NCBI GenBank assembly: GCA_017983695.1
Contig: JAGOAX010000003.1
Span: 124,001 to 188,000 of the forward strand
Length of the DNA: 64,000 bases
Direction: 5' to 3'
Origin: Ferruginibacter sp.
GTDB taxonomy: Bacteria > Bacteroidota > Bacteroidia > Chitinophagales > Chitinophagaceae
In this document: piece after piece, positions 1 through 64,000 of the stretch
Position numbering within the stretch: position 1 is the stretch's first letter
How the letters are laid out: each line of letters starts with the position of its first letter
Position numbers and translations under genes: made by a program
Notes under the pieces: model-generated
What the model saw: only the letters and a program-made list of their open reading frames with translations
Told to the model about the DNA's origin: nothing
Databases searched by the model: none

Positions 1-90
1 TTTTATTATTAAAGGTATGAAGTTTTGTGTAGCAGTATTTGTTGCATAAACTGCGGATGCAGTTAAAATTATAATTATAATAGCGCATTT

Positions 91-156
91 AAAGGGTTGC
101 CAACCTTGCCCCGAATGTTTTAAGTAGACATGACTTTAAAAAGGTTGGCAACCCTT
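91..156. repeat. Inverted repeat with 16-bp arms
   Basis: AAGGGTTGCCAACCTT (92-107) and its exact reverse complement AAGGTTGGCAACCCTT (141-156) enclose a 33-nt spacer. It lies in the gene-free first 246 bases, for which I see no other feature. It could be a dispersed REP-like element or the terminator of a gene left of the window. No T-tract follows, so a repeat is more likely. Confidence 0.6.
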
Positions 157-246
157 GTGACAATTTTATATGCAGTTAAAACTACTTCGTAAAACAATAA
201 ATAAAACTTATTTTTAAACACCCATTCAAACCTTAAACACTCAATT

Positions 247-1629
247 ATGAAAATTCGTAAGGTAATTGTACGGTCTGTTTTAAGCCTGCTTGCTGTGTTG
301 CTTATTGGCGGTATATGGTATGCCTGGAGGGCTTTCCCTATTATCAGCGGCTATGGTTCTAAAAATATGTGCTCGGCTGTTTTTTTACAGCACCGCAGTC
401 CAAATGATGTACTTCGGGAAGACCTGGGCACTTTCCCTTTATCATTAGGCAGTTTTACAGTTAACGAAAAAGATTCTTCTGTTACAGGATCGGTATTTGG
501 ATTTGCTAAACGAAAAACCATTTACCGCAAAGGCATTGGCTGTACTATAGTTAATGATTTTACCGAAGCAGAAATAAAAGCACAACGCTTTACTATTCCT
601 GCAGCACCAGCAATTAATGCTGATACCATTGCATGGCCTTATGGAAATAAAATTAATGATACTATCGCTGTAAATATTAATAAAGAACAATTAAATAAAA
701 CCGTGGACTATGTGATGAATGAAAAAACAAAAGATGGCAAACCTACTTACACCAGTGCTGTACTGGTATTGTATGATGGAAAAATTGTGGCGGAAAAATA
801 TGCCCGTGGTTTTGATGTGAATACAGTGATGCTGGGATGGTCAATGTCGAAAAGTTTAACGGCAGCAATGACTGGTGTTTTGGTTAAGCAGGGGAAATTA
901 AATGTAGATGCACCGGCGCCGGTACCCGAATGGAACAATACCAAAAAGCAACCCATCACCCTTAAACAAGTATTGCAGCAAACCACCGGGCTTGATTTTA
1001 CAGAAGATTATAACAGCTACAGTGAAGTAACCAATATGCTTTTTAATAAAGGAGATATGGCTGCTTATACGGCAGGCCTGCCTTTAAAATATGAGCCCGG
1101 TACTGTATTCAATTATTCAAGTGGCAACAGTAATATACTCAGCCGCATTATACGCAAAACAGTGGGAGAGGAAGCCTATTCAGCATTTCCTTATCAATCA
1201 TTATTTCATAAAATAAATGCCTATAGTTTTTTGCTGGAGCCAGATGCTTCGGGAACCTATATTGGCTCATCGTACAGTTATGCAACCGCAAGAGATTTTG
1301 CCCGCTTTGGTTTGTTGTACTATAACAATGGTAAATGGAATGGCGAACAGATATTACCCGATAACTGGCTGGCACAAAGTATTACACCGGCGGCTGCTGA
1401 TAAAAGAAAACATTATGGTTACCAGTTTTGGATAAACGGGTTAAATAAAAATGAGCCTGCTACAAAATGGTATCCTGATGTGCCTGATGATATGTTTTTT
1501 TGTGATGGTTATGGTGGCCAGGGTATTTACATTATACCATCTAAAAAATTAGTAGTGGTTAGATTAGGGTTACAGGTAATTGATGAGAATAAATTTTTAA
1601 AAGAAGTGATTGCTGCTACAAGTAAGTAG
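247..1629 (+). CDS. Serine hydrolase, beta-lactamase/class C family
   Basis: The 460-residue protein has an N-terminal membrane anchor or uncleaved signal (about residues 8-27), so the catalytic part is probably periplasmic. The beta-lactamase/transpeptidase-like fold is shown by the S-x-x-K motif SMSK (Ser199 nucleophile, Lys202) and a YSSGN segment (Tyr290) in the place of the usual Tyr motif. A glycine-rich GYGGQG stretch lies near the C terminus. Family members act as esterases, D-aminopeptidases or penicillin-binding-protein-like enzymes, and the substrate cannot be read from sequence. The gene stands alone, followed by a hairpin and a convergent gene. ATG 247 is the first start and opens the hydrophobic segment. 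Confidence 0.85.
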   Translation: MKIRKVIVRSVLSLLAVLLIGGIWYAWRAFPIISGYGSKNMCSAVFLQHRSPNDVLREDLGTFPLSLGSFTVNEKDSSVTGSVFGFAKRKTIYRKGIGCTIVNDFTEAEIKAQRFTIPAAPAINADTIAWPYGNKINDTIAVNINKEQLNKTVDYVMNEKTKDGKPTYTSAVLVLYDGKIVAEKYARGFDVNTVMLGWSMSKSLTAAMTGVLVKQGKLNVDAPAPVPEWNNTKKQPITLKQVLQQTTGLDFTEDYNSYSEVTNMLFNKGDMAAYTAGLPLKYEPGTVFNYSSGNSNILSRIIRKTVGEEAYSAFPYQSLFHKINAYSFLLEPDASGTYIGSSYSYATARDFARFGLLYYNNGKWNGEQILPDNWLAQSITPAAADKRKHYGYQFWINGLNKNEPATKWYPDVPDDMFFCDGYGGQGIYIIPSKKLVVVRLGLQVIDENKFLKEVIAATSK

Positions 1630-1637
1630 TTAGCAGT

Positions 1638-1672
1638 AAAAGAGAGCACCCAAAAATGGACACTCTCTTTTT
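1638..1672 (+). terminator. Hairpin terminator after the serine hydrolase
   Basis: AAAAGAGAG (1638-1646) pairs perfectly with CTCTCTTTT (1663-1671) across a 16-nt loop, and a T-rich tract runs out of the second arm. It lies between two convergent genes and could serve both. Confidence 0.55.
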
Positions 1673-1704
1673 GCACTTACTTTAAAAATATTTTTTTTGA
1701 AAAA

Positions 1705-2091
1705 TTATTTCCAAAACCCGTCTTCAGCAGTTTGATCTTCTGAAAATAACCAAACCTGAACAATTTTTCCATCTGCAACTTCATACAAATCGTTACCATT
1801 CATATCAACTGTTTTATTACCACTTTTAGCACTAAATCGAACAGGACAGGAAACAAAATTTCCATTCACCATCATTGCCCCTGCTGGTTTAATAGCTAAT
1901 GAACCTTGTGTTGCTCCCATCATGTCGCCAAGCATTTTGCCAATAGCTTCAAGCCCTGATTTTGTTCCAGAAAACTTATTGTTTCCGGGTTGATGCCATT
2001 TTGCATCGGGACTGAAATACGAAAATGCTGTAGGAATGTCTCCTTTTGAAAGGGCTATTGAGTAAGCCTCTACTACTTCTTTTGCTGTCAT
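1705..2091 (-). CDS. NTF2-like/SnoaL-type protein
   Basis: This is a 128-residue single-domain protein with the pattern of the NTF2-like fold: an N-terminal helix (VEAYSIALSKGD), a YFSPDAKWH segment, and C-terminal strands ending in QVWLFSEDQ. There is no signal peptide, so it is probably cytoplasmic. Members of this fold range from isomerases to ligand-binding proteins, and nothing here identifies the ligand. It is divergent from an HxlR-type regulator. A good promoter for this gene overlaps repeat sequences that may be the regulator's binding site, so control by that regulator is plausible. Confidence 0.75.
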   Translation of the reverse strand: MTAKEVVEAYSIALSKGDIPTAFSYFSPDAKWHQPGNNKFSGTKSGLEAIGKMLGDMMGATQGSLAIKPAGAMMVNGNFVSCPVRFSAKSGNKTVDMNGNDLYEVADGKIVQVWLFSEDQTAEDGFWK

Positions 2092-2119
2092 TTTATTTGT
2101 TTTTAAATAATTATTCAGA

Positions 2120-2150
2120 CAAAAGTATAGGTAAACTTACCTTTGTACAA
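2120..2150 (-). promoter_or_regulatory. Bacteroidota-type promoter of the NTF2-like gene
   Basis: On the minus strand TTG (2150-2148), 20 nt, then TACTTTTG (2127-2120) fits the Bacteroidota -33/-7 pattern (TTG, spacer near 20, TAnnTTTG). It lies 29 nt before the ATG. The -33 part abuts the direct repeats at 2156-2186, so a bound repressor could block it. Confidence 0.6.
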
Positions 2151-2155
2151 GTACA

Positions 2156-2186
2156 TACTAAATGGTTTGCTACTTACTAAATGGTT
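2156..2186. promoter_or_regulatory. Direct repeats, candidate HxlR operator
   Basis: The 12-mer TACTAAATGGTT occurs at 2156-2167 and exactly again at 2175-2186, 19 bp apart start to start. Both copies lie in the divergent intergenic region just before the HxlR gene. HxlR-family regulators often bind next to their own genes. That this one binds here is inference. Confidence 0.4.
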
Positions 2187-2203
2187 AGAATAATTGAATA
2201 TCA

Positions 2204-2536
2204 ATGAAAAAAAATCAAAAAATTATTTTACAATCAGACGAGAACTGCCCGGTAAGGAAGTCATTAACCTTATTGAGTGGAAAATGGACACTGTTAATAT
2301 TATTTCAAATAAACGAGAGAGTATTAAGATATGGTGAGCTAAAAAGAACGATTCCTGGTATCAGCGAAAAAATGCTGATTCAAGAGTTAAATTTTTTGGT
2401 AGAACATAAATTCATTTCTAAAAAATCATTTCCAGAAATACCACCTAAAGTTGAATACAGGTTGACCAAACTTGGACTGAACACTTTACCCATCATTGAC
2501 AAACTTGCTTCATTTGGCTTGGAAAACTTAAAATAA
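2204..2536 (+). CDS. HxlR-family winged-helix transcriptional regulator
   Basis: The 110-residue protein matches the HxlR family over its whole length. CPV near residues 17-19 is the usual N-terminal cysteine motif. LLSGKWTLLILFQI and RYGELKRTIPGISEKML form the helix-turn-helix, and VEYRLTKLGL forms the wing. Some HxlR proteins sense electrophiles or quinones through that cysteine, but whether this one does is unknown. It is divergent from the NTF2-like gene, its likeliest target. ATG 2204 follows the repeat operator region by 17 bp. Confidence 0.9.
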   Translation: MKKNQKIILQSDENCPVRKSLTLLSGKWTLLILFQINERVLRYGELKRTIPGISEKMLIQELNFLVEHKFISKKSFPEIPPKVEYRLTKLGLNTLPIIDKLASFGLENLK

Positions 2537-2592
2537 ATTGCCTGTCCGTTATATGCAAGGCTGCATTTTAAAATATTATTATCGTGCAAAAA

Positions 2593-3762
2593 TCAATTTA
2601 ATTGCGCCAGGTTTTCTGCCGTACTAAAATCAACAGCACTGTAATCCTTTATTTCTTTATACAAAGTATCTCTTTCAATGGGCTGGCGTTTTACCTGTTT
2701 AATAAGTGTAACCAGTTCCTGCGTACTCATGGCAGGTGTTTGTTCTTCGCTGCCGGCCATGCTGTAAATTTTTGTGCTGTCGTCAATAGTACCATCAATA
2801 TCATTTACACCAAAGCTTAAACTTAATTGGGCATTCTGGCGGCCCAGCATGGGCCAGTAAGCTTTAAGATGAGGAAAGTTATCTAAGTAAATTCTGGAGA
2901 TGGCATACAGGCGCATATCTTCTGTAGTGGTGCTTTCCGCAACATTACTCATATCATTATCCATATTGCGGAATTTTAAAGGAATGAAAGTATTAAAACC
3001 TTTTGTTTTATCCTGTAGTTCTCTCAGCCTTCTCATGTGGTCAATACGGTGTTCGTATTTTTCAATATGTCCGTATAACATGGTGGCGTTACTATGCATG
3101 CCCAGCTTATGTGCTTCTTCATGTATAGACAACCAGCCATCAGCATCCACTTTATCTTCACATATCTGTTTTCTTATTTCAGGATGAAAAATTTCGGCAC
3201 CACCACCGGGTAAACTATCTAAGCCGGCTTCGTGTAATTGTTTCATGCCTTCTGCCGTAGTTAGTTTTGCTTTACGGAACATATAATCCAGCTCAACAGC
3301 TGTAAATGCTTTTACATGCAGGTCGGGGCGGTGGGCTTTTATCTTTTGCATCAGCTCAATAAAATAAGCCATATTCATTTTAGGATGAACGCCGCCAACA
3401 ATATGCACTTCGGTAATAGGTTTGCCATCGTATTTTTTTACAATGTCCAGCATCTGGTCAATACTTAATTCCCAGCCTTCTTCTTTATTAGCATATAAAC
3501 GTGAGTAGGAACAGAATTTACAACTGAACACACAAACATTGGTAGGTTCAATATGAAAGTTACGATTGAAATATGTTTTGTTACCATGCAGCCGTTCTCT
3601 TATAAAATTAGCCAGCGTGCCTGTAAAAGCAAGGCTGCCTTTTTCAAAAAGGGTAAGGCATTCGGCATCGGTAATGCGTTGCTGGTCTTTTACCTTTTGC
3701 GCTATATTTTTTAAATCAGTATCAGCGGTATTATTGATTAAAATATCTATGGTTGCAGGCAT
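2593..3762 (-). CDS. mqnE: Aminodeoxyfutalosine synthase (radical SAM, menaquinone synthesis)
   Basis: MqnE joins S-adenosylmethionine to 3-[(1-carboxyvinyl)oxy]benzoate to make aminodeoxyfutalosine in the futalosine route to menaquinone. The 389-residue protein carries the radical SAM motif CVFSCKFCSY (three cysteines for a 4Fe-4S cluster), followed by family-typical EVHIVGGVHP and LPGGGAEIF segments. An upstream TTG at 3780 would add six residues, but it sits inside a TAACTTTG promoter element, so ATG at 3762 is the likely start. No other mqn genes are nearby, as is common for this scattered pathway. Confidence 0.9.
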   Translation of the reverse strand: MPATIDILINNTADTDLKNIAQKVKDQQRITDAECLTLFEKGSLAFTGTLANFIRERLHGNKTYFNRNFHIEPTNVCVFSCKFCSYSRLYANKEEGWELSIDQMLDIVKKYDGKPITEVHIVGGVHPKMNMAYFIELMQKIKAHRPDLHVKAFTAVELDYMFRKAKLTTAEGMKQLHEAGLDSLPGGGAEIFHPEIRKQICEDKVDADGWLSIHEEAHKLGMHSNATMLYGHIEKYEHRIDHMRRLRELQDKTKGFNTFIPLKFRNMDNDMSNVAESTTTEDMRLYAISRIYLDNFPHLKAYWPMLGRQNAQLSLSFGVNDIDGTIDDSTKIYSMAGSEEQTPAMSTQELVTLIKQVKRQPIERDTLYKEIKDYSAVDFSTAENLAQLN

Positions 3763-3777
3763 CAGTTTTATTTTTTG

Positions 3778-3785
3778 CAAAGTTA
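3778..3785 (-). promoter_or_regulatory. -7 promoter element of mqnE
   Basis: Read on the minus strand this is TAACTTTG, matching the Bacteroidota -7 consensus TAnnTTTG, 15 nt before the ATG at 3762. No TTG at the -33 spacing was found. It implies a very short leader. Confidence 0.5.
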
Positions 3786-3854
3786 CGGGGATAGGGATAT
3801 TTAATGTGCTTAAATTAAAACAAGATTGCAGGTTATGGTATTAATTTTCGGATA

Positions 3855-3976
3855 GTGTCTCAGTTTAAAAAGCTGTCAGGTTGAGCTTGTCGAAACCGGT
3901 ATACCTTTAGTTTATAACCCGCCTTCGACAAGCTCAGGCTGACAAACTTTAATTCAAAAATTTCAAACTGAAACAC
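3855..3976 (+). repeat. MITE-like 122-bp dispersed repeat, copy 1
   Basis: Terminal inverted repeats GTGTCTCAGTTT and AAACTGAAACAC (one mismatch) enclose an inner inverted repeat built on CTTGTCGAA / TTCGACAAG. The 13-mer TAATTTTCGGATA lies directly on the left (3842-3854) and again at 3980-3992, like a target-site duplication. A second copy in reverse orientation is at 6795-6915 and is about 90% identical by eye. No gene is present in 3763-4042 apart from this. Confidence 0.75.
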
Positions 3977-4042
3977 TACTAATTTTCGGATACCGGAATA
4001 TTAGCAGGATTATTTATCTTCATATACCTTAATAACAATTTA

Positions 4043-4951
4043 ATGAGACCGTTTTTACTATTTACCGTACTGCTGTTTTTTTGTTTTGGTGATTGTTACA
4101 GCCAGCCTTATAAATACAGGTATCACCTGGATGAAAATCTGAATCCTGTACCGGAAACAAAAGCTTTACTAACAGGTAAAGCTTATTGGGACGTTGATAG
4201 GTTTAAGATGGACTGCTTTGATAAAACAACCGGCCAATTGCTGTTATCAGCATATTTTACTGATTCGACACTTGATGTATTACAGGGGCAGTTTATAAGT
4301 TTTTTTTCAAACGGACAAAAAGAATCGGAAGGGGATTACTTAGGAAATGATATGACCGGTGTATGGCAAAAATGGAATGAGAAAGGGTTGAAAACTGACT
4401 CGTCTTATTACGAAAAGGGAATAAAAGTACGGTATGCAAAATATGGATACTATAATAAAAAAAAGGATAAACTAACAGAGTATTCTTATAAAGACAGCCT
4501 GAATGATAAATTTTATAAAGCATATTTTTCGGAGAAAGGATATATTACAAGCGAAGTAAACTTTACAGGCGAAAAGGGATTGCTGAAAATTTACGACAGC
4601 ACAGGATTTGTAAAACAGGATTCTGTTTTTTCAAGAGAAGAAAAAGAGGCCCAATTTGCTGAGGGCGGTGATGCAGGCTGGCGTTACTTTTTGCAAAGAA
4701 ATCTTGATGTTGATGTGCCTGGCAGAAATAGAGCGCCGGCAGGCATGTATACTGTGGTTATTAAATTTATAGTTGAAAGTGATGGTACATTAAGCAATCT
4801 TGATGCGGAAACAAATGTTGGATATGGTACAGAAAAAGAAGCCATACGTGTACTGCGCAAATCACCAAAATGGAGTGGGGCAAAGCAGTATGGCCGGCCA
4901 GTGAGGGCTTATCGCCGCCAGCCAATTACTTTTGCTGTATCTTCAAATTAA
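4043..4951 (+). CDS. Secreted MORN-like repeat protein with TonB C-terminal domain
   Basis: The 302-residue protein has a signal peptide (residues 1-20, cleavage after CYS). Next come short repeats of the type GxFxxxxxNGQKxxEGxY (about residues 88-160), which resemble MORN/YwqK-like repeats. The last 95 residues read as a TonB C-terminal domain (VVIKFIVESDGTLSN, then EAIRVLRKSPKW). Such proteins are called energy transducers. This one lacks the usual N-terminal membrane anchor and proline-rich linker, so it may not transduce energy. The permease gene starts 36 nt downstream and may be co-transcribed. Confidence 0.7.
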   Translation: MRPFLLFTVLLFFCFGDCYSQPYKYRYHLDENLNPVPETKALLTGKAYWDVDRFKMDCFDKTTGQLLLSAYFTDSTLDVLQGQFISFFSNGQKESEGDYLGNDMTGVWQKWNEKGLKTDSSYYEKGIKVRYAKYGYYNKKKDKLTEYSYKDSLNDKFYKAYFSEKGYITSEVNFTGEKGLLKIYDSTGFVKQDSVFSREEKEAQFAEGGDAGWRYFLQRNLDVDVPGRNRAPAGMYTVVIKFIVESDGTLSNLDAETNVGYGTEKEAIRVLRKSPKWSGAKQYGRPVRAYRRQPITFAVSSN

Positions 4952-4987
4952 TTGTTCAACTTATTTTTTACACTAAACGAACGAATA

Positions 4988-6247
4988 ATGAATCTTAAAT
5001 TCAGGCTTACAGTAATGAGTTTTCTCCAATTTTTTGTTTGGGGTATCTGGCTTATCTCATTAGGCGGATATATGTTTGTGAACTTTGGCGGCGAGCTTAA
5101 TATTGGTTCTAAAATTGGCAATACCTATGGTACGATGGGATGGGCATCTTTATTTATGCCGGCTTTAATGGGAATTCTTGCAGATAAGTATTTGAGGGCA
5201 GAAATTGTTTTGGGCATTTGCCATATACTTGGTGGCGCAGCTTTATATTATGCCAGCACAGTTACCAGTGCAGATGAAATGTATTGGGCTATTTTTCTAG
5301 TTAGTAGTTTTTATATGCCTACAATTGCTTTAAGCAATTCTGTGTCTTATAGTTTATTAAGCAAAAACAATTTTGATATACAAAAATCATTTGCACCCAT
5401 ACGTGTTTGGGGAACAGTAGGCTTTATTGTAGCCGAGTGGGCAGTAGATCTATTGGGTTGGACTTTGAATAATAACCAGTTTTATTTTGCTGCTGTTGCA
5501 GGCATATGCACAGGTTTATATTGTTTCAGCCTGCCTCATGTTGAAGTAAGTCAATCAACAGAAAAAAAATCTTTTGCAAGTCGTTTAGGACTGGATGCTT
5601 TTCAATTGTTTAAAAGTTCTGTCATGGCAAAATTCTTTTTGTTTGCCATGTTTTTAGGAGCGGCATTACAGATAACAAATATGTTTGGTAATCCTTTTTT
5701 GGGTGATTTTGGAAAAGTTCCAGAGTATGCCGAAAGCTTTGCTGTAAAACACAGCAACATTCTTATCTCTCTTTCACAAATATCCGAGACCTTGTTTATA
5801 CTTGCCATACCGTTTTTCCTGCGGCGCTTTGGTATTAAACAGGTAATGTTTATAAGCATGGTTGCCTGGGTTCTCAGGTTTGGTTTATTTGGTGTTGGTA
5901 ATCCCGGTTCAGGGTTATGGTTGCTGTTGTTATCTATGATTGTCTACGGTATGGCTTTCGATTTCTTCAATATTTCCGGTTCACTGTTTGTTGATAAAGA
6001 AGCTAAGCCAAGCATAAGAGCCAGCGCACAAGGCCTGTTTATGTTAATGACAAACGGGTTGGGTGCTATTCTTGGAGGATTGTTTGCCGGTAAAGTGGTG
6101 GATTATTTTACAGATTCTACAGGTTTAAAAAACTGGCAAAACATTTGGTTCACATTTGCTTTGTATGCTTTGGTAATTGCCATATTGTTTTTGCTGTTAT
6201 TTAAATACAAACACAATCCTAACGATATAAAGACTGTGCAGCATTAA
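4988..6247 (+). CDS. Nucleoside:H+ symporter family permease (MFS)
   Basis: The 419-residue membrane protein has about 12 hydrophobic segments and resembles the NupG/XapB nucleoside:proton symporters, starting MNLKFRLTVMSFLQFFVWG as that family does. It probably imports nucleosides across the inner membrane, but the exact substrate is not deducible. ATG 4988 is preferred over an in-frame TTG at 4952 because it opens the conserved N terminus. A strong hairpin at 6278 ends the unit. Confidence 0.8.
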   Translation: MNLKFRLTVMSFLQFFVWGIWLISLGGYMFVNFGGELNIGSKIGNTYGTMGWASLFMPALMGILADKYLRAEIVLGICHILGGAALYYASTVTSADEMYWAIFLVSSFYMPTIALSNSVSYSLLSKNNFDIQKSFAPIRVWGTVGFIVAEWAVDLLGWTLNNNQFYFAAVAGICTGLYCFSLPHVEVSQSTEKKSFASRLGLDAFQLFKSSVMAKFFLFAMFLGAALQITNMFGNPFLGDFGKVPEYAESFAVKHSNILISLSQISETLFILAIPFFLRRFGIKQVMFISMVAWVLRFGLFGVGNPGSGLWLLLLSMIVYGMAFDFFNISGSLFVDKEAKPSIRASAQGLFMLMTNGLGAILGGLFAGKVVDYFTDSTGLKNWQNIWFTFALYALVIAILFLLLFKYKHNPNDIKTVQH

Positions 6248-6277
6248 TTTCAACTCAACTATTAACTGCATAAAAAA

Positions 6278-6306
6278 TCCTCCGCTTAAAACGGAGGACT
6301 TTTTTT
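6278..6306. terminator. Bidirectional terminator between permease and trxA
   Basis: TCCTCCG (6278-6284) and CGGAGGA (6292-6298) pair around a 7-nt loop, with A-rich sequence on the left and seven Ts on the right. It separates two convergent genes. Confidence 0.8.
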
Positions 6307-6323
6307 ATAAACTGCCGTTGAAC

Positions 6324-6641
6324 TTACTTCAACAATTCTATCTTTTTTACAAAGTTTGCTTTTGGTTGTGCACCAACCAATTTATCAACCACCTGTCCGC
6401 CTTTTACAAAAAGTATTGCAGGAATGCTGGTGATACCGTAGTTCATAGAAACCTGGGGATTGTGATCCACATTTACTTTACCAATATTTACCTTGCCTTC
6501 GTATTCTTTACTAAGTTCTTCAATTACAGGTCCTATTGCACGGCATGGACCGCACCATTCTGCCCAAAAATCAATAACTGTTAATTTATCGCTGTCTAAA
6601 ACATCTGTTTTAAAATTTGCATCTGTGAATTCGTGTGCCAT
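6324..6641 (-). CDS. trxA: Thioredoxin
   Basis: The 105-residue cytoplasmic protein is a standard thioredoxin. It has the redox-active WCGPC motif (Cys30 and Cys33) within [14 protein letters not shown], and the conserved cis-proline region [15 protein letters not shown]. It reduces disulfides in client enzymes, using electrons from thioredoxin reductase. The length is typical. It is monocistronic, ending at the shared hairpin. Confidence 0.95.
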
Positions 6642-6675
6642 AATATTTTTTTATTTTAATTTTTATAGAAGGGAG

Positions 6676-6683
6676 CAAATTTA
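6676..6683 (-). promoter_or_regulatory. -7 promoter element of trxA
   Basis: On the minus strand the sequence is TAAATTTG, matching TAnnTTTG, 34 nt before the ATG. No TTG is seen at the -33 position. Confidence 0.45.
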
Positions 6684-6794
6684 CTGCCAATCCTGTTAAG
6701 ATGCTGTTATGACATATCCACAGTATGTGACCAAAAATATTGTCATGGCAAAAGCCATAGTGTCGCTGCTGGTCGGCAACCCCAAACTGCGATA

Positions 6795-6915
6795 GTGTAT
6801 CAGTTTGAAATTTTGCAATAAGAGTTGTCAGCCTGAGCTTGTCGAAGGCGGGTTGCAAGCTAAAGGTGTACCGGTTTCGACAAGCTCAACCTGACAGCTT
6901 TTCGAACTGAGACAC
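6795..6915 (-). repeat. MITE-like 121-bp dispersed repeat, copy 2 (inverted)
   Basis: This is the reverse complement of the element at 3855-3976, with the same terminal inverted repeats (GTGTATCAGTTT and AACTGAGACAC) and the same inner arms. No matching direct repeat is seen at its flanks. It occupies most of the 337-bp gene-free stretch 6642-6978. The rest of that stretch holds only the trxA promoter and a small ATGGC-AAAA-GCCAT hairpin (6745-6758). Confidence 0.75.
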
Positions 6916-6978
6916 CACACATACAGCTTGCATTTACCGGGTTTAGATTTTATCTTTAGTAGCTAAAACCTAATTACC

Positions 6979-7275
6979 ATGTATTTAATAAGAGAAGTTT
7001 TTCAGGCAAAACCCGGCAAAGCCAAAGATCTGGTAAAAATGTTCAAACTGGCAGCCCCTCATTTTAAAAATACTCAGGGGATTGTTGACATGAAAGTAAT
7101 GACAGATATAGTAGCTAATTACTGGACTGTTGTTGTTGAATCGGAAACCAACGATATTGGCGGATTTTTTACCGACCTCCGTTCGGCCACAATGAGTGAT
7201 GAATTAAAGGACATAATGAAAGGGTATATGGATTGTGTTGCAGGCGGGCACAGGGAGATATTTATGATTGAGTGA
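6979..7275 (+). CDS. Hypothetical protein, possible dimeric alpha/beta barrel
   Basis: The 98-residue protein begins MYLIREVFQAKPGKAKDLVK and ends in a GGHREIFMIE strand. This layout (beta strand, long helix, strand) recalls small ABM-type ferredoxin-like barrels. I do not recognise a specific family. There is no signal peptide. It is flanked by the repeat copy upstream and a long hairpin downstream, and is convergent with dnaE. Confidence 0.6.
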   Translation: MYLIREVFQAKPGKAKDLVKMFKLAAPHFKNTQGIVDMKVMTDIVANYWTVVVESETNDIGGFFTDLRSATMSDELKDIMKGYMDCVAGGHREIFMIE

Positions 7276-7279
7276 ATTT

Positions 7280-7359
7280 ATGTACGATGTTGGATGTACG
7301 GTGTACGACAGCTATCAGGTTGAAAAGTAGTCGTACATCAAACATCTAACATCGTACAT
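7280..7359. repeat. Long inverted repeat between convergent genes
   Basis: Arms of 30 nt (7280-7309 and 7330-7359) pair with only five mismatches around a 20-nt loop. They are built from iterated TGTACGATGTT-like units and end two bases before the dnaE stop. The structure could terminate or stabilise both transcripts, or be a REP-like repeat. There is no clear T-tract. Confidence 0.65.
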
Positions 7360-7361
7360 TG

Positions 7362-10300
7362 CTATCCCGTTACTACACTCACTTCAACATCTACATTGTT
7401 GTTTAAAAAAACGGCCATTTCATCATTCATGGTAAAGCCTTTTTCTAAACTGTACATGCCTACTTTAAAATTATGCCTTGTATCAACTACATTAAATTTT
7501 AAACTTGCCGTACCGGGATTACTTTTAATATTACTGTCGATAAAATTTACAAAGTCTGCATTAATAAATTGTGGCTGCACTTCAATTACCACTTGTTTTG
7601 TAAGCGTTGTTTTTACCGTATCCAGTAAATGAATTTTAGATAGGCGGAATTCGTATTGATCGCTGTTGTACCTGGGTTTAAAAGCGCCTTCAATTAAAAC
7701 GATCATTCCTTTTTCTAAATAATTATTGTACCGTACATAATCTTCTCCCCACAAAAAGAATTCAGATTTACCACTGAAATCCTCAATGGTTATGATACCA
7801 AAATTTTTACCGGTTTTTGTTAAGCGGTGCTGCCCGTCGGTAACCAACCCCGCCACCCTGAACGACCTACCGGGATTGGGATTGCTGGCAATACTATTTT
7901 TATACTCTACATAATCGGCCAATGGGATGATATTATAATGTTTCATTTCAAACTTATAATTATCCAGCGGATGACCGCTGATGTACATACCGGTAACTTC
8001 TTTTTCGTAATCCAATTGCTGCACCAGTGGCCATGGTTCGCAAATGGATAATTTGGGAGGTGTGATTTCCGGCATGGCCATATCACCAAATAATGTATTG
8101 GTGCTGGTAGCAGCCTGTGTTTGAAAAACACTGCCAAATTTTATTATCTTTTCCAAACCCTGTACATCGCCGGGAGCGGTATAAAAATATTGTGCACGGA
8201 TTACGTCTGTAAAACAATCGAAGGCACCGCTGTAAGCCAAACTTTCCAGTGATTTTTTATTAACTGATTTTTGACTGCAACGTTTTACCAGGTCGAAAAT
8301 GGTTTTAAAGTGTCCGTGCTTGTTTCTTTCTATAATAATATCTTCAATGGCTTTTTCACCAACACCTTTTAAGCCACTAAAACCAAAACGTATCTCACCT
8401 TTTTTATTTACAGCAAAACCATTCTGGCTTTCATTAATATCGGGGCCAAGCACTTTTAATCCCATACGTTTACATTCCTCCATAAAGAAAGTGATCTTAT
8501 CAATACTGCCGGCATGGTTTAGCACCGCAGCCATGTATTCACTTGGGTAATGCGCTTTTAAATAAGCTGTTTGATAAGCCACAAATGCATAACAGGTACT
8601 ATGTGATTTATTGAAAGCGTATTGCGCAAAAGCTTTCCAATCGGTCCATATTTTTTCCAGCTTTTCTTTCGGATGATTTTTTGCAGTGGCTCCTTCAATA
8701 AACTGTGCCTCCATTTTATTAAGCACCGCAATTTGTTTTTTACCCATTGCTTTACGCAATACATCCGCATCGCCTTTGCTAAAGCCTGCCAGCTTCTGGC
8801 TCAACAACATTACCTGTTCCTGGTACACTGTAATACCGTAGGTTTCTTTCAGGTGTTCTTCCATATCCGGCAAATCGTACTGCACTTGTTTTTTGCCATG
8901 CTTACGGTCAATGTATTCAGGAATATAGCTCATTGGGCCGGGGCGGTACAAGGCGTTCATTGCAATCAGGTCATCAAATTTATCCGGCTTTAATTCCCGT
9001 AAATATTTTTGCATACCCGGACTTTCAAACTGGAACGTACCATTAGTATCGCCTTGCTGGTAAAGTTTGTACGCCTTCTCATCATCTAAAGGAATAGTAT
9101 CTATTTCAATTACTACACCATGGTTTTGTTTAATAAGCGATAATGCAGTTTTTAAAATGCTGAGTGTTTTTAAACCCAGGAAGTCCATTTTAATTACACC
9201 GGCTTCTTCAATCGAGTTGCCTTCAATTTGTGTTAACCATAATTCACTTTCTTTAGATGTGGCAACGGGTAATAATTCTGTAAGATCTTTTGGTGCGATG
9301 ATGATGGCAGAAGCATGTATGCCGGTATTACGTACCGAGCCTTCTAAAATTTCAGCTTCATGCAAAATGGTACTTTGCAGGTCGGTGCCTTTATAAATTT
9401 CACGAAGGCGTTTTACATTTTCTATATCATCTGCCTGCAGGGCTTCTTTTTCTTCTAATGATTTTTCACCCTTAGCTTCTTTTATGGTAAAGGGGGCATG
9501 CAATAATCTTTTTAAATTAATACCCGGCCGCTCCGGAACTAATTTCGTTAACATCCTGCTTTCTGCCAAAGGCAGATCCATTACCCTGGCCACATCGGCA
9601 ATACTGCTTTTGGCTGCCATGGTGCCATAAGTAATAATTTGTGCCACCTGGTTTTTGCCATATTTCTGCACTACATAATCAATTACTTTCTGCCTGCCAT
9701 CATCATCAAAATCCGTGTCTATATCCGGCATGCTCTTACGCTCGGGGTTAAGAAACCTTTCGAAAAGTAAATTGTATTTTATAGGATCAATATTGGTAAT
9801 GCCAATGCAATAAGCTACAGCACTACCTGCTGCCGAACCACGGCCAGGGCCAATAAAAACACCGATATCACGGCCATGTTTTATAAAATCACTTACAATT
9901 AAAAAGTAACCGGCAAAACCCATTTTCCTGATTACGCCCAATTCAAACTGTAAGCGTTCTTCACTTTCTGGTGTTAAAATTTTATAACGCTCTTTGGCGC
10001 CACTCCAGGTAAGGTGTTCTAAATAATCGTCCTGCGATTTGTAGTTGGCCGGTACTTCAAAAAAAGGCAGCAATATCTCTTTCTTTAAATCAAGTACATC
10101 TATTTTATCTACAATTTCGTTGGTGTTATCAATAGCTTCCGGCAGGTCATCAAACACTTTTATCATTTCCTCAGTCTTCTTTAAATAAAACTGGTCGTTA
10201 GGAAATCCAAAGCGTTTGTTTTTTATCAGTATATCATCATCACTAAATTCCCTGTTGGCAGGAGTGGCCTGTTTTTCGCCGGTGTTTATGCACAGCAGAA

Positions 10301-10979
10301 TATCATGGGCATTAAAATCAGATTGATCTACATAATGGCTGTCATTACTTGCAATTACTTTTACATCATATTTTTTTGCAAATTTCAATAACACTTCATT
10401 CACTTTTTCCTGGTCGGGAATGCCATGTCTTTGTAACTCTACATAATAATCTTTTTGAAAAATATTCAGCCACCATTTAAATTCATTCTCACCTTCTTCT
10501 TCTCCTTTTTTTAAAATGGTTTGCGGCACTAATGCACCAAGGCAGCAGGTGGTGGCAATTAAGCCTTCGTGGTATTTATGAATAAGTTCTTTATCAATAC
10601 GTGGGTATTTGCTGTACATGCCTTCTATGTAACCCAGCGAGGTAAGCTTTACTAAGTTTTTATACCCCACATCATTTTTTGCCAGTAAAATCTGGTGATG
10701 CCTGGGATCTTTTTCTTCTTTACTGAATGTTTTGCGGTGCCTGTCGGTGGTAATGTAAAACTCACAACCTACCACAGGTTTTACTTTTAAAGTGCCGTCG
10801 GCATTTTTATGATTGTGTGCTTCCTTTACAAATTCAAAAGCGCCAAACATATTGCCATGGTCGCTTATTGCCAATGCAGGCATACCATCAGCAATAGCTT
10901 TTTTGTACAGGTTTTTAATAGAAGCTGCACCATCCAATAATGAAAACTGTGTATGTACGTGTAAATGGGAAAATTTCAT
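7362..10979 (-). CDS. dnaE: DNA polymerase III subunit alpha
   Basis: The 1205-residue replicative polymerase catalytic subunit shows an N-terminal PHP domain (HLHVHTQFSLLDGA). The polymerase core follows, with GPGRGSAAGS and the catalytic aspartates in PDIDTDFDDDGR. A helix-hairpin-helix region comes next, then a C-terminal OB-fold (about residues 1000-1090). It belongs to the DnaE1 type without a built-in 3'-5' exonuclease. The length is normal for the family. It is monocistronic, with a long inverted repeat just beyond its stop. Confidence 0.97.
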   Translation of the reverse strand: MKFSHLHVHTQFSLLDGAASIKNLYKKAIADGMPALAISDHGNMFGAFEFVKEAHNHKNADGTLKVKPVVGCEFYITTDRHRKTFSKEEKDPRHHQILLAKNDVGYKNLVKLTSLGYIEGMYSKYPRIDKELIHKYHEGLIATTCCLGALVPQTILKKGEEEGENEFKWWLNIFQKDYYVELQRHGIPDQEKVNEVLLKFAKKYDVKVIASNDSHYVDQSDFNAHDILLCINTGEKQATPANREFSDDDILIKNKRFGFPNDQFYLKKTEEMIKVFDDLPEAIDNTNEIVDKIDVLDLKKEILLPFFEVPANYKSQDDYLEHLTWSGAKERYKILTPESEERLQFELGVIRKMGFAGYFLIVSDFIKHGRDIGVFIGPGRGSAAGSAVAYCIGITNIDPIKYNLLFERFLNPERKSMPDIDTDFDDDGRQKVIDYVVQKYGKNQVAQIITYGTMAAKSSIADVARVMDLPLAESRMLTKLVPERPGINLKRLLHAPFTIKEAKGEKSLEEKEALQADDIENVKRLREIYKGTDLQSTILHEAEILEGSVRNTGIHASAIIIAPKDLTELLPVATSKESELWLTQIEGNSIEEAGVIKMDFLGLKTLSILKTALSLIKQNHGVVIEIDTIPLDDEKAYKLYQQGDTNGTFQFESPGMQKYLRELKPDKFDDLIAMNALYRPGPMSYIPEYIDRKHGKKQVQYDLPDMEEHLKETYGITVYQEQVMLLSQKLAGFSKGDADVLRKAMGKKQIAVLNKMEAQFIEGATAKNHPKEKLEKIWTDWKAFAQYAFNKSHSTCYAFVAYQTAYLKAHYPSEYMAAVLNHAGSIDKITFFMEECKRMGLKVLGPDINESQNGFAVNKKGEIRFGFSGLKGVGEKAIEDIIIERNKHGHFKTIFDLVKRCSQKSVNKKSLESLAYSGAFDCFTDVIRAQYFYTAPGDVQGLEKIIKFGSVFQTQAATSTNTLFGDMAMPEITPPKLSICEPWPLVQQLDYEKEVTGMYISGHPLDNYKFEMKHYNIIPLADYVEYKNSIASNPNPGRSFRVAGLVTDGQHRLTKTGKNFGIITIEDFSGKSEFFLWGEDYVRYNNYLEKGMIVLIEGAFKPRYNSDQYEFRLSKIHLLDTVKTTLTKQVVIEVQPQFINADFVNFIDSNIKSNPGTASLKFNVVDTRHNFKVGMYSLEKGFTMNDEMAVFLNNNVDVEVSVVTG

Positions 10980-11143
10980 GCGCTCAAAATCCCTTTAGAG
11001 TAGGTGTACAAATATCGTTCATTATTACTCTTTAAAGACGATCGTTTTTTCCACAATGATTCAACTTTCCACCATTTAAAATACCAACTGGTGGGTATAG
11101 CAGTTTTCCGGGCAAAGATTATTTTCGTATTAAAATAAATATT

Positions 11144-11695
11144 ATGAAACAGCTCCTTACTTTAACAGCTTTTCTTTTCACCTGTGTACTTTCATTTGCA
11201 CAACCTTCAGCTAAAAAGATATCGGTGGTTATAAAAGATGGAAAATTCAGCATTGCTAAAACCAATGTAACAGAAAGCTGGCGGCAGGATGCGGTGAGTA
11301 TAGAGTTGGGGATTAATGACAGGAGAAGGGCTGGGATGAATATTACCCATACTTATGATGATTTTGGCATAGTACTTTTTGAAAAAACACAAAACAAGGT
11401 GGGTAGTGGCGAATTAAGTGAAGTACAGTTTTATATTGCACAGGGAGATACCAATGCGGTAAGCCCCAAAGGTTTTTTTGTGGGTAAAATGAAAATTGAG
11501 AAATTAAAGATCTCAAGCGACCTGAGCTGGCAAAACGTAAAAGAAAAATTAAAAGATTATAAACAAACTGACAGTTATATAGAGCACAATTACCGTCTGT
11601 CTAACAAAGGGCTGTATATCTATTTTCAGTTTAATAAAGAAGAAACCACCCTGCTAAAAATAAGCGTGGGTAAGGATCAAAGGACTAACAATTAG
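11144..11695 (+). CDS. Secreted protein of unknown function
   Basis: The 183-residue protein has a clear signal peptide (MKQLLTLTAFLFTCVLSFAQ), so it is exported. The mature part is mixed alpha/beta with no motif I recognise. The gene is single and has no obvious functional neighbour. The 281 bases after it hold the promoter of the next gene and nothing else that I can identify. Confidence 0.65.
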   Translation: MKQLLTLTAFLFTCVLSFAQPSAKKISVVIKDGKFSIAKTNVTESWRQDAVSIELGINDRRRAGMNITHTYDDFGIVLFEKTQNKVGSGELSEVQFYIAQGDTNAVSPKGFFVGKMKIEKLKISSDLSWQNVKEKLKDYKQTDSYIEHNYRLSNKGLYIYFQFNKEETTLLKISVGKDQRTNN

Positions 11696-11793
11696 CTTAT
11701 GATTTCCTATCTATAATCCCCCTCTTGTAATGGCGTAATTATTTTATAGCCAATACTTTAACTTATTACTATCAATAATAAAGGGCTAAAAGC

Positions 11794-11824
11794 TTGCATA
11801 TACCGGTATTGGGGGCTACCTTTG
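11794..11824 (+). promoter_or_regulatory. Promoter of the NlpC/P60 gene
   Basis: TTG (11794-11796), a 20-nt spacer and TACCTTTG (11817-11824) form a full-consensus Bacteroidota promoter. It implies an untranslated leader of roughly 145 nt before ATG 11978, in which I see no named riboswitch. Confidence 0.65.
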
Positions 11825-11977
11825 CGGAGCATAAGAAAATCAGAAAATCTATTTATTAATTTGTTTGTAGGACAAGATTCAGAGAAAAGATAAGATAAAC
11901 AGCGTAGTTAAGGAACCACCAGAAGACCGAAGAACACAAGATTAAGTCGTACATACGCTTAAACCAAAAGTTTACGT

Positions 11978-12688
11978 ATGAAACACTTATTTTTTGTTGC
12001 TGTTGCCGTAGGCATATTTCCAGGAACATTAATATCTGCAAAAGCCCAGCACTCAGTTAACACTGTTAAGGCTGGTAATAGCATACCTGCTAAAAAATCG
12101 ACACAATTTATTGAGGGTATTGAAATTAAAAGGGATGCAACTGCTACTCCTGACGCTGATATGTGGACGGTGCCGGTAAAGAAAATTGTACCTGCTACAA
12201 CTGCAAATACAAAAGTTGCTGTTATTGCAACTTCAAATAATACTGCTACCACCATCGAAAGCAGTTCGTCTTTACAATTTAAATACGCCCAGTTGCTGGA
12301 TATGGAAGTGGAAACCATAACCAATGTAAAACTATTTACTGCCATTGAAGATTGGTGGGCAACAAGATATCGCTACGGCGGCACCACCAAAAAGGGCATC
12401 GACTGCAGTGCTTTTACCGGCGCACTTTTGAATGAAGCTTTCGGATTATCGTTGCCACGTACAGCAAGAGAGCAATATGCTCAATCTGAAAAAATATCAA
12501 AAGAAAATTTAGTGGAAGGCGACCTGGTATTTTTTAATACAAGAGGTGGTGTAAGCCATGTAGGTGTTTATCTTGGTAATAGTTATTTTGTACATTCAAG
12601 TGTACACAGCGGAGTAACTATTAATAGTTTGGATGATGATTATTACAGCAGGAAATATATTGGTGGAGGAAAAATAAATCAGCAATAG
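11978..12688 (+). CDS. NlpC/P60-family cell-wall peptidase
   Basis: The 236-residue exported protein has a signal peptide (residues 1-23, ending SAKAQ), a low-complexity Ala/Thr-rich linker to about residue 95, and a C-terminal NlpC/P60 domain. The catalytic cysteine is in GIDCSAFTG, the histidine in GGVSHVGVYLG, and FVHSSVHSG follows. This family cuts gamma-D-Glu to diamino-acid bonds in peptidoglycan stem peptides. A strong promoter and terminator make it a one-gene unit. Confidence 0.9.
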   Translation: MKHLFFVAVAVGIFPGTLISAKAQHSVNTVKAGNSIPAKKSTQFIEGIEIKRDATATPDADMWTVPVKKIVPATTANTKVAVIATSNNTATTIESSSSLQFKYAQLLDMEVETITNVKLFTAIEDWWATRYRYGGTTKKGIDCSAFTGALLNEAFGLSLPRTAREQYAQSEKISKENLVEGDLVFFNTRGGVSHVGVYLGNSYFVHSSVHSGVTINSLDDDYYSRKYIGGGKINQQ

Positions 12689-12707
12689 ATCATTTAGAAT
12701 GATATTG

Positions 12708-12738
12708 AAAATGGAGGCTTTTAGCCTCCATTTTGTTT
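12708..12738. terminator. Bidirectional terminator
   Basis: AAAATGGAGGC (12708-12718), loop TTTTA, then GCCTCCATTTT (12724-12734) is a perfect 11-bp stem with A-rich and T-rich flanks. It separates the convergent NlpC/P60 and M1 peptidase genes. Confidence 0.85.
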
Positions 12739-12754
12739 TTTATCACCTATAAAA

Positions 12755-14482
12755 TTATTCAACCTTTCTCGACTTAATATAAAAATTAGGGTTTACCACA
12801 AATGTTTGCCCGTCATACCAGTCGGCCAGTTTTATAGTTTGCCATTTTTCTGATGGCTTTATCCATTGCTCGGTTTTATCTGCTTTACCAAAAGATACTT
12901 TTACAGGTAAATTAAAACCCGCCACACAACTATCATATTTAAAAGAAACAGTACTGCCTTCAACCTTGTATTGTAATACAGGGATCTGCACAGTTCTTAA
13001 ATACTGATCAAACACTTTGCTGAAATTAATTTTACTTTCTTTATTGATATAGTTTTCAACCTGCTGTGTGGTTACTGTTTGGTGGTAGAAAGTTTTATTC
13101 AACCCTCTTAATATCTGCCTGAATTTTTCATCATTATCAATTACCTGGCGAATGCTGTGCAGCATATTGCCGCTTTTGGGATACATATCGCCGCTGCCTT
13201 CTTTGTTTACATTGTACACGCCAATAATCGGTATATCGTTACGGATGCCTTTTCTGGTACCAATGCAATACGCATTACCGGCTTCTTTACCATACCAGTA
13301 ATCGGTAAACAGGGTTTCGCTGTAATTGGTAAAACCTTCATGCACCCACATATCGGCAATATCTTTACTGGTGATATTATTGGCAAACCATTCGTGCCCG
13401 CTTTCATGCACAATAATAAAATCCCATTTCAATCCCCAGCCTGTGCCACTTTGGTCACGGCCCAAATAACCGTTCTGGTATTTATTGCCATATGCCGTAG
13501 CGCTTTGGTGCTCCATGCCTAAATGCGGCGCATCAACCAGTTTATACCCGTCTGCATAAAAAGGATAGGGGCCAAACCAATACTCAAAAGCCTTCATCAT
13601 ACGGGGAGCATCGGCAAAATGTTTTTTTGCTTTTTCAAGGTTTTCCTCCAGTACCCAGTAGTCGATATCCAGATCTCCTTTTTCGCCTTTGTATAGCTCA
13701 TTAAAATGTACATATTTACCAATGTAGGGAATGATATTATAATTATTGATGGGCTCTGTAACTGCCCAATCGTAAGTAGCCGTACCATCGCTATTATTTA
13801 TTTTGCCACGGTAGCGGCCATTGCCCACACACATTAAACTGTCTGGTACAGTAATATGCATTTCGGCACTGTCCGGTTCATCGCTCTGGTGATCTTTATT
13901 GGGGTACCAAACGCTGGCACCCAAACCCTGGCAGGCAATACTAACCCACGGACTGCCATCGGCACTTTTTTTCCATATTAATCCTCCATCCCATGGTGGA
14001 CGGCGGGCAATGGTGGGTTTGCCGTGGAAGTAAACTTTTAAACTGTTTATGGTTTGTTGTTTGTCGTTTGAAATATTCAAAAAGTAAGCATTGCCATCTT
14101 TTTTAAATTCCGTTATTGTAAAAACAGTGGCCATACGAGTCATTACTTTGATGCCATTTTTTGTATACTGATTCAATGCAATGTTACATTCGACACTATC
14201 CAATATCATTGGTTCCTGTAGGTCAATCTGCATCACATCCCCTTTTTTCAAAGTTTTAAATTGAATTACGTTATATCCACTAATCGTACTATCCGCAATA
14301 TTAAACTTCACATGCAGGTCATATTTCAATACATTCCACCAATCTCTGGATGGTCCGTAAGTACCACGTAAAGTATCGGCATGGGTAAGTTGTTGCCGTT
14401 GTCTTAGCGCCTGGGCCTGAGTACAATGAATAATTAATAATGAAAAATTAATAATGAATAAAGTCTTAATGATTTGTCTCAT
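12755..14482 (-). CDS. M1-family zinc metallopeptidase, secreted
   Basis: The 575-residue aminopeptidase-like protein has a signal peptide ending CTQAQA. The zinc site is H359-E-S-G-H363 with the third ligand Glu382 (HEXXH-18-E, exactly the M1 pattern) in WVHEGFTNYSE. Upstream, GMEHQS stands in place of the classical GAMEN exopeptidase motif. It likely removes N-terminal residues from peptides in the periplasm or outside the cell. It is divergent from an oligopeptide-binding lipoprotein gene 46 nt away, which suggests shared use of peptides. Confidence 0.9.
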   Translation of the reverse strand: MRQIIKTLFIINFSLLIIHCTQAQALRQRQQLTHADTLRGTYGPSRDWWNVLKYDLHVKFNIADSTISGYNVIQFKTLKKGDVMQIDLQEPMILDSVECNIALNQYTKNGIKVMTRMATVFTITEFKKDGNAYFLNISNDKQQTINSLKVYFHGKPTIARRPPWDGGLIWKKSADGSPWVSIACQGLGASVWYPNKDHQSDEPDSAEMHITVPDSLMCVGNGRYRGKINNSDGTATYDWAVTEPINNYNIIPYIGKYVHFNELYKGEKGDLDIDYWVLEENLEKAKKHFADAPRMMKAFEYWFGPYPFYADGYKLVDAPHLGMEHQSATAYGNKYQNGYLGRDQSGTGWGLKWDFIIVHESGHEWFANNITSKDIADMWVHEGFTNYSETLFTDYWYGKEAGNAYCIGTRKGIRNDIPIIGVYNVNKEGSGDMYPKSGNMLHSIRQVIDNDEKFRQILRGLNKTFYHQTVTTQQVENYINKESKINFSKVFDQYLRTVQIPVLQYKVEGSTVSFKYDSCVAGFNLPVKVSFGKADKTEQWIKPSEKWQTIKLADWYDGQTFVVNPNFYIKSRKVE

Positions 14483-14528
14483 ACCCTTTGTATATTTTGT
14501 GCTAATTTAGTTTTCTTTATTTACCTGT

Positions 14529-16166
14529 ATGCACCTTTCATCAAATAAATATATCGGGTTGTTTTTGATTTTTGCCTTTTGTCTTTTTACTTTCTCCTGT
14601 TCCAACCATAAACACCCCGATAAAAAAATATTCCATTACAACGAAAGCAGTGGCCTTGCTTCACTCGATCCTGCTCTTGCCAAAAACAAACAGGTAATGT
14701 GGGCTGTACATCAACTGTATAATACATTAGTGGAAATTGACAGCAATATGCAAACGGCACCGTCGCTGGCAAAGCGTTGGACAATCTCTGCCGATAATTT
14801 AACCTTTACTTTTTATTTAAGAGAGGATGTATTTTTTTCCGATGATAATTGTTTTGCAAATGGTAAAGGCCGCAGGCTTAGTGCTCATGATGTGGAATAC
14901 AGTTTTAAAAGAATTGTTGATAAAAATACCGCCAGCCCCGGCGCATGGATATTTAATAACCGTGTGGATTCTCTGCATGGCTTTACAGCATTGAATGATT
15001 CGGTTTTTCAATTAAAATTGATCCGCCCTTTTCAATCTATCCTGGGTATTTTAAGTATGCAGTATTGTTCTGTTGTTGCAAAAGAAGCGGTGGAAAAATA
15101 TGGTAACGATTTTCGCCGCCATCCCGTTGGCACCGGGCCATTTAGTTTTGTTGCCTGGGAAGAAGGGCAGGCCTTGATTTTAAAAAAGAATGACAACTAT
15201 TTTGAAAAAGATGCGGCTGGAAAACGATTGCCTTATTTAGATGGTATCAAAGTTTCTTTTTACGACAGCAAGGCCACGGAATTTTTAGAGTTTCAGCAAA
15301 ACCGGCTGGATTTTATTGATGATATTGATCCGTCATTTAAAGACGAAGTGCTTACCAAAACCGGCAACCTGAAAAAAACTTGGGAAGGAAAAATTGAGTT
15401 GCAAAAACAACCTTACCTCAATATTGAATATTTAGGAATACTGGTAGATGGCGACAATGAACTCGTTAAAAATTCGCCCCTGCGTTTGCAGAAAATACGG
15501 CAGGCCATTAATTATGGGTTCGACAGGCGAAAGATGATGTTGTACCTGCGCAACTCCATCGGCATTGCTGCCGAAAGTGGTTTTGTTCCCTGCGGATTAC
15601 CATCTTTCGATTCGGTAAATGTAAAAGGCTATCAATACAATGTTGCCAAAGCAAAACAGTTACTGGCAGAGGCTGGTTATGCAGACGGAAAAAACCTGCC
15701 TGCAATAAAATTATTAACCATTCCCATTTATGGTGATCTGGGCAGTTATATTGCTAATGAACTAAGACAAATCGGTATCAACATAGAAGTAGAAGTAATA
15801 CAGAAAAGTTTATTGCTGGAGCAAACTTCAAAATCGAAGGCCTTATTTTTCCGTGGCAGCTGGATTGCCGATTACCCCGATGCAGAAAATTATTTAAGTG
15901 TTTTTTACAGCAAAAATCCTGCGCCACCCAATTACACCCGTTACAAAAATGCAGCGTATGATGTGTTGTACGAACAGGCATTATCGGAAAAAAATGACAG
16001 CCTGCGGTATAAACTATACCAGCAAATGGACAGGTTAATTATTGCAGATGCGCCGGTAGTACCTTTGTGGTATGATATGGCCATACATCTGGTACATACC
16101 AATATTAAAAATTTTCCTGCTAATAGTTTGAATTTACTGGAGTTGAGACGGACAAGAATGGAATAA
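14529..16166 (+). CDS. Oligopeptide-binding lipoprotein (ABC transporter SBP family 5)
   Basis: The 545-residue protein has a lipoprotein signal (lipobox cysteine Cys24 in TFSCS) and the family-5 solute-binding fold. Typical segments are SLDPALAKNKQ, RWTISADNLTFTFYLREDV and HPVGTGPFSF. It binds peptides or similar solutes for uptake. No permease or ATPase genes adjoin it, so the partner transporter must be elsewhere. The divergent M1 peptidase could supply its ligands. Confidence 0.85.
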   Translation: MHLSSNKYIGLFLIFAFCLFTFSCSNHKHPDKKIFHYNESSGLASLDPALAKNKQVMWAVHQLYNTLVEIDSNMQTAPSLAKRWTISADNLTFTFYLREDVFFSDDNCFANGKGRRLSAHDVEYSFKRIVDKNTASPGAWIFNNRVDSLHGFTALNDSVFQLKLIRPFQSILGILSMQYCSVVAKEAVEKYGNDFRRHPVGTGPFSFVAWEEGQALILKKNDNYFEKDAAGKRLPYLDGIKVSFYDSKATEFLEFQQNRLDFIDDIDPSFKDEVLTKTGNLKKTWEGKIELQKQPYLNIEYLGILVDGDNELVKNSPLRLQKIRQAINYGFDRRKMMLYLRNSIGIAAESGFVPCGLPSFDSVNVKGYQYNVAKAKQLLAEAGYADGKNLPAIKLLTIPIYGDLGSYIANELRQIGINIEVEVIQKSLLLEQTSKSKALFFRGSWIADYPDAENYLSVFYSKNPAPPNYTRYKNAAYDVLYEQALSEKNDSLRYKLYQQMDRLIIADAPVVPLWYDMAIHLVHTNIKNFPANSLNLLELRRTRME

Positions 16167-16184
16167 CACGAATTTTAAGGCACG

Positions 16185-16256
16185 AATTACACGAATTGAG
16201 CAGAGCAATCGTAAAATAAAAACACAATTACAATCATGGTATTAATTCGTGTAATT
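16185..16256. repeat. Inverted repeat after the SBP gene
   Basis: AATTACACGAATT (16185-16197) is exactly reverse-complementary to AATTCGTGTAATT (16244-16256). Further CACGAATT and TTAGTGTAA units lie on each side (16167-16281). This is an intergenic hairpin between convergent genes. It may be a dispersed repeat or a weak terminator. Confidence 0.5.
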
Positions 16257-16284
16257 AGTGTAATTCGCAATAATTAGTGTAACC

Positions 16285-16938
16285 TTAATTTTTCTTCAGC
16301 TTATTTTTAAACACCTTCTCAAATTTTTCCAGCTTCGGCCTTATCACAAACTGGCAATAACCCTGCCCGCTGTTGTTGTTATAATAATTTTGATGGGAAG
16401 CTTCTGCAGGATAAAACACATCCATTTTTTCCAGGGTGGTTACAATCGGGTTATCCCATGCACCGCTTTTATCCAGCTCAGCTTTGTATTTTTCTGTTCT
16501 TGCTTTTTGTTCTTCGTTATGGTAAAAAACCACGCTGCGGTATTGGGGGCCTGCATCTGCACCCTGCCTGTTAAGTGTTGTAGGGTCATGCACCTGCCAA
16601 AACACTTCCAGCAACTCATCAAACGTAATTTTAGTTGAATCGTAAACAATATTCAAGCACTCGGCATGGCCGGTTGTTTTGCTGCACACTTCCTCGTAAG
16701 TTGGGTTTACAACATGACCACCGCTGTACCCGCTGGTAACTTTTTCCACGCCTTCAAGCTGTTGAAAAACGGCTTCGGTACACCAGAAGCAGCCGGTGCC
16801 AAAAGTGGCAGTATCTAAATTTGTTTTTGTACTTGTCATGGTCTTTGTTTCCTTTTTTGTTTTAGTAGTATTATCTTTTTGAGCACAGCTTTGCAGTGTC
16901 ATTAAACTTATAACCGGTAATAATAATAATTTAAGCAT
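16285..16938 (-). CDS. msrA: Peptide-methionine (S)-S-oxide reductase, lipoprotein form
   Basis: The 217-residue enzyme reduces methionine-S-sulfoxide in proteins. The catalytic GCFWC motif has nucleophile Cys50 and second cysteine Cys53. EEVCSKTTGHAE and the C-terminal QNYYNNNSGQGYC are also conserved. An N-terminal lipobox (LQSC, Cys18) followed by a Lys/Thr-rich linker means it is probably anchored in the envelope rather than cytoplasmic. A full promoter lies just upstream. Confidence 0.93.
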   Translation of the reverse strand: MLKLLLLPVISLMTLQSCAQKDNTTKTKKETKTMTSTKTNLDTATFGTGCFWCTEAVFQQLEGVEKVTSGYSGGHVVNPTYEEVCSKTTGHAECLNIVYDSTKITFDELLEVFWQVHDPTTLNRQGADAGPQYRSVVFYHNEEQKARTEKYKAELDKSGAWDNPIVTTLEKMDVFYPAEASHQNYYNNNSGQGYCQFVIRPKLEKFEKVFKNKLKKN

Positions 16939-16961
16939 TTTTAAAATTTACAATAGTTACG

Positions 16962-16991
16962 CAAAACTAATACACGTAGTTTCTAAAACAA
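16962..16991 (-). promoter_or_regulatory. Promoter of msrA
   Basis: On the minus strand TTG (16991-16989), 19 nt and TAGTTTTG (16969-16962) match the Bacteroidota -33/-7 pattern, 24 nt before the msrA ATG. Confidence 0.55.
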
Positions 16992-17082
16992 GTTATCTTT
17001 AAATAAGTTTAACAAATAAACCTCATTCTTCTGATTCCTTATCCAGAAGGAAGGGGAAGGAACGATACACTAATTCTAATTT

Positions 17083-17676
17083 ATGCAGCAAATTGTCGGT
17101 AGTTCTGTATTCAGCAAAAATAAGCTAGAGAGCATTTGTTATTTTTTCAGAAGCTTTTCGAATTATATACTGCAAAGTTCCTCCCCAACTCGTTGGGGAC
17201 GGAGGGGGCTAGCTTTCGGCTTGTTACTGTATTTGTTATCTTCATGTTCAGGTAAACCGCCATCTACAATGCAAAATACAAATTACGCCTTTCGCTTAAA
17301 ACCGGGGCAGGATTTAAAACAGGAAATTCAAAAATTTGTTACCGAAAAACAAATTACCGCCGGTTGGATTACTACCTGCGTGGGCAGTTTGACGGATTAC
17401 AATATCCGTTTTGCCAACCAGCCCAACGGCAGCACCGGCAGTGGGCATTTTGAAATTGTGAGCCTCACCGGTACTGTTTCTATCAATGGTTCTCACATCC
17501 ACATCAGCATCAGCGACAGCAGCGGCAAAACCATTGGCGGGCATTTAATGGAAGGTTGTAAAATTTATACCACTGCCGAAATTGTAATTGGCAGCAGCAA
17601 CGATTTTATTTTTATTAGAGAAAAGGATGGCACAACAGATTGGGAGGAGTTGCAGGTGGAGGAAATAAAAAAATAA
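17083..17676 (+). CDS. PCC (DUF296) domain protein, uncertain N terminus
   Basis: From about residue 63 the protein is a PCC/DUF296 domain (FRLKPGQDLKQEIQKFV, then SLTGTVSINGSHIHISI and GGHLMEGC). This small trimeric fold is also found in plant AT-hook proteins, and its bacterial role is not established. The first 60 residues are doubtful because they read through a CCCCAAC-TC-GTTGGGG hairpin (17183-17198) that looks like an intergenic repeat. Other starts are TTG 17221, which would give a short lipoprotein signal with lipobox LSSC, and ATG 17269, which gives a bare 135-residue domain. Coordinates show the longest frame. Confidence 0.65.
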   Translation: MQQIVGSSVFSKNKLESICYFFRSFSNYILQSSSPTRWGRRGLAFGLLLYLLSSCSGKPPSTMQNTNYAFRLKPGQDLKQEIQKFVTEKQITAGWITTCVGSLTDYNIRFANQPNGSTGSGHFEIVSLTGTVSINGSHIHISISDSSGKTIGGHLMEGCKIYTTAEIVIGSSNDFIFIREKDGTTDWEELQVEEIKK

Positions 17677-17715
17677 AATATTTGGAGGTCACAAATTGTG
17701 ACCTCCAAATATTTT
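17675..17715. promoter_or_regulatory. 41-bp perfect palindrome, copy A
   Basis: A 20-nt arm (17675-17694), one central A, and the exact reverse complement (17696-17715). Its core is GGAGGTCACAA-A-TTGTGACCTCC. It starts within the last two bases of the PCC gene, so it can also act as that gene's terminator. The same core recurs at 17768-17792 before the ORF6N gene. Confidence 0.75.
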
Positions 17716-17767
17716 ATTTACATAATTAAAATTGTAGTGACAAGGATATAAAGCTATAATCATTTAG

Positions 17768-17792
17768 TGGAGGTCACAATTTGTGACCTCCA
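17768..17792. promoter_or_regulatory. 25-bp perfect palindrome, copy B, before the ORF6N gene
   Basis: TGGAGGTCACAA, a central T, then TTGTGACCTCCA is the same core as copy A with the central base complemented. It lies 35 bp before the ORF6N start. Symmetry and position suggest an operator for a dimeric DNA-binding protein. The ORF6N product is the obvious candidate (inference). Confidence 0.6.
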
Positions 17793-17827
17793 TCTTTACT
17801 AATATATTTACAGAAAAATAAGGGAAT

Positions 17828-18373
17828 ATGCCAAAAAAAGAACTGAATATACTTATGATGGAACAAAAGATTCTCAACAGAATTTTTGTTGTGAGGGGAG
17901 AAAAGATAATGCTTGATCGGGATTTGGCAGAATTGTATGGGATAGAAACTAAGGTATTGAAACAGGCCGTAAAAAGGAATATAGAGCGATTTCCAAAAGA
18001 TTTTATGTTTGAAATGACGCCTAAAGAATTCATGAAATGGAAAGAAAATACAGTATTAAGTGCTGCGGATAAAAAAGGGTTACGCTATGCTCCATTTTGC
18101 TTTACAGAGCAGGGGGTTACAATGTTGTCATGTATTCTTAACAGCAGAACAGCCATAGAAGTAAATTTAAGAGTGATACGGGTATTTGTAAAAATGCGTG
18201 AATTTGCATTAACTCACAAAGAAATATTGTTGCAATTGGCAAAACTGGAAAAGGAGGTCAAAGGCAACAGTAAAGACATTGAGAATATATTTATTGTTTT
18301 AAAAGAATTAATTGCCAAACAGGAAAGGCCGCCATTACCACGAAACAAAATTGGGTTTAAACAGTATGATTAA
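17828..18373 (+). CDS. ORF6N-domain DNA-binding protein
   Basis: The 181-residue protein carries an N-terminal ORF6N domain (residues about 10-95). Signature segments are VRGEKIMLDRDLAELYG, KRNIERFPKDFMFEMT and APFCFTEQGVTMLS. A helical tail that may form a coiled coil (residues 120-165) follows. ORF6N/KilA-N domains occur in phage antirepressors and in many stand-alone Bacteroidota genes, and their DNA targets are poorly known. No phage genes adjoin it. Two perfect palindromes upstream may be its binding sites. Confidence 0.85.
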   Translation: MPKKELNILMMEQKILNRIFVVRGEKIMLDRDLAELYGIETKVLKQAVKRNIERFPKDFMFEMTPKEFMKWKENTVLSAADKKGLRYAPFCFTEQGVTMLSCILNSRTAIEVNLRVIRVFVKMREFALTHKEILLQLAKLEKEVKGNSKDIENIFIVLKELIAKQERPPLPRNKIGFKQYD

Positions 18374-18581
18374 AATGGTTTAATAGCAGTGAGGAGTTCG
18401 GTTATATTTTTTTAAACATGAAGGGAGACAGTAAGCTGTTATAGGTACTGCAGGCGGAGGAAATAGAAAACAGTGAGTAGTTTCAACAATTATATAAAAG
18501 TATTTCAAGTAAGTTTGGCGGCATGCATTGCTGGCAGGGTTTATTAAGAACGCTGTATTGTAAAAGGAGTATCTTTATTAC

Positions 18582-18931
18582 ATGCGTCGTTGTGCAGTTA
18601 ATATTGTTATAGCCTTAACCATTCTTGTTCCGTTAAATTCTTTAAGGGCACAAACGGTTTACAAAACACCCTCGGGCAAAAGTACCATTTGGCCACCTGT
18701 CGCAGTGTAAAAAATGTATCGCAGCGCATTACAATGGCTGAAGCGATTAAGGCAGGATTACAGCCTTGTAAAATTTGCAAACCGCCTGCGGCGTATGGTG
18801 CAGCAACCCCATCACCCCATAAAGAACAGGGTACCAGCCAAACCGCACAATGCAAAGGATTTACTAAATCCGGTACCCGGTGTAAGCACATGACCCGTAT
18901 TGCAAATGGATATTGTTATCAGCATCAGTGA
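18582..18931 (+). pseudogene. Secreted cysteine-rich small protein gene broken by a one-base deletion
   Basis: ATG 18582, preceded by AAAAGGAG, opens a signal peptide (MRRCAVNIVIALTILVPLNS) and then QTVYKTPSGK. The frame then runs into a stop. Reading on one frame back from 18680 gives an uninterrupted continuation KYHLATCRSV, then TMAEAIKAGLQPCKICKP, and a C-terminal CxGFTxSGTRCKHxxxxxxGYCYQH motif ending at 18931. One extra A in the AAAA run at 18678-18681 would restore a protein of about 116 residues. The first half recalls Ada-like metal-binding modules, and the second is a small Cys/His cluster. The cause is either a true mutation or a homopolymer sequencing error. Confidence 0.7.
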
Positions 18932-19016
18932 GGAGATTTTTTAGTTTTTGTTGATAAGTAATAAGTTCCTTGCATACAAAAAAGTACGGGGATATTTTAA
19001 TTAAATGGGATACAAA

Positions 19017-19490
19017 TTACTTTTTGCCGCTTCGCCAATTTTTATAGCGACTTGTTAATTCTTTATTGGCTTGCGTGGTTTGGTTCTTGTAGAAAAATGT
19101 ATAGTATTCTAGTAGGTTAGAAGATGAAAAAATACAAAAGTGCATCCAGGCAAAATAATCGTTTCTTTTCTCCATTGCGGATGTATATGAAGTACTGCTT
19201 TTAATAAAACTTAATAAAAGTATTAAAAATAATAAACCTGAGATCCCCCCTATAACTTCAATAAAATCAGATTCCCGGGTTAAAAAATAATCTATCCCAA
19301 AACAAATTAGGGAAATAGAAAGAAGTATTCCAATAGCCCAAATATCTCTTTTGAATTTTTCATATAAATTGATTTTATAGTCTATAATTGTAAAGTTTGG
19401 GTTTGAAAACGTCTGTTGTCTAATACTCAAATACTGCTCCTCTGTTATAGTTTCAGGTTCTCTAAATATAGTCTCTGTATATTCTAACAT
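19017..19490 (-). CDS. Hypothetical protein with two membrane segments
   Basis: The 157-residue protein has a charged N terminus of 50 residues, two adjacent hydrophobic helices (about 51-70 and 78-96), and a basic C-terminal tail (SRYKNWRSGKK). The plan is reminiscent of small SLATT-type membrane proteins, but I cannot assign a family. It is a single gene on the minus strand next to mutS2, without a partner gene that would indicate a defence system. Confidence 0.5.
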   Translation of the reverse strand: MLEYTETIFREPETITEEQYLSIRQQTFSNPNFTIIDYKINLYEKFKRDIWAIGILLSISLICFGIDYFLTRESDFIEVIGGISGLLFLILLLSFIKSSTSYTSAMEKRNDYFAWMHFCIFSSSNLLEYYTFFYKNQTTQANKELTSRYKNWRSGKK

Positions 19491-19679
19491 TAATTAAGTA
19501 TTTAGTGTTGAAATAGGTTGAGTAAAATATTTGAATTCATGTTGTGGAGAATTCAGTTTTTTTGCTAATATACATAACTATAAATATATAGGCCTGTTAT
19601 TTCGCTAAAATCTCCGATGCAATTAAAGCCAAATAGTGGTATGCCCTCAAAGTGAGTGACACAACGATGCTGATTTACG

Positions 19680-19687
19680 TAACTTTG
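19680..19687 (+). promoter_or_regulatory. -7 promoter element of mutS2
   Basis: TAACTTTG fits TAnnTTTG and lies 30 nt before ATG 19718. It makes the in-frame upstream start at 19652 unlikely. No TTG is present at the -33 spacing. Confidence 0.45.
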
Positions 19688-19717
19688 CCCGTCACAAAAA
19701 AATTACGCAGTAGTTGT

Positions 19718-21832
19718 ATGAAATTTTTTCCGGAATCCGCCTTGGTGCAGTTAGAGTTTGAAAAGGTAAAAACCTTGCTGGCATTGCAATGCCGTACAGA
19801 TTATGCCAAAGCAAAAGCCAGTGACCTGCGCATTCATACCAAAAAAGATTTTATTGAAACCGATCTGCAGCAGAGCAACGAGTATAAAATATTATTGCAA
19901 AGCAGCCAGTATTTCCCCAACGATTTTATATTAAACCTGCAAAAAGAATTAAAGCTGTTGGCCATACCCGGTGCCGTTTTAAAAGGAGAAGATTTTTTAC
20001 GCATAAAAAAACTGGCAGAAAATACCGGTAATATTTTCAGGTGGTTTGATAATGAGAACAGGGTGACTTATGCCGGCCTTGCAAAAGTTATTAATGATAC
20101 TTACTACGAAAAAGTAATTAACGAATTAATAGATGATATTTTAGATGAAACCGGTAATGTAAAGGATACCGCCAGTGAAGAACTGGAGCAGATACGCATG
20201 AGCCTGTACAGGAAACGTAATGAACTGCGCCGTTTGTTTGATAAGATAGTGGCCAAACTGAATAAGAGTGGCTACCTGGCAGATATTGAAGAAAGTTTTA
20301 TGAACGGCAGGAGGGTGCTGGCAGTTTTTGCAGAACAAAAGCGCATGATAAAAGGTGTATTGCATGGCGAAAGCGACAGCCGTAAAACAACTTTTATAGA
20401 ACCGGAAGAAACCACAGGGCTTAACAACGAAATTTTTTCTTTAGAACATGACGAGAGCAGGGAAGTGTACCGTATTTTAAGAACCCTCACACAAAAACTA
20501 AGTGTGTATGCCGGTCTTTTAAAAAATTATCATGATGTTGCCGGGGAATATGATTTTATAAGAGCCAAGGCAAAATTTGCCGGTGAGTATGGTGGTAATT
20601 ATCCGCAGGTAAATGATAAGGCGCATGTACATTTAATAAATGCTTATCATCCTTTATTATTCATTTATAACACAAGGAATAATAAGCCCACCATCCCGGT
20701 AAACCTCAGCTTAAACGATAAGCAACGTATACTTGTTATCAGTGGCCCCAACGCCGGTGGTAAAACAGTTACTTTAAAAACTGTGGGGTTGTTACAGCTG
20801 ATGTTGCAAAGTGGTTTACTGGTGCCGGTACATCCCGACAGCGAGATGGGAATTTTTAAACAGATACTCATTCATATTGGCGATACACAAAGTTTAGAAT
20901 TTGAGTTGAGTACTTATTCCTCTCATTTAAAAAACATGAAGCATTTTATGGAAAATGCCAATGGTAAAACCCTGTTTTTTATTGATGAGCTGGGTAGTGG
21001 CAGCGATCCTAATCTTGGAGGTGCTTTTGCAGAAGTGATTATGGAAGAGCTGGCACATAAACATAGTTTTGGTATTGTAACAACTCATTACCTTAATTTA
21101 AAAGTAATGGCCAATAAAGTGCCTGGTATCATCAATGGTGCCATGCAGTTTGATGAAAAGAATTTACTGCCCATGTATAAATTAATTGTGGGCAAGCCAG
21201 GCAGTTCTTATACATTTTCTATTGCTGAAAGAATTGGTTTGGAGAAAAGATTAATTGAAAAGGCACGAACACTGGTTGATGAAGATCATTTTACTTTAGA
21301 TAAATTATTAAACCGCACTGAGCAGGACCTGCAGAAAATTGATAAAGAAAAAAGCGAACTGCAAAAACTACTGAAAGAAAATGAACGGCTGAAAAAAGAA
21401 ATGAACCAGGTGCTGCATAAAGAAAAGCACCAGCAGGAAATAGAAAAGCTACAACATCAGAATAAAATATCGGAAGAAAAATTAATTTATTTAAAAGATA
21501 TGGAGCGCCGTTTAAAGGCCATGATTATTGAATGGCGCAAAACGGATGATAAGGACAAAGTGATAAAGATGATCCATGCTTTGCTGTTTAATCAAAAAGA
21601 AAAGTTTACGGTTGAAAAGCAGCAGAAAAAACTAAATGAAAAGTTTGAAGAAGTGGGCGGAGATATAATAATTGGTGCTAAAGTAAAGATGAAACAGAAC
21701 CGCCAGGTAGGTATTGTAAAAGAAATTAAAGGAAAAAAAGCGGTGTTACAGGTTGGTGTAATGCCCATCACTGTTGACCTGAAGGACCTTGTGGTGGTAA
21801 AAGACAAAGAACCCACACAAATAGTTTCGTAA
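19718..21832 (+). CDS. MutS2-type DNA-binding ATPase without Smr domain
   Basis: The 704-residue protein starts MKFFPESALVQLEFEKVK, like MutS2 proteins. It has the MutS core with Walker A GPNAGGKT (residues 343-350), Walker B FFIDELGSG (Asp423, Glu424) and TTHYLNLK. A long coiled coil follows (about 500-600), then a small KOW/SH3-like tail (GAKVKMKQNRQVGIVKEI). MutS2 proteins suppress recombination or act on collided ribosomes. Classical MutS2 is about 780 residues and ends in an Smr nuclease domain, which is absent here. The frame closes normally at TTTCGTAA, so this is not an obvious truncation. Confidence 0.88.
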   Translation: MKFFPESALVQLEFEKVKTLLALQCRTDYAKAKASDLRIHTKKDFIETDLQQSNEYKILLQSSQYFPNDFILNLQKELKLLAIPGAVLKGEDFLRIKKLAENTGNIFRWFDNENRVTYAGLAKVINDTYYEKVINELIDDILDETGNVKDTASEELEQIRMSLYRKRNELRRLFDKIVAKLNKSGYLADIEESFMNGRRVLAVFAEQKRMIKGVLHGESDSRKTTFIEPEETTGLNNEIFSLEHDESREVYRILRTLTQKLSVYAGLLKNYHDVAGEYDFIRAKAKFAGEYGGNYPQVNDKAHVHLINAYHPLLFIYNTRNNKPTIPVNLSLNDKQRILVISGPNAGGKTVTLKTVGLLQLMLQSGLLVPVHPDSEMGIFKQILIHIGDTQSLEFELSTYSSHLKNMKHFMENANGKTLFFIDELGSGSDPNLGGAFAEVIMEELAHKHSFGIVTTHYLNLKVMANKVPGIINGAMQFDEKNLLPMYKLIVGKPGSSYTFSIAERIGLEKRLIEKARTLVDEDHFTLDKLLNRTEQDLQKIDKEKSELQKLLKENERLKKEMNQVLHKEKHQQEIEKLQHQNKISEEKLIYLKDMERRLKAMIIEWRKTDDKDKVIKMIHALLFNQKEKFTVEKQQKKLNEKFEEVGGDIIIGAKVKMKQNRQVGIVKEIKGKKAVLQVGVMPITVDLKDLVVVKDKEPTQIVS

Positions 21833-21872
21833 AACTTTTGGGTTGAACTATTTCAAAACGTATTTTTGCAGC

Positions 21873-21957
21873 GGAGAGCTGGCAGAGTGGTCGATTGCGG
21901 CAGTCTTGAAAACTGTTGACTGTTACAGGTCCTGGGGTTCGAATCCCTAGCTCTCCG
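21873..21957 (+). tRNA. tRNA-Ser(UGA)
   Basis: An 85-nt class II tRNA. The acceptor stem GGAGAGC/GCTCTCC has discriminator G. The anticodon loop is CTTGAAA with anticodon TGA (21907-21909). A long variable arm contains CTGT-T-ACAG, and the T loop is TTCGAAT. The CCA end is not encoded (GCAC follows). It starts 40 nt after mutS2 and has its own terminator. Its 3' half is partly repeated at 22274-22341. Confidence 0.95.
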
Positions 21958-21960
21958 CAC

Positions 21961-21988
21961 AAAGCAACTTTATAGTTGCTTTTTTTTG
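21961..21988 (+). terminator. Terminator of tRNA-Ser
   Basis: AAAGCAACT (21961-21969), loop TTAT, then AGTTGCTTT (21974-21982) followed by Ts. It is placed immediately after the tRNA. Confidence 0.8.
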
Positions 21989-22002
21989 TTTAAATTTTTT
22001 TA

Positions 22003-22290
22003 ATGGCATTTTATGTTTACATATTGCAAAGCGATCAAGACAATAGCTATTATAAAGGATACTCTGAAAACCCTGCACTGCGTTTAGTTTACCATAATAA
22101 CAGGCTGAGTAACTATACTTCTAAAAAAACTCCATGGCAACTTGTTTGCGTATTATTCTTTGAAACAAAAAAAGAAGCATTAGGTGCCGAAAAGCGCTAT
22201 AAAAAATACCCTGTAAAAAGTCTGGAAGCAGTAATTAAAAGTAAAAAAAATATTTTATCCCAGTATTTAAATGGTCTTGAAAACTGTTGA
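22003..22290 (+). CDS. Small GIY-YIG nuclease ending inside a tRNA-Ser remnant
   Basis: The 95-residue protein is essentially one GIY-YIG domain. YVYIL and YYKGYS are the two signature strands, Arg in LRLVYHN is the likely catalytic arginine, and GAEKRYKKYP with the following KSLEAVIK are typical of the small stand-alone group. The last residues (LENC) and the TGA stop are encoded by 17 bases identical to the anticodon arm of the upstream tRNA-Ser. The gene therefore sits exactly between an intact tRNA and a second copy of its 3' half, which suggests that it is, or was, part of a tRNA-targeted element. Confidence 0.85.
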   Translation: MAFYVYILQSDQDNSYYKGYSENPALRLVYHNNRLSNYTSKKTPWQLVCVLFFETKKEALGAEKRYKKYPVKSLEAVIKSKKNILSQYLNGLENC

Positions 22291-22341
22291 TCCCGACATA
22301 GTGTCGGGAGTCCGAGGGTTACAAATCCCTCTCTCTCCGCA
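22274..22341 (+). pseudogene. Degenerate 3' half of tRNA-Ser
   Basis: Bases 22274-22290 equal tRNA positions 21903-21919 (anticodon arm, TGA anticodon kept). A variable-arm-like hairpin TCCCGACA-TAG-TGTCGGGA follows, then a T arm GAGGG...CCCTC with an 8-nt loop, and an acceptor strand TCTCTCCGCA. No 5' half precedes it, so it cannot fold as a tRNA. It forms the distal border of the GIY-YIG insertion. Confidence 0.85.
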
Positions 22342-22342
22342 T

Positions 22343-22376
22343 AAAAGGGTAAATCAAATTTGATTTACCCTTTTTT
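22343..22376 (+). terminator. Terminator after the tRNA remnant
   Basis: AAAAGGGTAAATCAAA (22343-22358) is followed directly by its full complement TTTGATTTACCCTTTT and two more Ts. It is probably the original terminator of the tRNA-Ser before insertion. Confidence 0.8.
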
Positions 22377-22473
22377 ATGCCCTTCATTTTAAAATAAGAG
22401 CAAATCTTTTAAACTCGTTTTGCACAAACTGATATTATTTTGATAAATACAGCTACATTTGATTACGATTGCT

Positions 22474-23061
22474 ATGAAGAAAAAGTTGCCACTAACTGCC
22501 CAGGAAATACATGAACTTCAAAACCGGATTGCGGATTATGATGATGTGGCAGCCTATAAGAAACTATTTTTTCATTTTTTTCTTCCTCTTAAAAGTTTTT
22601 CCTTTTCGATACTAAAAACAAAAGAAATTGCCGAAGAAGTGGTTTCCGACGTTTTAATAGAAATTTGGGGCAGGCGCAAGCAATTACCTGGTATAGAGGA
22701 TCTAAAAATGTATTTATATGTGAGTGTTCGCAATTCCTCTTTGCGAAAGCTGCAACAAACTCAAAAAACTACCGTGCTTTCACTGGATGAGCTTGAAGTA
22801 GAGTTTGCCAGTGCCGATCCTGATGCAGAGGCTACTTTAATTACCGGCGAGCTGGCAAAAAAAATTGAATTGGCCATTGAGCAATTACCACCTCAATGCA
22901 AAATAATATTTAAGCTGGCAAAAGAAGACAAACTTAAATATAAAGAAATAGCCGTACTGTTAAATATAAGCGTTAAAACTATTGATAACCAGCTTTCTAC
23001 AGCGCTTAAAAAAATCGCCTCTGTTTTAAATACCCCTGTTAATAAGCCATCTGCTGATTAA
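22474..23061 (+). CDS. ECF sigma factor, FecI-like
   Basis: The 195-residue ECF sigma-70 factor has region 2 at about residues 30-95 (AEEVVSDVLIEIWGRR) and region 4 at about 128-185 (QLPPQCKIIFKLAKED, then YKEIAVLLNISVKTIDNQL). ATG 22474 is preferred to the TTG at 22459. It is followed by a FecR-type anti-sigma and SusC/SusD, the arrangement in which SusC signals through FecR to release the sigma factor when its glycan is bound. It probably drives transcription of the downstream locus. Confidence 0.9.
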   Translation: MKKKLPLTAQEIHELQNRIADYDDVAAYKKLFFHFFLPLKSFSFSILKTKEIAEEVVSDVLIEIWGRRKQLPGIEDLKMYLYVSVRNSSLRKLQQTQKTTVLSLDELEVEFASADPDAEATLITGELAKKIELAIEQLPPQCKIIFKLAKEDKLKYKEIAVLLNISVKTIDNQLSTALKKIASVLNTPVNKPSAD

Positions 23062-23127
23062 CAGACAATTATTTTTCAATCTAATAGGGGATTTGTTATT
23101 TTTTTGTCTCTACTATATTAGACAACT

Positions 23128-24246
23128 ATGCAGCATAAAGACAGAATTTGGACTTTAATGTCCCGGAAACTATCGGGAGTAGCTTCGGCAGCCGAATTAA
23201 TTGAATTGAATGATTTAATTAAAGGGCATCCGGATGCTGATGTTCCTGTACAGTTTATCCATAATTTTTGGGCATTACCAACTGAAACAGACGATGATTT
23301 TTTAGAAGCTACGTTTCATTTACACAACCAGCGGTTAAAAGAAAAAGGATTTGACCTTGAGTTAGATAAACACGAAACTGGTTCTTTGAATATTGAAGCA
23401 CCGGTAAACAGAAAAAGAAAATGGGTTTTGATGGGTAGTGCGGTTGCGGTTATTGTAATTATTGTCTTCTTTAGTTTCTTTTATACTACCACAAATTCAA
23501 AAGGTATTGTAGCTGATAGTAAAATTGCTCATAGTGAGGTTAGTACTAAAAATGGATCCCGTACCAAGATACAATTACCTGATGGTTCTTCTGTTTGGCT
23601 GAACAGCAGCAGTAAATTAACTTATAATAACAATAATTTTGGTGTTGCTGTACGTGAAGTTACGCTTACCGGAGAGGCTTATTTTGATGTGGTAAAAAAT
23701 CCTTTAAAACCATTTATTATCCATACAGAAAAAATGGATATTAAAGTATTGGGAACTGCCTTTAATGTAAAATGTTACCCGGGTGAAAAAAACTCGGAAA
23801 CCAGTTTAATCAGGGGGAGTATTGAAGTAACATTAAAAGACAGGCAGGAAAAAATTATGATGAAGCCAAGCGAAAAGCTGATTCTTAATAATGATGAAGT
23901 AAAATCAGCGAAAATAAGTACCCCATCGCAAAAAGCAACACCTGCAAGGCCGGTCCCTATTATAGAGCTTAGCCATCTAACATTCTATCCTACAGATAAT
24001 TCGATTGTAGAAACCGGGTGGGTTGAAAACAGGCTTGTTTTTACCGGTGAAACACTGGAAGATATTGCTGTAAAAATGGAACGCTGGTATGGCGTGAACA
24101 TTGTTATTGCAAACGAAAAATTAAAGAAGGAACTGTTAACCGGCATATTTGAAAAGGAGACGATATACCAGGCGCTTACTGCTTTGCAATTAACTACGCC
24201 CTTTACATATAAAGTTGATAAAAACGTAATCACTATTTCAAAATAA
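23128..24246 (+). CDS. FecR-type anti-sigma factor
   Basis: The 372-residue inner-membrane protein has a cytoplasmic N-terminal part that would bind the sigma factor and one transmembrane helix (about residues 98-117, MGSAVAVIVIIVFF). A periplasmic FecR domain follows (TKNGSRTKIQLPDGSSVWLN, then GEAYFDVVKNPLKPFIIHT), then a C-terminal DUF4974 domain (residues about 290-372, EDIAVKMERWYGVNI). It is expected to sense the N-terminal STN domain of the SusC receptor. The receptor gene follows after 167 bp that contain a 9-bp hairpin. Confidence 0.93.
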   Translation: MQHKDRIWTLMSRKLSGVASAAELIELNDLIKGHPDADVPVQFIHNFWALPTETDDDFLEATFHLHNQRLKEKGFDLELDKHETGSLNIEAPVNRKRKWVLMGSAVAVIVIIVFFSFFYTTTNSKGIVADSKIAHSEVSTKNGSRTKIQLPDGSSVWLNSSSKLTYNNNNFGVAVREVTLTGEAYFDVVKNPLKPFIIHTEKMDIKVLGTAFNVKCYPGEKNSETSLIRGSIEVTLKDRQEKIMMKPSEKLILNNDEVKSAKISTPSQKATPARPVPIIELSHLTFYPTDNSIVETGWVENRLVFTGETLEDIAVKMERWYGVNIVIANEKLKKELLTGIFEKETIYQALTALQLTTPFTYKVDKNVITISK

Positions 24247-24308
24247 AAAAAACAAGCTGCTAATGAAAAAGATACTAACCCCAAACTCATCCTGAAAAAA
24301 ATAAAAAA

Positions 24309-24332
24309 CGGGAAATGTTGTAGCATTTCCCG
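24309..24332 (+). other. Hairpin between fecR and susC
   Basis: CGGGAAATG (24309-24317), a 6-nt loop, then CATTTCCCG (24324-24332). No T-tract follows, so it is more likely an RNA-stability or processing structure than a terminator. Confidence 0.45.
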
Positions 24333-24413
24333 AACAGGCAAATAAGGAAAACTTGAATCACTTTACGATTGGACTTAAGGGTTCCCTTTTTTAATTTACC
24401 AAAACATAAAAAT

Positions 24414-26171
24414 ATGAAAAAAAACAAACGATTGTTTGCTTCGGACACCAAAATTCATATCAAATTTTTACTGCATATGAAATTAACGATTGCTTTTATG
24501 TTGATAGCAGGCTTGCAGTTATCAGCAAAAACATATTCTCAGCAAAGGATTACTTTAACACTACAGTCTACAGAACTAAAATCTGCTTTAAAACAAATTG
24601 AGAAAAAGAGTATTTACAGATTTTTGTATAATAATGATGTTTTAAAGTCTGATCAGAAAATTAGTATTGATGCTTTTAATAGCCTGGTTACAGAAGTGCT
24701 GGATAATGTTTTTAATAAAACTTCATTAACCTACCGCATTTTAGAAAATAACCTTGTAGTTATAACACAAAAAAACTTTATAACCCAGGACGTAAAGGTA
24801 ACGGGTAAAGTAACCGGCCCCGGTGGCGAACCTGTACAAGGGGTTAGTGTAAAAATTAAAAATTCGGCCGTGGGTACTGCTACCGATGCTGCAGGTTTTT
24901 ATACAGTGTCGGTACCCGAAGGTGCCAGGCTTGTTTTTTCTTCTATTGGATATGTAGGAACGGAAGTGCCTGTAAATGGCCGTACCGAAATTAATGTGGT
25001 ATTACAACTGGCTGCAAAAGATATTAATGAAGTTGTGGTAATTGGATATGGCACTGCCAGTAAAAGAGACCTTACCGGTTCAATTGTAAAAATTTCCGGT
25101 AAAGAAATTGCAGATAAACCCAATACTAACCCTGTTGCTTCATTGCAGGGAAAAGTTGCAGGACTTTCTATAGTTAACAATGGTACACCCGGCCAGGCTC
25201 CGGATATAAGGATAAGAGGAACTGTAAGTATTGGCCAGGTTCACCCGCTTTATGTGGTTGATGGTATTTTTAATGATAATATTGATTACCTGAATGCAAA
25301 TGACATAGAGTCTATTGAGGTTTTAAAAGATCCTTCTTCTTTGGCAATATTTGGTGTTAAGGGTGCTACAGGTGTAATTGCCATTACAACAAAAAAAGCT
25401 AAAGCCGGCCAGGTAGTAGTTAATTTTAATACCTCGTATGGTACTAAAAAACTGGTAGATAAAATTGAAATGGCAAATGCTGCAGAATTTGATTTGCTTT
25501 TTGCAGAAGAGAATGCTAACAATGGCGTTGCCACACCAAATTATTCTGCTTTAACTGCAAATACCGATTGGATTGATGCGGTTACAAGAACTGGAAAATT
25601 CAATACCAATAACTTAAGCGTTTCAGGAAGTACCGAAAAAAATAAATTCACACTTGGATTAGGATATCTTACTGATGAAGGCATGATAAAGCATGAAAAG
25701 CTGGAAAGAATGTTGCTTTCATTCAGTGATGAATTTAAAGTAAATAAGGCAATAAAGCTTGGTGTTAATCTTAATGCATCAAGACAGAATAATCCTTTTG
25801 GTGCAGGCTGGGTTTTAGATGCTGCAAGAAAAGCAATGCCGCAGATCAGCGCAGGTACTAAATCGTTCCGTGTGGCAAACCCTTATGGCGGCGACAGTAT
25901 TACTCAAAATATTTATTCAGGCTTAGCTTTGGCATTCCAAAATTCAGGGGTTGTTAATCCTTTATTGGAAGTTGAAAATACCTGGAACAAAAGAATCAGT
26001 ATTGAATATAGAACTGTAGGTAGTGTTTATGCAGAGCTTAATTTTCTTAAGAATTTTACCTTCAGGTCAACTTTTTACGCAGATGTAAGTAAGGTCTTAT
26101 ACGGATATAGCTTTACAGTTTTTAGGGTAAAACTAAAAACTGATGAAAGAAAAAATGCTGGACCGATTTAA
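24414..26171 (+). pseudogene. SusC-like TonB-dependent receptor, 5' part, cut by an IS
   Basis: Residues 1-566 are authentic SusC: a signal sequence, an STN domain for FecR signalling, a carboxypeptidase-regulatory-like domain (VTGKVTGPGGEPVQGVSV), the plug (VVVIGYGTASKRDLTGS) and the start of the barrel. The frame then enters the IS at 26111 and stops at 26171 after about 20 foreign residues. Removing 26111-27513 joins GGATATAG to TAAAACC in frame and rebuilds one receptor of 1149 residues with the 3' part. ATG 24414 opens the basic N terminus. As it stands, no full barrel can be made. Confidence 0.9.
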
Positions 26172-26508
26172 GTTTTCTGATGAACTTAAAGAGAAGCTGG
26201 TGATGATGGTGATCTATCAAAACCGTCTTCCCAAACAACTATCCGAACAGTATGGATTACCCAATGCCCACATGCTGGTCAACTGGGTCAATATTTACAA
26301 AAAGACACTTGAGAAAGGAGCTATAACTTTGCCTCCGATGCAAGCCAAAAAGAAAAAAGATACGCCTGCTTTAAAACAGAGGATCAAGCAACTTGAAAAG
26401 TCTCTTGAAAAAGCTAATGTTATGATATACGGGTTGAATGTGATGATAGATTATGCTGAAAAAGAGTTGAAGGTCCCTCTAAGAAAAAAGCATGGCACCA
26501 AACAATAA
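26143..26508 (+). CDS. IS3 transposase OrfA
   Basis: The 121-residue helix-turn-helix protein (FSDELKEKLVMMVIYQ, then LSEQYGLPNAHMLVNWV) ends in a leucine-zipper-like helix (ALKQRIKQLEKSLEKAN). It recognises the IS ends. It overlaps orfB by one base (TAATG). The heptamer A-AAA-AAG at 26484-26490 allows a -1 shift to make the OrfAB fusion transposase. Confidence 0.9.
   Translation: MKEKMLDRFKFSDELKEKLVMMVIYQNRLPKQLSEQYGLPNAHMLVNWVNIYKKTLEKGAITLPPMQAKKKKDTPALKQRIKQLEKSLEKANVMIYGLNVMIDYAEKELKVPLRKKHGTKQ
26484..26490 (+). other. -1 ribosomal frameshift site of the IS
   Basis: A AAA AAG in the orfA reading frame is the canonical -1 slippery heptamer of IS3-family elements. After slippage the orfB frame is open from here into the ATG at 26508 without a stop. 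Confidence 0.75.
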
Positions 26509-27461
26509 TGCTGATTAAAGAAAAGCATATTACAAGGATGGGTGTCGGGCCTCTTTGTAGATTGTTTGGTAAATCCCGTCAAGCCTTTTATCATAGAAAA
26601 CACTATTTTTTAGAGAAAGAGGAACAAGAATTAATTGTATTGGAACTTGTAGCCCAGGTGCGGAGGGAACTTCCCGGTTTGGGAGGTCATAAGTTGTACA
26701 AATGTATTTATCAGCCCTTACGAACTAATGGAATAAAAATAGGGCGTGATAAATTGTTTACTATCCTGCGGAACCATAAATTACTGATAGACAGGAAAAG
26801 GAGAAATCCCAAAACAACTCAATCCAATCACTGGTTCAGGCGATACCCTAATTTGATAAAAGTAATAGAAGTAGTTCGGTCGGAACAACTGTGGGTAGCC
26901 GATATTACATACATTAGTATTGGCTATGACTTCAATTATTTATCACTCATTACTGATGCTTATTCAAAGAAAATAATGGGATACTGCCTACACCCGTACC
27001 TAAGTAATGATGGTTGTATTGAAGCTCTTAAGATGGCTTTGTCAAACAAGACATCACCTACTAACCTTATACATCATTCTGATAGAGGTGTTCAATACTG
27101 TAGTTATGATTATGTTTCTTTATTAAAAGAAAACAGAATCTCCATCAGTATGACAGAAAGCGGAGAAGGATACGATAACCAGATTGCTGAAAGAGTCAAT
27201 GGTGTATTGAAAACAGAGTTCAATCTTCATCAAATATACAAATCACGAACAGATGCACTGCTTGCAGTAAAACGAAGCATCAATGCCTACAATAATTTTA
27301 GGCCGCATATGAGTTGTAATTTTCTAACACCTATAGAAGCACATACAACAGATCAAGTGTTATTAAAGCGATGGAAGAATAGCCGTAAAAGGCTGTCAAA
27401 AAGTAAAGAACAAACTGCTTTCCATAAGCACCAAGAACTAGTTCAACAAAATTTAATTTAA
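26508..27461 (+). CDS. IS3 transposase OrfB (DDE integrase core)
   Basis: The 317-residue protein has an N-terminal HTH_21-like region (YHRKHYFLEKEEQ, then LPGLGGHKLYKCI) and an integrase catalytic core. The DDE residues are in WVADITYI, HHSDRGVQY and IAERVNGVLKTE. It is normally made as OrfAB by -1 frameshifting. The frame is intact and of full family length. Confidence 0.93.
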   Translation: MLIKEKHITRMGVGPLCRLFGKSRQAFYHRKHYFLEKEEQELIVLELVAQVRRELPGLGGHKLYKCIYQPLRTNGIKIGRDKLFTILRNHKLLIDRKRRNPKTTQSNHWFRRYPNLIKVIEVVRSEQLWVADITYISIGYDFNYLSLITDAYSKKIMGYCLHPYLSNDGCIEALKMALSNKTSPTNLIHHSDRGVQYCSYDYVSLLKENRISISMTESGEGYDNQIAERVNGVLKTEFNLHQIYKSRTDALLAVKRSINAYNNFRPHMSCNFLTPIEAHTTDQVLLKRWKNSRKRLSKSKEQTAFHKHQELVQQNLI

Positions 27462-27523
27462 AGCTTTATTTTGTGTAAAATTTATTATTAACCAACCTTA
27501 AAAAACTGTACAGTAAAACCCGT

Positions 27524-29266
27524 ATGATACCTAATGTAAACAGCAGGCAGTATTCGCCGCTTTATTATGCTTATGACCCTATGACAAGTACACCATACCT
27601 GTACAATGCAAAAACACAGGTAAGTGAAAATGATGATACTTACAGAAAATTCCAACAGGATCATATTTTAACTTTCAGAAAAAAATTTGGAGATCATAAT
27701 TTAACTGCCACTGCAGGTATTACCACGTACTATTTTAGTGCTTTTGCAAGGAGCGGAGTTGCTAAACCTTTTACACTTGGTAATGCATTACCAATACCTG
27801 ATGATAAAAGATTCTGGTATATGAGTACCCAGTTTAACGACCCTGCAGCCACTATTGCAGGTTCAGATCAAAGGGAATACGCTACCGCTTCTGTATTGGG
27901 AAGGGTATTGTACAACTATAAAAATAAATACTACTTCAATGCGTCATTAAGAGACGACGCTTCTTCTCAAATTCCCACACAAAACCGCCACCAGAAATTC
28001 TGGGCATTAGGTGCTGCATGGGATTTAACAAAGGAAAATTTTATGCAAAATATTACTGCTATTGATTTTCTTAAATTAAAAGCCTCAATTGGTGTTTTGG
28101 GTAATCAATCAGCATCTTACCTGGATGGTACACAAATTAATTATCCATTTTATCCAAGATTAAATACCGGTGTTGGCGCTCCATTTGGTATTACACCTTA
28201 CCTGGCTGCAGAAAACTCTTATGAGCCAAGTGTAGATCTTAAATGGGAAACTGTACAAGCACAGGAAATTGGAATTGAATTAAATGCATTTAAAAACCGC
28301 CTGCATTTTGAAGCCAATTACTTTAATAAAACAACCAAAGACCTGATGACTTTTGTGGACAGAAGTGTTCAGGGATTGAGAGCAATATTAGAAAATGGCG
28401 GTAGTTTCAGAAACTGGGGCGAAGAATTTTCTGCATCATGGAGCCAGACACTTAAAAAAGACCTTACGGTAAATGTTGGCGGCAATATCACTTTCTTACA
28501 AAACAAAGTGGTAAGCGTAAATGATAAAATACCGGCAGGATTTTTATCAAGAGCATTCCAGAATAACGGAAGTGCAGAAAGCAGAACTCAGCCAGGCTTA
28601 CCCATCGGTTCTTTTTACGGATATGTTGTAGAAGGGGTTTACCAGAGCTATGCTGATGTTTTAAAATCACCTATTGCATCTGCGGTAGGAGCTTATGGCC
28701 CCGGCGATTTAAAATTTAAAGATGTAAATGGCGATGGTGTAATTACTGCAGATGACAGAACTGTAATTGGTAACCCAACACCTAAGTTTACTTATGGCAC
28801 AAACATAAATGTAAACTACAAAAATTTTAATTTAGGAATTGACATGGGCGGTGTATATGGCAACCAGGTATTCCGTACATGGGGTTCTTTAGAGTCGCCT
28901 TTCCAAAGGGTAAACTATCCTAAAGAAAAATTAAACAGGTGGCATGGTGCAGGTACTTCTAACTGGACACCAATAATAAGCCAAGGGCACAGGTTTAACT
29001 ATAATGGTTCTACTTATAATATAGAAGATGGAAGCTATTTCAGGCTAAGAAATATTCAATTGGGTTACAACTTTGGCCAGCAACTGATCTCTAAAGCAAA
29101 AATGAAAAGTTTAAGGGCTTATGTGAACATACAAAATCCTAAAACATGGAAAAACAATTTAGGATATACTGCTGAATTTGGCGGAAGCGCAACTGCATTT
29201 GGTTATGATAATGCAGGAGGTGCAATACCAGTTGTAACCACATTTGGACTGAACGTAACTTTTTAA
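27524..29266 (+). pseudogene. SusC-like receptor, 3' part (beta-barrel)
   Basis: This is the C-terminal 580 residues of the receptor split by the IS: barrel strands, FKDVNGDGVITADDRTVIG near residue 410 as in many SusC proteins, and a terminal aromatic strand (VTTFGLNVTF). ATG 27524 is an internal methionine. The part has no signal peptide and cannot be exported alone. In-frame codons continue back to 27514 at the IS edge. Confidence 0.9.
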
Positions 29267-29285
29267 AACTATTAAATTCATTGAT

Positions 29286-30848
29286 ATGAAAAAAAATAAA
29301 AATTTATTATTGATCCTGCTTATAGCGCTGCCGATGCTGGTTTCTGTTATGGGCTGCGAAAAATTTCTGGACAGAAAACCATTAACAGCCACCCTTGATG
29401 ATTTAAACCAAGGAACTTTGGAAGCCCAGAGTTTTGGCTTGTACAGTACATTAAGATATGCTGGATTTTCTACATTGCCCTGGATTGATTTTCACAGTAT
29501 TCGTGATGATGATGCTCAAAAAGGAAGCAGCACTACAGATGGTGCTGAAATTGTTACCGAATTTGAAACCTTCCAATACAGTAAAGACGATTGGGCACCC
29601 AATACTTACTGGAACGATCATTACACCATGATAAACCAGGCAAATAAAGAAATTTATTTTGCAGATTCTTTAAAACTTACTGATCCGGCTTCTTTACGAA
29701 ATGTAGGCGAAGCTTTATTCTTCAGGGCATATTCATTTTTTGAATTAGCTAAAACCTATGGTGATGTACCATTGATTAATTTTTATTTTACAAAAGCTAC
29801 CGATGGTATTAAACCAAAGTCGCCTGTTGCAGCTATCTATGCACAAATAGATGCAGATCTTACAAAAGCTGCAACATACCTTCCTGTTAACTGGGTTGTG
29901 GGTGGTGTTGATATTTATCCCGGCCGTTTAACAAAAGGAGCAGCCAATACATTATGGGCTCAAACACACTTGTACAGGCAAAACTGGGCACAAGTGGTTT
30001 CATTATGTAACCAGGTAATTGCAAGTGGACAATATTCTTTATTAAATAATTTTACAGATGTTTGGAAAGATGGATTGAATGGTGCTGGAAAAAACAGTAA
30101 AGAATCAATTTTTGAAGCACAAATGGTAGTAGGCCAGAACGGAACGCCTAATTTATCTGCACAGTGGGGTACCTGCCAGAATGTAAGACAGGGTGGTGCT
30201 ACCAATGTATGGAATTTAGGTTGGGGATGGAATGTACCCACACAAAAATTAGAAACAGCATGGGATAATACAGATCCCCGTAAACGTCAAACCATTCTAT
30301 ATTCCGGTCAATACGATGGTGGCCCGGCACAGGGTGGTTATGGAGCAACATTACCTATATATGCACCGGGTTCCAGTCTAGATCAGCCTTATTGGAACAA
30401 AAAAGTGTATTCAGATCCGCAGATGCGTCAATTTACAGGGCAGATTTTTGGCAGCGGTGGGGCAGACTGGATAAACCACAGAATTTTACGCTATGCAGAT
30501 GTGATACTAATGCTTGCAGAAGCAAGTAATGAATTAAACAATGGTACGGTTGCAGAAACAAATCTGGAATTAATAAGAAACAGGGCAAGTGGAGGTTTAG
30601 GCGCAGCCAGAACTGTTGTTCCCAGAATTGCATTTGTAGATAAGGTACAAATGCGTACCGCCATTAAAAACGAAAGAAGATGGGAGTTTGCGATGGAAGG
30701 ATACCGGTTTTATGATTTGGTTAGATGGGGCGATGCGATAGCTGAACTGGGTAGTTTAGGATATACCAACCGTTGCAGGTATTATCCAATTCCGCAACAG
30801 GCAATTTCTTTATCAGGCGGTGTATTGGTACAAAACCCTGAATGGTAA
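29286..30848 (+). CDS. SusD-like glycan-binding lipoprotein
   Basis: The 520-residue lipoprotein (lipobox VMGC, Cys24) has the SusD/RagB fold. An N-terminal TPR-like part contains ALFFRAYSFFELAKTYGDVPL, and the C-terminal ERRWEFAMEGYRFYDLVRWG motif is diagnostic. It caps the SusC barrel at the cell surface and binds the glycan. It starts 19 bp after the receptor. The gene itself is intact although its partner is broken. Confidence 0.95.
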   Translation: MKKNKNLLLILLIALPMLVSVMGCEKFLDRKPLTATLDDLNQGTLEAQSFGLYSTLRYAGFSTLPWIDFHSIRDDDAQKGSSTTDGAEIVTEFETFQYSKDDWAPNTYWNDHYTMINQANKEIYFADSLKLTDPASLRNVGEALFFRAYSFFELAKTYGDVPLINFYFTKATDGIKPKSPVAAIYAQIDADLTKAATYLPVNWVVGGVDIYPGRLTKGAANTLWAQTHLYRQNWAQVVSLCNQVIASGQYSLLNNFTDVWKDGLNGAGKNSKESIFEAQMVVGQNGTPNLSAQWGTCQNVRQGGATNVWNLGWGWNVPTQKLETAWDNTDPRKRQTILYSGQYDGGPAQGGYGATLPIYAPGSSLDQPYWNKKVYSDPQMRQFTGQIFGSGGADWINHRILRYADVILMLAEASNELNNGTVAETNLELIRNRASGGLGAARTVVPRIAFVDKVQMRTAIKNERRWEFAMEGYRFYDLVRWGDAIAELGSLGYTNRCRYYPIPQQAISLSGGVLVQNPEW

Positions 30849-30916
30849 AAAACACTAACCTCATTGTATGTGATGAACATGCAATGAGGTATTATAATCA
30901 TACTAAAAAAACAATT

Positions 30917-31762
30917 ATGAATTTAAATAACAAAATGCTTAAAACCGCTATCTTCATTATGGCAGTATTGGTTGTAAGTGCCAGTTGTAAAAAACTTTCC
31001 CGTCCGGCATTGGCAGATTATCCTACAGATGTTGATCCCCGCTTTCCATTATATCCAGGTGGACCATTAAAGTTTTTTGCTGCATTTGATGGTAGTTCTA
31101 CCAACCCGCTGATGAATGCAGTTGATAGTATCAGGGCAAATTTTCCAAGTGATAATCCTTTAGTATCTATAGCTGGTGTTACCGGAAAGGGGATTCAGGG
31201 TACTGGTACAAAGGCGGTAAAATACCCATCTGCTAATGACTTTAATACAGTTACAAGCTGTACCATATCTATGTGGGTAAATAACACAGTTAACCCAAAT
31301 ACAGAACTTTATTTCTCTTTGGCAAGTAAAGATTACTGGCATGAAAGTGCAGCATTTTTATTAGTAGAGCATGCAGCTGCAGATAAATGCACCTTTAAGT
31401 TTGCATTACAGGATAAGTGGGTAGAATATACCAATCAATCTTTTACCAAGCCTTTGTTTAATGGTCAGTGGCATCATTTGGCATTTACATACGATGAAAC
31501 TACATCTACAGTAAAAGTATATTTTGATGGTACCGAAGTGCCATTGCCTCCTGGTGCAGCTGGTAATTTTGCAGGTCTTGGTAAACTGAATTTAAAAACG
31601 GCAAGCAATTTAGTATTGGGTGGCTGGAATAAACATGCTGGATTATCAGGTCCTACTGATGGCTGGATTAGTGGCTTTAGTGGCAAGATGGATCAGTTCC
31701 GTTTATATGGTAAAGTTTTAACAGCAACAGAAATACAGGCGTTATTTAATAGTAAACTGTAA
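30917..31762 (+). CDS. LamG-like surface lipoprotein, probable glycan-binding protein
   Basis: The 281-residue lipoprotein (lipobox SASC, Cys24) has a concanavalin A-like/LamG domain (about residues 60-280). Typical strands are CTISMWVNN, GQWHHLAFTYDE, VKVYFDGTEV and GKMDQFRLYGKVLTATEIQ. Position after susD marks it as the surface glycan-binding protein of the locus. An upstream ATG at 30842 overlaps the susD stop, but ATG 30917 directly opens the signal peptide. A hairpin terminator follows. Confidence 0.8.
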   Translation: MNLNNKMLKTAIFIMAVLVVSASCKKLSRPALADYPTDVDPRFPLYPGGPLKFFAAFDGSSTNPLMNAVDSIRANFPSDNPLVSIAGVTGKGIQGTGTKAVKYPSANDFNTVTSCTISMWVNNTVNPNTELYFSLASKDYWHESAAFLLVEHAAADKCTFKFALQDKWVEYTNQSFTKPLFNGQWHHLAFTYDETTSTVKVYFDGTEVPLPPGAAGNFAGLGKLNLKTASNLVLGGWNKHAGLSGPTDGWISGFSGKMDQFRLYGKVLTATEIQALFNSKL

Positions 31763-31791
31763 GTTTTTTCATATAGCAGCAGCATAACGAC

Positions 31792-31824
31792 AAGGGGCTG
31801 ACAGTAAATGTTTGGCCCCTTTTT
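31792..31824 (+). terminator. Terminator after the SusCD/LamG unit
   Basis: AAGGGGC (31792-31798) pairs with GCCCCTT (31815-31821), followed by Ts. It separates the binding/uptake genes from the cytochrome and enzyme genes and may allow different expression levels. Confidence 0.65.
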
Positions 31825-31865
31825 AAATTTTGGTATTTAATTTATTGGGTAACCTCAATACCACT

Positions 31866-33122
31866 ATGCTCAGTATTACAAAATATCGATCGTCTGTAAT
31901 TACTCTTTTTGTTATTTTATTCTGCATCTTTCTTTTTACAAAATGTATTAATAATCAAAAAGACAAAACAGCTGATATTGTAACAGCCGGAAATTTTGAA
32001 AAATTTGCAGGCTCAGCTAAATGTATGGATTGCCATAAAAGTATTTATGAGTCACATATCCAAACAGCACATTTTCTTACTTCTGCAATAATTACAGAAA
32101 AAAATATTAAAGGGAGTTTTGATACCGGTAAAAATACATTTGTGTATAGTAATGGCAGTTTAATGGCCATGCAAAAAAGAAATGATGGTTTTTACCAGGC
32201 TGCATATATAAATGGTATAGAAAAAAAAAGCCAGCGTTTTGATATTCTTATTGGATCGGGAACAAAAGGGCAGAGTTTTGCAAGCTGGTTAAACAATAAA
32301 CTGCTGCAATTACCTATTACATATTTTACCAGTGCCCACCAATGGAGTAACAGCCCGGGCTACCCCAATAAAATAGCATTTAACAGGCCAATTACATCAC
32401 GCTGTTTAGAATGCCACTCTACATTTGCTGATAAAATTTCGCCGGAGCAAGTTGAGCCCGAAGAGTTTGATAAGAACCGGATGATTTTAGGAGTGGATTG
32501 TGAAAAATGTCATGGCCCTGCAAAAGAACATGTGGAATTTCAAATTAAAAACCCAGCAGAAAAAAAAGCAAAATTTATTATTAACCCTGCATCATTTACC
32601 CGTCAACAAAGTTTAGATATGTGTGCAGTGTGTCATGGTGGAAGGTTGCAAAAAAGCAAACCTTCTTTTGAATTTACTGCTGGTGATAAACTGGCTGATT
32701 ATTTTGCAATAGATACAGCAGCCAAAGATGCCAATAGTATTGATGTACATGGTAACCAATCCGGATTGCTGGCAGCCAGTAAATGTTTTACAATGAGTAA
32801 AACACTTACCTGCATTACCTGCCATAATACACATGAAAACGAACAGGGAAAAACAGCATTGTTTTCGCAACGTTGTATCACCTGCCACGATGATAAACAT
32901 GCGGATATTAAAAAATGTAAACTGCAGGATTTACCGGAAAATACATTAAAAGCAAACTGTACAAATTGCCATATGCCCCAACAACCATCAATGGCAATTG
33001 CAGTAATGCTGCAGGGAAAAACCAGCCCTGAACCTGCTTTAATGCATACGCATTTTATAAAAGCATATCCTGATGAAACTAAAAAAGTTTTAGCGTATTT
33101 AAAAAGTATTAAGAAAAACTAA
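31866..33122 (+). CDS. Seven-haem cytochrome c lipoprotein
   Basis: The 418-residue exported protein has seven CxxCH haem-binding motifs in order: CMDCH, CLECH, CEKCH, CAVCH, CITCH, CITCH and CTNCH. A signal ends at a lipobox-like FTKC (Cys27). It resembles multihaem cytochromes of the c554/NrfB type used for electron transfer in the envelope. Its partner is unknown. It stops one base before the VCBS/UnbV gene, so the two are probably translated together. ATG 31866 is chosen over a TTG at 31830 that precedes the hydrophobic segment. Confidence 0.88.
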   Translation: MLSITKYRSSVITLFVILFCIFLFTKCINNQKDKTADIVTAGNFEKFAGSAKCMDCHKSIYESHIQTAHFLTSAIITEKNIKGSFDTGKNTFVYSNGSLMAMQKRNDGFYQAAYINGIEKKSQRFDILIGSGTKGQSFASWLNNKLLQLPITYFTSAHQWSNSPGYPNKIAFNRPITSRCLECHSTFADKISPEQVEPEEFDKNRMILGVDCEKCHGPAKEHVEFQIKNPAEKKAKFIINPASFTRQQSLDMCAVCHGGRLQKSKPSFEFTAGDKLADYFAIDTAAKDANSIDVHGNQSGLLAASKCFTMSKTLTCITCHNTHENEQGKTALFSQRCITCHDDKHADIKKCKLQDLPENTLKANCTNCHMPQQPSMAIAVMLQGKTSPEPALMHTHFIKAYPDETKKVLAYLKSIKKN

Positions 33123-33123
33123 A

Positions 33124-36100
33124 ATGAACAAACTAAACAGCACTGTCGTTTTATTAATAGCATCTTCATTGATATTTTTTTCCTGCAACAGGAAAGAAGA
33201 AACCTTGTTTTCGTCCTTACCTGCTTCTAAAACTAATATCAGTTTTACCAATACGCTTGAAAAGAAAAAAATGTTCAGCATATTGTATTACCTGTATTAT
33301 TATAATGGCGGCGGCGTAGCCACAGGCGATATTAATAACGACGGGCTGCCGGATATTTATTTTACAGCCAACAGTAAAGGCAATAATAAATTATACCTCA
33401 ATAAAGGAAATTTTGAGTTTGAAGATATTACTGATAAAGCAGGTGTAAAAGGTAAGAGCGACTGGTGTACAGGTGTAACAATGGCAGATGTGAACAGCGA
33501 TGGGTTTTTGGATATGTACGTTTCCACCGTAAGTAATAAATATGGTTTAACAGGGCATAATGAATTATATATTAACAATGGCAACGGAACATTTACCGAA
33601 AAATCTGAAGCATATGGATTGAACACCTCATGCTTTACCACGCAGTCTGCTTTTTTTGATTATGATAATGATGGCGATATGGACTGCTATATTTTAAACC
33701 AGTCGCATCACCCACATGCTAATATTGCAGATACAGGCAACAGAAAAAAATATGATACCCTTTCGGGAGACAGGCTTTACCGGAACGATATTAAAACAAC
33801 GGGAAAATTTACTGAAGTTGGTGCAGCCGCAGGAATTTATCAAAGTAACCTGGGCTATGGTTTAGGGTTAGCTGTGGCAGATATCAATAACGATGGCTGG
33901 GATGATATTTTTATTGGTAACGATTTTCATGAAAATGATTATTATTATGTAAATCAGCAAAACGGCACTTTTAAAGAAGAGGGTGCCAATCATTTCAAAC
34001 ATTACAGCCGTTTTAGTATGGGTAATGATATTGCTGATTATAATAACGATGGACAGCTGGATGTGGTTACAGTTGACATGCTGCCCGGCGACGAAAAAGT
34101 ATTGAAAACCTATGGCAGCGATGAGAACCCGGACATCTATAAAGTAAAACTGGAGATCAACGGCTATCAAAATCAATATTCAAAAAATTGTTTGCAGCGT
34201 AATAATGGCAATGGGATTAGTTTCAGTGAGACAGCTTTAATGAGTGGGGTAGCTGCTACAGATTGGAGTTGGTGTCCTTTGTTTGCCGATTTTGATAATG
34301 ATGGTAATAAAGACCTGTTTATTTCCAGCGGTATTGTAAAGCGCCCTGTCGATCTGGATTATGTTCGTTTTGTATCCGACCTGGAAGCAAACAAAGGAAT
34401 GAACCAGACTGATAAGTATGATGATATGGCCATTGAAAAAATGCCTGATGGCAGCTCTCATCCATTTCTATTTAAAGGCGATGGGAAATCTTCTTTTAAA
34501 GATTTCAGTAATGAATGGGGAACCGGTAAAATGAAAGGATATTTCAATGGTGCCGCTTATGCCGACCTGGATAATGATGGTAATCTTGATCTTGTTATCA
34601 ATCAACTTAACGCACCTGCAGTGGTGTTAAAGAATAATGCACCCAAACAAAATTATATTTCCCTTTCATTTAAAGGCGACAGCAGTAATACATTTGGAGT
34701 TGGAACCAAAGCTTACCTGTTTCAAAAAGGTAAAATGCAATACCAGCAATTGATGCTTACCCGTGGCTTTGAATCATCTTCAGACACCAGGTTACATTTT
34801 GGCCTGGCAGCTGATTCATTAATTGACAGTATTGTAATTGTATGGCCAGGTAATAAAATGCAATCGTTAAAAAATGTAGCTGCTAATAAACAGGTAGTGA
34901 TAAATAAAAAAGATGCTGCTGGCATTTTTAATTACGAAACATTCTTTAACCCGGCGCCTCCGGTTTTATCTGATATCAGCAACATGATCAATTTAAACTG
35001 GCAGCATAAGGAAAATGATTTTGTTGATTTTAATCAGCAATATCTTATTCCGCATGCACAATCTACACGTGGGCCAAAAGTTGCGGTTGGCGATGTTAAT
35101 AGCGATGGTCTTGATGATTTTTATGTTTGTGGTGCACTTGGCCAGCCAGGTGCATTAATGGTACAACAAACTAATGGCAGCTTTGCAGAGCAGGATAAGG
35201 AATTATTTGAGAAAGATAAGTTTTGCGAAGGAGTAGATGCTGTATTTTTTGATGCCAATGGAGATGGTAAATCAGACTTATGGGTTGTGGCAGGTGGTAA
35301 CCAGGGGCCATTAAATGCAGATATGCTTGCTGATAAATTATATATCAACAACGGCGACGGACATTTTACAAAAAAAGAAAAATTCTTAAGCCAGCAGTTT
35401 GAAATTAAATCCTGCATAAGCGTGGCTGATGTTGACCACGATGGTGATATGGATGCTTTTATTGGTACACTTTGCACACCCAACGCATATGGAAAAGCAC
35501 AATCATCTTATTTATTTTTAAATGATGGTAAAGCCAATTTTACAATTGCTAATCCCAAAAACACATTTTTTTACAATATAGGTATGGTAACAGCCGCATC
35601 TTTTGCTGACATTAATAAAGATGGCTGGCAGGATCTTATTGTTACCGGGGAGTTTATGGCAATAAAAGTATTTATTAATAACAAAGGTGTTTTTGCAGCA
35701 ACAGAAATTCCTCAATCCACCGGATTGTGGCAAACCCTTTATACTACCGATGTTAATGGCGATGGGTTTCCCGATATACTTGCAGGTAACTGGGGGCACA
35801 ACACAAAATTATGGGCAGGAAAAAACGGCCCTGTAAAATTGTATGTAAAAGACTTTGATAATAACGGATCGGTTGAACAGGTGATGTGTTACACAGTTAA
35901 TGGTAAAGAGTACACATTTTTAGCAAAGGATGAACTGGAAAGACCATTACCGGTATTAAAAAAAGCTTATCTCACTTACAGCGAAGTTGCAGGCAAAACA
36001 GTGGATTATATGTTTTATGACCTGTTTAAAGATTATACTATGTTACAAGCAGAAACATTATCCTCATCTGCTTTTATAAATGATGGCAAGGGAAATTTTA

Positions 36101-36402
36101 AACGGATAGATCTGCCGGAAGAATTACAGCTGGCTCCGGTGATGTCTTTTGCGCCATTTGTAAATCAGCAAACGAAGGGTTATTTAGCCGGAGGTAATTT
36201 TTATGGTGTTACGCCTTACGAAGGCAGGTACGATGCATTATCTCCAACAGCTTTTTCTTTAGATAAAAAAAATCAGCTGAGTACGCTGCCCGCTATTGAC
36301 GGAGAAGTACGGGATATAAAATGGTTGAATTATTTGGGAGGCACTAAAATTATGGTACTGGCAAGAAATAATAAAAAATTAATTTTTTTAAAACAGGAAT
36401 AA
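33124..36402 (+). CDS. VCBS/FG-GAP repeat lipoprotein with ASPIC/UnbV domain
   Basis: The 1092-residue lipoprotein (lipobox FFSC, Cys21) consists of two blocks of FG-GAP/VCBS propeller repeats. Calcium-loop motifs such as DINNDGLPD, DVNSDGFLD and DADGDMD-like variants recur throughout. Between them lies an ASPIC/UnbV domain (about residues 515-600, GVGTKAYLFQKGKMQYQQ and RGFESSSDTRLHFGL). Such proteins often sit beside SusCD genes. A surface-binding or adhesion role is inferred. Close linkage to the multihaem cytochrome suggests a joint complex. Confidence 0.88.
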   Translation: MNKLNSTVVLLIASSLIFFSCNRKEETLFSSLPASKTNISFTNTLEKKKMFSILYYLYYYNGGGVATGDINNDGLPDIYFTANSKGNNKLYLNKGNFEFEDITDKAGVKGKSDWCTGVTMADVNSDGFLDMYVSTVSNKYGLTGHNELYINNGNGTFTEKSEAYGLNTSCFTTQSAFFDYDNDGDMDCYILNQSHHPHANIADTGNRKKYDTLSGDRLYRNDIKTTGKFTEVGAAAGIYQSNLGYGLGLAVADINNDGWDDIFIGNDFHENDYYYVNQQNGTFKEEGANHFKHYSRFSMGNDIADYNNDGQLDVVTVDMLPGDEKVLKTYGSDENPDIYKVKLEINGYQNQYSKNCLQRNNGNGISFSETALMSGVAATDWSWCPLFADFDNDGNKDLFISSGIVKRPVDLDYVRFVSDLEANKGMNQTDKYDDMAIEKMPDGSSHPFLFKGDGKSSFKDFSNEWGTGKMKGYFNGAAYADLDNDGNLDLVINQLNAPAVVLKNNAPKQNYISLSFKGDSSNTFGVGTKAYLFQKGKMQYQQLMLTRGFESSSDTRLHFGLAADSLIDSIVIVWPGNKMQSLKNVAANKQVVINKKDAAGIFNYETFFNPAPPVLSDISNMINLNWQHKENDFVDFNQQYLIPHAQSTRGPKVAVGDVNSDGLDDFYVCGALGQPGALMVQQTNGSFAEQDKELFEKDKFCEGVDAVFFDANGDGKSDLWVVAGGNQGPLNADMLADKLYINNGDGHFTKKEKFLSQQFEIKSCISVADVDHDGDMDAFIGTLCTPNAYGKAQSSYLFLNDGKANFTIANPKNTFFYNIGMVTAASFADINKDGWQDLIVTGEFMAIKVFINNKGVFAATEIPQSTGLWQTLYTTDVNGDGFPDILAGNWGHNTKLWAGKNGPVKLYVKDFDNNGSVEQVMCYTVNGKEYTFLAKDELERPLPVLKKAYLTYSEVAGKTVDYMFYDLFKDYTMLQAETLSSSAFINDGKGNFKRIDLPEELQLAPVMSFAPFVNQQTKGYLAGGNFYGVTPYEGRYDALSPTAFSLDKKNQLSTLPAIDGEVRDIKWLNYLGGTKIMVLARNNKKLIFLKQE

Positions 36403-36424
36403 TAAATAAAACAAGAAAAGCACT

Positions 36425-37876
36425 ATGAAAAATTTCATCAAAACAAATGGTATCGTATTATTATTACTGGCATTAGTATCGATACAATCAAATTGTTCAA
36501 AAAAATCAACAGTTCAAACTGGCGGCGGTGGCGGTACCACACCTCCGGCTACTAATGATATGGCTTATTGGCTTACTAAGGCCAATCAAAGTACTTTATT
36601 AGAAAAGCAAAGTGTTACCTTATCATTTGGTACAGCTGTCAATTCAAATCAAACCATTGATGTGGATAGTACACAGCAGTTTCAAACTGTTGATGGCTTT
36701 GGTTATACACTTACAGGTGGAAGTGCATACCTTATCAACGGTATGACGGTACCTGAGAAAAACAATTTACTCCGGGAGTTTTTTGGCAATGATGCCAATT
36801 CAATTGGAGTAAGTTATTTAAGAGTAAGTATTGGCGCATCCGATCTTAATGCCTCAGTTTTCAGTTATGATGATATGCCAGCCGGGCAAACTGATCCCAC
36901 ACTTTCCAATTTCAGTCTTTCGCAGGATACCATTGACCTGGTACCTGTTTTAAAACAAATTCTCGCCATTAATCCCAATATAAAAATAATGGGAAGTCCA
37001 TGGAGCCCGCCCGTTTGGATGAAGGATAATGGTAATTCAATTGGAGGAAGCCTGCAGCCGCAGTATTACAGTGTGTATGCAAAATATTTTGTAAAGTATA
37101 TACAGGCCATGCAGGCAAAAGGGATAACAATAGATGCAGTTACTATTCAGAATGAACCACAGCACGGTGGTAATAATCCAAGTATGGTAATGTCTGCATT
37201 GCAACAGGCCGATTTTATTAAAAATCATTTGGGGCCACAATTTCAAATATCGGGTATCAGCACAAAAATTATTATCTGGGATCACAATTGCGATAACCCA
37301 ACTTATCCAATTACAATATTAAATGATGCAGCCGCAAAGCAATATATTAACGGCTCTGCCTTTCATTTATATAATGGAGATATAAGTGCATTAAGTACTG
37401 TACATAATGCACATCCTGATAAAAATTTATATTTCACTGAACAATGGACAGGTGCAAATACAGGTTTTGAAGGAGATTTTAAATGGCATATAAAAAATGT
37501 TGTTATCGGCTCCATGCTAAACTGGAGTAAAGTTGCACTGGAATGGAACCTGGCAAATAATCCTGCTTACGGACCACATACTCCTGGCGGATGTACTGAA
37601 TGTAAAGGAGCTGTAACAATTAATGGATCATCAGTAACAAAAAATGTTGGGTACTATATTATTGCACAGGCTTCAAAATTTATACCCGCAGGTTCAGTAA
37701 GAATTTTAAGCAATGGTGTCCTGTCGCCAAATGTTGCATTTAAAACGCCTGACGGTAAAAAAGTACTATTGGTTTTAAATGATGGAAGTACAGAAATGCA
37801 ATTTAACATACGGTACAAAGGAAAATGGGTGCCAACAACTTTACCTGCAGGTGCTGCAGGAACATATATCTGGTAA
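36425..37876 (+). CDS. GH30 beta-glucanase/glucosylceramidase-like, lipoprotein
   Basis: The 483-residue enzyme has a lipobox (QSNC, Cys24), a Gly/Thr linker, and a GH30 (beta/alpha)8 barrel with a beta side domain. The acid/base is Glu244 in TIQNEP and the nucleophile is Glu339 in YFTEQW. FQTVDGFGYTLTGGSAY and MGSPWSPPVWMK are family markers. GH30 members cleave beta-1,6-glucan, glucosylceramide or xylans. In this locus beta-1,6- or mixed beta-glucan is likely. It is paralogous to the next gene, and a surface location is probable. Confidence 0.9.
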   Translation: MKNFIKTNGIVLLLLALVSIQSNCSKKSTVQTGGGGGTTPPATNDMAYWLTKANQSTLLEKQSVTLSFGTAVNSNQTIDVDSTQQFQTVDGFGYTLTGGSAYLINGMTVPEKNNLLREFFGNDANSIGVSYLRVSIGASDLNASVFSYDDMPAGQTDPTLSNFSLSQDTIDLVPVLKQILAINPNIKIMGSPWSPPVWMKDNGNSIGGSLQPQYYSVYAKYFVKYIQAMQAKGITIDAVTIQNEPQHGGNNPSMVMSALQQADFIKNHLGPQFQISGISTKIIIWDHNCDNPTYPITILNDAAAKQYINGSAFHLYNGDISALSTVHNAHPDKNLYFTEQWTGANTGFEGDFKWHIKNVVIGSMLNWSKVALEWNLANNPAYGPHTPGGCTECKGAVTINGSSVTKNVGYYIIAQASKFIPAGSVRILSNGVLSPNVAFKTPDGKKVLLVLNDGSTEMQFNIRYKGKWVPTTLPAGAAGTYIW

Positions 37877-37889
37877 AATAAAAAAATAC

Positions 37890-39365
37890 ATGTCTCTTAT
37901 GAAAAAAATATTTATTTACTTCTCAACGGCAGCTTTCTTTTTTGCTTATTCCAATCCTGTAAGTGCACAGGTAAAAAGAGGAAGAACATCTTTTTCCACC
38001 AGTGGAAAGAGTGTAACTGTGTATACTACGGCAGACAAAAGTGATCTACGGTTATCTAAAACAACAACGCTTCAGTTTAAGCCGATGGCACAACCCCTGG
38101 AAACACAGGTTTGTATATTTGCTGATCCGGATAAAACTTTTCAAACCTTTTTAGGCATTGGTGGAGCGTTGACAGATGCATCTGCAGAAACTTATGCAAA
38201 AATGCCAAAGGAAAAGCAGCAGGAATTTATGCAGGCTTATTTTGATAAACAAAAAGGGATTGGATACAATTTTGCAAGAACGAATATTAACAGTTGCGAT
38301 TTTTCAAGTGATATTTATACTTACATTAATGAAGGTGACGCTGCATTAAAAAGTTTTACTATTGAGCATGATAAGCAATTTAAAATTCCATTTATTAAAC
38401 AGGCCATTGCTGCAGCCGGTGGTAAACTTAATTTATTTGCAAGTCCGTGGAGCCCGCCGGCATTTATGAAAACCAACAATGATATTTTGCATGGCGGAAA
38501 ATTAAAAAAAGAATTTTATCAACCATGGGCAAATTACTATATCAAATTTATTAAAGCATACGAAGCTGCAGGTATTCCAATATGGGGAATTTCAATTCAG
38601 AATGAACCCATGGCTACACAAAGATGGGAGAGCTGCATTTTTACCGGCGAAGAAGAAAGAGATTTTCTGAAAAATAATTTAGGCCCTACCATGCAAAAAG
38701 CAGGTTTGGAGAGTAAAAAAATTATTGGCTGGGATCATAACAGGGATCTGTTGTATCAACGGGCAAGTACTTTATTAAATGATCCTGGGGCAGCAAAGTA
38801 TTTATGGGGTATTGGATATCACTGGTACGAACCATGGAGTGGAGGAGAACCGATGTTTGATAATTTAAAATTGGTTAATGAAGCTTATCCCAATACTAAT
38901 TTATTATTTACCGAAGGTTGCAAGGAAGCTTTCGACCTTACAAAAGTTACCGACTGGAAACTGGGAGAAAAGTATGGCGTTAATATGATCCACGATTTTA
39001 ATAATGGTTCTGTTGGGTTTACCGATTGGAATATTTTACTGGATGAAACCGGCGGGCCTAATCATGTACAAAATTTTTGTTTTGCACCTATTCATGGTAA
39101 TACCAAGACCGGCGAATTAATTTATACCAACGAATATTACTATATCGGCCATTTTTCAAAATTTATTCAGCCCGGTGCAAAAAGAATTGTAAGCAGCGCA
39201 AGCCGCAGCCAGTTACTTACTACTGCTTTTAAAAATCCTGATGGTACTGTTGCAGTAATTGTAATGAACCAGGGTGATGCCAAAACACAATACTATTTAT
39301 GGATCAATGGCAAAGCTGCCGAAGCAACAGCATTACCACATTCTATTTCAACATTGGTTTTTTAA
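37890..39365 (+). CDS. GH30 beta-glucanase, secreted
   Basis: The 491-residue enzyme has a signal peptide cleaved after VSAQ rather than a lipobox. It has the same GH30 markers as its neighbour: SPWSPPAFMK, acid/base Glu239 in SIQNEP and nucleophile Glu342 in LFTEGC. EPMATQRWESC resembles the beta-1,6-glucanase subgroup. A longer frame from 37779 would overlap the previous gene by 98 bp, and ATG 37890 (or 37899) opens the signal peptide. It is likely periplasmic, acting after its lipidated paralogue. Confidence 0.9.
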   Translation: MSLMKKIFIYFSTAAFFFAYSNPVSAQVKRGRTSFSTSGKSVTVYTTADKSDLRLSKTTTLQFKPMAQPLETQVCIFADPDKTFQTFLGIGGALTDASAETYAKMPKEKQQEFMQAYFDKQKGIGYNFARTNINSCDFSSDIYTYINEGDAALKSFTIEHDKQFKIPFIKQAIAAAGGKLNLFASPWSPPAFMKTNNDILHGGKLKKEFYQPWANYYIKFIKAYEAAGIPIWGISIQNEPMATQRWESCIFTGEEERDFLKNNLGPTMQKAGLESKKIIGWDHNRDLLYQRASTLLNDPGAAKYLWGIGYHWYEPWSGGEPMFDNLKLVNEAYPNTNLLFTEGCKEAFDLTKVTDWKLGEKYGVNMIHDFNNGSVGFTDWNILLDETGGPNHVQNFCFAPIHGNTKTGELIYTNEYYYIGHFSKFIQPGAKRIVSSASRSQLLTTAFKNPDGTVAVIVMNQGDAKTQYYLWINGKAAEATALPHSISTLVF

Positions 39366-39374
39366 TTTAAGTGT

Positions 39375-41069
39375 ATGATATTTTATCGGATTAAATTGAT
39401 GCTTTTACTGCTGCCTGCAGTTATGCTTACCAATTGTAAAAAAGGCGGTAGTACCACACCTGATCCAATACCACCGCCACCTCCGGCTGCATTACTACTT
39501 GTTAATACAAAGCTTGATAATATTGGACCCTCAACAACAGCTGTCAACTATAATGTAAAGACAAATGCTGCAGTACGTATTTCATTTAATAATGCGGTGG
39601 ATAGGTCATCAGTATCAGCTGCTGTGTTCCTTGCAGAAAACGGGCTTTTTAATACGCCTGTAAATTTTTCTTATGAAAACAATGATAGCACTATTGTTGT
39701 TTCGCCTGCCGCTGCTTTAAAATACCTTACTAAATATGTTTTTAATGCCGGAAGTTTACTTAAGTCTGTAAAAGGAGGCACTCTTACTACAGCAATAAGT
39801 TTTCAATACAATACCCAGATAGATTCTACAGATAAATTTCCAGTCATCAGCGATAATGCACTGCTTGATCTGGTGCAACAACAAACCTTCAAATACTTTT
39901 GGGATTATGGTCATCCCATTAGCGGACTGGCAAGAGAAAGAAGTAATGCCACACCCGAAACAGTTACATCCGGCGGCTCTGGTTTTGGTATCATGTCGAT
40001 ACCTGTTGCAATCAACAGAAGTTTTATTACCAGGGCACAAGGCCTGGCAAGAATGCAAACTATTGTTTCTTTTTTAAAAAATACGGCACAAAAATTTCAT
40101 GGTGCTTTTCCGCATTGGTTAAACGGTACAAGCGGTACAGTAATACCTTTTAGCCAAAAAGATGATGGTGCAGATTTAGTAGAAACATCTTACTTAATGG
40201 CGGGGTTGTTAACAGCCAGGCAATATTTTAATGGTGTTGATGCAGCAGAGACAAATCTGCGTAGCGATATTAACCTGTTGTGGAATGCAGTGGAATGGAA
40301 TTGGTTCAGGCAGGGTACCAATAATGTGTTGTACTGGCATTGGAGTCCAAATTATGCATGGCAAATGAACCACAAAATTGAAGGCTGGAATGAATGTTTG
40401 ATAACGTACATCCTGGCAGCTTCGTCCACAACATACGCAATTCCGCAGGTTGTTTATAAAGAAGGTTTTGCAAGAAACGGCGCTATGCAAAATGGTAATA
40501 GTTATTTTGGTTACCAATTACCCTTAGGTTCGCCTAATGGCGGTCCATTGTTTTTTGCTCACTATTCTTTTTTAGGAATTAATCCCAATGGGTTGAGTGA
40601 CACTTATGCTAATTACCAAACGCAGGTAACCAACCATACAAAAATTAATTACGAATACTGCAAAGCCAATCCCAAAGGATTTTTTGGATACAGTAACTTA
40701 TGCTGGGGTTTAACAGCCAGCGATATTCCCAATGGTTACAATGCCAATGAACCCAATAACGATATTAGTGTAATTTCTCCTACGGCTGCATTATCATCTA
40801 TGCCTTACACACCTGTAGAAAGCATGAATGCACTCCGGTTTTTCTATTATAAATTGGGGGATAAAATTTTCAAACAGTATGGATTTACAGACGCTTTTAG
40901 TTTAAAGGATCTATGGTATGCAGAATCTTTTCTGGCCATTGACCAGGGGCCAATAATTGTGATGATAGAAAATTACCGCAGCCAGTTAATATGGAACTTA
41001 TTAACCAGTTGCCCCGAAATAAAAAATGGCATGAAAAATATTATAGGGTTTACAGCTCCTTATTTATAA
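39375..41069 (+). CDS. GH144-type (glucoamylase-like domain) glucanase with Ig-like domain, lipoprotein
   Basis: The 564-residue lipoprotein (lipobox LTNC, Cys21) has a Pro-rich linker, a bacterial Ig-like domain (about residues 35-145), and a glycoamylase-like all-helical domain. Family markers are LLDLVQQQTFKYFWDYGHP, SGLARERSN, SGFGIMSIPVA and YWHWSPNYAWQMN. Characterised GH144 enzymes of this family in Chitinophaga are endo-beta-1,2-glucanases. It is the first of three paralogues in the operon and the only one with the Ig-like domain, so it is the likely surface enzyme. Confidence 0.85.
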   Translation: MIFYRIKLMLLLLPAVMLTNCKKGGSTTPDPIPPPPPAALLLVNTKLDNIGPSTTAVNYNVKTNAAVRISFNNAVDRSSVSAAVFLAENGLFNTPVNFSYENNDSTIVVSPAAALKYLTKYVFNAGSLLKSVKGGTLTTAISFQYNTQIDSTDKFPVISDNALLDLVQQQTFKYFWDYGHPISGLARERSNATPETVTSGGSGFGIMSIPVAINRSFITRAQGLARMQTIVSFLKNTAQKFHGAFPHWLNGTSGTVIPFSQKDDGADLVETSYLMAGLLTARQYFNGVDAAETNLRSDINLLWNAVEWNWFRQGTNNVLYWHWSPNYAWQMNHKIEGWNECLITYILAASSTTYAIPQVVYKEGFARNGAMQNGNSYFGYQLPLGSPNGGPLFFAHYSFLGINPNGLSDTYANYQTQVTNHTKINYEYCKANPKGFFGYSNLCWGLTASDIPNGYNANEPNNDISVISPTAALSSMPYTPVESMNALRFFYYKLGDKIFKQYGFTDAFSLKDLWYAESFLAIDQGPIIVMIENYRSQLIWNLLTSCPEIKNGMKNIIGFTAPYL

Positions 41070-41080
41070 AATTGATTACT

Positions 41081-42424
41081 GTGAAAAAAACTACGAACAT
41101 TTTAATTTTTACAGTTGCATTTGCATTGTCAGTGAATACAACAAAAGCGCAAAAATTTAATGCAGCCGCAAGGCCAAAAAATCTTTCAGACTCTGCATTG
41201 CTCGATATTGTACAAAAGCAAACTTTCCGCTACTTCTGGGATTTTGCACACCCCGTAAGTGGTTTGGCAAGGGAAAGAAGTAATGAAAGTTTTGGTTACG
41301 GGCACGAAGTGGTAACCACAGGCGGCACCGGCTTTGGTATTATGAGCGTAATTGTGGCAGCGGAAAGAAAATGGATAACCCGTGATACTGCAGCAAAGTT
41401 TATGCTGAAGATGGTGAATTTTTTATTGAAAGCAAATTCCTATCATGGCGCTTTTCCGCATTGGCTGGATGGAGCAACAGGTAAAACAATTCCATTTAGC
41501 AGGAAGGATGATGGAGCGGACCTGGTTGAGACATCTTATTTATTCCAGGGATTGCTTTGTGCAAGACAATATTTTAACGGCGATAACAGAACTGAAAGAG
41601 AATTACGCAGCCGCATTAACTGGATGTGGCCTGATATAGAATGGAACTGGTTTACAAAAGGCGGAGAAGAAGTATTGTACTGGCACTGGAGCCCCAACAA
41701 TGGCTGGGCAATGAATTTTCCGGTACGGGGTTTTAATGAATGTTTGATCATGTATGTTCTTGCCGCATCATCTCCCAACGAAAAATACCAGGTGCCATCA
41801 TCGGTGTATCACCGTGGTTGGGCACAAAGCGATTTTTTTAAAAATGGTAAAGAATACTATGGCTATAAATTGCCATTAGGTTTTGATTATGGTGGACCAC
41901 TTTTCTTTTCGCAATATTCTTTTACAGGATTAGACCCACGTGGATTAAAAGACCGCTATGCAGATTACTGGGCGCAAAATAAAAATCATTCACTCATTAA
42001 TTATGCATACTGCGTTGATAATCCCAAAAAATTTAAAGGCTATGGCGAAAACTGCTGGGGGCTTACTGCAAGTGATACTTACGACGGTTACAATGCATTT
42101 TCACCTACCAACGATTACGGTACCATTACACCAACTGCAGCATTATCTGCCTTCCCATATACTCCGGAGCAATCTATGAAGGCATTAAAATATTTTTATT
42201 ACGATCTGGGAGATAAGATATGGAGTGAGTATGGATTTACAGATGCCTTTAACGAAACAAAGAACTGGTACGCCACTTCTCATTTGGCAATTGATCAGGG
42301 GCCAATTGTAGCCATGATTGAAAATTACAGAACCGGTTTGATCTGGAATTTATTTATGAGTTGCCCGGAAATAAAACAGGGATTAAAAAAACTGGATTTT
42401 AAAAATTCACCTGAAAAAAAATAA
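41081..42424 (+). CDS. GH144-type glucanase, secreted, paralogue 2
   Basis: The 447-residue protein starts at GTG 41081, which opens a signal peptide (MKKTTNILIFTVAFALSV...AQ). The longer frame from 40991 overlaps the preceding gene by 79 bp. The helical catalytic domain shows QTFRYFWDFAHPVSGLARE, GGTGFGIMSV, DDGADLVETSYL and YWHWSPNNGWAMNFP. It lacks the Ig-like domain. It is probably a periplasmic beta-1,2-glucan-active enzyme with oligomer specificity different from its two paralogues (inference). Confidence 0.87.
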   Translation: MKKTTNILIFTVAFALSVNTTKAQKFNAAARPKNLSDSALLDIVQKQTFRYFWDFAHPVSGLARERSNESFGYGHEVVTTGGTGFGIMSVIVAAERKWITRDTAAKFMLKMVNFLLKANSYHGAFPHWLDGATGKTIPFSRKDDGADLVETSYLFQGLLCARQYFNGDNRTERELRSRINWMWPDIEWNWFTKGGEEVLYWHWSPNNGWAMNFPVRGFNECLIMYVLAASSPNEKYQVPSSVYHRGWAQSDFFKNGKEYYGYKLPLGFDYGGPLFFSQYSFTGLDPRGLKDRYADYWAQNKNHSLINYAYCVDNPKKFKGYGENCWGLTASDTYDGYNAFSPTNDYGTITPTAALSAFPYTPEQSMKALKYFYYDLGDKIWSEYGFTDAFNETKNWYATSHLAIDQGPIVAMIENYRTGLIWNLFMSCPEIKQGLKKLDFKNSPEKK

Positions 42425-42429
42425 TTGTT

Positions 42430-43287
42430 ATGCTTAGTTTGCTTGCCAGGTTAAAAACTACGTTGTTATTAGTTGTATTTCCATTACTTGCTTTTTGCCA
42501 GAATGAAATAAAAGTGATGTCTTTCAATATCCGTCTTGATGTAGCTTCGGATGGAGAAAACCGCTGGGATGCCCGTAAAGAAAAAGTAGCCGCTTTAATG
42601 AATTATTATGAAGCTGATTTTATTGGTGGCCAGGAAGTGCAGCATCACCAGCTACAGTTTTTAAAAACTACACTTACCAATTACAACCACATTGGTGTTG
42701 GCCGTGATGATGGCAAAGAAGCAGGTGAATATTCCTGCATCTTTTACAACAGCAAAAAGTATAAAGTTATTGAGCAATCTACTTTCTGGTTATCGCCAAC
42801 ACCGGATACTGTTGGTATGGGTTGGGATGCGGTATGCAACAGGGTTTGTACTTATGGTTTGTTTCAATCTGTAAAAACAAAAAAAATGGTTTGGGTTTTT
42901 AATACCCACTTCGATCATATAGGTAAAACTGCAAGAATAGAATCGGCTAAATTAATTACGAAGAAAATAAATGAATTGCAGCAAAAGAAAAATGTACCGG
43001 TAATTATAACCGGCGATTTTAATAGTATACCCACCGACGAACCGGCAAAATATATGGCTGCTGCATTTATTAATTGCCGGACGGCAAGCCAACAACCGGC
43101 TTATGGACCCGCCGATACCTGGAACGGATTTCAGTTTGACAAAAAGCCTGAAGGTTGTATTGATTATATTTTCATCAGTACTGATAAGAAACTGGTAGTT
43201 AAAAAATTTGCAACCATAACAGATTCATTCGAAAAGAAATATCCTTCCGATCATTTCCCCATTTTAGCAACACTTGAATTCCTGTAA
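42430..43287 (+). CDS. Endonuclease/exonuclease/phosphatase (EEP) superfamily hydrolase, secreted
   Basis: The 285-residue protein has a signal peptide (ending LAFCQ). All EEP catalytic motifs are present: MSFNIRLD, GGQEV (metal-binding Glu), NTHFDH, GDFNS and SDHFP. EEP enzymes cut phosphodiester or phosphomonoester bonds in very different substrates. Its place between two GH144 genes makes a nucleic-acid substrate unlikely. Removal of a phosphorylated substituent from the glycan, such as phosphoglycerol, is an attractive inference. Confidence 0.85.
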   Translation: MLSLLARLKTTLLLVVFPLLAFCQNEIKVMSFNIRLDVASDGENRWDARKEKVAALMNYYEADFIGGQEVQHHQLQFLKTTLTNYNHIGVGRDDGKEAGEYSCIFYNSKKYKVIEQSTFWLSPTPDTVGMGWDAVCNRVCTYGLFQSVKTKKMVWVFNTHFDHIGKTARIESAKLITKKINELQQKKNVPVIITGDFNSIPTDEPAKYMAAAFINCRTASQQPAYGPADTWNGFQFDKKPEGCIDYIFISTDKKLVVKKFATITDSFEKKYPSDHFPILATLEFL

Positions 43288-43288
43288 T

Positions 43289-44722
43289 ATGAAATACCGA
43301 CACTTACTATATGCCTTATTTTTTTTGTTTGCAAACCAAAATAGTATTGCACAGCAAAAAATAAATTTTAAAGACGGCTATCCCAATAATGTTAATCCAA
43401 TTGGTATTGTGAAAAATATTCCAGATTCTACTTTATTGGAAATTGTGCAACGCCAAACCTTTCGTTTCTTCTGGCATGGCGCACACCCGGTAAGTGGTTT
43501 AGCCTTGGAAAGAAGTAACACTGTTTTAGCAGAACATTACTGGGATTATATTAATGAAGCATGGGATGAACCTAACTTTAGCAAAACCACATTTGGCCCC
43601 GATGCAGGCGCCATCGGCGGAACCGGCTTTGGTATCATGAGTACGGTAGTGGCAGTAGAACGGGGCTGGATAGGAAGAGATACTGCTGTTCGCAGGCTAA
43701 TTCAAATTGCAGATTTTTTAATTAATGCAGATTGCTATCATGGTATTTACCCGCATTTTATGAATGGGAGTACAGGTAAAACAATAAAGTTTGATCGCCT
43801 GGATGATGGTGCAGATATTGTGGAAACCTCTTACTTACTGATGGGCTTTTTATGCGCCAGGGAATATTTTAATGGTAATACAGCAAGAGAAATTTATTTA
43901 CGTAAACGCATCAACCAAATGTGGGGTGCTGCTAACTGGAACTGGCATACCAATAATCAAAATAAATTGTACTGGCACTGGAGCCCCAACAATGGGTTTG
44001 ATATGAACTTTCCGGTTTGGGGCTACAACGAATGTTTGATCACTTATATCATGTCGGCTTCATCGCAGTACCATGCTATTTCAAAAGATGTTTATAATGG
44101 TACATGGGTGGGGAGTTTTGGTTTTAAGAATGGTAAAGAATATTACGGATACAAATTACCGCTGGGTAATTACGATAAAGATAAAGGCGGCCCTTTATTT
44201 TTTGAGCAATATACATTCCAGGGGATTGATCCAAACGGTTTAATGGATTCTTTAGGCAACGATTATTTTTTGCAGGGAAAAAACCATACACTTATTAATA
44301 GGGCATTTTGTATAGAAAACCCCAATAAGTTTAAAGGCTATAGTGATAAATGCTGGGGCTTAACCGCCGGCGATAGTTACAAAGGTTACCTGGCGCACAG
44401 CCCCGAAAATGATCGTGGTGTAATACAACCTACTGCCGCTATTTCATCCATGCCATACACACCAAAGGAAAGTATGGAAGCACTAAGGTATTTTTATTAT
44501 GGGTTAGGAGATAAGATTTGGAGTAAGTATGGTTTTGTGGATGGTTTCAGCATTCACCACAACTGGTATGCAAAAAGCCATTTGGCAATTGACCAGGGGC
44601 CGATTGTTGTGATGATTGAAAATTACAGAACAGGATTATTGTGGAAATTGTTTATGAAAATTCCTGATATCCAAAATGGTTTGAAAAAATTGGGCTTTAA
44701 CAGCACATGGTTGAATCAATAA
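43289..44722 (+). CDS. GH144-type glucanase, secreted, paralogue 3
   Basis: The 477-residue protein has a signal peptide (MKYRHLLYALFFLFANQ...AQ). The same catalytic domain as the previous two is seen: QTFRFFWHGAHPVSGLALE, GGTGFGIMSTVVA, DDGADIVETSYL, YWHWSPNNGFDMNFP and AIDQGPIVVMIENYRTG. It carries an insertion of about 20 residues after ERSN relative to paralogue 2. ATG 43289 lies just after the EEP stop, and the TTG at 43274 is not needed. Confidence 0.87.
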   Translation: MKYRHLLYALFFLFANQNSIAQQKINFKDGYPNNVNPIGIVKNIPDSTLLEIVQRQTFRFFWHGAHPVSGLALERSNTVLAEHYWDYINEAWDEPNFSKTTFGPDAGAIGGTGFGIMSTVVAVERGWIGRDTAVRRLIQIADFLINADCYHGIYPHFMNGSTGKTIKFDRLDDGADIVETSYLLMGFLCAREYFNGNTAREIYLRKRINQMWGAANWNWHTNNQNKLYWHWSPNNGFDMNFPVWGYNECLITYIMSASSQYHAISKDVYNGTWVGSFGFKNGKEYYGYKLPLGNYDKDKGGPLFFEQYTFQGIDPNGLMDSLGNDYFLQGKNHTLINRAFCIENPNKFKGYSDKCWGLTAGDSYKGYLAHSPENDRGVIQPTAAISSMPYTPKESMEALRYFYYGLGDKIWSKYGFVDGFSIHHNWYAKSHLAIDQGPIVVMIENYRTGLLWKLFMKIPDIQNGLKKLGFNSTWLNQ

Positions 44723-44728
44723 ATTATA

Positions 44729-46456
44729 ATGCCGGATACTGCACAAATAAATATTAACTCAAAAGGAAAAGAGGCCAATACTTACGATGCTATCGTAATT
44801 GGTAGTGGTATAAGTGGAGGCTGGGCTGCAAAAGAATTATGCGAAAAAGGGTTGAAGACATTGGTATTAGAGCGTGGCAGAAATGTTGAACACATCAAAG
44901 ATTATCTAACGGCCAATTTATCAAGATGGGAGTTACCACACCGTGGCCAAATAACCAACGAAACAAAAACTAACAATCCTTTAGTAAGTAAAGCGGCTGG
45001 TTACGGAGAAGATACACAGCATTTTTTTGTTAAGGATGCTGATCATCCTTATATACAAGAAAAACCATTTGATTGGATACGTGGTTACCAGGTGGGGGGC
45101 AAATCATTAACCTGGGGCAGGGCCTGTGCAAGATGGAGTGAGTATGATTTCACTGCTCCAAAACGTTATGGTTATGGCGAATCATTCCCTGTTGCATACA
45201 ACGATATAAAAAATTGGTATAGTCATGTAGAAAAATTTATTGGTGTATGTGGTAATTATGATGGTATTCCTTCTATGCCCGATGGTGAATTTTTAACGGC
45301 TTACGAATTAAATGCTGTTGAACAGCATATGCAACATGTTATCAAAGAAAAATTCAATCGTCATTATGTTTCCGGCAGGTGGGCACATATTACCGATCCC
45401 AAACAAATTCATATCGACCAGGGGCGTACCCAATGTATGAACAGGAATTTGTGTATGAGAGGTTGTCCGCTGGGAGGGTATTTCAGTTCGGTAAGCAGCA
45501 CATTGCCATGGGCAAAAAAAACTGGTAATCTTACTGTAAGGCCACACTCAGTTGTTCATTCCATCATATACGATGAAAAAAAGCAGAAAGCCATTGGCGT
45601 AAAAGTTATTGATGCCAATACAAAACAGGAAATGGATTTTTTTGCCAAAATAATTTTTGTAAATGCATCCGCTTTAAATACCAATTTAATTTTACTCAAC
45701 TCCATATCAAAACGTTTTCCCAATGGATTGGGTAATGACAATGGTTTACTGGGAAAATACATTTGCTTTCACAATTACCGCGGCAGCATGTATGGAAATA
45801 TGGAAGGTTTTACAGATAAGTATTACAAAGTTTCCAAACCTGCAGAATGCATCGTTGCCAATTTCCGTAACGTACAAAAAAGGGACACTGATTTTTATGG
45901 CGGTTATGTAATTTATTCCGGTGCCAGCAGGGAAATATTAAGCGAAAGAAATATTCCCGAATCATTTGGCGCAGCATATAAAGAAGCGATTAGCGAACCC
46001 GGCATTTGGGGTGTGTACATGTATATGCAGGGCGAAACTATTGCAAAAGAAACTAATCATGTAAGGCTTAGTAAAACCGAAAAAGATCAGTGGGGTATTC
46101 CCTTGCTGGTTACTTCAGTGGGGTATGATGATAACGATGATAAGATGGTAAAAGATTTTTTAGAGCAGGGTAAAGCTATGATGGAAGCCGCAGGTGTAAA
46201 AGATATCAGCACTAACGATAGCAAACAAGCGCCGGGATTAGACATTCATGAAATGGGCGGTGTAAGAATGGGCAGTGATGCAAAAACATCTTTATTAAAT
46301 GAACATAATCAATTGCATCATTGCAAAAATATTTTTGTAACCGATGGCGCTTGTATGACCAGTACTGGTAGTCAAAGTCCGTCAATTTTATACATGGCAT
46401 TTACAGCAAGGGCAGTGGCTCATGCTATTGAAGAAATGAAAAAAGGAAATTTATAA
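44729..46456 (+). CDS. GMC-family FAD oxidoreductase
   Basis: The 575-residue flavoenzyme has an N-terminal Rossmann motif (VIGSGISGGWAAKEL), a GGKSLTWGRA FAD-contact segment, a CMNRNLCMRGC cysteine cluster, and the C-terminal GMC signature region with HEMGGVRMG and SQSPSILYMAF. There is no signal peptide or Tat motif, so it is probably cytoplasmic. Relatives oxidise sugars, including to 3-keto-glycosides. The usual small subunit (gluconate 2-dehydrogenase subunit 3 type) is not in this window. It may act on imported glucose or sophorose-like units. Confidence 0.85.
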   Translation: MPDTAQININSKGKEANTYDAIVIGSGISGGWAAKELCEKGLKTLVLERGRNVEHIKDYLTANLSRWELPHRGQITNETKTNNPLVSKAAGYGEDTQHFFVKDADHPYIQEKPFDWIRGYQVGGKSLTWGRACARWSEYDFTAPKRYGYGESFPVAYNDIKNWYSHVEKFIGVCGNYDGIPSMPDGEFLTAYELNAVEQHMQHVIKEKFNRHYVSGRWAHITDPKQIHIDQGRTQCMNRNLCMRGCPLGGYFSSVSSTLPWAKKTGNLTVRPHSVVHSIIYDEKKQKAIGVKVIDANTKQEMDFFAKIIFVNASALNTNLILLNSISKRFPNGLGNDNGLLGKYICFHNYRGSMYGNMEGFTDKYYKVSKPAECIVANFRNVQKRDTDFYGGYVIYSGASREILSERNIPESFGAAYKEAISEPGIWGVYMYMQGETIAKETNHVRLSKTEKDQWGIPLLVTSVGYDDNDDKMVKDFLEQGKAMMEAAGVKDISTNDSKQAPGLDIHEMGGVRMGSDAKTSLLNEHNQLHHCKNIFVTDGACMTSTGSQSPSILYMAFTARAVAHAIEEMKKGNL

Positions 46457-46466
46457 AATAAGCAAA

Positions 46467-48341
46467 ATGAAAAAAATATTTTTGAGACCAGCATTTGTAC
46501 ACCGATGGAACACTCTGGCAAATAGGATTTTGTTAATTTTTCTTTTATCGAAAAGAAAAATTAATCTCCGTTCAACTACATTACTACTATTTAGCTTTTA
46601 TTGTAGCGTAGAATTTTCTCATGCACAGCAAAAAACTTATTGCAATCCTGTAAATGTTGACTATGGTTTTACACCACACCCCAGCTTTACCGAATGGGGT
46701 AAACATAGGGCTACCGCAGATCCTGTTATCGTAAATTACAAAGGCGATTTTTATTTATTCAGTACCAATCAATGGGGTTACTGGGTAAGCAGCGATATGC
46801 TGAACTGGAAATTTATTGAACGAAGATTTTTGCGCCCCTGGAATGATACCAAAGATGAATTGTGTGCACCTGCCGTGGGTATCATTGGCGACACCATGGT
46901 GGTGTTTGGCAGTACTTACACCAAAACATTTACACTATGGGGCAGTACCGATCCTAAAGGCAACAACTGGTTTCCGTTAGTAGATTCATTAGAAATTGGG
47001 GGCTGGGATCCTGCATTTTTTACTGATGATGATGGCAAATTTTATATGTACAATGGCAGCAGTAATAATTACCCGGTGTATGGTGTGGAGCTGGATAGAA
47101 AAACTTTTAAACCCATTGGTACCCGGGTGCCCATGTATATTTTAGAAGACTGGCGCTACGGCTGGCAGCGCTTTGGCGAAAATATGGATAACACTTTTTT
47201 GGATCCTTTTATTGAAGGCGCCTGGATGACCAAACACAACAACAAATATTATTTTCAGTATGGTGCACCTGGTACAGAATTTAGCGGCTATGCAGATGGG
47301 GTAGTAAGGGCAAGTAAACCATTGTTTGATGGCGTGCAAACTTTTCCGCAATCAGATCCTTTCAGTATTAAGGCCGGTGGTTTTTCAAGAGGTGCAGGTC
47401 ATGGTGCCACCTTCCAGGATAATAACAATAATTACTGGCATGTATCTACCAGCATCATTTGCGTAAAAAATACCTGGGAAAGACGGATGGGGATATGGCC
47501 TGCCGGTTTTGATAAAGATGATATCATGTATTGTAATACTGCTTTTGGGGATTATCCGCAAAAAGCTCCTTATGCATCAAATGCAGTAAAAGGCATCAAC
47601 AGTGGAATGCCAAACGAACATGGTAATTTTACAGGATGGATGCTGTTGAATTATAAAAAGCCGGTAACAGTATCTTCAACACTGGGCAGCTTTTATGCAA
47701 ATAATGTTAATGATGAAAGTATAAAAACTTACTGGAGTGCAGCAACAGCTAACAAGGGCGAATGGATACAAACCGATTTGGGCAATATCTCAACTGTAAA
47801 TGCCATTCAAATAAATTATGCCGACCAGGATGCTGATTTCATTGGTAAGCAAACCAATATTTATCATCAATACAAATTGTATTATTCCATTGATGGAAAA
47901 AAATGGACTGTATTAATTGATAAAAGCAATAACAAAACCGACGTGCCGCATGATTATGTGGAACTGGAAAAGCCTATACTGGCAAAATACGTCCGGTTAG
48001 AGAATATACATGTGGCAGCAGGTAAATTTGCCATTAGTGGTTTAAGGATTTTTGGTAATGGCGGGGGTACAAAACCGGATGCAGTAAAAAACCTGATCGT
48101 GTTAAGAACAGAAAAAGATAAACGCAGCGCTTACATTAAATGGAGCCCGGTTGATAATGCATTTGCATATAATTTATATTACGGTACTGCGCCGGATAAA
48201 TTATACAGTTGTATTATGATACATGATGTAAATGAATACTGGTTTAAAGCCATGGATCTAAAAAAAACTTACTATTTCTCTATAGAAGCAATAAACGAGA
48301 ATGGCGTTTCAGAAAAATATAAAACCATGAAAGTTGAATAA
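46467..48341 (+). CDS. GH43-like protein with F5/8 type C and Fn3-like domains, secreted
   Basis: The 624-residue protein has an unusually long N-terminal export segment (hydrophobic at about 20-29 and 38-50, ending SHAQQ). A five-bladed propeller of the GH43 clan follows (TADPVIVNYKGDFYLFSTN with the putative base Asp, then GGWDPAFFTDDDGKFYMY and LDPFIEGAWM). A discoidin/F5-8C module lies at about residues 400-535 and a fibronectin III-like end after that. The specificity is not clear, and the family covers arabinosidases, xylosidases and galactosidases. It could remove side chains. Confidence 0.8.
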   Translation: MKKIFLRPAFVHRWNTLANRILLIFLLSKRKINLRSTTLLLFSFYCSVEFSHAQQKTYCNPVNVDYGFTPHPSFTEWGKHRATADPVIVNYKGDFYLFSTNQWGYWVSSDMLNWKFIERRFLRPWNDTKDELCAPAVGIIGDTMVVFGSTYTKTFTLWGSTDPKGNNWFPLVDSLEIGGWDPAFFTDDDGKFYMYNGSSNNYPVYGVELDRKTFKPIGTRVPMYILEDWRYGWQRFGENMDNTFLDPFIEGAWMTKHNNKYYFQYGAPGTEFSGYADGVVRASKPLFDGVQTFPQSDPFSIKAGGFSRGAGHGATFQDNNNNYWHVSTSIICVKNTWERRMGIWPAGFDKDDIMYCNTAFGDYPQKAPYASNAVKGINSGMPNEHGNFTGWMLLNYKKPVTVSSTLGSFYANNVNDESIKTYWSAATANKGEWIQTDLGNISTVNAIQINYADQDADFIGKQTNIYHQYKLYYSIDGKKWTVLIDKSNNKTDVPHDYVELEKPILAKYVRLENIHVAAGKFAISGLRIFGNGGGTKPDAVKNLIVLRTEKDKRSAYIKWSPVDNAFAYNLYYGTAPDKLYSCIMIHDVNEYWFKAMDLKKTYYFSIEAINENGVSEKYKTMKVE

Positions 48342-48342
48342 G

Positions 48343-48996
48343 ATGAAAAAAATAACCCAGCTTACCTTCTTGATAATGCTGCTGAGCAGTGCAGTTTTGG
48401 CACAGCCATTTATAAACGATATCCGGGCTTTTAAAAAGCAGGATTCCATTTCCTTCCCGCCAAAAGATGCAATACTTTTTGTAGGCAGCTCTTCTTTTAC
48501 CAAATGGAAAGATGTACAAAATTATTTCCCTGGTTATACCATTATCAATCGTGGGTTTGGCGGTTCGGTTTTAAATGATGTTATCCGTTACGAGAAGGAT
48601 ATTATCTTTCCTTATCAGCCAAAACAAATTGTGATCTATTGCGGAGAGAATGATGTGGCCTCTTCTGATACAGTGTCTGCTGAGATTGTATTGGAAAGGT
48701 TTAAAAAATTATTCACTGATATCAGGAGAGAATTACCCAATACTACTATCACTTTCATTTCTTTTAAACCCAGCCCATCAAGATGGAAGATGAAGGATAG
48801 GATGATAGCCTCCAATAAACTCATTAAAAAGTATTTAAATAAAAAAAAGAAGACCAGCTTCGTCAGCGTATGGAACAGTATGCTTGACGCAGATGGGCAG
48901 CCCATCGCTGATATTTTTATAGAAGACCGGTTACACATGAATGCAAAAGGTTATGCCATCTGGCAAAAAATAATTGAACCATATTTAAAGAAATAA
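48343..48996 (+). CDS. SGNH/GDSL hydrolase, secreted
   Basis: The 217-residue esterase-like protein has a signal peptide (ending SSAVLAQ). SGNH blocks are seen: FVGSSSFTKW (nucleophile Ser in the first block), NRGFGGSVLND, YCGENDVASSD, and the catalytic Asp and His in EDRLHMNAKGY. Such enzymes remove acyl groups from polysaccharides. In this operon it could deacylate the glucan substrate (for example acetyl or succinyl groups), but this is inference. ATG 48343 is just after the previous stop. Confidence 0.87.
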   Translation: MKKITQLTFLIMLLSSAVLAQPFINDIRAFKKQDSISFPPKDAILFVGSSSFTKWKDVQNYFPGYTIINRGFGGSVLNDVIRYEKDIIFPYQPKQIVIYCGENDVASSDTVSAEIVLERFKKLFTDIRRELPNTTITFISFKPSPSRWKMKDRMIASNKLIKKYLNKKKKTSFVSVWNSMLDADGQPIADIFIEDRLHMNAKGYAIWQKIIEPYLKK

Positions 48997-49008
48997 AACG
49001 ATTCTTAC

Positions 49009-51288
49009 ATGAAACAGTTACTTACAGGATTAGTATTGATGATCGCAATTAATGCAGGAGCTCAAAGTTCAACAAATGCAAAAATGAAAACCTTCATTGA
49101 TGCACTGATGAAAAAAATGACGCTGGATGAAAAGATAGGACAGTTAAATTTACCTGGCTCAGGAGACATTGTTACCGGGCAGGCTTCCAATTCTGATATT
49201 GGAAAAAAAATAAAGGAAGGTAAAGTTGGAGGACTGTTTAATATTAAATCTGTAGAAAAAATACGTGCAGTACAAAAAGTTGCGGTGGAAGAAACCCGTT
49301 TAAAAATACCGATGCTATTTGGTATGGATGTGATACATGGTTACGAAACGGTATTTCCCATTCCACTGGCATTAAGTTGCAATTGGGATATGAATGCTAT
49401 AAAACGTACCGCACAAATTGCAGCACAGGAAGCCTGTGCCGATGGCATTAACTGGACCTTTTCTCCAATGGTGGATATTGCACGTGACCCACGGTGGGGA
49501 AGAATTGCTGAAGGTAGTGGCGAAGATGTGTACCTGGGAAGCCAGATTGCAAAAGCAATGGTGCAGGGCTACCAGGGCAATGATTTAAGTAAGAACAATA
49601 CCATTATGAGTTGTGTAAAACATTATGCCATGTATGGTGCAGCAGAAGCAGGAAGGGATTACAACACTACAGATATGAGCCGGGTAAGAATGTATAATGA
49701 ATACCTGCCGCCATACAAAGCTGCAGTAGATGCCGGAGCAGGAACTGTGATGGCTTCTTTTAATGAGGTTGATGGTATTCCTGCAACGGGCAGTAAATTT
49801 TTAATGACAGATGTGTTGCGTAAGCAATGGGGCTTTAAAGGTTTTGTGGTAACAGATTATACAGGTATAAATGAAATGATCGATCATGGTATGGGTGACC
49901 TGCCAAAAGTTTCGGCGCTTGCAATGAATGCTGGCATTGATATGGATATGGTTGGCGAAGGATTTTTACTGACGCTGAAAAAATCTTTAGCAGAGGGAAA
50001 AGTAAAACTACAGGATATTGATGCGGCATGCAGAAGAATACTGGAAGCGAAATATAAATTAGGTTTGTTTGAGGATCCTTACCGCTATTGCGATGCCAAC
50101 AGGGCGAAGACAGAAATATTTACTGCAGCCAACAGGGCAGCAGCAAGAAAAATTGCAGCCGATTGTTTTGTGCTGTTAAAAAATCAAAACAATATTTTGC
50201 CATTAAAAAAATCCGGCACTATTGCCCTGGTTGGCCCAATGGCAGATAATAAAGAAAATATGCCTGGTACCTGGAGTGTGGCTGCAAATTTTTCAAAAGC
50301 AACATCCGTATTAACAGGGTTAAAAGAAGTAGTGGGAGATAAGGCTAAAATTATATACGCCAAAGGTTCTAACCTTGATTATGATGCAGCATTCGAAGAA
50401 AGAGCCGGCATGTTTGGTAAATCTTTAGGCAGAGATAAAAGGTCTGCAGCTGAAATTATCCAGGAAGCAGTAAATATTGCTAACCAGTCGGATGTTGTTG
50501 TTACAGCCTTAGGTGAATCTGCAGAGATGAGTGGAGAAAGTAGCAGTCGCAGTAATATAGAAATTCCTGAAGCACAAAAAGATCTGTTAAAAGCATTATT
50601 AAAAACCGGTAAACCGGTAGTGTTGCTTTTATTTACAGGAAGGCCACTGGCATTAAAATGGGAAAATGAAAATGTACCTGCTATTTTAAATGTTTGGTTT
50701 GGCGGCAGCGAAGCCGGATCTGCAATAGCCGATGTATTATTTGGTGATGTAAATCCTTCTGGCAAATTAAGTACTACATTTCCACAAAATGTTGGACAGG
50801 TGCCTATTTATTATAATCATAAAAATACCGGCCGCCCATTAGAGCAGGGTAAATGGTTTTCTAAATTCAGAAGTAATTATTTGGATGTAAGTAACGAGCC
50901 GGTTTATCCTTTTGGTTTTGGCCTCGGCTATAGTAATTTTTCATACAGTGATATTAAAATGAGTACTGCATCCTTAAAAGGTAATCAAACATTAACAGCA
51001 AGTATTACTGTTACCAACAATGGTAGTTACAATGGTAAAGAAACAGTGCAACTCTACATTCGTGATGTTGTGGGTAGTACTACAAGACCGGTAAAAGAAT
51101 TAAAAGGCTTTCAGAAAATAGAATTGAAAGCAGGAGAATCAAAAACTGTTTCATTTAATATAACAACTAATGATCTTAAGTTTTACAACTATGATTTAAA
51201 GTATGATTGGGAGCCGGGAGATTTTCAGATCATGATAGGGGGTAATTCAAGAGATGTAAAAATGCAGTCAGTAAACTGGAATAAATAA
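49009..51288 (+). CDS. GH3 beta-glucosidase, secreted
   Basis: The 759-residue enzyme has a signal peptide (ending NAGAQ). Its GH3 layout is an N-terminal TIM barrel with nucleophile Asp283 in FVVTDYTG, an alpha/beta sandwich domain with the likely acid/base Glu in ESAEMSGESSSR, and a C-terminal fibronectin III-like domain (about 670-755). It is of BglX type and normal length. It should release glucose from the oligosaccharides made by the GH144 and GH30 enzymes in the periplasm. It is the last gene before the strong terminator. Confidence 0.94.
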   Translation: MKQLLTGLVLMIAINAGAQSSTNAKMKTFIDALMKKMTLDEKIGQLNLPGSGDIVTGQASNSDIGKKIKEGKVGGLFNIKSVEKIRAVQKVAVEETRLKIPMLFGMDVIHGYETVFPIPLALSCNWDMNAIKRTAQIAAQEACADGINWTFSPMVDIARDPRWGRIAEGSGEDVYLGSQIAKAMVQGYQGNDLSKNNTIMSCVKHYAMYGAAEAGRDYNTTDMSRVRMYNEYLPPYKAAVDAGAGTVMASFNEVDGIPATGSKFLMTDVLRKQWGFKGFVVTDYTGINEMIDHGMGDLPKVSALAMNAGIDMDMVGEGFLLTLKKSLAEGKVKLQDIDAACRRILEAKYKLGLFEDPYRYCDANRAKTEIFTAANRAAARKIAADCFVLLKNQNNILPLKKSGTIALVGPMADNKENMPGTWSVAANFSKATSVLTGLKEVVGDKAKIIYAKGSNLDYDAAFEERAGMFGKSLGRDKRSAAEIIQEAVNIANQSDVVVTALGESAEMSGESSSRSNIEIPEAQKDLLKALLKTGKPVVLLLFTGRPLALKWENENVPAILNVWFGGSEAGSAIADVLFGDVNPSGKLSTTFPQNVGQVPIYYNHKNTGRPLEQGKWFSKFRSNYLDVSNEPVYPFGFGLGYSNFSYSDIKMSTASLKGNQTLTASITVTNNGSYNGKETVQLYIRDVVGSTTRPVKELKGFQKIELKAGESKTVSFNITTNDLKFYNYDLKYDWEPGDFQIMIGGNSRDVKMQSVNWNK

Positions 51289-51308
51289 GTAATTGATTTC
51301 TTCTGATT

Positions 51309-51343
51309 AAAAAAAGCAGGGGCAAATACCCCTGCTTTTTTTG
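51309..51343 (+). terminator. Strong terminator closing the polysaccharide locus
   Basis: AAAAAGCAGGGG and CCCCTGCTTTTT form a 12-bp perfect stem around CAAATA, followed by more Ts. It is the first of three hairpins in the 354-bp gene-free stretch 51289-51642. Confidence 0.9.
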
Positions 51344-51371
51344 TATAATGATGTATCCACTATATTTATTG

Positions 51372-51409
51372 TTTGCCTTAAAGGCAAAAGCAGCCTGAAG
51401 GCTGCTTTT
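51372..51409 (+). terminator. Second hairpin pair after the locus
   Basis: TTTGCCT-TAA-AGGCAAA (51372-51388) overlaps AAAAGCAGCC-TGAA-GGCTGCTTTT (51386-51409). The second is a 10-bp stem with T-rich 3' arm, likely a back-up or reverse-strand terminator. Confidence 0.6.
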
Positions 51410-51502
51410 GTATCGAAAAATCCCGCTGTTAAAAACCACTATATCCCTGTACTTTTATATGATTATATATTTACCAACTCACTGTAAAAGAACAACAAGA
51501 GC

Positions 51503-51530
51503 ATTAAAGAGACATTAAAATGAGATTAAA
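51503..51530 (+). promoter_or_regulatory. Three ATTAAA boxes with 11-bp phasing before the response regulator gene
   Basis: ATTAAA occurs at 51503, 51514 and 51525, each 11 bp after the last, that is on one face of the helix. OmpR/PhoB-type regulators bind such phased direct repeats. The boxes lie 113 bp before the response regulator start, consistent with autoregulation. The same hexamer in reverse orientation is phased likewise at 53728-53755. Confidence 0.5.
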
Positions 51531-51642
51531 ATATCCCCAAAAACAACATAAGGATATTGCTTTCTATTATTTTTACAGGTATATCAATAATTAGTAATCC
51601 AGTAGAGCTGGTATTGATACGGATGCTTTATAAGAGGTAACT

Positions 51643-52332
51643 ATGGAAGAAATAAAAATATTAATTATTGAGGATGAAAAAAAAATTGCTGACACCCTTG
51701 CCAAAGGGCTGAAGGAATTGGACTTTCATGTGGAAACTGCTTATGACGGAAAGATAGGCTTACGTTTCTTTGAATCGGGTAGTTTTGATTTAATAATTAC
51801 AGATATTAATTTGCCAGGCATAAATGGGTATGATTTGTGTAAAAGCATAAGAAACCGCAATCAGCATATACCTGTTATTATGCTTACTGCTTTTGGAGCA
51901 ATGGATGATAAGATAGAAGGTTTTGATGCAGGTGCAGATGATTATTTAGTAAAGCCATTTGAGTTTAAAGAATTGCTGGTAAGGATACGGGCATTATTAA
52001 AACGCACTATGAACCAGCAATTACCGGCAGGTAATATTTTAAAAGTGGCCGGCCTTGAATTAAATGTGGATAGTAAAGAAGTAACCCGTAATGGGATGTT
52101 GATTAATCTTACAGCAAAAGAGTTTCAATTGCTGGAGTATTTTATGCGGAATAGAAACCGGGTAATTTCGAGGGCAGATATTGCTGAAAAGGTATGGGAC
52201 CTGGATTTTGATACCAAAACAAATGTAATTGATGTGTATGTAAATTTTCTGCGAAAAAAAATTGATAAGGATTTTGATCCAAAATTAATACATACACAAG
52301 TAGGCATGGGATATATAATGAAAGAGAAATAA
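51643..52332 (+). CDS. OmpR/PhoB-family response regulator
   Basis: The 229-residue protein has an N-terminal receiver domain (acidic pair Glu10/Asp11, phospho-acceptor Asp54 in ITDINLPG, and Lys in YLVKPFE) and a C-terminal winged helix (about residues 130-228, KEFQLLEYFMRNRNRVISR and NVIDVYVNFLRKKID). The histidine kinase gene follows after 4 bp. Likely targets are its own gene and the downstream osmolyte and ion genes, judged from the phased boxes. Confidence 0.95.
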   Translation: MEEIKILIIEDEKKIADTLAKGLKELDFHVETAYDGKIGLRFFESGSFDLIITDINLPGINGYDLCKSIRNRNQHIPVIMLTAFGAMDDKIEGFDAGADDYLVKPFEFKELLVRIRALLKRTMNQQLPAGNILKVAGLELNVDSKEVTRNGMLINLTAKEFQLLEYFMRNRNRVISRADIAEKVWDLDFDTKTNVIDVYVNFLRKKIDKDFDPKLIHTQVGMGYIMKEK

Positions 52333-52336
52333 CAGT

Positions 52337-53722
52337 ATGAGTATAAGATTTAAAATAGCATTGTTATTTGCTTTATTGGTTACCCTTATTCTTACAATAG
52401 TAAGCGTATCTGTTTATTTTTTTAGTGTACAGGAGAGAACCAATGCATTTAAAAACAGGCTGAGAAACAGAGCATATAGCACGGCAAAGATTTATACAGA
52501 TATAACAGATACCAATTATAATGTATTGCGCAGAATGGATTTTGCTGCTGTAAGTTCGCTGTACAATAAGAGTATTACCATTACCGGCTATAATAATAAC
52601 CTGTATGAATATTGCTATACAGATAGTGCCGGTGATTCCTTACTACTGTCAAAAAATATTATAGATCAGGCTAAAATTCATAAGGAGTATTACTTTACTT
52701 ACAACAGCAAAAAAGCAATAGTTATACAGCATATTGACGATGGCTCTAATTTTATAGTGGCTGTGGCTGCATCAGATATTGATGGACAGGAATACTTACA
52801 GCAATTAAAAAAGATATTAGTTATTGCACTTTTACTGGCCGTTTTACTTTCCTACATTGTGGGTTTGATTTTTGCGAAGAACCTTATCAATCCTATTAAA
52901 AGAATTACCAGCGAAGTAAACCAGATTACTTCTAATAATATTGCCCGCCGAATTGAGATCAACGATAAAAAAGATGAACTTACCAAACTGGCGGAAACAT
53001 TTAATAATCTGCTGGATCGTTTGCAGGATTCCTTTTTCATTCAGCGCAGGTTTATTTCCAATGCTTCTCATGAATTATCAACACCCTTAACTTCAATATC
53101 AAGCCAGCTTGAAGTATCGTTGCAAAAAAACAGAACTACTGAAGAATATAAAGAGGTAATGCACAGCATTTATGAAGATGTAAAAGACCTGCAGCAACTT
53201 ACCCGCAGTTTACTGGATATTGCTAAAACGGGATCAGAGGGAAGTATTGACCTGGAAGAAGTGAGGCTGGATGAAGTATTATTTAAAGTGGTAGCTGATA
53301 TTAAAAAACAAAACCAACAATTTAAGGTAGTGCTTAATTTGGATACCTTTCCCGAAAATGAAAAATTGCTTACCGTGTTTGGTAATACTAACCTTTTGTA
53401 TATCTCACTAAAAAATATTATCGAGAACGGGTGTAAATACTCTAACAATTTTCAATCAACCATTAGTACAGTTTTTGATGAAAAGTATGTTGAGATACAG
53501 GTAGCCAATAATGGAGACGTAATTGCAGAGGCCGATATACAAAATATATTTCAACCCTTTTTTCGTACAGATAGTGCCCAGCAAAAACCGGGCTTTGGTT
53601 TAGGACTTACTTTAACAAAAAGAATTTTAGCATTGCACAAAGGTAGTATCAGTGTTGAGTCTGGTGTCAATACCGGTACAGTATTTACACTCCGGCTGCC
53701 CAATATATTATTTTCTGTTTAG
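52337..53722 (+). CDS. Sensor histidine kinase
   Basis: The 461-residue inner-membrane kinase has transmembrane helix 1 at about residues 8-30 and a periplasmic sensor loop of about 125 residues with no recognisable ligand domain. Helix 2 (about 157-177), a HAMP domain, HisKA with His245 in NASHELSTPL, and the ATPase domain follow (N box NIIENGCKYS, G box GFGLGLTLTKRI). It pairs with the response regulator just upstream. The signal is unknown, and osmotic or ionic stress is suggested by the neighbours. Confidence 0.93.
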   Translation: MSIRFKIALLFALLVTLILTIVSVSVYFFSVQERTNAFKNRLRNRAYSTAKIYTDITDTNYNVLRRMDFAAVSSLYNKSITITGYNNNLYEYCYTDSAGDSLLLSKNIIDQAKIHKEYYFTYNSKKAIVIQHIDDGSNFIVAVAASDIDGQEYLQQLKKILVIALLLAVLLSYIVGLIFAKNLINPIKRITSEVNQITSNNIARRIEINDKKDELTKLAETFNNLLDRLQDSFFIQRRFISNASHELSTPLTSISSQLEVSLQKNRTTEEYKEVMHSIYEDVKDLQQLTRSLLDIAKTGSEGSIDLEEVRLDEVLFKVVADIKKQNQQFKVVLNLDTFPENEKLLTVFGNTNLLYISLKNIIENGCKYSNNFQSTISTVFDEKYVEIQVANNGDVIAEADIQNIFQPFFRTDSAQQKPGFGLGLTLTKRILALHKGSISVESGVNTGTVFTLRLPNILFSV

Positions 53723-53727
53723 TATAT

Positions 53728-53755
53728 TTTAACGGTGTTTTAATCCTGCTTTAAT
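53728..53755 (-). promoter_or_regulatory. Three TTTAAY boxes with 11-bp phasing before the small membrane protein gene
   Basis: TTTAAC (53728), TTTAAT (53739) and TTTAAT (53750) are exactly 11 bp apart, with another TTTAAT at 53770. They are the reverse complement of the ATTAAA boxes at 51503-51530. They lie right after the kinase stop and 36 bp before the next start, so they may make the downstream operon a target of the response regulator. Confidence 0.5.
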
Positions 53756-53790
53756 CTACATGGTTCATCTTTAATGAAATTATTCATCAG

Positions 53791-54036
53791 ATGAATAAAA
53801 CATTTATTTTATCAACGGCATTTCTGTTACTGCTGCTCTTTGCTGGGCTGATAATTTTTACAATTGCACGCAATAAAAAGCTCACTAAAGAAAAGGAAAT
53901 ATTGATTCTTAAGAATGATTCGTTGCATGTGTTGCAGTTAAAAACAAAAAATGAACTTGCATTGTCAAGGTATCGTTTTGACAGTATGATTCAAAAAAAA
54001 TATAAATCTACTAACACTTTAAAAAAACGAATATGA
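53791..54036 (+). CDS. Small single-pass membrane protein
   Basis: The 81-residue protein has one transmembrane helix (about residues 5-25) and a charged, probably helical cytoplasmic tail rich in Lys and Leu (KEKEILILKNDSLHVLQLK). I recognise no family. It overlaps the glycosyltransferase gene by four bases (ATGA), so the two are translationally coupled and likely work together, for instance by anchoring. Confidence 0.6.
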   Translation: MNKTFILSTAFLLLLLFAGLIIFTIARNKKLTKEKEILILKNDSLHVLQLKTKNELALSRYRFDSMIQKKYKSTNTLKKRI

Positions 54037-55448
54037 TAACAGTAATAATACCTGCTTTAAACGAACAGGAAACCATAACTGACGTTGTAAAGTATTGTTT
54101 GGCTGAGCCATTGGTAAGCGAAGTAATTGTAGTAGATGACAGGAGTACGGATAAAACACAGGAAAGGGCAAAAGCCGCAGGTGCTACAGTGCTGGTAAGT
54201 GAAGATAGGGGTAAGGGGATATCAATGAAGGAAGGAATTTTATCATCTTCCAATCAGTTGCTGGTTTTTTTAGACGCTGATATTCATCCTTATCCTCCCG
54301 GTACTATTAAAAAATTGGTGCAGCCACTGATAGACAATGAATGTGATTTTGTAAAAGGTGCATTTGCCAGAAATGCAGGCCGTGTAACAGAATTGGTGGC
54401 TAAACCATTACTTAAAATATTTTATCCTGAGTTGTTTGGTTTTCAGCAACCATTAAGTGGCATGATAGCAGGTAAAAAAAGCTTTCTTAATAAGATTGAT
54501 TTTTTTCATGACTACGGTGTGGATATTGGTATACTGATAGATATGTTTTTAATGCAGGCCCGGGTTAAAGAAGTAAATATCGGGTATATAGAAAATAAAA
54601 GCAAGCCATGGCAAATGTTAGGAAAAATGAGTGGCGAAGTGGCCAGGGCTATTATAAAAAAGGCTACGCATAATAACAGCAATCTGGTTAATGTAGAAAA
54701 GTTAGGCGCAGTAAATATCATCAGTAATCAGATGCAAAACGTTATGAAGGAACAAATGGGAGGGTTACGAAAAATAATTGTGTTTGATATGGACAACACT
54801 TTACTGCAAGGCAGATTTATAGATACCTGTGCAGAAAAATATTTGTTTGAAGAGGAACTGGTAAGATTGCGAAATATTGAAAAAGACCCTGCGGTACTTA
54901 CAAAAAGAATTGCTAAACTGCTGCAGGGCTTACCAATGGGAGAGTTACTTCAGGTAGCTGCATCCATACCATTGATTGATGATGCTGTTGATGTGGTAGA
55001 GCAATTACGCAGGCAGGGAAATATTGTGGGAGTTATAAGCGATAGCTATCAATTTGTAGCCGATTTTGTTAAAAATAAACTGGATGCTGATTTTGCTTTG
55101 GGCAACCAGTTGGATTTTTTTGAAGGAAAAGCAACCGGAGAAGTTACTATTCCTTCATGGTTTTATTATAACCTGCAAAGTAAATGCAATCATTCCCTTT
55201 GCAAAACAAATGCATTAATGCAGGTTGTAAAACAATATAATATTTCGCTGGAAAATTGTATTGCAATTGGCGATAGCGGTAATGATCTTTGTATGATTGA
55301 GCATGCAGGTATGGGAGTGGCATTTTGCACAAAAAATAAACTGTTACAAAACAGGGCAGATAAAGTAGTAAGTAAAAAATCATTTTCTTTTTTACTTGAG
55401 GCTGAAAATTTTAGTAGTAAAGAAGTAAAGAAAGCGGTAATAGCATAA
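54033..55448 (+). CDS. GpgS-like glycosyltransferase fused to a SerB-like HAD phosphatase
   Basis: The 471-residue protein has two enzymes. Residues 1 to about 215 are a GT-A glycosyltransferase: VIIPALNEQETI, then DAD at 81-83, GRVTELVAKPLL, QPLSG and YGVDIGILIDMF. These segments resemble glucosyl-3-phosphoglycerate synthases. Residues about 245-465 are a HAD-IB phosphatase: DMD at 252-254, SDS, and GDSGND with Asp414 and Asp418. Synthase and phosphatase in one chain would make and dephosphorylate glucosyl-3-phosphoglycerate to yield glucosylglycerate, a compatible solute. The acceptor is inferred. A terminator follows. Confidence 0.82.
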   Translation: MITVIIPALNEQETITDVVKYCLAEPLVSEVIVVDDRSTDKTQERAKAAGATVLVSEDRGKGISMKEGILSSSNQLLVFLDADIHPYPPGTIKKLVQPLIDNECDFVKGAFARNAGRVTELVAKPLLKIFYPELFGFQQPLSGMIAGKKSFLNKIDFFHDYGVDIGILIDMFLMQARVKEVNIGYIENKSKPWQMLGKMSGEVARAIIKKATHNNSNLVNVEKLGAVNIISNQMQNVMKEQMGGLRKIIVFDMDNTLLQGRFIDTCAEKYLFEEELVRLRNIEKDPAVLTKRIAKLLQGLPMGELLQVAASIPLIDDAVDVVEQLRRQGNIVGVISDSYQFVADFVKNKLDADFALGNQLDFFEGKATGEVTIPSWFYYNLQSKCNHSLCKTNALMQVVKQYNISLENCIAIGDSGNDLCMIEHAGMGVAFCTKNKLLQNRADKVVSKKSFSFLLEAENFSSKEVKKAVIA

Positions 55449-55489
55449 AATATTAGCTTATAGTTGGTTTTGGTTTTAGGAATATGATA

Positions 55490-55517
55490 AGAGGGTGCCA
55501 ATGGCGCCCTCTTTTAC
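55490..55517 (+). terminator. Terminator after the GT-HAD gene
   Basis: AAGAGGGTGCC (55490-55500), loop AAT, then GGCGCCCTCTT with a T tail. The stem is 11 bp with one G-T pair. It separates the osmolyte gene from the ion-transport genes. Confidence 0.85.
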
Positions 55518-55601
55518 TTTGCTTTTGTATGTGCCTTGTTGTTCCAAAAAATTCGAAAATTATAAAGTTTTAATTAAAGTATGCTTTACAGGTACGCTTC
55601 A

Positions 55602-55668
55602 TTTAAACCCTTTAATTCCGGGTGCAGTACTTTAATCCTGTTTTTAATAAAAACTATGTATAAATTTG
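55602..55668 (+). promoter_or_regulatory. Promoter region of the ClC gene with TTTAAT boxes
   Basis: TAAATTTG (55661-55668) is a consensus -7 element only 8 nt before ATG 55676, so the leader would be nearly absent. Upstream lie TTTAAA (55602) and TTTAAT at 55611, 55631 and 55643. The run TTTAATCCTG matches the phased site at 53750 closely, but the spacing here is less regular. It may be a weaker site for the same regulator. Confidence 0.4.
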
Positions 55669-55675
55669 TGCCTGA

Positions 55676-57454
55676 ATGATTATAAAGTCAATTTATAAAA
55701 GCACCATCAACTATCTGCGTACAAGGCTTAGCAGAATGCAGATGATTATGTTAATTGCTACTTTGGTGGGTTTTGCATCTGGATTGGTAGCGGTATTATT
55801 AAAAACACTGGTACATTATCTGCAGCATTGGATAGAAGAAATTCCGGTAAATTTTTTAGGTTACTTATTGTTTCCTGCAATTGGTTTACTCATTACTGTT
55901 TTAATTGTTCGTTATTTTTTTGGTGGCCATATTGAAAGAGGAATAGCGATGGTATTAAAATCTATTGCGGTTAAGTCTTCTTTCATTCCATCAAGCCATA
56001 CATATTTGCATGTGGTTACCAGTTCTGTAACAGTTGGGTTGGGAGGCTCTGTTGGCCTGGAAGCACCGATCGTGGCAACAGGCTCGGCAGTGGGTTCTAA
56101 TCTTTCCCGTATCAGCGATTTAAATTACCAGGAGCGTACCTTGCTGATTGCTTGTGGTGCGGCTGCAGGTATTGCTGCGGTATTTAATGCGCCTATTGCC
56201 GGAGTTATTTTTGCCGTAGAAGTTTTATTAGCAGAAACTATTGTGAGTTATTTTATACCGCTGATAATATCTTCTGTTGTTGGGGCGCTGTGTTCAAAAA
56301 TAATCTTGCAGGAATCTTCGTTGTTTAATTTTATTTTAAAACAATCGTTCGATTACAGGAATGTGCCTTATTATGTATTGCTGGGAGTACTGGCCGGATT
56401 TGTATCACTTTATTATGCAAGAGTATTTAAAGCCTCAGAGAAAAGAGTACATAGCCTGAATATTAATGCTTATGGAAAAGCCCTAATTGGCGGTGTTTTG
56501 TTACTTGGGATTTACTTTGTATTTCCACCACTTTTTGGCGAAGGGTATGGCAGTATTAAATCAGTAGCAAATGGTACTTTCACTTCATTTACCGATAACA
56601 CTACACTGTTTTCTAAATTGGGCAATAACTGGGGCATCATTGCTTTTACAGCTTTAATTGTATTGGTTAAACCTGTTGCTGCAGGCATTACAATCGGCAG
56701 CGGTGGCAATGGTGGTAATTTTGCCCCTTCGTTATTTGTGGGTTCTTACCTGGGGTTTGTTTTTTCTAAAATACTAAACAGCACTCCGTGGATAAAAATA
56801 CCCGAAAGCAATTTTAGTTTGGCAGGTATGGCAGGTGTACTAAGTGGTGTAATGTACAGTCCGCTAACTGCTATCTTTTTAATTGCTGAGATAACTAACG
56901 GATACGAATTATTTATCCCTTTAATGCTGGTGTCTTCCATTTCGTTCTTTATTGTAAAAACATATGAGCCCTATTCGATGGAAACAAAAAAACTGGCGCT
57001 GGAAGGACAGATATTTACTCATAAAAAAGAAAAAAATATTCTTACTGCAATTACCCTGGACAGTTTAATACAGGATACATACGATAGCATCAGCATCGAC
57101 AAAAAATTAAAAGACCTTATAGAAATAATAAAACGGAGTGAGAAGAATATTTTTGCTGTAGTTGACAGTAAAGAGAGGTTTGTCGGTATCATTGAACTAA
57201 ATGATATTAAACAAAAACTTTTCCAGACAGAAAAATTTGGTCAGGTATCCGTAAAATCATTAATGAAAAAACCAGCAGCAATTTTATCGCAAGATCAGAA
57301 TATGCATACAGTAATGGAAAAATTCGATATTACACAAAGCTGGTATTTACCGGTACTGGATAACAATAAAAAATTTATTGGATTTATATCCAAAACAAAA
57401 TTGTTCAATAAATACCGTGAAATACTGAGTTCTCAGGTAGATTTGTATGAATAA
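55676..57454 (+). CDS. ClC-family chloride channel/transporter with CBS pair
   Basis: The 592-residue membrane protein has the ClC core (about residues 20-440). Selectivity-filter regions are GLGGSVGLEAP (gating glutamate kept) and GSGGNGGNFAPSLFVG. Two C-terminal CBS domains (about 460-585, IFAVVDSKERFVGIIEL and SWYLPVLDNNKKFIGFI) may bind nucleotides. It moves chloride or related anions across the inner membrane. The antiporter gene begins 27 bp later, so both are probably one operon. A start at Met22 (55739) is possible if transcription begins at the -7 element described. Confidence 0.93.
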   Translation: MIIKSIYKSTINYLRTRLSRMQMIMLIATLVGFASGLVAVLLKTLVHYLQHWIEEIPVNFLGYLLFPAIGLLITVLIVRYFFGGHIERGIAMVLKSIAVKSSFIPSSHTYLHVVTSSVTVGLGGSVGLEAPIVATGSAVGSNLSRISDLNYQERTLLIACGAAAGIAAVFNAPIAGVIFAVEVLLAETIVSYFIPLIISSVVGALCSKIILQESSLFNFILKQSFDYRNVPYYVLLGVLAGFVSLYYARVFKASEKRVHSLNINAYGKALIGGVLLLGIYFVFPPLFGEGYGSIKSVANGTFTSFTDNTTLFSKLGNNWGIIAFTALIVLVKPVAAGITIGSGGNGGNFAPSLFVGSYLGFVFSKILNSTPWIKIPESNFSLAGMAGVLSGVMYSPLTAIFLIAEITNGYELFIPLMLVSSISFFIVKTYEPYSMETKKLALEGQIFTHKKEKNILTAITLDSLIQDTYDSISIDKKLKDLIEIIKRSEKNIFAVVDSKERFVGIIELNDIKQKLFQTEKFGQVSVKSLMKKPAAILSQDQNMHTVMEKFDITQSWYLPVLDNNKKFIGFISKTKLFNKYREILSSQVDLYE

Positions 57455-57481
57455 ACATAATTATTTAATTAAAGAATTATC

Positions 57482-58756
57482 ATGATAGCGTTAATACTCG
57501 TTGTTTTTATTGCCGGTTATATTGCTATTGCTTTTGAACATCCGTTAAAAGTAAATAAAGCGGCATCAGCCTTAATAACCGGTGTATTATGCTGGACAAT
57601 TTATATACTACAGGCAGAAGATGTACATGCAGTGAGCGAAGAATTACTGCACGGGTTTGGTGAAATAGCTTCAATATTATTTTTTCTTTTAGGTGCCATG
57701 ACGATTGTTGAACTGATAGATTCCCACAATGGTTTTGACATTATAACCCAAAAAATAAATACCAAAAGTAAAAGCAAATTATTATTCATCATTGCCAGCA
57801 TTACCTTTTTTCTTTCGGCTCTACTGGATAATTTGACTACAGCCATTGTTATGACTTCGCTTTGCATAAAATTACTCAGCGAAAAGGAAGACCGGCTTTG
57901 GTTTGCAGGCATTATTATTATTGCATCTAATTTAGGTGGTGCATGGTCGCCATTGGGAGATGTAACCACCACCATGCTTTGGATAGGTGGACAAATTACA
58001 GCAATGAATATTATTTATACATTGATATTGCCTTGTCTGGTAGCATGTATCATCCCGGTATTAATTATATCAAGAAAATTTAAAGGAAAAAAATTTGAAA
58101 TAATTCAAAATACTGAAACCAGCAACAAAGAAAAAAAGGAGGGGAAACTGGTTTTAATTGCCGGCATTGGCTTTTTACTTTTTGTACCATTGTTTAAAAC
58201 AATTACACACTTACCCCCATTTATGGGGATGTTACTGGCATTGGGTTTAATGTGGATCATATTAGCCATTATTCATAAAGACAAAGAGCCCGACTACAAA
58301 GAAAAATTTACAGTGGCCAGGGCATTACAAAAAATTGATACACCCAGTATCTTATTTTTCCTGGGAATTTTATTGGCTGTGTCGGCATTGCAAACAACAG
58401 GTGTTTTAAAAACTATGGCGGGTGTTTTAAACAGTACATTTAAAAATGATTACCTGATTGGTACTGTATTAGGATTGTTATCTGCCGTTGTTGATAACGT
58501 ACCACTTGTTGCCGCCGCACAAGGCATGTATGATCTAAACACTTATCCCACTGATCATCCGTTTTGGGAATTTTTAGCTTTCACTACCGGCAGTGGTGGT
58601 AGTGCTATCATCATTGGTTCGGCAGCTGGTGTTGCAGTGATGGGTATTGAACAAATTGATTTTATGTGGTACCTTAAAAAAATAAGCTGGATAGCTTTAA
58701 TAGCCTTTGTAGTCGGAATTGGAGTGTTTTTATTACAGCTCTATATTATGGGCTAA
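57482..58756 (+). CDS. nhaD: NhaD-type sodium:proton antiporter
   Basis: The 424-residue membrane protein has about 11-12 hydrophobic helices. NhaD/IT-superfamily signatures are seen: SALLDNLTTAIVM, SNLGGAWSPLGDVTTTMLW and SAVVDNVPLVAAA. It exports Na+ (or Li+) in exchange for H+, supporting salt and alkaline tolerance. It is co-directional with the ClC channel upstream. I see no terminator after its stop. The 188 bases to the next gene hold a GGCAGGAA-TT-TTCCTGCC hairpin (58908-58925). Confidence 0.88.
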   Translation: MIALILVVFIAGYIAIAFEHPLKVNKAASALITGVLCWTIYILQAEDVHAVSEELLHGFGEIASILFFLLGAMTIVELIDSHNGFDIITQKINTKSKSKLLFIIASITFFLSALLDNLTTAIVMTSLCIKLLSEKEDRLWFAGIIIIASNLGGAWSPLGDVTTTMLWIGGQITAMNIIYTLILPCLVACIIPVLIISRKFKGKKFEIIQNTETSNKEKKEGKLVLIAGIGFLLFVPLFKTITHLPPFMGMLLALGLMWIILAIIHKDKEPDYKEKFTVARALQKIDTPSILFFLGILLAVSALQTTGVLKTMAGVLNSTFKNDYLIGTVLGLLSAVVDNVPLVAAAQGMYDLNTYPTDHPFWEFLAFTTGSGGSAIIIGSAAGVAVMGIEQIDFMWYLKKISWIALIAFVVGIGVFLLQLYIMG

Positions 58757-58944
58757 TTATTATATAAACTTTGTATTTTTTTGCAAAGAATACCCTGCCT
58801 CAAGTTTACAATCTTCTTACATGATGAAAATCATTTTTTAAGTTGAACTAAATCAGCCCTTCGTTTAATTTCAGTTTCTACATTGCTTAAGTTTAAATAG
58901 TCTTCATGGGCAGGAATTTTCCTGCCGCAGCTAAAACTTTCATC

Positions 58945-60591
58945 ATGCCAGAAACCGATATTACAAAACCCATCGACCTTTCCACACATGCGGAAGGCAC
59001 AGGTCCCAAGCGATTCCGCCAGCCAGTTTATGTTGACTTTATGCCGCCTTGTAACAGCGCCTGCCCGGCAGGACAAAACATACAGGCATGGATGGCGCAT
59101 GCACAGGCCGGTGATTATTTCACCGCTTTTCAAACAATGATGGAAGACTGTCCTTTCCCTGCAATTATGGGCAGGGTTTGTGTTAAGCCCTGCGAAACCG
59201 GCTGTAACAGAAACCATATTGATACCACGATAAATATTCATGCAGTAGAAAGATATATTGGCGATGAAGCCATCAATAAACAATGGGAAGTTAAGCTGAC
59301 AGCAAAGCCCACCGGTAAAAGAGTATTGATAATTGGTGCTGGCCCCGGCGGTTTATCTGCGGCTTATCATTTAAAAAGAATGGGACATGATGTTGAAATA
59401 TATGATGCAGGTAGTCACCCCGGAGGTTTGTTGTGGACAGGTGTTCCCGACTATCGTTTACCGAAAGAAATTCTGGATGCAGAAATTAATCGTATTGTAA
59501 AAATGGGGGTCAATATCCACCTCAATTATAAAGTGACAGACATTTTAACAGAGAAAGATGCAGGAAACTTTGATGCAGTTTACCTGGCTATTGGAGCCCA
59601 GCTGATACATGCCGAAGAATTTCCGCAGGATAGATCTGTTTATATAACCGATGCATTTTCTTTTTTTAATGAAGTAAAATCAAATACCTCTCCGTACATA
59701 CAAAAGAAAGTGGTGGTGTATGGTGGTGGTAAGCTGGCCTTATATATTTCACGTATGATAAAGCGTTTTGGTTCCGATGCTGCTGTATATTTTGCAGGCG
59801 ACAAAAAAATGATGCCGGCTTACGATTATGAAACTGAAGATGCATTGGCTGAAGGAGTAGATGTACAACTATACAGGAGTATTAATAAAGTAGAAAATAA
59901 AAAAATTACCCTGGAGACAATGAAAGTTGAGAAGGGAAAAGCGATTGGTACAGGCGAATTTGAAATGATTGATGCTGATGTATTGATAATGGCCAACCGG
60001 CAGGAATCTGATTCAGGTTTTTTACGTTCGGTGTATGGCATTGTTGTAAACGATGATGGCACTGTAAATATAGATGCACAACGCATGACCGGGTACGAAG
60101 GAATTTTTGCAGGAGGAGATATGCTACCTGGAGAAAACAGGAGCTCAACAATTGCTGTTGGCCAGGCTAAAAAAGCAGCCCGTTATATAAATGGTTATTT
60201 ATTGCAGCAACCATTTGAAAAACCTGATAAGCATCCTACTGCCGGTTACCGTAAACTGCACATGTGGTATAAAACAGAAGCACCACAAAAAGAACAGGAC
60301 AAACTTTCTCCAGCCATTGCAGTACAAAATTTTGAAGAAGTGATCAGCGGCTTATCGGAACCGGAAGCCAGGTTTGAGGCGCAACGCTGTTTAAGTTGTG
60401 GTAACTGTTTTGAATGTGACGGATGTTTTGGTGCATGCCCCGAAGATGCAATTATTAAATTAGGAAAAGGCAACCGCTATAAATTTAATCTAGATGCCTG
60501 CACCGGTTGTGCAGTATGTTATGAGCAATGCCCCTGCCATGCAATAGAAATGATTCCTGAACCTCTTAATGCTACAACTAATGTCAAGTAA
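58945..60591 (+). CDS. GltD-like FAD/NAD(P) oxidoreductase with C-terminal 4Fe-4S domain
   Basis: The 548-residue protein starts with a GltD/DPD-type Fe-S region (CNSACPAGQNIQ, then CVKPCETGCNR). The flavin domain shows LIIGAGPGGLSAAYHLKRMG, a second nucleotide site near VVVYGGGKLALYISRM, and FAGGDM. Two C-terminal clusters follow (CLSCGNCFECDGC and CTGCAVCYEQCPCHA). Its gene overlaps the PFOR gene by 11 bases, so it probably passes electrons between ferredoxin or PFOR and NAD(P)H. ATG 58945 is preferred. The ATG at 58906 would put a palindromic hairpin inside the coding region and lacks family match. Confidence 0.87.
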   Translation: MPETDITKPIDLSTHAEGTGPKRFRQPVYVDFMPPCNSACPAGQNIQAWMAHAQAGDYFTAFQTMMEDCPFPAIMGRVCVKPCETGCNRNHIDTTINIHAVERYIGDEAINKQWEVKLTAKPTGKRVLIIGAGPGGLSAAYHLKRMGHDVEIYDAGSHPGGLLWTGVPDYRLPKEILDAEINRIVKMGVNIHLNYKVTDILTEKDAGNFDAVYLAIGAQLIHAEEFPQDRSVYITDAFSFFNEVKSNTSPYIQKKVVVYGGGKLALYISRMIKRFGSDAAVYFAGDKKMMPAYDYETEDALAEGVDVQLYRSINKVENKKITLETMKVEKGKAIGTGEFEMIDADVLIMANRQESDSGFLRSVYGIVVNDDGTVNIDAQRMTGYEGIFAGGDMLPGENRSSTIAVGQAKKAARYINGYLLQQPFEKPDKHPTAGYRKLHMWYKTEAPQKEQDKLSPAIAVQNFEEVISGLSEPEARFEAQRCLSCGNCFECDGCFGACPEDAIIKLGKGNRYKFNLDACTGCAVCYEQCPCHAIEMIPEPLNATTNVK

Positions 60592-63500
60592 TAAAAAAAT
60601 AATTGCAACAATAGATGGAAACGAAGCCGCTGCTTATGTAGCCTATCGTGTAAATGAAGTTTGTGCCATCTATCCCATTACACCATCATCTACAATGGCA
60701 GAGCTGGCCGATGAATGGGCAAGTAAACAAATAAAAAATATATGGGGTGCAGTGCCCGATGTAATGGAAATGCAAAGTGAAGCAGGTGCCGCAGGTACTG
60801 TGCATGGTGCTTTGCAAACCGGATCATTAACAACCACATTCACTGCATCGCAGGGGCTGATGTTGATGTTACCCAACATGTATAAGATTGCCGGCGAACT
60901 AACCGCAACGGTTTTTCATGTGGCAGCACGTTCATTAGCCGCACAGGGACTTTCTATTTTTGGCGATCACCAGGATGTGATGGCAGCAAGAACTACAGGC
61001 TTTGCCATGTTAAGTTCTGCCAGTGTACAGGAAGCTCACGATTTTGCATTGATTGCACAGGCAGCTACATTAAAAGCAAGAATACCCATTGTTCATTTCT
61101 TTGATGGCTTCCGCACTTCGCATGAAGTAAATAAACTGGAAATGCTGAGTGATGAACAGATCAAATCAATGATACCGGATGAACTGGTAATTGCTCATCG
61201 CAATCGTGGTTTAAATCCGGAACATCCGTTTATAAGAGGAACTGCACAAAACCCCGATGTATATTTCCAGGGAAGAGAAACAGTAAATACCTTTTATAAT
61301 AATATGCCGGGCATTGTGGAAGAAGTGATGAATGATTTTGCAATAATGACGGGACGTCAATACCAGCTTTTTGAATATACCGGTGCAGCTGATGCAGAAC
61401 GTGTGGTGATCGTTATGGGATCGGGTAGTGAAACCGTTGCAGAAACTGTGCAGGCATTAAATGCTGCTGGAGAAAAAACCGGGGTTATTACTGTGCGTTT
61501 GTATCGTCCGTTCTCTTTAGAGCATTTAATAAAAGTATTACCGGCTTCAGTAAAATCTGTTGCTGTACTCGACAGAACCAAAGAGTCTGGCGCAGCAGGC
61601 GAGCCTATGTACCAGGACGTTTTAGCTACATTGGTTGATGCATTGCAACAGGGAAAAATTAAAAAATTGCCCAACCTTGTTGGTGGCCGCTATGGTCTTT
61701 CATCTAAAGAGTTTACTCCGGCAATGGTAAAGGCAGTGTTTGACGAATTAAAAAATAAACATCCTAAAAATAATTTTACTGTCGGCATCAACGATGATGT
61801 TACGCATTTAAGTTTAACCTATGATTCGGCTTATAAATTAGATGAATCAGAATGGAGGCAGGGATTGTTTTTTGGTTTGGGTGCAGATGGTACTGTAGGC
61901 GCCAATAAAAATACGATTAAGATCATTGGAGAAAATACACCACTTTATGCCCAGGGTTATTTTGTATACGATTCAAAAAAATCAGGTGCAAGAACAGTAT
62001 CGCATTTACGGTTTGGACCAAAACCGATAAAAGCACCCTACTTAATTTCAAAAGCAGATTTTATAGCCTGCCACCAATTCAATTTTACAGAAAAAGTGGA
62101 GATGCTGGAATTTGCAAGTGACGGCGCTACTTTCTTATTGAACAGTCCATACAGTAAAGATGAAGTGTGGAGTAAATTAACAGGACAGGTTCAAAAAAGT
62201 ATCATCAGTAAAAGATTAAAATTGTATGTTATCGATGCAACAACTGTGGCAAGAGATACCGGCATGAGCGGCCGCATCAATACCATCATGCAAACCTGTT
62301 ATTTTGCATTGTCAGGTGTACTGCCAAGAGAAGATGCCATTAAGCAGATTAAAAAAGCCATTGAAAAAACATACTTTAAAAAAGGACAGAAAGTAATTGA
62401 CCAGAATTTTAAAGCAGTAGATGCAACGCTGGCTAATTTATATGAAGTGGATTATCCGGCTATTGTTTCTGCAGCAGATCATAATTTGCTTACTGTAGCT
62501 GACAAAGCGCCAAAATTTGTAAAAGAAGTTACTTCTATGATGATGGCAGATCACGGTGACCAGTTACCGGTTAGTATGATGCCGATAGATGGTACTTACC
62601 CAAGCGGTACCACACAATGGGAAAAAAGAAATGTGTCGGACCTGGTGCCTTTATGGGAACCGGATACCTGTATACAATGCGGTAACTGTGCCTATGTTTG
62701 TCCGCATAGTGTTATAAGGGCCAAGTTTTTTCATAAAGATAATCTGAAGCAGGCACCGGAAGGTTTTAAATCTGCACCGATCAATGCAAGAGGTTTTCCT
62801 GAAACACAATATTCATTACAGGTGTATTTAGAAGATTGCACCGGTTGTAATTTATGTGTGGAAGTTTGCCCTGCAACCGATCCGGCCAATCGTTCCCGTA
62901 AGGCTATTAATATGGGAGATAAGGAACCTGTTCTGGAAACTGAAAAAAAGAATATTGAATTCTTTGAAAATATTACCTGGAACGACCGTTCAAAAATTGA
63001 TTTCTCTACCGTACATGGTGCACAATTTTTAGAACCGTTATTTGAATTCAGCGGTGCCTGTGCCGGTTGTGGCGAAACACCGTATTTAAAATTGTTATCT
63101 CAATTATTTGGCGAAAGATTATTGGTAGCCAATGCAACAGGCTGCTCATCAATTTATGGCGGCAACCTGCCCACCACACCATGGACAAAAAATGCAGCAG
63201 GCCGTGGCCCCGCCTGGAGTAATTCTTTATTTGAGGATAATGCAGAGTTTGGTTTAGGTATGCGTATTACTGCCGATAATCAATTAAGCGTTGCCAAACA
63301 ATATTTACTGGAATTAAAAAGTGAACTGGGAGAAGATTTTGTAAATGAGATCAGCAATGCCAAACAGGTGCATGAATCAGAACTGGCAGTACAACAATTA
63401 CGGGTGCAGTTACTAAAAGAAAAATTGCAAAAGATCAGTTCACCTGCTGCAGCTCATTTATTGTCGGTATGTGATCAATTGGTTCGCCGCAGTGTTTGGT

Positions 63501-64000
63501 TGGTTGGTGGCGATGGCTGGGCTTATGATATTGGTTATGGAGGATTGGATCATGTATTGGCAAGTGGAAGAAATATTAAGATACTGGTGCTGGATACAGA
63601 AGTGTATTCCAATACCGGCGGACAATCATCTAAATCAACACCAACAGCAGCTACTGCAAAATTTGCGGCCGGTGGTAAATCCGGTGGTAAAAAAGATCTG
63701 GCCATGCAGGCTATCTCTTATGGTAATGTTTATGTGGCAAGGGTTGCCTTCGGTGCCAATCCGCAACAAACATTATTGGCTATGAGAGAAGCAGAAGCAT
63801 ATGATGGCCCTGCCTTGATATTAGCTTACAGCCATTGCATTGCTCATGGATATGATTTAAAAGATGGTTTAAGCCAGCAAAACAAAGCAGTTGCAAGCGG
63901 GCACTGGCCATTGCTACGGTATAATCCCGTTTTAAGAAAGAAAAATCAAAATCCATTTGTGCTGGATTCTCCAAGGCCAACAATGCATTTAAAAGATTAT
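60581..64000 (+). CDS. nifJ: Pyruvate:ferredoxin (flavodoxin) oxidoreductase, incomplete at right edge
   Basis: The frame is open for 1140 codons from ATG 60581 to the window end, so only the last few dozen residues should be missing. The N-terminal pyruvate-binding domain has VCAIYPITPSSTMAE. A ferredoxin module has CIQCGNCAYVCPHS and CTGCNLCVEVCPA. The C-terminal TPP domain has ACAGCGETPYLKLL, GGDGWAYDIGYGG and SNTGGQSSKSTPT. It converts pyruvate, CoA and oxidised ferredoxin to acetyl-CoA, CO2 and reduced ferredoxin. It is translationally coupled to the flavoprotein gene upstream. Confidence 0.96.
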   Translation, partial: MSSNKKIIATIDGNEAAAYVAYRVNEVCAIYPITPSSTMAELADEWASKQIKNIWGAVPDVMEMQSEAGAAGTVHGALQTGSLTTTFTASQGLMLMLPNMYKIAGELTATVFHVAARSLAAQGLSIFGDHQDVMAARTTGFAMLSSASVQEAHDFALIAQAATLKARIPIVHFFDGFRTSHEVNKLEMLSDEQIKSMIPDELVIAHRNRGLNPEHPFIRGTAQNPDVYFQGRETVNTFYNNMPGIVEEVMNDFAIMTGRQYQLFEYTGAADAERVVIVMGSGSETVAETVQALNAAGEKTGVITVRLYRPFSLEHLIKVLPASVKSVAVLDRTKESGAAGEPMYQDVLATLVDALQQGKIKKLPNLVGGRYGLSSKEFTPAMVKAVFDELKNKHPKNNFTVGINDDVTHLSLTYDSAYKLDESEWRQGLFFGLGADGTVGANKNTIKIIGENTPLYAQGYFVYDSKKSGARTVSHLRFGPKPIKAPYLISKADFIACHQFNFTEKVEMLEFASDGATFLLNSPYSKDEVWSKLTGQVQKSIISKRLKLYVIDATTVARDTGMSGRINTIMQTCYFALSGVLPREDAIKQIKKAIEKTYFKKGQKVIDQNFKAVDATLANLYEVDYPAIVSAADHNLLTVADKAPKFVKEVTSMMMADHGDQLPVSMMPIDGTYPSGTTQWEKRNVSDLVPLWEPDTCIQCGNCAYVCPHSVIRAKFFHKDNLKQAPEGFKSAPINARGFPETQYSLQVYLEDCTGCNLCVEVCPATDPANRSRKAINMGDKEPVLETEKKNIEFFENITWNDRSKIDFSTVHGAQFLEPLFEFSGACAGCGETPYLKLLSQLFGERLLVANATGCSSIYGGNLPTTPWTKNAAGRGPAWSNSLFEDNAEFGLGMRITADNQLSVAKQYLLELKSELGEDFVNEISNAKQVHESELAVQQLRVQLLKEKLQKISSPAAAHLLSVCDQLVRRSVWLVGGDGWAYDIGYGGLDHVLASGRNIKILVLDTEVYSNTGGQSSKSTPTAATAKFAAGGKSGGKKDLAMQAISYGNVYVARVAFGANPQQTLLAMREAEAYDGPALILAYSHCIAHGYDLKDGLSQQNKAVASGHWPLLRYNPVLRKKNQNPFVLDSPRPTMHLKDY

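Follow-up and report, generated by a model that had tools for sequence, protein, structure and literature searches.

The window, a 64,000-nt stretch of a Ferruginibacter sp. genome, contains a compact unit in the neighborhood of genes for MutS2, a sigma factor and FecR, in which an intact tRNA-Ser(UGA) is followed in turn by a terminator, a 95-aa GIY-YIG nuclease gene, a partial copy of the tRNA-Ser and a second terminator (Table 1). The original prediction had this layout at the right coordinates, and its exact 17-base repeat with a 371-bp period was likewise recovered; by a rough estimate, one such exact match would arise by chance in 1.3 kb with a probability <1e-4. The match between the tRNA and its copy continues to the tRNA 3' end, with a second repeat block (21934-21963 and 22316-22345) showing 80% identity at a spacing of 382. 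Reading the nuclease gene codon by codon bore out the claim that it terminates within the anticodon arm: its final codons, GGT CTT GAA AAC TGT TGA, are the anticodon arm plus the following bases, i.e., the last five codons and the stop are copied tRNA sequence. As also anticipated, there is no integrase between the tRNA and its copy, the GIY-YIG gene being the sole ORF in that interval. A group I intron was rejected, since an Rfam scan of 21500-22700 returned the tRNA alone above the gathering score and no intron structure. The presence of terminators directly before the nuclease ORF, in units with the intact gene upstream, suggests low, read-through expression.

Table 1. Features of the tRNA-Ser unit, in window coordinates
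Feature	Position	Strand	Evidence
Intact tRNA-Ser(UGA)/(TGA), the putatively parasitised RNA gene; left part of the unit	21873-21958	+	ARAGORN; Rfam RF00005, 52 bits
17-bp direct repeat, copy 1 (anticodon arm and following bases)	21903-21919	+	
Proximal intrinsic terminator, AAAGCAACT..AGTTGCTTT plus T-run, between tRNA and nuclease gene	21961-21990	+	
GIY-YIG nuclease gene, 95 aa, single domain	22003-22290	+	PF01541 E=1e-12
Partial tRNA-Ser copy (tRNA positions 31-86), variable arm swapped, T-loop broken	22274-22340	+	
17-bp direct repeat, copy 2 (start of the partial tRNA copy)	22274-22290	+	
Element hairpin TCCCGACATAGTGTCGGGA, at the tRNA variable-arm position	22291-22309	+	
Distal terminator stem, perfect 16-bp palindrome; outer unit end or native flank	22343-22374	+	

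In the partial copy, the variable arm CTGTTACAG is exchanged for a GC-rich hairpin and the T-loop, GGGTTACAAATCCC, is one base over the normal length; with these two changes the copy could not function as half of a tRNA. The acceptor strand of the copy reads TCTCTCC, the type seen in most relatives, and mismatches that of the resident tRNA (GGAGAGC/GCTCTCC), which indicates that the copy was not derived from the present resident gene. The leftover had been understood as a tRNA 3' half displaced when the element supplied a replacement; being hairpin-armed and of a different acceptor type, it is not simply that. The pattern TCCCGAC..GTCGGGA has two occurrences in the window's genome, both inside partial tRNA copies, and the hairpin was accordingly rejected as a host-wide REP in this genome, an identity that may still apply in Flavobacteriia. 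Elsewhere in the same genome (L195; G000:C30, palindrome at 197250-197268), a partial tRNA-Asn copy with a TCCCGACTTGTAGTCGGGA hairpin lies behind an intact tRNA-Asn and has no GIY-YIG gene; it appears to be a decayed or non-autonomous unit.

The nuclease possesses a homing-type catalytic domain with the conserved active-site residues (Y, G, R, H, E): PF01541 was found in 24 of 24 family members tested, and the window protein retains the family-conserved Y6, Y17-G19, R27, H31 and E63. No extra DNA-binding domain is evident, and its nearest solved structures are the single-domain UPF0213 proteins BH0048 and EF2693 (PDB 1zg2, E=1.5e-16; 1ywl, E=2.5e-15). It had no match among the PADLOC models and is not a known anti-phage defence gene. 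The nuclease evolves under purifying selection, the median dN/dS of 48 independent pairs being 0.21. In a tree built from 71 columns, with weak branch support, the nucleases track the target tRNA better than the host family (isotype takes 37 changes, where 500 shuffles never gave fewer than 70; host family takes 65, with a shuffle minimum of 82), and the isotype grouping spans up to 16 host families. This pattern is compatible with, but no proof of, super-Mendelian transfer through break repair or gene conversion.

Of 395 Bacteroidota genomes, 255 yielded relatives of the nuclease in a profile search, frequently more than one per genome, and the other 140 yielded none. Searches of phage, plasmid and viral collections yielded only weak matches outside Bacteroidota and no clear relatives. 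We collected 146 arrays. For six of them the DNA query had itself contained the tRNA, which introduces a slight bias; 11 ended at contig edges, and the other 135 were assessable. An intact tRNA abuts 123 of these on the same strand and none on the opposite strand, and about 0.4% per array would be expected by chance for same-strand adjacency (our own estimate, with 43 tRNAs in 3.9 Mb). The tRNA is directly upstream in 101 arrays, directly downstream in 19 and inside the array in three. When named genomes (Ferruginibacter, Sediminibacterium, Taibaiella, Pedobacter, Solitalea, Paludibacter and others) were scanned independently at the protein level, 35 of 43 non-edge loci likewise had a same-strand tRNA beside them. 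The isotypes include Asp, Asn, Ser, Pro, Val, Met, Ala, Arg, Leu, Lys, Gly, Phe, Gln and Glu, and the 12 exceptions among the assessable arrays divide into three abutting RNase P RNA, one abutting tmRNA, five with tRNA fragments and three that are unexplained. The nuclease gene is seldom found away from RNA genes, and its targets comprise most tRNA isotypes and tmRNA, and perhaps RNase P. At the RNase P loci (L091, L092, L105) the family GIY-YIG genes end about 20 nt before the RNase P RNA on the same strand, and no second, partial RNase P copy was detected there. For three family genes (L124, L139, L151), neither a tRNA nor any other Rfam RNA was detected in the vicinity; these possibly have another target or are relocated copies.

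The units come in two mirror-image forms. In form A, to which the window unit belongs, the nuclease gene has the intact RNA gene before it and, after it, a partial copy that extends to the 3' end of the RNA. Form B has the opposite order: first a 5' partial copy that begins with base 1, then the nuclease gene and, downstream, the intact RNA gene; this arrangement had not been foreseen by the original prediction, which envisaged a 3' copy only. Measured against a null of mismatched tRNAs, the partial copy exceeds the 95% point in 107 of the 138 units of form A and in 24 of the 26 of form B. Partial copies may begin as early as the D-arm. In the tmRNA-associated element (L141) it is the 3' end of the tmRNA that is copied, and the T-loop of this copy contains a hairpin.

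A comparison between species reveals both empty and occupied alleles of the mutS2-tRNA-Ser locus. Six relatives with enough sequence lack the nuclease and the partial copy alike, so that no empty relative retains a partial tRNA at this place. Different elements are held there by the window, L069 and L019: the second has a different GIY-YIG unit with a near-complete hairpin-bearing tRNA copy, and the third a broken one. The only empty site with both sides available (L029) conserves the mutS2 and sigma-factor flanks, with 147 nt in place of the window's 501. Its terminator is unlike either of those in the window, and the empty site ending in the 22343-22376 terminator that had been predicted was not found there. 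Between two and five units are present in 52 of 197 arrays. Across 14 form A arrays, comparison of the sequence after the intact tRNA with that after the inner copies gave a mean of 0.89, vs 0.63 with that after the last copy, as though the proximal terminator arrives with the unit and the native flank is displaced outward. Arrays also include derivatives without the nuclease gene. For instance, about five 170-bp GIY-less units lie between a tRNA-Asp and one full GIY-YIG unit in Sediminibacterium roseum (L201, 1596-2509). Another locus (L244, 319-1074) has eleven 67-bp tandem units, each a 5' tRNA-Asn copy plus a hairpin, directly upstream of a tRNA-Asn and with no nuclease gene; the genome in question encodes seven nucleases of the family.

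A GC-rich hairpin absent from the intact tRNA was found in 89 of the 105 arrays with a detected copy, vs 144 of 400 random segments. Of 29 clean hairpin insertions, 24 are located in a D, anticodon or T loop, where 12.4 would be expected, and in the Asp clade stem pairs are altered on both sides with pairing kept, i.e., by compensatory changes. Hairpin sequence, number and position nevertheless vary widely among copies, and position tracks the nuclease phylogeny only weakly under a noisy labelling (44 changes vs a shuffle minimum of 43 and mean of 52). Putting the native tRNA sequence back in silico lowered the predicted correct folding of the intact tRNA from 0.32 to 0.22 in form A, an effect that is suggestive only, as any replacement could matter; the same replacement produced no drop in form B units. 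Four Flavobacteriia have 12-78 similar palindromes per genome, most of them not close to a listed GIY gene, so the hairpins are not exclusive to these elements everywhere.

Taken together, the window locus looks like one of hundreds of similar Bacteroidota elements, which seem to be minimal mobile parasites that spare an essential RNA gene. Judged from sequence, the unit behaves like a free-standing homing endonuclease gene, with membership of that class being putative, and we consider it probable (at about 0.6) that it is a minimal mobile cassette of this type specialised on structural RNA genes, with cleavage and transfer as its inferred activities. The proposal of a homing unit on tRNA genes is thereby sustained at the level of the class by the phylum-wide same-strand link, the partial copies, the empty relatives, the arrays and the GIY-less derivatives, but its specialisation on tRNA-Ser is not, as most isotypes and tmRNA are hit. 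Under this proposal the small GIY-YIG protein would act on an allele that lacks the unit, cutting or nicking the target RNA gene within a conserved stretch. The broken ends would then be repaired from a unit-bearing copy, in which the intact RNA gene at one end and the partial copy at the other provide the homology, and repair would copy in the nuclease gene and the spare half with the whole RNA gene retained. Tandem arrays could result from cutting of an occupied gene or from unequal recombination between copies. The hairpins may destroy the target or the tRNA fold in the partial copy, which would thereby go uncut; a copy armed in this way might also avoid misfolding with the intact tRNA and be a poorer partner for deletion. 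The model is weakest in accounting for the purpose of the hairpin and for how the intact gene escapes cutting in the occupied allele: this gene still resembles the target, and hence self-cutting must be weak or blocked.

Several known systems share parts of this organization. REP/RAYT and IS200/IS605-like systems combine a small nuclease gene with short GC-rich palindromes and palindrome-only derivatives, as do the present units; however, their nuclease is of the Y1 type and they are dispersed, whereas here the nuclease is a GIY-YIG protein (a RAYT identity was rejected, as the protein is not a Y1-type nuclease) and the palindromes lie inside a partial copy of a specific RNA gene, arranged in tandem at that gene. 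Islands and satellites that integrate at tRNA genes use the gene, leave it intact and have a partial tRNA repeat at the far end. The present units do likewise, but lack an integrase, and their partial copy is long, hairpin-armed and sometimes 5'. The UPF0213 proteins (PDB 1zg2, 1ywl), the closest of solved structure by sequence, are also single domains of about 90 aa; the new feature here is the tRNA-linked, multi-copy context. Group I introns with homing endonucleases, of which the tRNA-fMet anticodon endonuclease referred to in PMC3984707 is an example, resemble the units in targeting a conserved tRNA gene and in having an endonuclease gene flanked by target sequence; unlike them, the present unit has no ribozyme, and the RNA gene is kept whole by duplication rather than splicing. 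The T4/T6 homing endonuclease SegB is likewise the product of a free-standing GIY-YIG gene among phage tRNA genes: it cleaves tRNA-containing DNA and favours the inheritance of its own region, and recent work showed that it drives tandem amplification dependent on recombination (PMC2988022; PMC13096335). The cutting and amplification steps proposed here thus have a precedent (PMC13096335). SegB, however, is a phage protein in a tRNA cluster for which no partial, hairpin-armed copy of the target RNA is described, whereas the present units are chromosomal across a bacterial phylum, associate with one RNA gene each, span about 300-450 bp, and include 5' and 3' forms as well as GIY-less derivatives.

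The hairpins lend themselves to other explanations. The GIY-YIG protein might recognise the GC-rich hairpin, in the manner in which Y1 transposases recognise REP hairpins, and move it with adjacent DNA into the loops of RNA genes, which would make the partial tRNA a unit end rather than a homology arm. The near-universal presence of covarying, loop-placed hairpins of TCCC..GGGA style in copies of different tRNAs and families, the confinement of the pattern to partial tRNA copies in the window's genome, and GIY-less arrays comprising little beyond partial tRNA and hairpin are in line with such transposition. We nonetheless regard it as unlikely, given the wide variation of the hairpins in sequence, number and position, the many TCCCG palindromes of Flavobacteriia away from listed GIY genes and, to our knowledge, the absence of any transposase among GIY-YIG enzymes. 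On evidence that is less than decisive, we favour a hairpin that disarms the copy, be it against cutting, misfolding or deletion, over one that directs transposition. Loop placement and compensatory changes, which imply selection on a folded strand, could also reflect a system operating on RNA, with the protein cleaving tRNA or tRNA-like transcripts and the hairpin-armed copy being a decoy, antidote or processing signal. Although the predicted folding of the intact tRNA is raised by the hairpins of 3'-copy units, those of 5'-copy units confer no such gain, and GIY-YIG nucleases are, as far as we know, DNases; we therefore hold this scenario to be quite improbable.

The nuclease might instead be a resident repair or RNA-processing gene of the UPF0213 type, duplicated locally near tRNAs by ordinary means. 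Its closest solved structures and the frequent recombination at tRNA loci fit such an origin, which is rendered improbable by the patchy distribution (missing from 140 of 395 genomes, many-copied in others) and by a tree that follows the target isotype across host families; it also fails to predict mirror forms or hairpin-armed copies of the adjacent RNA, including tmRNA. We attach very little weight to the notion that the locus is the scar of a larger integrase-borne island which has lost everything but the GIY-YIG gene. While tRNA 3' ends are common attachment sites of islands, and a partial 3' copy is present at the far end, more than 100 loci contain just the GIY-YIG gene, copies can begin at the D-arm or, in the mirror form, be 5', and neither an integrase inside the unit nor more than weak matches to phages, plasmids and viral contigs outside Bacteroidota were found. 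The mirror forms and the missing integrase led us to reject an integrase scar.

Returning to the homing-type cassette, a search of the literature other than subscription papers and bioRxiv recovered no earlier description of tRNA-linked GIY-YIG genes in Bacteroidota. We tentatively suggest, at somewhat under even odds, that the units constitute an undescribed, Bacteroidota-wide class of mobile elements: hairpin-armed, RNA-gene-rebuilding GIY-YIG cassettes that parasitise essential structural RNA genes by bringing along an extra 5' or 3' portion, expand into tandem arrays and give rise to GIY-less units down to 67 bp, which are perhaps mobilised in trans. If so, with a single gene of about 95 codons these would rank among the smallest known mobile elements that are autonomous; they would be widespread across a major phylum of bacteria and directed at some of the most conserved genes of the cell. 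They would exemplify the invasion of an essential RNA gene without splicing, by means of partial duplication and a hairpin disarming the leftover, and would be a chromosomal counterpart to SegB-type tRNA-linked amplification. They would also account for many small GIY-YIG genes next to the tRNA genes of Bacteroidota, as well as for many of the partial tRNAs and tandem repeats found there, and would offer testable isotype-matched pairs of nuclease and target.

Two other features of the window lie apart from the unit. An IS3-like insertion (26092-27532), with orfA at 26143-26508, an rve-domain orfB at 26508-27461 and imperfect 32-nt inverted ends, splits a SusC/TonB-type receptor gene (24369-26171 and 27524-29266). 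Further upstream in the window (17671-17792), a small gene is followed by two near-identical palindromes, TGGAGGTCACAA(A)TTTGTGACCTCCA, that lie within about 120 bp.
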